Positions 1-21,496 of a stretch of DNA of 21,496 nt are shown piece by piece. The stretch's first letter is position 1. Every line of letters starts with the position of its first letter. Location of the stretch: IMG/VR virus record IMGVR_UViG_3300012931_000078, positions 1-21,496 of that record. One strand, given 5' to 3'. Source of the DNA: a virus. Under the pieces are notes generated by a model that did not search any database, was not told where the DNA came from, and was given only the letters and a program-made list of their open reading frames with translations. The position numbers and the translations under genes were made by a program.

Positions 1-121
1 CTGGTCTTTCTACACCCCACCTCTCCCAGAATTTGGCGATTTCTTTTGGTAGTAAAGCTATTTTTTTTAATGTTTCCTTTTTGATACTATCCTGTTTCGC
101 TAAAAGATATTTCTTACCATT
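1..121 (-). other. Open frame running off the left window edge, no start seen
   Basis: On the minus strand a frame is open from a TAA at 122-124 to the window edge, about 40 codons. It is lysine-rich and ends in FWERWGVERP at the edge. No ATG, GTG or TTG start is visible in this frame, and the only nearby ATG (minus strand, at 120) hits a stop after six codons. It could be the 5' part of the next leftward phage gene using an unusual start, a frameshifted gene, or chance. I do not recognise the sequence. Confidence 0.2.
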
Positions 122-149
122 TTAAGATCGGTAAGTTGAAAATAAAAAA

Positions 150-173
150 GCCAAACTGCGCTAACAGTTTGGC
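150..173 (-). terminator. Strong bidirectional rho-independent terminator
   Basis: A perfect 9-bp stem GCCAAACTG/CAGTTTGGC encloses the loop CGCTAA. An A-run lies on the left and TTTT on the right, so either strand could terminate here. It lies downstream of the leftward packaging operon and separates it from whatever continues beyond the left edge. Confidence 0.7.
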
Positions 174-552
174 TTTTGGTTTCCGTTTGGCACAGCGGCA
201 AAAACCACTGGGATAACGGGTCGTAACTACATCTAAATTATGACTTTTATCCCATGTAAAGTCAAATTCTGTGCCCTCACAAAAGAACGAGGGACATATT
301 ATGCTTTTGTGTGTATACCCAAAAGCTGTGCATGTTTGCTCATATATTCGTCGTCGTTTTGGGCGAATTGAGCGTGTTTGTGAACATTGTCGCAGTTATC
401 CATGTAGGTAGAAGTCAAAAGTCCATGACAGCAATGTTGTGGGCTTTTTAAAATTATAATAAAAGATCTCTTGGTACGTCAAGTATAACAACGCGATTAT
501 TTAAGTCAAAAGTTTGATATCGTCTTTTTTCAAACTATTTTTATTTAAATTT
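174..552. other. Gene-poor stretch downstream of the minor head gene
   Basis: No supported protein gene. Its left part is visibly richer in G+C than most of the window. Two overlapping minus-strand frames are open. One is an ATG-started 34-codon frame near 300-403 beginning MDNCDNVHKHAQ, without a ribosome binding site. The other is a longer frame without a start codon, near 115-393, containing CPSFFCEG and SGFCRC. These may be remnants of a Cys-containing gene or chance. A second hairpin lies at 417-448 and a weak 6-bp AGTTTG/CAAACT hairpin near 509-535. Confidence 0.4.
417..448 (+). terminator. Hairpin followed by T-run, terminator-like on the plus strand
   Basis: A 10-bp stem AAAAGTCCAT/GTGGGCTTTT, including two G-U pairs, encloses a 12-nt loop and runs into TTTTTAAAA on the plus strand. 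No plus-strand gene is recognised upstream, so it may end an unrecognised small transcript. On the minus strand the T-tail is short, but it could also contribute to ending the packaging operon. Confidence 0.4.
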
Positions 553-1449
553 TTATTGAAAAAATTGTTCCGACTTGCATCGACAATTGCAAATTTGATC
601 GGGTCCGGCTCCTAGAGAATCATCCTTAGGAAACATCATTAAATCTTCACCAACTTGAAATGGATCATCAATTCCTACTACTTGGCTATCGGCTTCGACA
701 TGGTCCAAACGCGTATGATCGTCAAGAACTGCAACCCACATTTTTCCAGTTTTCATATCATTAATATTTTTACCATCAAATACAGCATTCATTGCGCTTA
801 GCGTATCATATTCTAAATTTTTTCCGTTTTCCACTGCTGTTTCTGTTTCGGTTGTTGATATATTTACTGATCTACCACCAAATATTTGTCCTAAATGATC
901 GCTAGCTAACTTTGCAATGTTTTCATTAGTTGCATCAATATCCATTTTCGCTGCTCTTACATAAGCTTCTTTTGTAACATAATCAAAATTATCCCGCGTC
1001 GTATCTGTTATTGAATGACTATACATATGCGCGCGATTAGCTGCATAACCACGGATATTAGCATCAAGCTTTCTTTGTATGCCGGCTGCGTTGGTATCAG
1101 GCTCTCCCAAATTGTCTCTTATATGCGTAGAAAACTTGCTTGCTACAGTTATGTGCTGATCGTTTAATAAACTTTCTAACTCCTTCTGAAACTCATCTAA
1201 TGAAGGAGCTGAGCCATGCTTGGCATAATGATCTTTAAATTCTTTTTGAATATCCGAAAAATAATCTTTTATTTGCTTGGTAAAAGGAGTTTCCAATTTC
1301 AATCCAGTAGCATAATCGTTCATGGCTTGCTTGTATAAATTTTTTAATTGAGTTTCAGATAAAGCAATAGTTGTAGCTGTAGCAGCAACTTCTTCAGGTC
1401 GATTTTCTTTTGCTATATCTGCTTCGTTATCGTTATTATTATCTGCCAT
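553..1449 (-). CDS. Phage minor head / head morphogenesis protein (SPP1 gp7 / Mu gpF family)
   Basis: Predicted minor capsid protein of 298 aa, of the family that sits at or near the portal and helps DNA delivery or prohead assembly. The family signature is in the last third: WVAVLDDHTRLDH (aspartate/arginine/histidine motif near residues 240-252), then LMMFPKDDSLGAG and a closing NCRC (288-291). This matches the usual D-x-R-TR-x-x-H...P-x-D...NCRC pattern. The first 30 residues are acidic and low-complexity; the middle is helical. Start ATG at 1449, 12 nt after the portal stop, with no strong Shine-Dalgarno. Immediately downstream of portal is the canonical position for this gene. Length is normal to slightly short. 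Confidence 0.85.
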   Translation of the reverse strand: MADNNNDNEADIAKENRPEEVAATATTIALSETQLKNLYKQAMNDYATGLKLETPFTKQIKDYFSDIQKEFKDHYAKHGSAPSLDEFQKELESLLNDQHITVASKFSTHIRDNLGEPDTNAAGIQRKLDANIRGYAANRAHMYSHSITDTTRDNFDYVTKEAYVRAAKMDIDATNENIAKLASDHLGQIFGGRSVNISTTETETAVENGKNLEYDTLSAMNAVFDGKNINDMKTGKMWVAVLDDHTRLDHVEADSQVVGIDDPFQVGEDLMMFPKDDSLGAGPDQICNCRCKSEQFFQ

Positions 1450-1461
1450 AATGTTTTTGTT

Positions 1462-3069
1462 CTAATATACTTTTCTAACTTTAGAAGGATAGTTTTCTTC
1501 TGCTAAATCATTAATATCTTCATCACTAAAACGCTGTGATCCGTCTTTATTAACTTGACGCTTCAATCTTTCAATAAACTTTTCTTTACTCGCTTTTGTT
1601 CTATCGCCATCAATATCATTTTCATTTGGTTTTACATCTTCTGTTGAAGGTTCTTTTGGGTTCATGCTTTCAGTTATATTAGTTTGCTGTGTTGTTGTAA
1701 CTGGTTTAGCAACCGAGGGTTTAACCGTGTCCAAACTATCTTCTGTGGTAAATTCGTCTTCTGGGTCTGTAGCTATCGGTAACGCCCCCATTGTTCCATA
1801 AATATATTGACCACCTTCAATCGGCTTATATTCATTTAATTTACGCATTTCATTAATGGTATAAATAGCCGTATTTTTCATTAAATTTGTTTGTTCATTA
1901 CGTTCCGGCTCTAATTGCGGTATGTCTTTTGGATTAAACGTAATTATATAGCGATGGTTTTGATTATCATATCTAGGCATTAAAAAATTAGTTAACTCTT
2001 GGTCTATTCTTTTACGCATCGGAATAACAGCATTTTTATAAAAAGCATATTGAGAACTTTCGTAATTAGAAAAAGTCATACTTTCTGAATTAATTAATGG
2101 CAATGGTATTTTTAATGCTTTGTAAATTGCTTCTGCTGTAAATTTTGCTGTAGCACTATAGTCCATATCGCGCGTTGTTTTCATAATATCTTCAAAATTC
2201 ATGTTATTATCTAATAATACATTTCTTCCTGCATTATTGGAGCCTGACATTGCATTATTTAATTGAGCTTCTATCTGTTGCCTCATTTTATCAGTTAATA
2301 TTCCATTGTATTTCCATAATCCACTAAGTTTTGAGGCTCTTTGCAATACTGATAAATTAAATTTCGCACTCTCAACATATTGACGCATTTCATAAAATAT
2401 AGCATTCAAAGGAGATAAACCATAAGCCATATTTGAACTAACTAAAGGATTAAATGTTCTAATGTGATAAAGTTCATTAAAGTCGTTAGCATAATATCTA
2501 AATCTTTCACGGCCGTAATTTTCAACTATCATTCGATTATATGTATCAGCAATACCTAATAATCTTGTTGTAAATGTTTGTGCATAGCCGTCAATACCTG
2601 TAATAATCGTAGTGGTAACGGATGGCATAACTCTGATCGTTTGTGGCGGTCTTTCTACGAAACCTAATCCAGTAATATAAACGTTTCCAGTTCCATCAAA
2701 CCATTGCACTATTGCCTCCATGAATTCGCCAAAAGTTTGATCAGCATTTGGGTAGGAAAGTAATTCAAGAACAGGATGATCATCGACAAAATCACCTGTT
2801 TCAGTATCTAATACTTTTGGCAAAATAGATGCTACTGCTTTTGCGTGCATATCAAGTGCAGTAGCCACCGGTGCGCATTCGATCATGTATAAAACTGATT
2901 CATTGGCGTAAAGAATCGGTTTATCGCCAGAAGGAAAAATTGATAAACCAAGTTGATCGTTTACAAATGCATCTTTTGTTTCTATGCCATTATTTCTATT
3001 AAAACCAAATGCTTTTATTACTTTTGAAGTCCATGTAGTATCATTTGATTTTTTTCTATTGTTAGCCAT
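1462..3069 (-). CDS. Phage portal protein (HK97-type family)
   Basis: 535-aa portal protein, which forms the dodecameric ring at the head vertex through which DNA is packaged. Family features in order are HPVLELL (98-104), GNVYI (128-132, the strand preceding the stem), the hallmark YGLSPL (216-221), a long helical region around 225-300, and PLPLINSESMTFSNYESS near residues 324-341 in the clip/wing part. The last ~90 residues (from about 445) are a low-complexity Thr/Asp/Glu/Lys tail typical of portals. The start is ATG at 3069, 6 nt after the terminase stop. No clear Shine-Dalgarno is visible, so translation probably depends on coupling to terminase. Confidence 0.9.
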   Translation of the reverse strand: MANNRKKSNDTTWTSKVIKAFGFNRNNGIETKDAFVNDQLGLSIFPSGDKPILYANESVLYMIECAPVATALDMHAKAVASILPKVLDTETGDFVDDHPVLELLSYPNADQTFGEFMEAIVQWFDGTGNVYITGLGFVERPPQTIRVMPSVTTTIITGIDGYAQTFTTRLLGIADTYNRMIVENYGRERFRYYANDFNELYHIRTFNPLVSSNMAYGLSPLNAIFYEMRQYVESAKFNLSVLQRASKLSGLWKYNGILTDKMRQQIEAQLNNAMSGSNNAGRNVLLDNNMNFEDIMKTTRDMDYSATAKFTAEAIYKALKIPLPLINSESMTFSNYESSQYAFYKNAVIPMRKRIDQELTNFLMPRYDNQNHRYIITFNPKDIPQLEPERNEQTNLMKNTAIYTINEMRKLNEYKPIEGGQYIYGTMGALPIATDPEDEFTTEDSLDTVKPSVAKPVTTTQQTNITESMNPKEPSTEDVKPNENDIDGDRTKASKEKFIERLKRQVNKDGSQRFSDEDINDLAEENYPSKVRKVY

Positions 3070-3075
3070 AATTTT

Positions 3076-4494
3076 TTAAAAAAATGAAATTGGGTTAGGT
3101 GATATAGAACTCAAGTATCGTAGGGCTTGCGTTACAGTATCGACAATATCGTCATGTTTACCTTTTGGGAAAGATGACATTTCTTGTATAAAATCATACA
3201 TCAAATTATGATTTTCAGGCAAATATACTCTACCAGTGTTTATAATATCACTAATCATATGAACTCTCACGGTTTTATCACCTTCAGGTTTACATGGATG
3301 CATTGGAATTAAATGTCCCAATTCTTGTATAAGTGGAATACCAGAAGCTGCATCTTCTACTAAAACAAACATAGCTTCATATTTATCAAAAATACTTTTT
3401 ATAATAGTTTTAAATACTGGATATTTAACTTTATCACGCCACATGTCTCTAAGATAATAATTAGTTCCAATGACGCCCCAGATTGTGCAAACACTATAAT
3501 CATTTGCCTCTTTCTCCTTCCAAGCTCCATCTACCGACATTATTGTATAATCAAATTCTTTTACAATTTCTTGATTATAATAATTAAATTTACTAATATC
3601 TATCAAATTTCCGTCGTTTAAAACTGGGCTTTGTTGATAAAGAGCCTGAAACATTGAAGGTTCATTTTTCTTAAGCTCAAGCAATTCTTCTAAAGAATGT
3701 AATTCAGGGCAAAGTGGTTCACCAATTTCACGCCCTAGCGGGTCATTTTCCTCAGCTAACGCCGGCAAGCAAATAACTTCCCACTTTCCGCCATCTTCTA
3801 TGCGCCCATCGCGTTCTAATAAACGCCCAGATAAATCATCACAATGCCAACGGGTTTGAATTATTATGTGAGAAGTGTTTTTTTGTTGGCGTGTGCAAAT
3901 ATCATAAACATAAGCGTTATATGTACTATCTCTCACCGCAATACTAAAAGCATCTCGATATCCTTTTACAGGATCATCAATAAATATTTTATCTGCTGGT
4001 GTTCCTGTAATTCCTGATTGCATACCAAAAGCTTTTAAAAATCCTCGCGCGCTTGTTTCCCAATTATAAGCTCTTTGTTTTCCCGAAAAGTTCTTAAAGT
4101 TTGTATCTTCTAATATTCTATGTATTCCACTTGAAAAATCACCAGCAAAATCTTTACCGTATGCTCCTACGATAATTCTTTCGCTAGGATTTCTTTGATA
4201 TAAATAAGCAGGAAATCCCTTCGTTACGGATGAAGATTTTAAATGCTGAGGTGGAAGCCAATACATTTGATATCTTTTTTCACCATTTGCAATAGGTTGC
4301 AATCTGTTAGTCATATATTTTACGTGTTTAAAATCCCACGTATAATATGGAATTGCTCTCGGCAACCATTCCTGAAAACTACCCAGCGACTTCCTTTTCC
4401 TCTCCCTCAATTCCAGTATCGCTGCTGCTTGTCTCATCTCCGTTGGGATTTGATATATTGGCTTCTCCGCGTACAATTCTTTCCAATTGTTCAT
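3076..4494 (-). CDS. terL: Terminase large subunit (packaging ATPase-nuclease)
   Basis: 472-aa packaging motor. The N-terminal ATPase carries a divergent Walker A-like PPQHLKSS (81-88), Walker B KIFIDD (169-174) and the QTRW coupling motif (213-216). The C-terminal RNase H-like nuclease shows MSVDGA (D322), VLVEDAASG (E380/D381) and KHDDIVD (D448, D449, D452), the expected acidic metal-binding set. The gene overlaps the end of the small-subunit gene by 116 nt, which is unusually long. A second ATG (residue 20, near 4437) would reduce the overlap to 59 nt, but its GGAG lies too close to serve well, so the long form is kept. Portal follows 6 nt downstream. It appears full length and intact. Confidence 0.92.
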   Translation of the reverse strand: MNNWKELYAEKPIYQIPTEMRQAAAILELRERKRKSLGSFQEWLPRAIPYYTWDFKHVKYMTNRLQPIANGEKRYQMYWLPPQHLKSSSVTKGFPAYLYQRNPSERIIVGAYGKDFAGDFSSGIHRILEDTNFKNFSGKQRAYNWETSARGFLKAFGMQSGITGTPADKIFIDDPVKGYRDAFSIAVRDSTYNAYVYDICTRQQKNTSHIIIQTRWHCDDLSGRLLERDGRIEDGGKWEVICLPALAEENDPLGREIGEPLCPELHSLEELLELKKNEPSMFQALYQQSPVLNDGNLIDISKFNYYNQEIVKEFDYTIMSVDGAWKEKEANDYSVCTIWGVIGTNYYLRDMWRDKVKYPVFKTIIKSIFDKYEAMFVLVEDAASGIPLIQELGHLIPMHPCKPEGDKTVRVHMISDIINTGRVYLPENHNLMYDFIQEMSSFPKGKHDDIVDTVTQALRYLSSISPNPISFF

Positions 4495-4897
4495 CTGATA
4501 ATTGCTCTAATGTTAAATTTGATATATTGCCGCTATGTTCAATATTTATTTGTTCTGAATAACCGCGTTTTTTGCATTTGGTTTTAAGCATAAATATTGT
4601 CATAGGAGTATTTTTTTCTTGAACCTGTTGATACGCGCTAGACTCTATAAAATCCATTAGTAATTCGTTTACATATTGATATGCTTTTTCAAATTCTTCT
4701 GATTTGTTTCGCCATTGGTGAATTGCTTGAGGTGTTATATTATATGCTTTGCAGGCTTTCGAAAGTACGCCCATGTACTTGTAATAATAAAATAAGAATC
4801 TAATTTGATCATCTGACAATGATGTATTGTTAGTTTTAAATTCAGAAATAAATTTTTTTATTTCCTTTTCTTTTTCTGGGTCTATTTTTGTTAACAT
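4379..4897 (-). CDS. terS: Terminase small subunit (DNA-recognition protein)
   Basis: 172-aa protein placed directly before terL, the classic position for the subunit that recognises the packaging site. It has an N-terminal helix-turn-helix around residues 45-70 (SKACKAYNITPQAIHQWRNK). A helical oligomerisation region follows, then an acidic, low-complexity C-terminus. I chose ATG at 4897. A frame extension to a TTG at 4933 exists, but that TTG is part of a perfect TTGACA promoter-like hexamer and has no ribosome binding site. The C-terminal 38 codons are read in a different frame as the start of terL. Confidence 0.8.
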   Translation of the reverse strand: MLTKIDPEKEKEIKKFISEFKTNNTSLSDDQIRFLFYYYKYMGVLSKACKAYNITPQAIHQWRNKSEEFEKAYQYVNELLMDFIESSAYQQVQEKNTPMTIFMLKTKCKKRGYSEQINIEHSGNISNLTLEQLSDEQLERIVRGEANISNPNGDETSSSDTGIEGEEKEVAG

Positions 4898-4902
4898 ATT
4901 GA

Positions 4903-4933
4903 AACATATGCCATAATTAACCCAAAATGTCAA
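4903..4933 (-). promoter_or_regulatory. Possible promoter of the packaging operon
   Basis: The minus strand reads TTGACA (4933-4928), a perfect -35. The best -10, TATGTT at 4908-4903, is 19 bp away, longer than ideal, and would make the terS message nearly leaderless. The hexamer sits just upstream of the terS ATG, but in such AT-rich DNA other promoters in 4934-5000 are possible. Confidence 0.3.
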
Positions 4934-5040
4934 TATTAAATACTATATTTTAATACTTTTTTGTTAAAAACATCATATTTTTATTCGAATTAACAACTTA
5001 AATTATATTTACTTTATTTTAAATAATATAACAAATAGTA

Positions 5041-5068
5041 TTGCGAAATGTAATAAATATGTTATTAT
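5041..5068 (+). promoter_or_regulatory. Probable promoter for the 5110-6074 gene group
   Basis: TTGCGA at 5041-5046 (4/6 match to the -35 consensus) lies 16 bp before TATTAT at 5063-5068 (5/6 match to -10). Transcription would start near 5075, giving a ~35-nt leader with a GGAGA ribosome binding site before the ATG at 5110. Confidence 0.45.
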
Positions 5069-5109
5069 ATATATAAGTTGATGTTAATTTAAATAAATGG
5101 AGAAATGAA

Positions 5110-5403
5110 ATGGAAAACACAATAGCACACAAAATATTACAACAATTAGGCGGTTACAAATTCATAGCAATGACTGGAGCAAAAAAATTTGTAAGCGATG
5201 CAAACTCAGTAAGATTTCAATTACCAAAAGTATTATTTGACAAAATAATAAAAATCACATTAAACGCAAATGATTTATACGATATTGAATTTGCAAAAAT
5301 TGAAAAACTTCAATACAAGATTTTTAATATTGTTACAAATATTAGTTGTGACAAATTAATGTCAACGATAGAACAACAAACAAAGTTAAGATTTCATCTT
5401 TAA
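5110..5403 (+). CDS. Small conserved phage/plasmid-type protein of unknown function
   Basis: 97 aa. The segment QQLGGYKFIAMTGAKKF (residues 11-27), followed by a pattern of the type ITLNANDLYDIEF (residues 50-62), resembles a family of small proteins common in phages and mobile elements. It has no assigned function that I know of. No membrane segment or metal motif is visible. It is preceded by GGAGA with good spacing and a promoter at 5041-5068. First gene of a three- or four-gene rightward group placed between two leftward operons. Confidence 0.75.
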   Translation: MENTIAHKILQQLGGYKFIAMTGAKKFVSDANSVRFQLPKVLFDKIIKITLNANDLYDIEFAKIEKLQYKIFNIVTNISCDKLMSTIEQQTKLRFHL

Positions 5404-5422
5404 TTAAAACGGAGAAAACAAA

Positions 5423-5650
5423 ATGAAAAAATATAATTATTTAGCAATAATAGACAAAACACAACAGAGTTTTGAAATAGAAGTTGAAAATGGTAATGGA
5501 CTTTCATTTAAAATAGACAAGAAAAATAATATACATATTTATAGTTATATTTTCAATTATTTACCATTAAAAAAAATAATATACATAATTAACAATTGGG
5601 ACAAAATTTTCTTTAATAAAGAAGCTTACAAAGAGTTTTTAAAAAATTAA
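5423..5650 (+). CDS. Small hypothetical protein
   Basis: 75 aa, not recognised. It is Lys/Asn/Ile-rich with alternating hydrophobic strands in the first half and a helix-like, basic C-terminus (YKEFLKN at the end). No signal peptide, membrane helix or Cys cluster. The start is set by a strong GGAGAAAACAAA leader immediately before the ATG, which recurs almost identically before the next gene at 5670. It follows the upstream gene by 19 nt, so it is very probably co-transcribed. Confidence 0.6.
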   Translation: MKKYNYLAIIDKTQQSFEIEVENGNGLSFKIDKKNNIHIYSYIFNYLPLKKIIYIINNWDKIFFNKEAYKEFLKN

Positions 5651-5669
5651 ATTAAGAGGAGAAAACAAA

Positions 5670-5996
5670 ATGGAAAATACTATTAGAAATATTGGAGTAC
5701 AAAAAGATTGCAATAAACGCATAAAAAATTATTTAGCAAATAACGGCATTATAGCAACTCCGCAATTGATAAAAAATGGCAGTATGCGCAACACCATAAG
5801 GATTTATCAAAAAAACAAAGAATTTACAGATGGCTGTCAATTATCATTTTGGAACAAAGAATTGGTTGATAAATTTACCGCTTTAGGATTTATGAATTTT
5901 GACAAAAAACCGTTAACTATTTTCAGCGGCGATGGCGGAAGATTTCATATTTTCGCAACGCATTCTAAAATAAACGAAATATTATCAGAGGAATAA
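5670..5996 (+). CDS. Small hypothetical protein
   Basis: 108 aa, not recognised. It begins MENTIRNIGVQKDCNKRIKN; the first five residues equal those of the protein at 5110, but the rest does not align by eye. It has mixed alpha/beta character, with basic residues in the N-terminal half and a glycine turn FSGDGGRFHIF (residues 85-95). Strong ribosome binding site AGAGGAGAAAACAAA. The gene ends just before a tiny ORF (6000-6074) and then the convergent parB-like operon. Confidence 0.6.
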   Translation: MENTIRNIGVQKDCNKRIKNYLANNGIIATPQLIKNGSMRNTIRIYQKNKEFTDGCQLSFWNKELVDKFTALGFMNFDKKPLTIFSGDGGRFHIFATHSKINEILSEE

Positions 5997-5999
5997 AAA

Positions 6000-6074
6000 A
6001 TGAATAATTTAATCAAAAAAATTAAAATTATTGAATACAAATTAAGAATGTTTTTAGATAGACTTTTTTATTAA
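6000..6074 (+). CDS. Possible micro-ORF, 24 aa
   Basis: ATG at 6000, 3 nt after the upstream stop, with GAGGAAT upstream as a plausible ribosome binding site. The 24-aa basic/hydrophobic product (MNNLIKKIKIIEYKLRMFL...) looks like a short amphipathic helix. It may be real as the last gene of the group or a chance frame in AT-rich DNA. Confidence 0.25.
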   Translation: MNNLIKKIKIIEYKLRMFLDRLFY

Positions 6075-6099
6075 TAATTTATTTCCTATAGATAATATT

Positions 6100-6663
6100 C
6101 TAATCTTTATCGTTAATACAATAATCTATTATGATATTTGACATTTCTTCTTTTGAATGCTTTTTAAGCCATTCTTTTACCATATCAACATTATCTTTAT
6201 GAAATTGAAAAGTAATGCTTTCCTCATTTGATTCTTCGTTTATAAAATTATTAACTCCAACCCCCATGTTTGATATATCAACATCAAAATTTTTAAGTTC
6301 ATAATCTTCAAAACCAACATCATATAACATGTCATTATCAAAAAATTCAAGTAATGATTCTGTATTCCATTCTCCAGCAATATTTTTATTTAAACGTAGA
6401 TTTAGTTTTTGAAATTGTTTTTCAGTTAGTTTTTTATCTGGCAAATAGCAATCAACTTCATCAATGTTTAATTCTTCTAATATTTTTTTCCTACCATGAC
6501 CGCCACATATTGTATAATCAGAATTTATTACTAAAGGTTCTGCCAACCCAAACTCTTTAATTGAATCTTTCAGTTGTTTCAAGCCTTTTTCAGTTAAATT
6601 TCTAGGGTTTTTTTCCCATTCAATAAGATTTGATACTTTTATTTTTTCTAAGTGCCATTTCAT
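6100..6663 (-). CDS. ParB/Srx-fold (ParB-like nuclease domain) phage protein
   Basis: 187 aa. The N-terminal half is a ParB N-terminal-like domain: NPRNLTEKGLKQLKDSI (19-35), FGLAEPLVIN (38-47) and GGHGRKKIL (54-62), the GxHR-type phosphate-binding box. Stand-alone versions occur in many phages beside terminase or DNA methyltransferase genes; ParB itself is a CTP-dependent clamp and some relatives nick DNA. There is no C-terminal methyltransferase or HTH domain, and the last ~60 residues are acidic and helical. It is the last gene of the minus-strand operon that starts with ferritin, 3 nt after the previous stop. A role in DNA transactions is inferred; the activity is unknown. Confidence 0.75.
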   Translation of the reverse strand: MKWHLEKIKVSNLIEWEKNPRNLTEKGLKQLKDSIKEFGLAEPLVINSDYTICGGHGRKKILEELNIDEVDCYLPDKKLTEKQFQKLNLRLNKNIAGEWNTESLLEFFDNDMLYDVGFEDYELKNFDVDISNMGVGVNNFINEESNEESITFQFHKDNVDMVKEWLKKHSKEEMSNIIIDYCINDKD

Positions 6664-6666
6664 AAT

Positions 6667-7014
6667 TTATAATTGACTATCCCCTGTTCCAGTTAAAAGC
6701 CAATCATAAAATTCTTTATGGTTAAAAATATAATAATACATTGCTTTTAAATTATCAAAATTATTTTCCATTTTCTCTGCATACACATGGGCTTGCCAGT
6801 AACTAACTCCCTCTTTCATCTTTTTAGATTCGGCTATTTCATGGATTATAGTATGTACTTTTAAGGTAAAATCAGAAGTTTTATTTAATAAGATTTCATT
6901 TGGAGCAATCTGGCGATCAAAACCTAACGCCTGTGCAGCCTCATAATTAAAACCGTCATAACCTTCGAGGTAATCGTCTGAAACTTGGCGTATTGTGTAT
7001 TCTTGAAAATTCAT
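6667..7014 (-). CDS. HExxE zincin-like metallopeptidase-type protein
   Basis: 115 aa. The core is HTIIHEIAESKKM (54-66), with H58-E59-x-x-E62, followed by YWQAHVYAEKMEN (72-84) containing H76 and E80. Phage and bacterial proteins with this HE[IL]xE...M...Y..AH..A...E pattern look like minimal zinc-peptidase folds in which the second histidine of HExxH is a glutamate. Catalysis is not established. The gene starts 1 nt after the stop of the XRE-HTH gene, the arrangement expected of repressor/anti-repressor protease pairs such as ImmR/ImmA, but this protein is much smaller than ImmA and the parallel is inference. Confidence 0.6.
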   Translation of the reverse strand: MNFQEYTIRQVSDDYLEGYDGFNYEAAQALGFDRQIAPNEILLNKTSDFTLKVHTIIHEIAESKKMKEGVSYWQAHVYAEKMENNFDNLKAMYYYIFNHKEFYDWLLTGTGDSQL

Positions 7015-7015
7015 A

Positions 7016-7243
7016 TTAATTATTCACTTTTTCTATAAAAAACAAATCATCAAAATTGCATCCCGGTAAAGCATTTATAATTTTTTCCCTTAATTTTGGC
7101 GAAGGATGTTTTGTTCCTTCCATTAATTGCGACATATAACCGCTGCTAATTTCTAATTTATGGGCAAACGAATTTTGAGATTTATTTGATCTTATAAATA
7201 TTTCATTAAATTTTTCAGTATTCAAAAATACTTTAAACTTCAT
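7016..7243 (-). CDS. XRE/Cro-type helix-turn-helix regulator
   Basis: 75-aa single-domain DNA-binding protein. The HTH spans about residues 11-57: NKSQNSFAHKLEISSGYMSQ shows the conserved turn, and LMEGTKHPSPKLREKI is the typical loop and helix following the recognition helix. Its ATG at 7243 overlaps the ferritin stop by one base (TAATG), so translation is coupled. Probably a repressor or modulator of its own operon or of the repeat-rich region upstream of the ferritin promoter (inference). Confidence 0.8.
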   Translation of the reverse strand: MKFKVFLNTEKFNEIFIRSNKSQNSFAHKLEISSGYMSQLMEGTKHPSPKLREKIINALPGCNFDDLFFIEKVNN

Positions 7244-7767
7244 TAATCACCAAAATTTAATTTGATTGTATCGTTTTTTATTTCTCCTAACTCATCTTCA
7301 TATTCATTCAACGCACCGACATCTTCGCCAATTGCCGTTAACTTCGCGATAATCTCAATGAGTTTGGCTTCTGAATCCAATTGCTCGTCAATAAACCAAG
7401 ATAAAAAGTTATGCGTAGCAAAATCTCCGGCGGCCATGGCAAGTTTCATAATGTTGTTTATGGAAGCGGTTACAAATTGTTCAAGCTCTAAAGCTGCTTT
7501 AAATGCGTTTAGAGGCGAAAATTGTTCTAGGCTAGACAACTCAGGGGGTGGCACCATTTCAACGCCAGGAAGGCTGTTAAGTTTGAGAATATACGTACCA
7601 AACTTGCAAGCATGGTTTCGTTCGTCATCAGATTGTTTTTTAAACCAATCGGCAAATCCATTAAAAAACTTACTTTCACACAAATTAGCCAATTGTAGAT
7701 AACAATTAGAAGCATATAGCTCATAATTGTATTGTTTATTTAAAGCCGTGATGATACTTGTATCCAT
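7243..7767 (-). CDS. ftnA-like: Non-haem ferritin (FtnA-like)
   Basis: 174-aa four-helix-bundle ferritin. Ferroxidase ligands are all present: E16 (YELYAS), E49 and H52 (DDERNH), E96 (LELEQ) and Q129 (DEQLDSE). These align with E. coli FtnA E17, E50, H53, E94 and Q127. Third-site residues look altered: FtnA E49 corresponds to D48 and E130 to S132. It would oxidise and store iron as a 24-mer in the cytoplasm (family knowledge). Start ATG at 7767 has GAGGA just upstream. A longer frame from a TTG at 7797 is rejected because the promoter at 7805-7833 would start transcription there. The gene is visibly richer in G+C than its neighbours, suggesting acquisition from a host. First gene of the operon ferritin - HTH - peptidase-like - ParB-like. 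Confidence 0.9.
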   Translation of the reverse strand: MDTSIITALNKQYNYELYASNCYLQLANLCESKFFNGFADWFKKQSDDERNHACKFGTYILKLNSLPGVEMVPPPELSSLEQFSPLNAFKAALELEQFVTASINNIMKLAMAAGDFATHNFLSWFIDEQLDSEAKLIEIIAKLTAIGEDVGALNEYEDELGEIKNDTIKLNFGD

Positions 7768-7804
7768 AAATCCTCGCGCAGAAAGGCATAAAGTCAATTT
7801 TTAA

Positions 7805-7833
7805 ATTATAACACAATGAATTTTAGGCGACAA
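7805..7833 (-). promoter_or_regulatory. Extended -10 promoter of the ferritin-HTH-peptidase-parB operon
   Basis: On the minus strand TTGTCG (7833-7828, 4/6) is separated by exactly 17 bp from a perfect TATAAT (7810-7805) preceded by TGT, an extended -10. Transcription would begin near 7798, giving a ~30-nt leader with GAGGA before the ferritin ATG. No convincing Fur box is seen. Confidence 0.65.
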
Positions 7834-7868
7834 TATCATTTAATTTAAACCCGTCGAAATCAACATAT

Positions 7869-7942
7869 ATATCAAATCATAAAAATACACTTATCGTGAT
7901 TTGAAGCCAATCGATGTGGGCAAAACATATCAAATCCCACAT
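7869..7942. repeat. Direct and inverted repeats upstream of the ferritin promoter
   Basis: ATATCAAATC occurs at 7869-7878 and 7927-7936. TCAAATCA (7872-7879) pairs with TGATTTGA (7897-7904), and ATGTGGG (7914-7920) pairs with CCCACAT (7936-7942). The two hairpins and the shared repeat suggest operator sites or a structured RNA close to the ferritin promoter. Confidence 0.5.
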
Positions 7943-8095
7943 ATTTTTAATAATGACTTGATTTAATAAAAGTATCGGTTATCAGAAAATGCCGAACAAC
8001 TAATTTTACAATTGGCACATTGTCTTTTCCGAGGTTTTAAAAATCGAAACTTTGGGATCAAAATTTTTCTTTTATATATTTTCTTTTTATGTTTG

Positions 8096-8123
8096 TAAGT
8101 AATCATTGTTAAGTAATCATTGT
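8096..8123 (+). repeat. Perfect 14-bp tandem direct repeat
   Basis: TAAGTAATCATTGT occurs twice with no gap (8096-8109 and 8110-8123), ten bases before the 24-bp array. It is probably a second protein-binding site class at the same control region or origin. Confidence 0.75.
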
Positions 8124-8132
8124 AATAGAATC

Positions 8133-8320
8133 TAACTTAAAAATGTTAAGTTACAGTAACTCACAAATGTTAATCTACTGTAACTTAACAATGTTAATCT
8201 ACTGTAACTTAAGGTTGTTAAGTTCCCGTAAGTAGTTAACATATTGATTTAATTGATAAAGGCCTCTCATGGGAACTTAAGGTTGTTAAGTTACAGTAAC
8301 TTAAGGTTGTTAAGTTCCCA
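8133..8320. repeat. Array of six 24-bp palindromic units (4 + 2), iteron-like
   Basis: Units at 8133-8156, 8157-8180, 8181-8204 and 8205-8228 abut exactly. After a 44-bp gap two more follow at 8273-8296 and 8297-8320. The unit core is the dyad AACTTAA-N5-TTAAGTT. Units 4, 5 and 6 share the perfect 19-mer AACTTAAGGTTGTTAAGTT; units 1-3 are variants with AAATG or CAATG in the centre and some TTAATCT arms. GTTCCC closes unit 4 and GGGAAC opens unit 5, so the two blocks face each other across the gap. Degenerate pieces recur at 8452-8475 (GTAACTTAACTTATG...) and 8562-8572 (AAGTTACAGTA). Such regular palindromic repeats beside an AT-rich stretch fit an iteron-type origin or a cooperative repressor operator. 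They are not CRISPR, since there are no spacers. Confidence 0.85.
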
Positions 8321-8376
8321 CGAAGATGTGATGCATTATTTCAATTTATAATTTATTTTTTAAAATGTCATACGTT

Positions 8377-8386
8377 GTTACGTAAC
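8377..8386. repeat. Perfect 10-bp palindrome GTTACGTAAC
   Basis: GTTACGTAAC is self-complementary. It is embedded between ATTTCAATTT (near 8338-8347) and AAATTGAAAA, which can also pair with each other, so a larger cruciform is possible just downstream of the 24-bp array. Confidence 0.45.
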
Positions 8387-8428
8387 AAATTGAAAAATAA
8401 ATAAATTTATTGGGAAAATACAATTGCG

Positions 8429-8451
8429 GGAGATTACATTTATTCATCTCC
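8429..8451. repeat. Hairpin GGAGAT/ATCTCC
   Basis: A six-base perfect inverted repeat with an 11-nt loop in the AT-rich tract downstream of the array. No T-run follows, so it is not a standard terminator. It is followed directly by a degenerate copy of the 24-bp unit. Confidence 0.3.
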
Positions 8452-8569
8452 GTAACTTAACTTATGAATGTTATATACATTATGTATTTTAAATATATGC
8501 AACTTATTGATATATATAAAATTAATTGATTTATAAGAAAATTAAATGAATTTTTACGAAAAAGTTACA

Positions 8570-8604
8570 GTACATAACCTAAGAAAAAATAGGGGGTTAT
8601 ATAC
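8570..8604. repeat. Imperfect 10-bp inverted repeat GTACATAACC/GGTTATATAC
   Basis: One mismatch in ten pairs, with a 15-nt A-rich loop. It overlaps the AAGTTACAGTA fragment of the 24-bp unit at its left arm. Possible operator or structured RNA. Confidence 0.35.
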
Positions 8605-8741
8605 TGAGACATTAAGTGCAAAATATTAATAAAAATTGGATATTAAAACATGGGGAATCATTTCGTTGAAGCCAACAAAATGATTAATATTTTTATAAAC
8701 TTATTAAACAATTTGGATAAAAATTATATGTCAATATTTCC

Positions 8742-8811
8742 GCTAGCATAAAAAGTGGCGCTGCTAGCATAGTCGTTTTTTGTAATTAATAAAATTCACC
8801 TGCAAGGTGAA
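8742..8811. repeat. GCTAGCATA direct repeat and adjacent TTCACCT hairpin
   Basis: GCTAGCATA occurs at 8742-8750 and 8763-8771, exactly 21 bp (two helical turns) apart. Downstream, TTCACCT (8795-8801) and AGGTGAA (8805-8811) form a perfect 7-bp hairpin with a 3-nt loop. GAAAATG-T-CATTTTC, a 15-bp palindrome, overlaps its right side. Confidence 0.45.
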
Positions 8812-8845
8812 AATGTCATTTTCAATACAGACGTGAGTTTTTTTG

Positions 8846-8888
8846 GGGGTGATATTGGGGTGATAATTAACACGGTTATTGCGTTAAT
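8846..8888. repeat. GGGGTGATA repeat spaced one helical turn, plus ATTAAC/GTTAAT dyad
   Basis: GGGGTGATA at 8846-8854 and 8857-8865 have an 11-bp period. ATTAAC (8866-8871) and GTTAAT (8883-8888) follow as an inverted repeat. The segment 8881-8895 resembles 9991-10005 (13 of 15 bases), upstream of the rightward promoter. Confidence 0.45.
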
Positions 8889-9040
8889 GATCAAACAATT
8901 TATATTAAAAAATGCTTCTCTCTGAAAATGACAGGCAAGTAATAGAGTGTTGCACTATTTCAAGCATATTGTTAAGTGTACTGTATTTTTTATCACAAAT
9001 TGTTCAAGTATATATAAAATGATAATAATAATTAGACATT

Positions 9041-9083
9041 AAAACAGGTGGAACGGTTAGGTGGGTTATCGAAAAACAGGTGG
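9041..9083. repeat. AAAACAGGTGG repeat, period 32 bp
   Basis: AAAACAGGTGG occurs at 9041-9051 and 9073-9083. A third GGTGG lies between them at 9060-9064. These G-rich strand motifs stand out in AT-rich DNA and may be protein-binding sites. Confidence 0.4.
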
Positions 9084-9196
9084 GTAGGTTTTTAATTTAT
9101 TTCCTTCTTGCATAAAAATAAAATCATGATAATATGATTATGTGTTTTTTATTTTTATTGTCTTTTCTCTTTACGCATTGTTCGTTGTTCTAAAAG

Positions 9197-9223
9197 AGCC
9201 GCCCTAAGCAAGCGGCTTTTTTT
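9197..9223 (+). terminator. Rho-independent terminator
   Basis: Stem AGCCGC/GCGGCT (9197-9202, 9212-9217) with loop CCTAAGCAA and a T-run to 9223. On the plus strand no gene precedes it. A weak promoter-like pair, TTGCAT (9108-9113) and TAATAT (9130-9135) with 16-bp spacing, could produce an ~80-nt RNA ending here. On the minus strand the stem is followed by TCTTTT and could end transcription of the gene at 9381-9902. Confidence 0.65.
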
Positions 9224-9283
9224 ATTGTTATTATATAATGTGGGGATTAGGTGAAAATATAAGAAATATTTTCTGGCTGATAT

Positions 9284-9295
9284 AGTTGCGCAACT
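9284..9295. repeat. Perfect 12-bp palindrome AGTTGCGCAACT
   Basis: Self-complementary dodecamer between the terminator and the tRNA-like segment, followed by AT-rich palindromic TAATTA stretches. A possible recombination or regulator site. Confidence 0.45.
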
Positions 9296-9333
9296 AATTA
9301 ATGAGCAAATTAATTAAATGTTGGCAAAGATGC

Positions 9334-9380
9334 GTTGCTGATAAACAACTGAAAGATGTTCGATTCATCTCCCTGCGCCA
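9334..9380 (+). other. tRNA 3'-half-like sequence, candidate attachment (att) core
   Basis: AGATG (9354-9358), TTCGATT (9359-9365) and CATCT (9366-9370) make a canonical T-arm with the GTTCGATTC consensus. CCCTGCG and CCA (ending 9380) follow. Upstream, GTTG/CAAC (9334-9349) forms an anticodon-arm-like hairpin at about the right distance. No matching 5' acceptor arm (CGCAGGG type) or D-arm is present, and the CCA is one base out of register. It is therefore not a functional tRNA. Integrating phages often carry a tRNA 3' end as attP, which is the inference; no integrase is in the window. Confidence 0.3.
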
Positions 9381-9902
9381 TCAAAAAACCTTAAAATTAA
9401 GTTTAATTAATTCGATATCAATAATTTTCAATTGTGATTTAAGATATTCAAAATATCTGTAACGCAATAAATTAACATCTCGGATTTGTGTGATTTTATT
9501 TCTTGAATTTCTGCCTTTCCTGATTATTCCTTTTCGATAAACCATTTTAACATCCATGTGCATCAAACGCGCTACAAAGCGCAAGGATAAATTATATTTG
9601 TTTAGCAACGCTGTCCATATATCTGTTAAATCGTATTCTTTAATGTGCGAATGCGTATATTCTGATTGAATTTCTTGCACCATTTCCCATAAAAATATTT
9701 TATGTCCTGATAAAAAATTATACAAAATAACTTTTGAAGCATAAGTTTTTTTATGTTGATTATCTTTTTTTAATAGATTACAAATAGCGGTCATGCTAAA
9801 ATTTAAAACATTGGCTACGTAAGTCTTAGAAAGCTTATGGTTTCTTATAAAATCTTCGAATACTATGCTGTAAATAGACTTTTCCCGACAATAGTTAGCC
9901 AT
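9381..9902 (-). CDS. Putative DNA-binding protein with two HTH-like motifs
   Basis: 173 aa, strongly basic. HTH-like segments are near residues 15-46 (FEDFIRNHKLSKTYVANVLN, then FSMTAICNLLKK) and 94-124 (LLNKYNLSLRFVARLMHM, then DVKMVYRK). Both resemble phage repressor/activator helices but neither is a textbook match. The C-terminus is Lys/Arg-rich. Start ATG at 9900-9902; no clear Shine-Dalgarno is seen. It stands alone, divergent from the long rightward operon whose promoter is at 10228-10256 and next to the repeat-rich region. It is a candidate regulator of that operon or binder of the 24-bp repeats (inference). Confidence 0.6.
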   Translation of the reverse strand: MANYCREKSIYSIVFEDFIRNHKLSKTYVANVLNFSMTAICNLLKKDNQHKKTYASKVILYNFLSGHKIFLWEMVQEIQSEYTHSHIKEYDLTDIWTALLNKYNLSLRFVARLMHMDVKMVYRKGIIRKGRNSRNKITQIRDVNLLRYRYFEYLKSQLKIIDIELIKLNFKVF

Positions 9903-9990
9903 ATATTAGAATAATAGTATTTAATTAATAAAAAAAATTGAAAATTTTATTATTAAAATCAATCATTTTTACAAAATCCGAACTTTCAGC

Positions 9991-10005
9991 GCATTAATGG
10001 TCAAA
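9991..10005 (+). repeat. Second copy of a 15-bp motif also found at 8881-8895
   Basis: GCATTAATGGTCAAA here and GCGTTAATGATCAAA at 8881-8895 differ at two positions, and both are followed by TTTATAT-type AT-rich sequence. Placed in the 340-bp divergent region between the HTH gene and the rightward promoter, it may be a shared regulator site. Confidence 0.3.
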
Positions 10006-10227
10006 ATATTTTATATATTAATAAAAATATATTAATAATCAATAGTTTATAATCGCAAAAAATTAGAAACAAAATCTGCAACTTTATAACATCTTCCTGC
10101 TATCAAGAAAACGATAAAAACTATGAAAATAATGTTATATATCCATATTTTTGTAATCAAATAAAAACATAACTATTTGATAAATAAACAATAAATCATC
10201 AACTCAGTTAAGTGTAGTTAATTTAGG

Positions 10228-10256
10228 TTGCGTGGATAAAAAACTTGTTATATAAT
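10228..10256 (+). promoter_or_regulatory. Main rightward promoter
   Basis: TTGCGT (10228-10233), a 17-bp spacer and a perfect TATAAT (10251-10256). Transcription would start near 10263. This rules out the TTG at 10245 as a start for the first gene, because it lies within the promoter. It probably drives the closely packed genes from 10290 onwards. Confidence 0.65.
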
Positions 10257-10289
10257 ACATTTTATATTACAAAACATCAAATAAATGTT

Positions 10290-10577
10290 ATGAATAAGAA
10301 AACATCTACAAAAGATGAATTAATTGAAAATTATAATTTTGCTACAAAATATTTAAACAATGTAGAAACTATAAAAAAATTATTTACGGAAAATAATTTA
10401 AATGTTGAAATTGAACAAGGATTTGTAGTGCCAAACATTTATATAAAAATTTGTTTATTAGATTTCCCTTATTCAAAAGGAAGAACACCAGAACAAACAT
10501 ACGATTTATTTTTTGATTGCATTAAAAAACTTAGAGAAAGTATTGAATTTATTTGCACAATAAAAATTGAAATATAA
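10290..10577 (+). CDS. Small hypothetical protein, first gene of the rightward operon
   Basis: 95 aa, not recognised. It starts at the ATG at 10290 because the in-frame TTG at 10245 overlaps the promoter. Helical N-terminus (ELIENYNFATKYLNN), central strands (EIEQGFVVPNIYIKICLL), then a second helix (TYDLFFDCIKKLRES) and a final strand. This is a compact alpha/beta protein with no metal or membrane motif. The next gene begins 17 nt downstream. Confidence 0.55.
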   Translation: MNKKTSTKDELIENYNFATKYLNNVETIKKLFTENNLNVEIEQGFVVPNIYIKICLLDFPYSKGRTPEQTYDLFFDCIKKLRESIEFICTIKIEI

Positions 10578-10594
10578 TTAAAAATTAGAAAAAT

Positions 10595-10993
10595 ATGGGA
10601 ACTGACATACACGCTTTTGTAGAAATAAAAGATGATTATAGTGAAAATTGGAATGGAATTGATTTAGGTTTTTTTTTAAATAGATGGTATGACATGTTTT
10701 ATGCCATGGCTGGAGTTAGAGCTGAAAAAGGTCAGCCTGTAATATTATCAAAAGGACTTCCTTCAAATATTTCAATTAAAGCTAATAAAAAATTTGTCGA
10801 AATGAAGGAAGATGCGCATACCCCTTCTTGGCTTACTCTAAAAGAATATATCAAAGCACTTGCATTAGCTGATAAACTTTCATCTAAAGAAAATTACAAA
10901 ACTCCTGATTGTTATCATGCAATTGTTGATATCATGAATGCTTTTACTATTTTGAAATTTAAAGTTAGGCTGGTTTTTTGGTTTGATTGTTAA
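10595..10993 (+). CDS. Conserved phage protein of the MGTDIH family, unknown function
   Basis: 132 aa. It opens with MGTDIHAFVEI, contains FLNRWYDMFYAMAGVRAE (27-44) and SKGLPSNIS (52-60), then AHTPSWLTLKEY (74-85), and closes with VRLVFWFDC. This order (MGTDIH, RNYD/FAxLAxVR, RGLPxDxS, HSxSWLTLxE, VRxVFWFDN) is that of a small protein family widespread in tailed phages. Its function is not known to me. Here the linker after VRAE is short and the usual final DN is DC. Ribosome binding site weak (AGAAAAAT). Confidence 0.7.
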   Translation: MGTDIHAFVEIKDDYSENWNGIDLGFFLNRWYDMFYAMAGVRAEKGQPVILSKGLPSNISIKANKKFVEMKEDAHTPSWLTLKEYIKALALADKLSSKENYKTPDCYHAIVDIMNAFTILKFKVRLVFWFDC

Positions 10994-11020
10994 TTATAAA
11001 TAAACTTAGAGAAAATAAAT

Positions 11021-11255
11021 ATGAGTCGTTCATCGCCATTAAATAAATTTAAACTCAATAGTGAAATCTATGCTGTATCTACATCAAGAATTGAAGTTAA
11101 TATTATCGATGAAATTATTTTTAATAAAATAGGAATAACTTAATAAAGATTCTTTTTGTAATTATTTCTCTAACGCATATCATGCTTATTTGTTTTGGAA
11201 AAAACTTAGGGAAAAAAATAGCAAAACAAATTGGGTAGAAATAGAAAAAAAATAA
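11021..11255 (+). pseudogene. Probable frameshifted small gene
   Basis: An ATG at 11021 opens a 40-codon frame (MSRSSPLNKFKL...NKIGIT) ending at 11143. From 11139 another frame is open with protein-like content: NKDSFCNYFSNAYHAYLFWK, then KLREKNSKTNWVEIEKK, ending in TAA at 11253-11255. That is 2 nt before the ATG of the next gene, the spacing expected for the true end of this gene. A one-base indel near 11139-11145 would join them into a ~76-aa protein. The 40-aa product may alternatively be a real short gene. The family is not recognised. Confidence 0.4.
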
Positions 11256-11257
11256 AT

Positions 11258-11527
11258 ATGAATGATTTTATTGAAGATATTACATTAGATTTAAGCATAA
11301 AACACAATAAACTTATTGAAAAGTTATTAATTGATTCGGTTAAATTAACTATTCCTCCAATCAAAGGAGAAATAACACAAAGAAAATTAAAACTTAGAAA
11401 AATTAATATTTGCGAACAATCACAAGTAATTCATGATAATAAACTTGGTAAAATAGTTTGGATTGAACAGGAAGGACAACGGATAAGCCCCCATTTATTT
11501 ATAACTTTTGATTTAAAGATAAAGTAA
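11258..11527 (+). CDS. Small hypothetical protein
   Basis: 89 aa, not recognised. ATG at 11258 is preferred to an upstream in-frame TTG at 11231, which lies inside the end of the preceding (frameshifted) gene. Helical N-terminal third (FIEDITLDLSIKHNKLIEKL), then a basic segment TQRKLKLRKI and beta-like VIHDNKLGKIVWIEQEGQ near the end. The Shine-Dalgarno is poor, so coupling to upstream translation is likely. It ends 2 nt before the next ATG. Confidence 0.5.
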   Translation: MNDFIEDITLDLSIKHNKLIEKLLIDSVKLTIPPIKGEITQRKLKLRKINICEQSQVIHDNKLGKIVWIEQEGQRISPHLFITFDLKIK

Positions 11528-11529
11528 AT

Positions 11530-11703
11530 ATGACAACACATGAAATTCAAATTATTTTAAATAGCATAGCTATAATGTGTTTAGCAATAGCTATTTTTTA
11601 TGTTAATTTACAAATAAAAAATTTATTTAAATTACAATCTCTTATTCAAAGAAGAAATTTAGATTTGATAGAAAGAGTTCAAGAACTGGAAAATAAAACA
11701 TGA
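11530..11703 (+). CDS. Small membrane-anchored coiled-coil protein
   Basis: 57 aa. One transmembrane helix (about residues 8-27, IILNSIAIMCLAIAIFYVNL), then a heptad-like amphipathic helix (LQSLIQRRNLDLIERVQELE). The same architecture appears at 15305-15508 and 15660-15827. It ends in ATGA overlap with the next gene. Function is unknown; a membrane-tethered oligomer or regulator is conceivable but unproven. Confidence 0.5.
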   Translation: MTTHEIQIILNSIAIMCLAIAIFYVNLQIKNLFKLQSLIQRRNLDLIERVQELENKT

Positions 11704-11936
11704 AAGTAGAAGAATTAATAGAAAAATTACAACAATTTGATGGAAAATTAGAAGTACTTATTGCCGGTTGTGATTGTTTCGGTGAGGCTGAAGATGCTAT
11801 TTTTTATTCAAAAGGAACTTTTAACGAGTACAGTTGCAGTTATGATAAAAGCAAGAAAGGGGAACCCATAATAATGATTACAAGAAAAGATTCAAGTGTT
11901 GGTAAAAAACAAGAAACCTATGAAAATAACTATTGA
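11700..11936 (+). CDS. Small conserved phage-type protein
   Basis: 78 aa beginning MKVEELIEKLQQFDGKLEVL. The opening helix-then-strand pattern (VxELIxxLxxxDxxxxVxI) is shared by many small phage proteins of unknown role. In the middle is GCDCFGEAEDAIF, with two Cys and acidic residues, and near the end EPIIMITRKD forms a final strand. It starts within the ATGA that ends the previous gene and overlaps the next gene by 17 nt, so the three are translationally coupled. Confidence 0.55.
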   Translation: MKVEELIEKLQQFDGKLEVLIAGCDCFGEAEDAIFYSKGTFNEYSCSYDKSKKGEPIIMITRKDSSVGKKQETYENNY

Positions 11937-12225
11937 ATTAAATCTTGAAAATAAAGACGATGCTGTTAAGTACAAACGTATTAATTGTACATCAGAATTA
12001 GTCTATATTATTGATACTATCGTTTGCGATTTAAAAGCAGTAATTGAAAATAGAAGTAAAGAATTAGATAAAAATGCAGTTATCGAGAAATCCTCGGTAA
12101 CTGCCCAAGGATGTGAATTGTCGCAAAAATCCACTATTAAAGATCTTCATGATTATGTTCTTTTTCATGATTACGTTCTTAAATTGCTTCAAGAGAACAA
12201 AATAACGTTAGAAGAACTTTATTGA
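11920..12225 (+). CDS. Small conserved phage-type protein
   Basis: 101 aa. It begins MKITIELNLENKDDAVKY, a strand followed by an acidic helix, a pattern seen in many small phage proteins. Residues 29-42 (TSELVYIIDTIVCD) are a helix, then a charged C-terminal half ends in LLQENKITLEELY. The upstream in-frame TTG (11896) is rejected in favour of the ATG at 11920. Function not recognised. Confidence 0.5.
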   Translation: MKITIELNLENKDDAVKYKRINCTSELVYIIDTIVCDLKAVIENRSKELDKNAVIEKSSVTAQGCELSQKSTIKDLHDYVLFHDYVLKLLQENKITLEELY

Positions 12226-12236
12226 GAACATTCATA

Positions 12237-12426
12237 ATGAAAATATTTCCAAAAACCATCATATGGTTTAGTTGTAATTTTTTTTATTTTTCCGGCTATT
12301 GTGCTGGTCTGGTAGAACATGGGATTTTAGATATTTTATTTCTTCAAATGCGATCCAGAAACAAATAATTATAAATACTGTCCTCATTGTGGACAACAAA
12401 TAAAGGTAATTAAAAATGACAATTAA
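12237..12426 (+). pseudogene. Probable broken zinc-ribbon gene
   Basis: The ATG at 12237 opens a 43-codon frame ending at 12368. From about 12335 another frame reads FFKCDPETNNYKYCPHCGQQ then IKVIKNDN, a clear zinc-ribbon end (CPHCG) typical of small phage proteins, stopping at 12424-12426. Just upstream the third frame contains TWDFRYFIS, which would fit before this ribbon. Two indels, or strong decay, therefore seem to separate the parts. It overlaps the start of the next gene by 11 nt. Confidence 0.45.
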
Positions 12427-12661
12427 AAACAGAGAATTTCAAGTACATAAATTAAATGAACAAGGCATACAAAGATGCGAACAAATAGCAAAACTATTTG
12501 ATGAATTTTTAATTCAATTAGATTCTATACTGCATGAAGCTCCATTTCATGATCCGAGGCTAAATGCAATAGTAAGAACAAAATTAGAAGAGGCATGTTT
12601 TTTCGCTAAAAAAGCTATAGCGACAAGTGAAATTAATCAAATAAATGAGGAAACAAAATGA
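12416..12661 (+). CDS. Acb2/Tad1-hairpin-like protein (possible nucleotide-signal sponge)
   Basis: 81 aa, two helices joined by a short turn. Helix 1 covers about residues 14-39 (NEQGIQRCEQIAKLFDEFLI). The turn is HDPRLN (45-50). Helix 2 is AIVRTKLEEACFFAKKAIA (51-69). The pattern 'long helix - (D/S)R - a-i-x-x-T-K-LEEA-x-(W/F)A-x-x-AI' resembles the Acb2/Tad1 hairpin domain. Members of that family form oligomers that bind cyclic di- or trinucleotides and block CBASS or Thoeris defence (Acb2/Vs.4, Tad1). By-eye similarity only; the usual MW before A is FF here. Many phage hairpin proteins of this fold are untested. Starts inside the end of the broken zinc-ribbon gene; the next gene overlaps by ATGA. 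Confidence 0.45.
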   Translation: MTIKNREFQVHKLNEQGIQRCEQIAKLFDEFLIQLDSILHEAPFHDPRLNAIVRTKLEEACFFAKKAIATSEINQINEETK

Positions 12662-12948
12662 CACACATACAAAAAATATCTAATATTTTAATGAAAGAAT
12701 TAGGCGCTAAAGATGCCAAAATAATGCAATCTTGGATTACTAAATTATTAGAAGTAAACAATAAACCTTCTGCCAATACTTATGAATTACGCATTATATT
12801 TAAAACAAAAAAACCTATAGAAACACAAACAAATGTTGAAAATATTCCTAGAAAAATAGAAGTTAAAAGAGATAATCAGAGTAATAAAAGGAAATTAATT
12901 GTTAATGATGTTAAAAAATCAATTAAAAATCAATTAAAAATAAAATAA
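12658..12948 (+). CDS. Small basic hypothetical protein
   Basis: 96 aa, not recognised. The first 50 residues look folded (KISNILMKELGAKDAKIMQS, then WITKLLEVNN). From about residue 56 it becomes a Lys/Asn-rich basic tail (RKIEVKRDNQSNKRKLIVND, then VKKSIKNQLKIK), which could bind nucleic acid or be disordered. A good ribosome binding site, GAGGAAACAAA, lies inside the end of the Acb2-like gene, giving an ATGA overlap and translational coupling. Confidence 0.5.
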   Translation: MTHIQKISNILMKELGAKDAKIMQSWITKLLEVNNKPSANTYELRIIFKTKKPIETQTNVENIPRKIEVKRDNQSNKRKLIVNDVKKSIKNQLKIK

Positions 12949-12958
12949 AAAAGAAATA

Positions 12959-13510
12959 ATGATTCCTAAATTCATAAAACAATATAAAGAAAAACTTCAC
13001 GTGTATTACCTAAACGGAGTACATGCTCCAATAGAAGCCTTTATAGAAAGTTATGAAATAACAGAAACATTCGAATGTTATAAAATAAAATATAATATAA
13101 AATTTCATTATGCAAATGAAGAAATAACTAGAAATACTAATAATCTTGTTGATGTATCTGATTTATACGAAACTGAAAATGAAGCAAATATCGCATTACA
13201 TAACAATAAAAAATATAAATGTAGTTGGTGTAAATTGTTAATTAACAAAGATTTTGATGAGGAAGATGATTTCAACTGTGCTTTATGTATTCATTATCAA
13301 TGTACCGCAAGAAATATAAGAGAAGAATTTAAAAGTGGTACTTTTTGTGAATTAGATAAAAATGGAAACATGCGACCATCAAAAATAATTCATCGCATTG
13401 GAGAAACTATTTATTACGAAGTTGGCAAGAGAAAAAATTCTTTAATTACTGTTACCACAAATAATAAATGCTTTATTCATAAAACAATCAATTTGAGAAC
13501 AGACAAATGA
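12959..13510 (+). CDS. Cys-rich hypothetical protein, paralogue 1 of a tandem pair
   Basis: 183 aa. It begins IPKFIKQYKEKLHVYYLNG, then IEAFIESYEITETFECYKI (25-43), and LYETENEANIAL (69-80). The centre has a Cys cluster (C88-x-x-C91, C107-x-x-C110, C115, C130) that could bind one or two metal ions. The C-terminal part (KIIHRIGETIYYEVGKR) is beta-rich. The next gene has the same order: PEFLKQFRDKTPIYF, ENYEIS, IYATKKEAYIAL and a Cys cluster. The two look like an old tandem duplication. The stop overlaps the next start (ATGATG). Function unknown. Confidence 0.6.
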   Translation: MIPKFIKQYKEKLHVYYLNGVHAPIEAFIESYEITETFECYKIKYNIKFHYANEEITRNTNNLVDVSDLYETENEANIALHNNKKYKCSWCKLLINKDFDEEDDFNCALCIHYQCTARNIREEFKSGTFCELDKNGNMRPSKIIHRIGETIYYEVGKRKNSLITVTTNNKCFIHKTINLRTDK

Positions 13511-14088
13511 TGCCTGAATTTTTGAAACAATTTAGAGATAAAACTCCGATTTATTTTATTGATAAAGAGGATAATAATGAAATAAGACAAGGAATTATAG
13601 AGAATTATGAAATAAGTAATTTTTATAGTTCAATAACATTTTCTTGCATAGAGATTTATTACGTTAAGTTCCCCATTATTATTGGCGGGATATATATTAC
13701 TTGTCGAACGAGACAATTATCAGTTGATGAAATTTATGCGACTAAAAAAGAAGCATATATAGCTCTTTCAAAAACATGTGAATATAAGAAAGATATTTGC
13801 ATTATGTTAGAATTGAAAGATTTTAAAGAATGCGGAGAAGGTAATACTTTTTGCAAATATTGTACTTACTATAAAAAACATAAAAACATGAATGATAATG
13901 AAAAAAATTTAACTTCAAAATTTAAAATTGATGATGATGTTTATTACCGTGAAATATCAACTCTTATTTTTAAAATAACAAAAGTTAAATTAACCAAAAA
14001 AGGACATGTATATGAATGCAAAAATATTTCAGAAAAAGGAATTATTGCAATTGAAAATGTAATCGAAAATTGTTTGGAGAAAGTTTGA
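13507..14088 (+). CDS. Cys-rich hypothetical protein, paralogue 2 of a tandem pair
   Basis: 193 aa. It parallels the preceding gene: MPEFLKQFRDKTPIYFIDK at the start, IIENYEISNFY (30-40), DEIYATKKEAYIALSKTCEY (74-93) and a Cys cluster (C91, C98, C109, C116-x-x-C119). A beta-rich segment (SKFKIDDDVYYREISTLIFK, then ITKV) follows. The last part of the cluster aligns in position but not in exact spacing with paralogue 1, so divergence is substantial. It ends with TTGGAGAAAGTTTGA, putting a GGAG ribosome binding site just before the next ATG. No known family recognised. Confidence 0.6.
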   Translation: MMPEFLKQFRDKTPIYFIDKEDNNEIRQGIIENYEISNFYSSITFSCIEIYYVKFPIIIGGIYITCRTRQLSVDEIYATKKEAYIALSKTCEYKKDICIMLELKDFKECGEGNTFCKYCTYYKKHKNMNDNEKNLTSKFKIDDDVYYREISTLIFKITKVKLTKKGHVYECKNISEKGIIAIENVIENCLEKV

Positions 14089-14090
14089 CG

Positions 14091-14165
14091 ATGTTTATCA
14101 ATTTAATAAAAAACTTATACATTAAGTATTTTTTCAATAAAAAGTTGCTGACTTATTATTTGTAG
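14091..14165 (+). CDS. Possible micro-ORF, 24 aa
   Basis: ATG at 14091, 2 nt after the previous stop, with GGAG about 11 nt upstream. The short hydrophobic-basic product (MFINLIKNLYIKYFF...) could be a membrane-active or leader peptide, or chance. Its place at a coupled junction gives mild support. Confidence 0.3.
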   Translation: MFINLIKNLYIKYFFNKKLLTYYL

Positions 14166-14209
14166 ATAGAGAAATCTCAACAAAAAATTTTGATAGGTAT
14201 AAAAAAATC

Positions 14210-14458
14210 ATGGGTCATGGCGTTATATTGACTATAGAAAATTTGACAGATGTTATCGAGTTTTTTAAAGTTGCGCCATTCAGGATTAACGAAGATATTG
14301 GTAATAAAAATATATCAATTTATTTTGATAATGTTAATACACTATCTTTTAGAAAAAGAAGAATATACAAGTGTATTAATTATATAAGAAAAGATATAAC
14401 AAACAATCTCGTTGACATTAGAATTTATATTAACAATTATTTAAAATATCTTTTTTAA
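14210..14458 (+). CDS. Small hypothetical protein
   Basis: 82 aa, not recognised. Mixed alpha/beta: VILTIENLTDVIEFFKVAPF at the start, a strand NISIYFDNVNTLSF, then a basic helix RKRRIYKCINYIRKDITNN. No membrane, metal or signal motif. AGGT lies about 10-13 nt upstream of the ATG. Separated from the next gene by 3 nt, so probably in the same transcript. Confidence 0.45.
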   Translation: MGHGVILTIENLTDVIEFFKVAPFRINEDIGNKNISIYFDNVNTLSFRKRRIYKCINYIRKDITNNLVDIRIYINNYLKYLF

Positions 14459-14461
14459 GCT

Positions 14462-14698
14462 ATGGTCGGCAAATACAAAGTTTTAAAATACATAAAATCA
14501 AAGCAAGACAAACTTTCTTATGTGCATGTTGTTACTGTTGAAAAAGATCCTGATTTTAATGAACTTATATCAAGATATGATTGGTATGTTGAATGTATGT
14601 TTAAATCAGGAATAAAAATGACGACTAAGTGTTTTAACGAAAAAGATGTGCAATGGTTTTTTAAAAATGCTGGCGTTACTCAAAACATGGTTATATAA
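14462..14698 (+). CDS. Small hypothetical protein
   Basis: 78 aa, not recognised. Strand-rich: YKVLKYIKSKQDKLSYVHVV, then YDWYVECMFKSGIKMTTKCF and a closing helix EKDVQWFFKNAG. The aromatic residues and alternating pattern suggest a small folded beta domain. The next gene starts 2 nt after its stop. No clear ribosome binding site; coupling is likely. Confidence 0.45.
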   Translation: MVGKYKVLKYIKSKQDKLSYVHVVTVEKDPDFNELISRYDWYVECMFKSGIKMTTKCFNEKDVQWFFKNAGVTQNMVI

Positions 14699-14700
14699 AT

Positions 14701-14979
14701 ATGTGTAAAATGAATATACAATTAGTACCTAGAGAAAATTTAGAAAAAATGGTTGTATTGCAAATAGAATTTATAGAAATAAAAGAGAAATTTTTTATCG
14801 AATTTATTAACCAATTAGAAGTATTAATGTTAGATCCCGATCTTGATTTGGACTTTATTAAACAAAAATTGTTGATAATTTCCAAAAGTTTTTTTAAGAG
14901 ATATATAGAAATGGAACGCAAACATATGGCTGAATTAGAATTTTTTGCCTATGATAATCGCCATATATCAAAAACATGA
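14701..14979 (+). CDS. Small helical hypothetical protein
   Basis: 92 aa, almost wholly helical by composition: VLQIEFIEIKEKFFIEFINQ (19-38), then LDLDFIKQKLLIISKSFFKR (48-67), then YIEMERKHMAELEFFAYD. Amphipathic, acidic in the first half. Initiation could be at MCK (14701) or at the ATG three codons later (14710), with no ribosome binding site to decide. A minus-strand frame over the same bases is a shadow. Not recognised. Confidence 0.45.
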   Translation: MCKMNIQLVPRENLEKMVVLQIEFIEIKEKFFIEFINQLEVLMLDPDLDLDFIKQKLLIISKSFFKRYIEMERKHMAELEFFAYDNRHISKT

Positions 14980-15041
14980 TTTTACCCGAAAAAATTATTT
15001 GAAAATCCAAGGTTGCATACAAATAAAGGTTACTATAAAAA

Positions 15042-15212
15042 ATGAAACTAATACAAAGACTCAAATGCTTTTTAAAAAGACATAAGTATATATTTCCAAC
15101 GCTAACTTTCTATGAAAATTTATCTTTTACTAAGATAGTTATATCAATGGATCCAGCTGTAGAAACTTGTGCAACCTGTGGAAAAATAAAAAATGAAACT
15201 AATAAGCTTTGA
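15042..15212 (+). CDS. Small CxxC protein
   Basis: 56 aa: basic N-terminus (MKLIQRLKCFLKRHKYIF) and a C-terminal half-zinc-ribbon ETCATCGK (C43, C46). Only one CxxC is present, so metal binding would need dimerisation or a partner. It may be a truncated zinc-ribbon protein. It overlaps the polymerase remnant by 20 nt. Its opening codons (ATGAAACTAATA) are identical to those of the remnant, hinting at recombination between the two starts. Confidence 0.4.
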   Translation: MKLIQRLKCFLKRHKYIFPTLTFYENLSFTKIVISMDPAVETCATCGKIKNETNKL

Positions 15213-15285
15213 CATCGAAACATGGGATTTAAAGGAAGGTTACGCGTTGCAACCATGCCGCATTAAGACTAAGGTTTGTTATTAA
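15193..15285 (+). pseudogene. Remnant of a phage DNA polymerase (3'-5' exonuclease start)
   Basis: A 30-codon frame whose product begins LISFDIETW (residues 3-11), followed by YALQP (17-21) and CRIKT. FDIET is the ExoI motif (catalytic D and E) of family A/B-type proofreading domains, and '(A/Y)LQPxR' about ten residues later is typical of phage polymerases. The frame stops at 15283-15285. No further exonuclease or polymerase motif follows in any frame before the next gene. So the rest of a usually 600-800-aa gene has been deleted. The remnant may still be translated. Confidence 0.5.
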
Positions 15286-15304
15286 AACTTTTGGAGCAGA
15301 AAAT

Positions 15305-15508
15305 ATGACACTCATTTTATTTTTAAGTATAAGTTTTTTATATTACACAATGGTTGTTATTTTATGCCATTATAAAATAAAAATGTTAAAAGGACGTATC
15401 GTTGATTTAGAAACTCTTATAAAGGAGCACGAAAAAAATTTTAGTGTGTTAGGTGCATTATATAGATCTGTAACATATAAAGTAGATAATTTGGAGAAGA
15501 AAATATGA
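15305..15508 (+). CDS. Small membrane-anchored coiled-coil protein
   Basis: 67 aa. An N-terminal transmembrane helix (about 3-23, LILFLSISFLYYTMVVILCH) is followed by a charged amphipathic helix (MLKGRIVDLETLIKEHEKNF). It shares the 'TM, R-x-(L/I)-x-DLE' layout with 15660-15827 and, more loosely, 11530-11703. Good GGAG ribosome binding site (TTTTGGAGCAGAAAAT). The C-terminal codons for LEKK contain GGAG, which serves the next gene through an ATGA overlap. Confidence 0.55.
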   Translation: MTLILFLSISFLYYTMVVILCHYKIKMLKGRIVDLETLIKEHEKNFSVLGALYRSVTYKVDNLEKKI

Positions 15509-15663
15509 GAGTGGATTTTACTGAAACTGAAATTGAGGTATTTAAATTAGCAGTAATATATGAAATGAAAGAAGTGAAAGAAGTGAAAGCGGATAACGAC
15601 GGTATTCCCTATTTTATAAACATACTGTCAAAAATAGAAAATGCTTTGGAGAAGAAAAAATGA
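15505..15663 (+). CDS. Small helical protein, phage hairpin type
   Basis: 52 aa: VDFTETEIEVFKLAVIYEMK, then YFINILSKIENALEKKK. The layout (short strand, TxxEI helix, turn, second helix ending in LEKK) is also that of the protein at 16069-16266, so the two may be diverged relatives. The perfect triple repeat-like KEVKEVKAD is notable. It starts in an ATGA overlap using GGAG inside the previous LEKK codons, and its own LEKK codons provide GGAG for the next gene. Confidence 0.5.
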   Translation: MRVDFTETEIEVFKLAVIYEMKEVKEVKADNDGIPYFINILSKIENALEKKK

Positions 15664-15827
15664 GTGATTCTATTATGAGTATTATTTTTTTAGGCATTGC
15701 AGTATTCGCACTTTCTATTTCTTTATATTTTACTTCAAGAAGATTAGATTTATTGAGCCGTAGAATATTTGATTTAGAATTAGAAGTTGATCTTCACTTA
15801 CTTAAACGGGATAACGGTTTATTATGA
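15660..15827 (+). CDS. Small membrane-anchored coiled-coil protein
   Basis: 55 aa. Transmembrane helix about residues 5-24 (IMSIIFLGIAVFALSISLYF), then SRRLDLLSRRIFDLELEVDL, a short coiled coil. It resembles 15305-15508 in layout and in the RIxDLE motif. It lies in a run of ATGA-overlapping genes, with TTGGAGAAGAAAA immediately upstream. Function unknown; i-spanin-like length and topology are possible, but no lysis partner is visible. Confidence 0.5.
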   Translation: MSDSIMSIIFLGIAVFALSISLYFTSRRLDLLSRRIFDLELEVDLHLLKRDNGLL

Positions 15828-15937
15828 TTGAATGGATTATTTTTTTAGTTTTTATTTTTATAGTAATAATTAACGAAATTCTTTTTAGATATAAAATTAA
15901 AAACGTATTTAAATACTTTATTACAAAAAATAGATAA
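15824..15937 (+). CDS. Micro membrane protein
   Basis: 37 aa: a single strongly hydrophobic helix (IEWIIFLVFIFIVIINEILF) and a basic tail (RYKIKNVFKYFITKNR), predicted N-out/C-in by the positive-inside rule. ATGA overlap with the previous gene. Typical of small phage membrane proteins; no specific family recognised. Confidence 0.4.
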   Translation: MIEWIIFLVFIFIVIINEILFRYKIKNVFKYFITKNR

Positions 15938-15990
15938 AATTGTAGATAATGAAGTTAATAGAACAAATTAAACAACTAGTTAGACGAGAT

Positions 15991-16016
15991 ATTTAAAGCA
16001 ATAATACGCTTTAAAT
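15991..16016. repeat. Perfect 9-bp inverted repeat in an intergenic gap
   Basis: ATTTAAAGC (15991-15999) and GCTTTAAAT (16008-16016) with an 8-nt loop. It sits in the only sizeable gap (15938-16068) of this part of the operon. No T-run follows, so it is more likely an mRNA processing or stability hairpin than a terminator. Confidence 0.45.
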
Positions 16017-16068
16017 GTGCTTACTACACGCTTCTTTTTGGGATTAAAAAATGAATAGAAGAGAAATA

Positions 16069-16266
16069 ATGAAAAAAGTAAACATTGAATTAACTAAAGA
16101 AGAAATAACATTTATATGCGATATACTGCATTTGAGTTTAAAATCATGGGAAAAAATTTGTGATCCACATACACAAGCTTGTTATAAAATGGCCGAACAA
16201 ATATTTCATATACTACATAAACAATTAATAGAATTGGAGAAGAAAAATGAAACACTTAGCGATTAA
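16069..16266 (+). CDS. Small helical protein, phage hairpin type
   Basis: 65 aa: KVNIELTKEEITFICDIL, then a linker with DPHTQACYKMAEQIFHILHK and a closing QLIELEKKNE. Begins at the ATG at 16069, which has AGAGAAATA upstream; the in-frame ATG at 16051 would add six residues. 'Strand, TxEEI helix, linker, helix, LEKK' is shared with 15505-15663. The LEKK codons carry the GGAG used by the overlapping next gene, which starts 20 nt before this stop. Confidence 0.5.
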   Translation: MKKVNIELTKEEITFICDILHLSLKSWEKICDPHTQACYKMAEQIFHILHKQLIELEKKNETLSD

Positions 16267-16801
16267 AGTAACAAATAAGTATGAAAGCGAAGCAGTGCAA
16301 AAAGCGTTGTTTGATATGGGGTTTCGTATTGGTTCTGTAGAATTTGATAACAATGAACCTGAAAAGATAAATGTATTTGAACCATTTTTACCGAATATAA
16401 ATGAAACTCAACCGGACCGAATAGTCACTGCGATAGATACTAAAGCAAATACTATTTTTTATTTATATAAAAGTATGAGAAGTTGGCAAGATTTAATTGT
16501 AGTCTCATCCTCCGATTTCTTCTCAACTTACGCTGGACACATTGAACGGTTTCCTGATTATGTTAGTGAAGGACCAGCGCCTAAGTTTAAGATTGGAGAT
16601 AAATTATTTTTTGTTACTAAATCTAAAATTATTATAGTTGAAATAACAGAAATAGAATCGTCGAGAATGGCTGCTCAAACAAACAAAGATGAACAGGCAA
16701 TAAGATATACTTTTTATCACAAACATATTGACTCTTATAATGGCATGTTTTTTTCAATCATAGAGTTAGCGGTTAAGCGTTTTCTGGAGCTTAACAAATG
16801 A
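16247..16801 (+). CDS. Hypothetical protein with possible C-terminal beta domain
   Basis: 184 aa, not recognised. The N-terminal half (KVTNKYESEAVQKALFDMGF) looks like the first beta-alpha unit of a small alpha/beta fold found in phage proteins. From about residue 112, PKFKIGDKLFFVTKSKIIIV opens a beta-rich, SH3-like segment ending with FYHKHIDSYNGMFFS. This resembles the C-terminal pattern of the proteins at 12959-14088. GGAG is in the preceding gene's LEKK codons. Its own end (CTGGAGCTTAACAAATGA) supplies GGAG for the next gene. Confidence 0.5.
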   Translation: MKHLAIKVTNKYESEAVQKALFDMGFRIGSVEFDNNEPEKINVFEPFLPNINETQPDRIVTAIDTKANTIFYLYKSMRSWQDLIVVSSSDFFSTYAGHIERFPDYVSEGPAPKFKIGDKLFFVTKSKIIIVEITEIESSRMAAQTNKDEQAIRYTFYHKHIDSYNGMFFSIIELAVKRFLELNK

Positions 16802-17085
16802 ATAAATTAGAAGAAATATTAAGTGCAATTGGTATATTATTTTTGGCTATTATTTTCTTTATAATTAAAGCAGTAATTTTAATTTATCTGTGGAAATGGT
16901 TTATAGTCCCGATTATGTCATTCAAAGAATTATCAATAATGAATTCTATAGGTATTATGATTATTATTGATTTTTTCTATAATAGAATTGAAAAAAAACC
17001 TACTATGAATGATATTTTTCAATCATTTTATGGGAAGTTAATTATTTTTGGAATGGGATATTTAGTTCATATAATCGGGACTTAA
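16798..17085 (+). CDS. Small phage membrane protein
   Basis: 95 aa with three hydrophobic segments (about 7-32, 43-60 and 80-92). LYLWKWFIVPIM-type sequence (actual IYLWKWFIVPIM, 29-40), followed by FKELSIMNSIGIMIII, matches a recurring phage membrane-protein pattern (LWxWFIVPxF...LS...AxG). The role is unknown. Starts in an ATGA overlap with the previous gene. Confidence 0.6.
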   Translation: MNKLEEILSAIGILFLAIIFFIIKAVILIYLWKWFIVPIMSFKELSIMNSIGIMIIIDFFYNRIEKKPTMNDIFQSFYGKLIIFGMGYLVHIIGT

Positions 17086-17088
17086 TAA

Positions 17089-17268
17089 ATGAGCATTGAA
17101 TTTAACAATTACAAACAAGAAGGGAGAATAACTTGCGATGAATGTGATTATTCCGAAGAATATTTAGCAGATGATTTTTACGAATTTATAGACCAAGCCA
17201 AATCTGATGGCTGGAAAATTAAAAATATAGATGGAGAATGGGAACATTTTTGCGAGGATTGTCAATGA
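17089..17268 (+). CDS. Small zinc-ribbon protein
   Basis: 59 aa with two CxxC knuckles: ITCDEC (C16, C19) and HFCEDC (C55, C58), separated by a helical linker with SDGWKI. This arrangement (CDxC - helix - xxGW - HxCxxC) is common in tiny phage proteins of unknown function. Acidic overall, so not an obvious nucleic-acid binder. It follows the previous stop by 3 nt. The next gene starts in its stop codon (ATGA). Confidence 0.65.
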   Translation: MSIEFNNYKQEGRITCDECDYSEEYLADDFYEFIDQAKSDGWKIKNIDGEWEHFCEDCQ

Positions 17269-17492
17269 ACATATTGTTATTAACTCTATTGCCGATAGCT
17301 CTTGTAATCGTAATTTTTATAATTATAAGTTTATTATGGGGATTAATGAAATTACATGCGGAAATAATGTATAAAATTCTTGATATAATAGATATTCCTG
17401 AACCTTTTGACGGAATATTATTTGCTACCATGACAACTACTACATTAGTTTTTATTATAGCAATAATACTTTATTATTGTGGATGTCTTTAA
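17265..17492 (+). CDS. Small two-helix membrane protein
   Basis: 75 aa. Two transmembrane helices: about 2-26 (NILLLTLLPIALVIVIFIII) and 52-70 (ATMTTTTLVFIIAIILYYCG), with a short polar loop. The ATG at 17265 is chosen because it forms an ATGA overlap; an ORF start at 17238 would lie within the zinc-ribbon gene. Not recognised. The next ATG is 9 nt after its stop, preceded by AAGAAAG. Confidence 0.5.
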   Translation: MNILLLTLLPIALVIVIFIIISLLWGLMKLHAEIMYKILDIIDIPEPFDGILFATMTTTTLVFIIAIILYYCGCL

Positions 17493-17501
17493 GAAAGAAA
17501 T

Positions 17502-17849
17502 ATGAATAATAATCAAGAACTATTAAATCAATTAAAAATTGCGGCTCAACGGTGTGGATTTCTTGATATAGATATTTCTTGTTTACTGAATGAATCTAAA
17601 TATTGGATAAGTCAGGTTTTCAGCGGAAAAATAAACCCAAGAAAAAACATGATTAAAACAATTGAATTATTAATAAATTTTTTAAATAGTTTAGCAAAAA
17701 GAAATTACGTATTTAAAAAATCCATGTATGAATCGACTTTTGAGAGTTCAAAAAGGAGGAAATTATTTGCTCTTCAAATAAAAGATGAGTTTATCAAATA
17801 TGTTAATTACTTGGAAAAACGAGATAATGAACGAGCAAAAGAGCAATGA
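17502..17849 (+). CDS. HTH (XRE-like) DNA-binding protein
   Basis: 115 aa. HTH near residues 22-46: DIDISCLLNESKYWISQVFS, then GKINPRKNMIKTIELL, with the SGKxxPR loop characteristic of XRE/lambda-repressor-like domains. A basic helical C-terminus follows. It directly precedes, and overlaps by 23 nt, the helicase-like gene. It could regulate the replication module or the repeat-rich region (inference). Confidence 0.6.
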   Translation: MNNNQELLNQLKIAAQRCGFLDIDISCLLNESKYWISQVFSGKINPRKNMIKTIELLINFLNSLAKRNYVFKKSMYESTFESSKRRKLFALQIKDEFIKYVNYLEKRDNERAKEQ

Positions 17850-19014
17850 TGTTATTAATAATTTAGGCTTTCAAGAAAACGGAGGCTTTATTTATAATAA
17901 AAACGGCGATGGATTTATGCAAGATGCGGAACCAGTTCATTTAAATATAGCCTCTGAGATAAATGAACAGATAAAAGATTTCCAAGCCAAAGGAAATTTA
18001 AGTAAATGGATGCAGATAATAAATAAATACGGCAATATTGAACAATCGTTTCCTTATCTTTTTATTTTATTGTGTTTCGTTGGTGCGCCTTTATTGCGTT
18101 ATATTAATGAGAAAAATGTTGTTTTAACAATCAATAATAATTTGATTGCAAAAATAGGGATGAGTATTTGGCATAACGTAACCAATAATGTAGAAATACA
18201 GCCCTTAAAGCCCACAGAGGCGATTAAAAACATGCCTTTGTATTTGCATTGCTCGAATAAAATAAAGCAACAGAAGCTAATACAGTTAATGTTTAACTAT
18301 GATTCGCAATTATTATTTATAGATAAAACGTTAATCAATCAAGATTTGATGCTTAATTTAACAAAGGCGAGACGCAATAAGATATTGAATATTGAATTAC
18401 CCAAATTAGATAACGCTAACCAGATAAAGATAGAAAAAATATTAAAAGAAAACTATGGAGTATTAGCCGCTAAATTAGCTTTTGCGTTCATGAAGCGCAA
18501 TAGCAAAGTAAAAATATGGTTAAATAAATATTGTGCGCAAATTAAAACACAAATAAAAAGAAAACATCACAATTGGGCATTATGTGGCGCCATAGCGTTT
18601 ACTGCGGCAGAAATAATTAATCAATTAAAACTATTTAACATTGATTTAAAATGTCTTTATGATTGGTTTATTTCGATATTGCAACATCAGGAGATGTTAT
18701 TAAAAACTAGACCTAAAATAAAAAAAGTTTTTAAAAATATAAATGAATTAGCTACAACTTTACGCTTATGGATGGGGGAAGAAAGAATAATGACAACAAG
18801 AAGACATAAATCAGCTAAAGAAGCATACGCCAAAATAATGAGGGAACGTGAACATAAACTTTATATGTATGTTAAACCAGAGGCTTTACAATTATTTTTA
18901 AAACAATATTACGATATCCCATTCAATGTTATCGTAAAAAAATTAAAATTGAATAATAAGGCGCAAAAGGGAATTAACGGGCGAAATCATCTATGTTATA
19001 GGTTTTTGATTTAA
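17827..19014 (+). CDS. Degenerate DUF927/phage helicase-like protein lacking a P-loop
   Basis: 395 aa. The order of blocks resembles phage DUF927-type ATPase/helicase C-terminal regions. LGFQENGGFIYN (13-24) comes first. W..I....G.....PYLFILLCFVGAPLL follows (61-90), with 'APLL' as a landmark, then VVLTI (98-102) directly followed by IGMSIWHNV (110-118). The Walker A (SGTGKTT) normally found here is absent. FIDK (164-167) replaces the expected DE of Walker B. RRNKILNIELPKLD (182-195), KENYGVLAAKLAFAF (207-221) and HNWALCGAIAFTAAEI (248-263) match the NYG-x-AG and R-x-W-x-x-x-A-x-x-x-x-A regions. It is thus probably ATPase-dead and internally shortened. Start chosen at ATG 17827; an upstream in-frame ATG at 17785 is possible. 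By-eye assignment. Confidence 0.5.
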   Translation: MNEQKSNDVINNLGFQENGGFIYNKNGDGFMQDAEPVHLNIASEINEQIKDFQAKGNLSKWMQIINKYGNIEQSFPYLFILLCFVGAPLLRYINEKNVVLTINNNLIAKIGMSIWHNVTNNVEIQPLKPTEAIKNMPLYLHCSNKIKQQKLIQLMFNYDSQLLFIDKTLINQDLMLNLTKARRNKILNIELPKLDNANQIKIEKILKENYGVLAAKLAFAFMKRNSKVKIWLNKYCAQIKTQIKRKHHNWALCGAIAFTAAEIINQLKLFNIDLKCLYDWFISILQHQEMLLKTRPKIKKVFKNINELATTLRLWMGEERIMTTRRHKSAKEAYAKIMREREHKLYMYVKPEALQLFLKQYYDIPFNVIVKKLKLNNKAQKGINGRNHLCYRFLI

Positions 19015-19038
19015 TATTATTAAATAATAACAAATTAC

Positions 19039-19067
19039 TTAGCAAAACATAAATGTTATGTTATGAT
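19039..19067 (+). promoter_or_regulatory. Probable extended -10 promoter for the 19098-21496 genes
   Basis: TTAGCA (19039-19044, 4/6), a 17-bp spacer and TATGAT (19062-19067, 5/6) preceded by TGT. Placed after the helicase-like gene in the only real gap (19015-19097), with no strong terminator in front. Confidence 0.5.
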
Positions 19068-19097
19068 ATATTTTTATTTAATTATTATAAATAAATA

Positions 19098-19367
19098 ATG
19101 AACGATACAAAAATAGGAATATTAAGTTTAATAATGGCTTTGATATTTTTTCTGTGCTGGATATCGTCTTGCACAAATAAACAATTGAGTGAAAAAATAT
19201 TAAATGAACAAGGTTATACAAAAATAAAAATGAAAGGATATTCATTGTTTAGTTGCAGTAGGGACGACTGGTCGCATACAAAATTTGAAGCTATCGCAAA
19301 TAATCATAAAGTTAATGGAGTTGTTTGTTGCGATGTTATGAAAAACTGTACCATAAGGTTTAAATAA
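19098..19367 (+). CDS. Conserved small phage protein with lipoprotein-like N-terminus
   Basis: 89 aa. The N-terminus (ILSLIMALIFFLCWISSC, 8-25) is a signal/anchor helix ending in ISSC, a possible lipobox. The rest reads EQGYTKIKMKGYSLFSCSRD, then FEAIANNHKVNGVVCCDVMK, ending in TIRFK. It matches a widespread small phage family with the pattern 'GYTxIxLxGYxxFxCSxDD...TxFxA...VxGxVCxGxxKxxTIRF'. Probably exported or membrane-anchored; function unknown. First gene after the 19039-19067 promoter. Confidence 0.65.
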   Translation: MNDTKIGILSLIMALIFFLCWISSCTNKQLSEKILNEQGYTKIKMKGYSLFSCSRDDWSHTKFEAIANNHKVNGVVCCDVMKNCTIRFK

Positions 19368-19368
19368 T

Positions 19369-19623
19369 ATGTTAAAAAAAATATTCTCACTATTAAAGAA
19401 AAAAACAAGCGAAAAAAGTTGTTTGAATTGTAAATTCTTTTCAAGAACTCATGATAATCAATGTGATTTGGATTTTTTTGATTGCTTAAAAAATATAAAA
19501 CCAACAGAAAAGACATTAAAACTAATAAAACCGTATCAATTAGATAATATAAAGCCAGAAGCATTTCGCGAAGGTTTTTTTTCTCAAGAATATTTTTGTA
19601 AATATTTTAAATTAAATAAATGA
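19369..19623 (+). CDS. Small Cys-rich (zinc-site) phage protein
   Basis: 84 aa. Basic N-terminus (MLKKIFSLLKKKTSEK), then CLNCKFF (C18, C21) and QCDLDFFDC (C32, C39), with a later C77 (YFCKYF). The CxxCKxF start followed by C...C is typical of small phage/bacterial 'SCxNCxxF' proteins that probably bind zinc. It starts 1 nt after the previous stop and overlaps the next start (ATGA-type). A long minus-strand frame here is a shadow. Confidence 0.6.
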   Translation: MLKKIFSLLKKKTSEKSCLNCKFFSRTHDNQCDLDFFDCLKNIKPTEKTLKLIKPYQLDNIKPEAFREGFFSQEYFCKYFKLNK

Positions 19624-19919
19624 AAAAACTAACTCTTAAAGATTTTCAAATAAGTGAATTCATGGGATTGCAATTTTATTTATATGATGATGGCACATAT
19701 GAAGTTATGTTAGAACCATGTTTTAATGGTTTTGATATTGCTATTTACAATAAAAACAAAGACTTGGTAATTCCTGAAAAAATATGTTTAGGCAAATATA
19801 TCAAACGAAAAAAAGGTTGCAATTCAATAAAAAACTGGCAACAAATGAATAAATTACAATTAGCAATTGAAATAGCTAATGAAACTTATCATGAATTCAA
19901 AAGAATGCATGGCGGATAA
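19620..19919 (+). CDS. Small hypothetical protein
   Basis: 99 aa, not recognised. Beta-rich first half (LQFYLYDDGTYEVMLEPC), a turn with FDIAIYNKNKDLVIP, a basic stretch IKRKKGCNS and a C-terminal helix QLAIEIANETYHEFKRMHGG. Starts in ATGA overlap with the zinc-site gene and overlaps the next gene by 11 nt. Confidence 0.5.
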   Translation: MKKLTLKDFQISEFMGLQFYLYDDGTYEVMLEPCFNGFDIAIYNKNKDLVIPEKICLGKYIKRKKGCNSIKNWQQMNKLQLAIEIANETYHEFKRMHGG

Positions 19920-20103
19920 TTTAACATTTATAATTAACGAATTAAAAAAAACAAATATAAATTGCAAGGATAAAGAATTTAAACGTTGTTTTTTGAATTT
20001 ACTTAATGAATATTTACCCAATATTTCTGAAAGAGAAAAATGTGTACTTTATTTAAGAGTAATGATGAAAATGGGTTATTCAATAAGTAATATAAATATA
20101 TAA
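19909..20103 (+). CDS. Small helical hypothetical protein
   Basis: 64 aa from the ATG at 19909; an earlier in-frame ATG (19879) lies deeper in the preceding gene and is not needed. Helices: NLTFIINELKKTNIN, FKRCFLNLLNEYL and REKCVLYLRVMMKMGYSI. 'SEREKCVLYLRV' is sigma-factor-like only superficially. Not recognised. It is followed by a 13-nt gap and the HD hydrolase. Confidence 0.45.
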   Translation: MADNLTFIINELKKTNINCKDKEFKRCFLNLLNEYLPNISEREKCVLYLRVMMKMGYSISNINI

Positions 20104-20116
20104 ATTAAGAAAACAC

Positions 20117-20581
20117 ATGAAAAATAACACAATTATAGAAAATATATCACAAAAAAATTATCTTGAATTAGCTTTAAAAATATCATTAGAAACACATGCT
20201 GATAAAAAAGATTTAGGTGGTAATCCATATATATTACACCCCTTGAGAATAATGAATAAATTTGAAGATGAAGAACATCAAATTGTAGCATTACTACATG
20301 ATGTAATAGAAGATGGAAATGTAACTATTGAATATTTAATAAACAAAGGATTTAATCAAAATATAATTGACGCAATTAAATGCTTAACTAGAGGAGCGGA
20401 AATATACGATATTTATATTAAAAAAATAGCTCACAATAATAAAATAGCAAGAGATGTGAAAATAGAGGATTTGAAAGATAATCTAAATTCTGCAAGATTA
20501 AATGAAGTTACAGAAATAGATAGAAAAAGAATTAATAAATATATACGTTCATTAAAAATACTTTCTGAAAAAAACACATGA
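20117..20581 (+). CDS. HD-domain hydrolase, RelA/SpoT hydrolase (Mesh1)-like
   Basis: 154 aa, single HD domain. Motifs in order are H27 (LETHADKKDLGGNPYILHPL), H41 (ILHPLRIM), the HD pair H61-D62 with E65-D66 (ALLHDVIEDG), and a late VKIEDLKDNLN with D121-N122. This is the arrangement of (p)ppGpp 3'-pyrophosphohydrolases of the Mesh1/SpoT hydrolase type, and of phage HD phosphohydrolases using Mn2+. There is no synthetase domain. Substrate is not proven: an alarmone or another nucleotide. It is shorter than Mesh1 (about 179 aa) but contains all metal ligands. Overlaps the next gene by ATGA. RtcB lies 0.4 kb downstream. Confidence 0.75.
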   Translation: MKNNTIIENISQKNYLELALKISLETHADKKDLGGNPYILHPLRIMNKFEDEEHQIVALLHDVIEDGNVTIEYLINKGFNQNIIDAIKCLTRGAEIYDIYIKKIAHNNKIARDVKIEDLKDNLNSARLNEVTEIDRKRINKYIRSLKILSEKNT

Positions 20582-20694
20582 CATTATTAGAAATATTACT
20601 TTTCATTGGCGCGGTTATCGTAATTAGTAAATACGCATTACCGTATTTTAAACGTTTTTATAAATTTTTTATCAACACTTTTTTCGGAGAATAA
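20578..20694 (+). CDS. Micro membrane protein
   Basis: 38 aa: one transmembrane helix (LLEILLFIGAVIVISKYALP) and a basic, aromatic tail (YFKRFYKFFINTFFGE). Starts in ATGA overlap with the HD gene. The final codons contain CGGAGAATAAT, which could be the ribosome binding site for the next ATG. Not recognised. Confidence 0.45.
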   Translation: MTLLEILLFIGAVIVISKYALPYFKRFYKFFINTFFGE

Positions 20695-20695
20695 T

Positions 20696-20808
20696 ATGCA
20701 AGAAAACAATAAACAAAAAGAGCAAGGAATTATAACTATAACCGCAGTAATAATGTTTTAAATAACATAGATTCTCATGCTTTTTACGGAGAACGTATTG
20801 AATGCGAT
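20696..20808 (+). pseudogene. Possible 5' part of a frameshifted gene
   Basis: ATG at 20696 has a good GGAG upstream, but the frame (MQENNKQKEQGIITITAVIM) stops at 20759-20761. In another frame, NNVLNNIDSHAFYGERIECD is open upstream of and continuous with the ATG at 20809. It has protein-like content and no start or ribosome binding site of its own. A single indel near 20740-20760 would give one ~110-aa protein ending at 21027. A sequencing error is equally possible. Confidence 0.35.
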
Positions 20809-21027
20809 ATGTATGTACAATATCTGAATTTAACAGAAGAAAACGAAATTAAACTCATTTGGCGTTCAGAAGAAATAACTCTTGAAGAATTGCAGTATAT
20901 AAATGAAATGAGAATTTATTCTCTAAATAATCATACCAAATATTATGAAAGATTAATATCAGAAGATAAAAAATTTCAAGAATGGATTAAACAAGAATGT
21001 AAAAGAGTGCCGCAAACAATTCAATGA
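20809..21027 (+). CDS. Small hypothetical protein, probably the C-terminal part of a longer one
   Basis: 72 aa from the ATG at 20809, which has no ribosome binding site; the open frame continues upstream (see 20696-20808). Acidic and helical: LNLTEENEIKLIWRSEEITL, then ELQYINEMRIYSLNNHTKYY and FQEWIKQECKRV. No recognised family. The stop overlaps the rtcB start (ATGA), so translation of rtcB is probably coupled to it. Confidence 0.5.
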   Translation: MYVQYLNLTEENEIKLIWRSEEITLEELQYINEMRIYSLNNHTKYYERLISEDKKFQEWIKQECKRVPQTIQ

Positions 21028-21496
21028 AAATATTAAACTTTAATAAAAAAGTAATCGCTAAATCTTGGTGCGAAAATATCGAAGAAAGCGCATTAGAACA
21101 ATTGGAAAATTTATGTTCTTTGCCTTTCGTATTTAAATATATAGCAATTATGCCCGATTGTCACGCTGGTTACGGAGTACCTATCGGAAGTGTTTTAGCC
21201 ACTAAAGATGTAGTAATTCCAAATGCAGTTGGTGTCGATATTTCGTGTGGAATTTGCGCAACTAAAACAAATATAAAATTATCTGGCTTATCTACAGAAA
21301 CTTTAAAAAAAATAATGGATATTGTTAGGGAAAAAATACCTGTTGGAATGAATCGTCATAAAGAAAAACAAGCTGAAAATTTAATGCCAAATTTGCCATA
21401 TGGAAATGACCATGCTATTCATAAAATAGCATGTCCTATTATAGCAAATGAATATAATAATGCATTACAATCATTAGGAAGCTTAGGTTCAGGAAA
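21024..21496 (+). CDS. rtcB: RtcB RNA ligase, N-terminal part (cut by the window end)
   Basis: The first 157 codons of RtcB, the Mn2+/GTP-dependent ligase that joins 3'-phosphate (or 2',3'-cyclic phosphate) to 5'-OH RNA ends. Diagnostic motifs: MPDCHAGYGVPIGSV (43-57), IPNAVGVDISCGICATK (65-81) with D72 and C75 as metal ligands, NDHAIHKIA, and the beginning of the GSLGSG-(NHF) loop at the window edge. Residues usually reading GVDIGCGM are GVDISCGI here, a mild variation. Phage RtcB can repair tRNAs cut by host anticodon nucleases (known idea). It starts in an ATGA overlap with the previous gene. The C-terminal two-thirds, including the guanylylation histidine, lie outside the window. Confidence 0.93.
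   Translation, partial: MKILNFNKKVIAKSWCENIEESALEQLENLCSLPFVFKYIAIMPDCHAGYGVPIGSVLATKDVVIPNAVGVDISCGICATKTNIKLSGLSTETLKKIMDIVREKIPVGMNRHKEKQAENLMPNLPYGNDHAIHKIACPIIANEYNNALQSLGSLGSG

Follow-up and report, generated by a model that had tools for sequence, protein, structure and literature searches.

Described origins of phage replication provide the closest points of reference for the locus investigated in this study. In phage lambda, the origin contains palindromic iterons located beside an AT-rich tract (PMC3349717). A non-coding location is known from the Streptococcus phage Sfi21, whose origin extends over 302 bp (PMC6356513), and from the PLE satellite, where the origin is equally non-coding and resides away from repA, and where iterons of the RepA_N type constitute semi-palindromic direct repeats (PMC7145576). 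A layout resembling such origins is found in the DNA analysed here (the window), which comprises an entire IMG/VR viral contig of 21,496 bp from a tailed phage whose genome is incomplete. It contains an array of phased repeats in non-coding DNA, which we interpret, with a probability of about one half, as the iterons of a phage replication origin that belongs to an already known general type.

The array is built from six 24-bp units that start at positions 8134, 8158, 8182, 8206, 8274 and 8298, with start-to-start distances of 24, 24, 24, 68 and 24 bp, and whose common plan places a five-base centre between the arms AACTTAA and TTAAGTT, followed by a five-base spacer. The number of units and their pitch are as stated in the preliminary description, but its claim that each unit carries an exact AACTTAA-N5-TTAAGTT dyad does not hold, as perfect dyads are restricted to four of the six and the units at 8158 and 8182 are degenerate. 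On the plus strand, unit 1 (8134..8152) forms a perfect dyad (AACTTAA-AAATG-TTAAGTT) with ACAGT as spacer. It is succeeded by the degenerate unit 2 (8158..8176, AACTCAC-AAATG-TTAATCT) and unit 3 (8182..8200, AACTTAA-CAATG-TTAATCT), both with the spacer ACTGT, and by unit 4 (8206..8224, AACTTAA-GGTTG-TTAAGTT), which is again perfect and followed by CCC at the end of the block. The second block on the same strand contains perfect dyads in unit 5 (8274..8292), with GGG before it at the edge of the block and the spacer ACAGT after it, and in unit 6 (8298..8316), which terminates the block with CCC. From unit 1 to unit 6, the arms pair at 7, 3, 5, 7, 7 and 7 of seven positions and the centres read AAATG, AAATG, CAATG, GGTTG, GGTTG and GGTTG. 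Since the centre invariably ends with TG, all six units face one way, and this single orientation defines the array as a set of semi-palindromic direct repeats. Between the blocks lie the 44 bp that had been described initially (8230..8273), with an AT fraction of about 0.7 and without a repeat unit, at whose flanks GTTCCC and GGGAAC mirror each other. This mirror symmetry, which was also correctly recognised, is a consequence of the replacement of the within-block spacers ACAGT or ACTGT by CCC or GGG at three of the four block ends.

The array is genuine, and several statistics place it far outside the range expected by chance. Among the tandem arrays of the window it ranks first (score 118 compared to 63 for the next), its 19-mer core is matched 10 times at up to three mismatches where 1.6 matches are expected, a number reached in none of 100 shuffles, and the best identity at a lag of 72 bp is 0.79, a value that did not exceed 0.63 when the intergenic region was shuffled 500 times. 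In contrast, the degenerate copies that had been proposed at 8452 and 8562 are marginal and near chance level, with the core at three mismatches or fewer arising in 80 of 200 shuffles of the region 8325-9380 and AGTTACNGTAACT at two mismatches or fewer in 9 of 200. The array also folds strongly as a single strand (z = -7.0 as DNA and -5.9 as RNA), as would be expected if the repeats formed functional hairpins, either in RNA or in single-stranded DNA, in the manner of an attenuator, a cruciform or a satellite-like element, rather than as protein sites. However, palindromic repeats necessarily fold, the stems of two units are badly broken despite an exact pitch, and a search of Rfam gave no match, which makes such a role quite improbable. 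A search for tRNAs was equally negative. We regard the array as an ordered cis-acting element of the protein-binding type, whose function we infer.

No other non-coding gap of the contig is as long as the one that contains the array (7768..9380, 1,613 bp). A recoded or decayed gene in this gap was rejected, as it lacks a long frame under the standard code and under TAG-sense and TGA-sense readings. Further repeats are found in the same gap, including a perfect tandem duplication of TAAGTAATCATTGT directly to the left of the array (8096-8123), two 38-bp direct repeats of 82% identity located 396 bp apart (8620-8657 and 9016-9053) and GTGATGCATTATTTCAA-like repeats at 8328 and 8947. By eye, a hairpin resembling an intrinsic terminator (AGCCGC..GCGGCT, followed by seven T) is recognised at 9197-9223 on the plus strand, pointing rightward; no gene precedes it in the gap and it possibly ends an untranslated transcript from the array region. 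The gap is flanked by a leftward gene cluster and by a leftward orphan gene (9381-9902), and on a larger scale the array region sits between this leftward cluster and a rightward one, in which small genes extend from 10.2 kb to the right contig end. The leftward cluster is headed by a ferritin gene (7243-7767, minus strand; Pfam Ferritin, E 5e-37), which is accompanied by a small HTH protein matching PHROG transcriptional repressors (7016-7243), a protein of unknown function (6667-7014) and a ParB-like protein (6100-6663). Also leftward are the genes for the small and large (TerL) terminase subunits, the portal and a Mu F-like head protein (553-4933). The rightward module includes a RelA/SpoT-type HD-domain protein (20117-20581, plus strand) and an RtcB-like RNA ligase truncated by the contig end (21024-21494, plus strand). 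A 394-residue protein (17830-19014, plus strand) with a weak match to DUF927 and, by eye, no P-loop motif may be a degenerate helicase-like protein. Most proteins of this fragment are orphans. AlphaFold predictions for the proteins at 9381 and 17830 (pLDDT of 44 and 39) were too poor for a structure search, and a sequence search of the 9381 and 17502 proteins against solved structures returned nothing meaningful.

The repeats combine two alternating dyads, the described core and a second one, TTAAGTTAC-W-GTAACTTAA, which is centred on the spacer, with half-site centres located 14 and 10 bp apart. The latter, with its 9-1-9 organisation, is reminiscent of boxes of the DtxR/IdeR family. In mycobacteria, IdeR controls the ferritin gene bfrB. 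A host metalloregulator might bind this box upstream of the phage ferritin gene, whose start at 7767 is the start codon nearest to the array, at a distance of about 365 bp, and which runs in the correct direction. Such control would tie phage gene expression to the iron state of the host. The spacer dyad is perfect only at 8295 and preserved at 7 of 9 positions at three other places, whereas at the four block ends it is broken, with 4, 4, 1 and 1 of 9 positions retained. Because both blocks start and finish with complete cores while the terminal spacer dyads are broken, it is the core rather than the spacer dyad that constitutes the repeated unit. Since the array also lies upstream of the predicted promoter (7833-7805) at a distance of about 300 bp, we consider binding of a metalloregulator to be as improbable as a role as hairpins, and long-range, metal-responsive control of the ferritin operon by a DtxR-type protein of the host as slightly less probable still.

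A more serious alternative is offered by an operator array, in which a repressor or Cro-like HTH protein would bind the units cooperatively as dimers. The candidates, which are of HTH type or HTH-like, are encoded at 7016-7243, 9381-9902 and 17502-17849 and would silence or activate promoters on either side, possibly with the two blocks looped together. The match of the 7016 protein to repressors and the location of the array between a leftward and a rightward cluster are both in line with this view, and so are the lambda operators OL and OR, whose dyad sites are found at pitches of 24 and 20 bp and of 23 and 24 bp. As the lambda iterons show a similar pitch, this parameter alone cannot separate an origin from an operator. 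The lambda operators, however, contain three sites each, which overlap with promoters and are less alike, whereas the array has six units and no match to the scanned promoter type within 8134-8316, so that none of its dyads overlaps with such a promoter; the region as a whole shows no excess of promoter-like sites (20 found, 21.6 expected). The distance to the nearest start codon argues against a simple operator, and the divergent intergenic region between 9902 and 10290, the expected place of an immunity switch, is over 1.5 kb away and does not contain any unit. We view an operator array as the main, though less probable, alternative to an origin.

Both an origin and an operator had been proposed in the preliminary description and survive, whereas its third proposal, a partition site, is weak. 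Repeat arrays are typical of centromeres, and a ParB- or ParR/TubR-like protein acting on the array could maintain the phage genome as a plasmid prophage. The candidate at 6100-6663 contains only a domain of the ParB_N type, which is below the Pfam cut-off, and its PHROG families are a mixture of ParB-like, nuclease and methyltransferase proteins. As no partner ATPase resembling ParA, ParM or TubZ was found among the searched proteins, either beside the array or elsewhere, a centromere appears unlikely, though less so than hairpins or metal control.

Searches for kin with TerL, ferritin, the 9381 protein and the ParB-like protein did not reveal a close relative of the phage. By BLAST, the best match of TerL reaches about 37% identity across most of the protein, with 39% in a multiple alignment being the highest among those inspected; ferritin has relatives of only 34-40% identity, in two genomes, and the 9381 protein none. 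At an E-value of 1e-60, TerL was not detected in 385 genomes belonging to the same class as one of the genomes with a ferritin relative. A small protein of PHROG 9437 (5110-5403, plus strand) has relatives in named phages that mostly infect proteobacteria, which provides a weak hint at this host group. The phage lineage is unplaced. A BLAST search of the array region against phages and plasmids returned nothing, and its patterns gave only single chance matches in IMG/VR and no second array, with the matching contigs showing either a hit in coding sequence (L006) or one copy (L100). Likewise, a 16-base core was found in 119 contigs, and those that were fetched showed no further unit close by.

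Among 223 other viral contigs that had been fetched (2.2 Mb in total), a single one showed a clear phased array of at least four palindromic units (L221:6321-6412), in a strict search that detects only very regular arrays, since it passed over those of a lambda segment, r1t and TP901-1. This second array resembles that of the window in its four phased palindromic units at a pitch of 23 bp, but it is unrelated in sequence and located within a gene whose product carries Phg_2220_C and DUF6291 domains, directly upstream of a gene encoding an IstB/DnaC-like ATPase. A phage replication-protein gene beside an ATPase gene is the usual site of an internal phage origin, and this array, on an otherwise unannotated contig, is likely such an origin. 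The contig had been retrieved by its ParB_N protein, which is 31% identical to that of the window.

Collectively, the numerous, regular and co-oriented units, their non-coding setting, the separation from any gene start, an AT-rich flank and the absence of promoter-like sites in the array or of an excess in the region favour an origin, as do the parallel in the second contig, the published non-coding phage origins and the palindromic iterons of lambda. Six near-identical repeats at a pitch of 24 bp are what would be expected of an iteron origin. In such a mechanism, a phage-encoded initiator would bind the six units as dimers and wrap or bend the DNA and open neighbouring AT-rich DNA for the loading of the replicative helicase. 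The opening would occur on the side of 8338-8590 and less likely in the 44-bp gap. The proximal part of this flank (8338..8425, 84% AT), which contains the palindrome TTGTTACGTAACAA at 8375-8388, is a candidate accessory region, and the low-stability stretch at 8471..8590 a candidate unwinding region, although the latter is only suggestive. The AT-rich tract noted initially is thus present at 8471-8590, but it ranks fourth to sixth lowest in stability in the window, and low-stability DNA near the array is not exceptional for the contig. The initiator may be encoded outside the 21.5-kb fragment or be among its orphan DNA-binding proteins, and none was recognised among the searched proteins of this partial genome, nor was a helicase loader or a polymerase. 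An exact DnaA box (TTATNCACA) was not found. The GC skew, which had been suggested as a means to map initiation, reverses its sign near 8 kb without yielding a clean signal of replication, and we rejected it as evidence since it tracks gene direction, with positive values in rightward genes at 5.1-6.0 kb and negative ones in the leftward gene at 9.4-9.9 kb. If the array is an origin, it would supply an unplaced phage lineage with a clear start site open to testing and with a consensus for the binding sites, and would be a further example of an iteron origin in non-coding DNA that has no recognisable initiator alongside.

The relationship to known origins can be described by shared and distinct features. 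In the Sfi21 origin (34487-34784), which is non-coding as is the array, inverted blocks rich in GTTAC/GTAAC surround AT-rich DNA, and it is the strongest cluster of these pentamers in that genome (11 compared to 0.7 expected). The same pentamers are concentrated around the array, where 8126-8600 accounts for 10 out of 35 occurrences in the whole window, and this shared clustering, seen post hoc and in repeat units that comprise numerous short words, lends weak support to an origin. The Sfi21 pentamer pairs, however, have a pitch of 8 bp instead of 24-bp units, and that origin adjoins a D5-type helicase gene, which has no counterpart at the array. The RepA_N iterons of PLE and staphylococcal plasmids are semi-palindromic direct repeats as in the array, but the centres of units 4-6 are not poly-A, and the proteins scanned in this incomplete contig include no Pfam match to a RepA_N initiator. 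The annotated O-binding iterons of lambda (39034-39118) show pitches of 20, 24 and 23 bp and arms TCCCTC and GAGGGA around an asymmetric A-rich centre. They comprise four 18-bp units inside the initiator gene O, whereas the array contains six units of different sequence in a 4+2 arrangement in non-coding DNA, and no homologue of lambda O or P was seen in the window. Common to both are dyad units with an asymmetric centre, arranged in one orientation at a pitch of 20-24 bp, with AT-rich DNA as neighbour.
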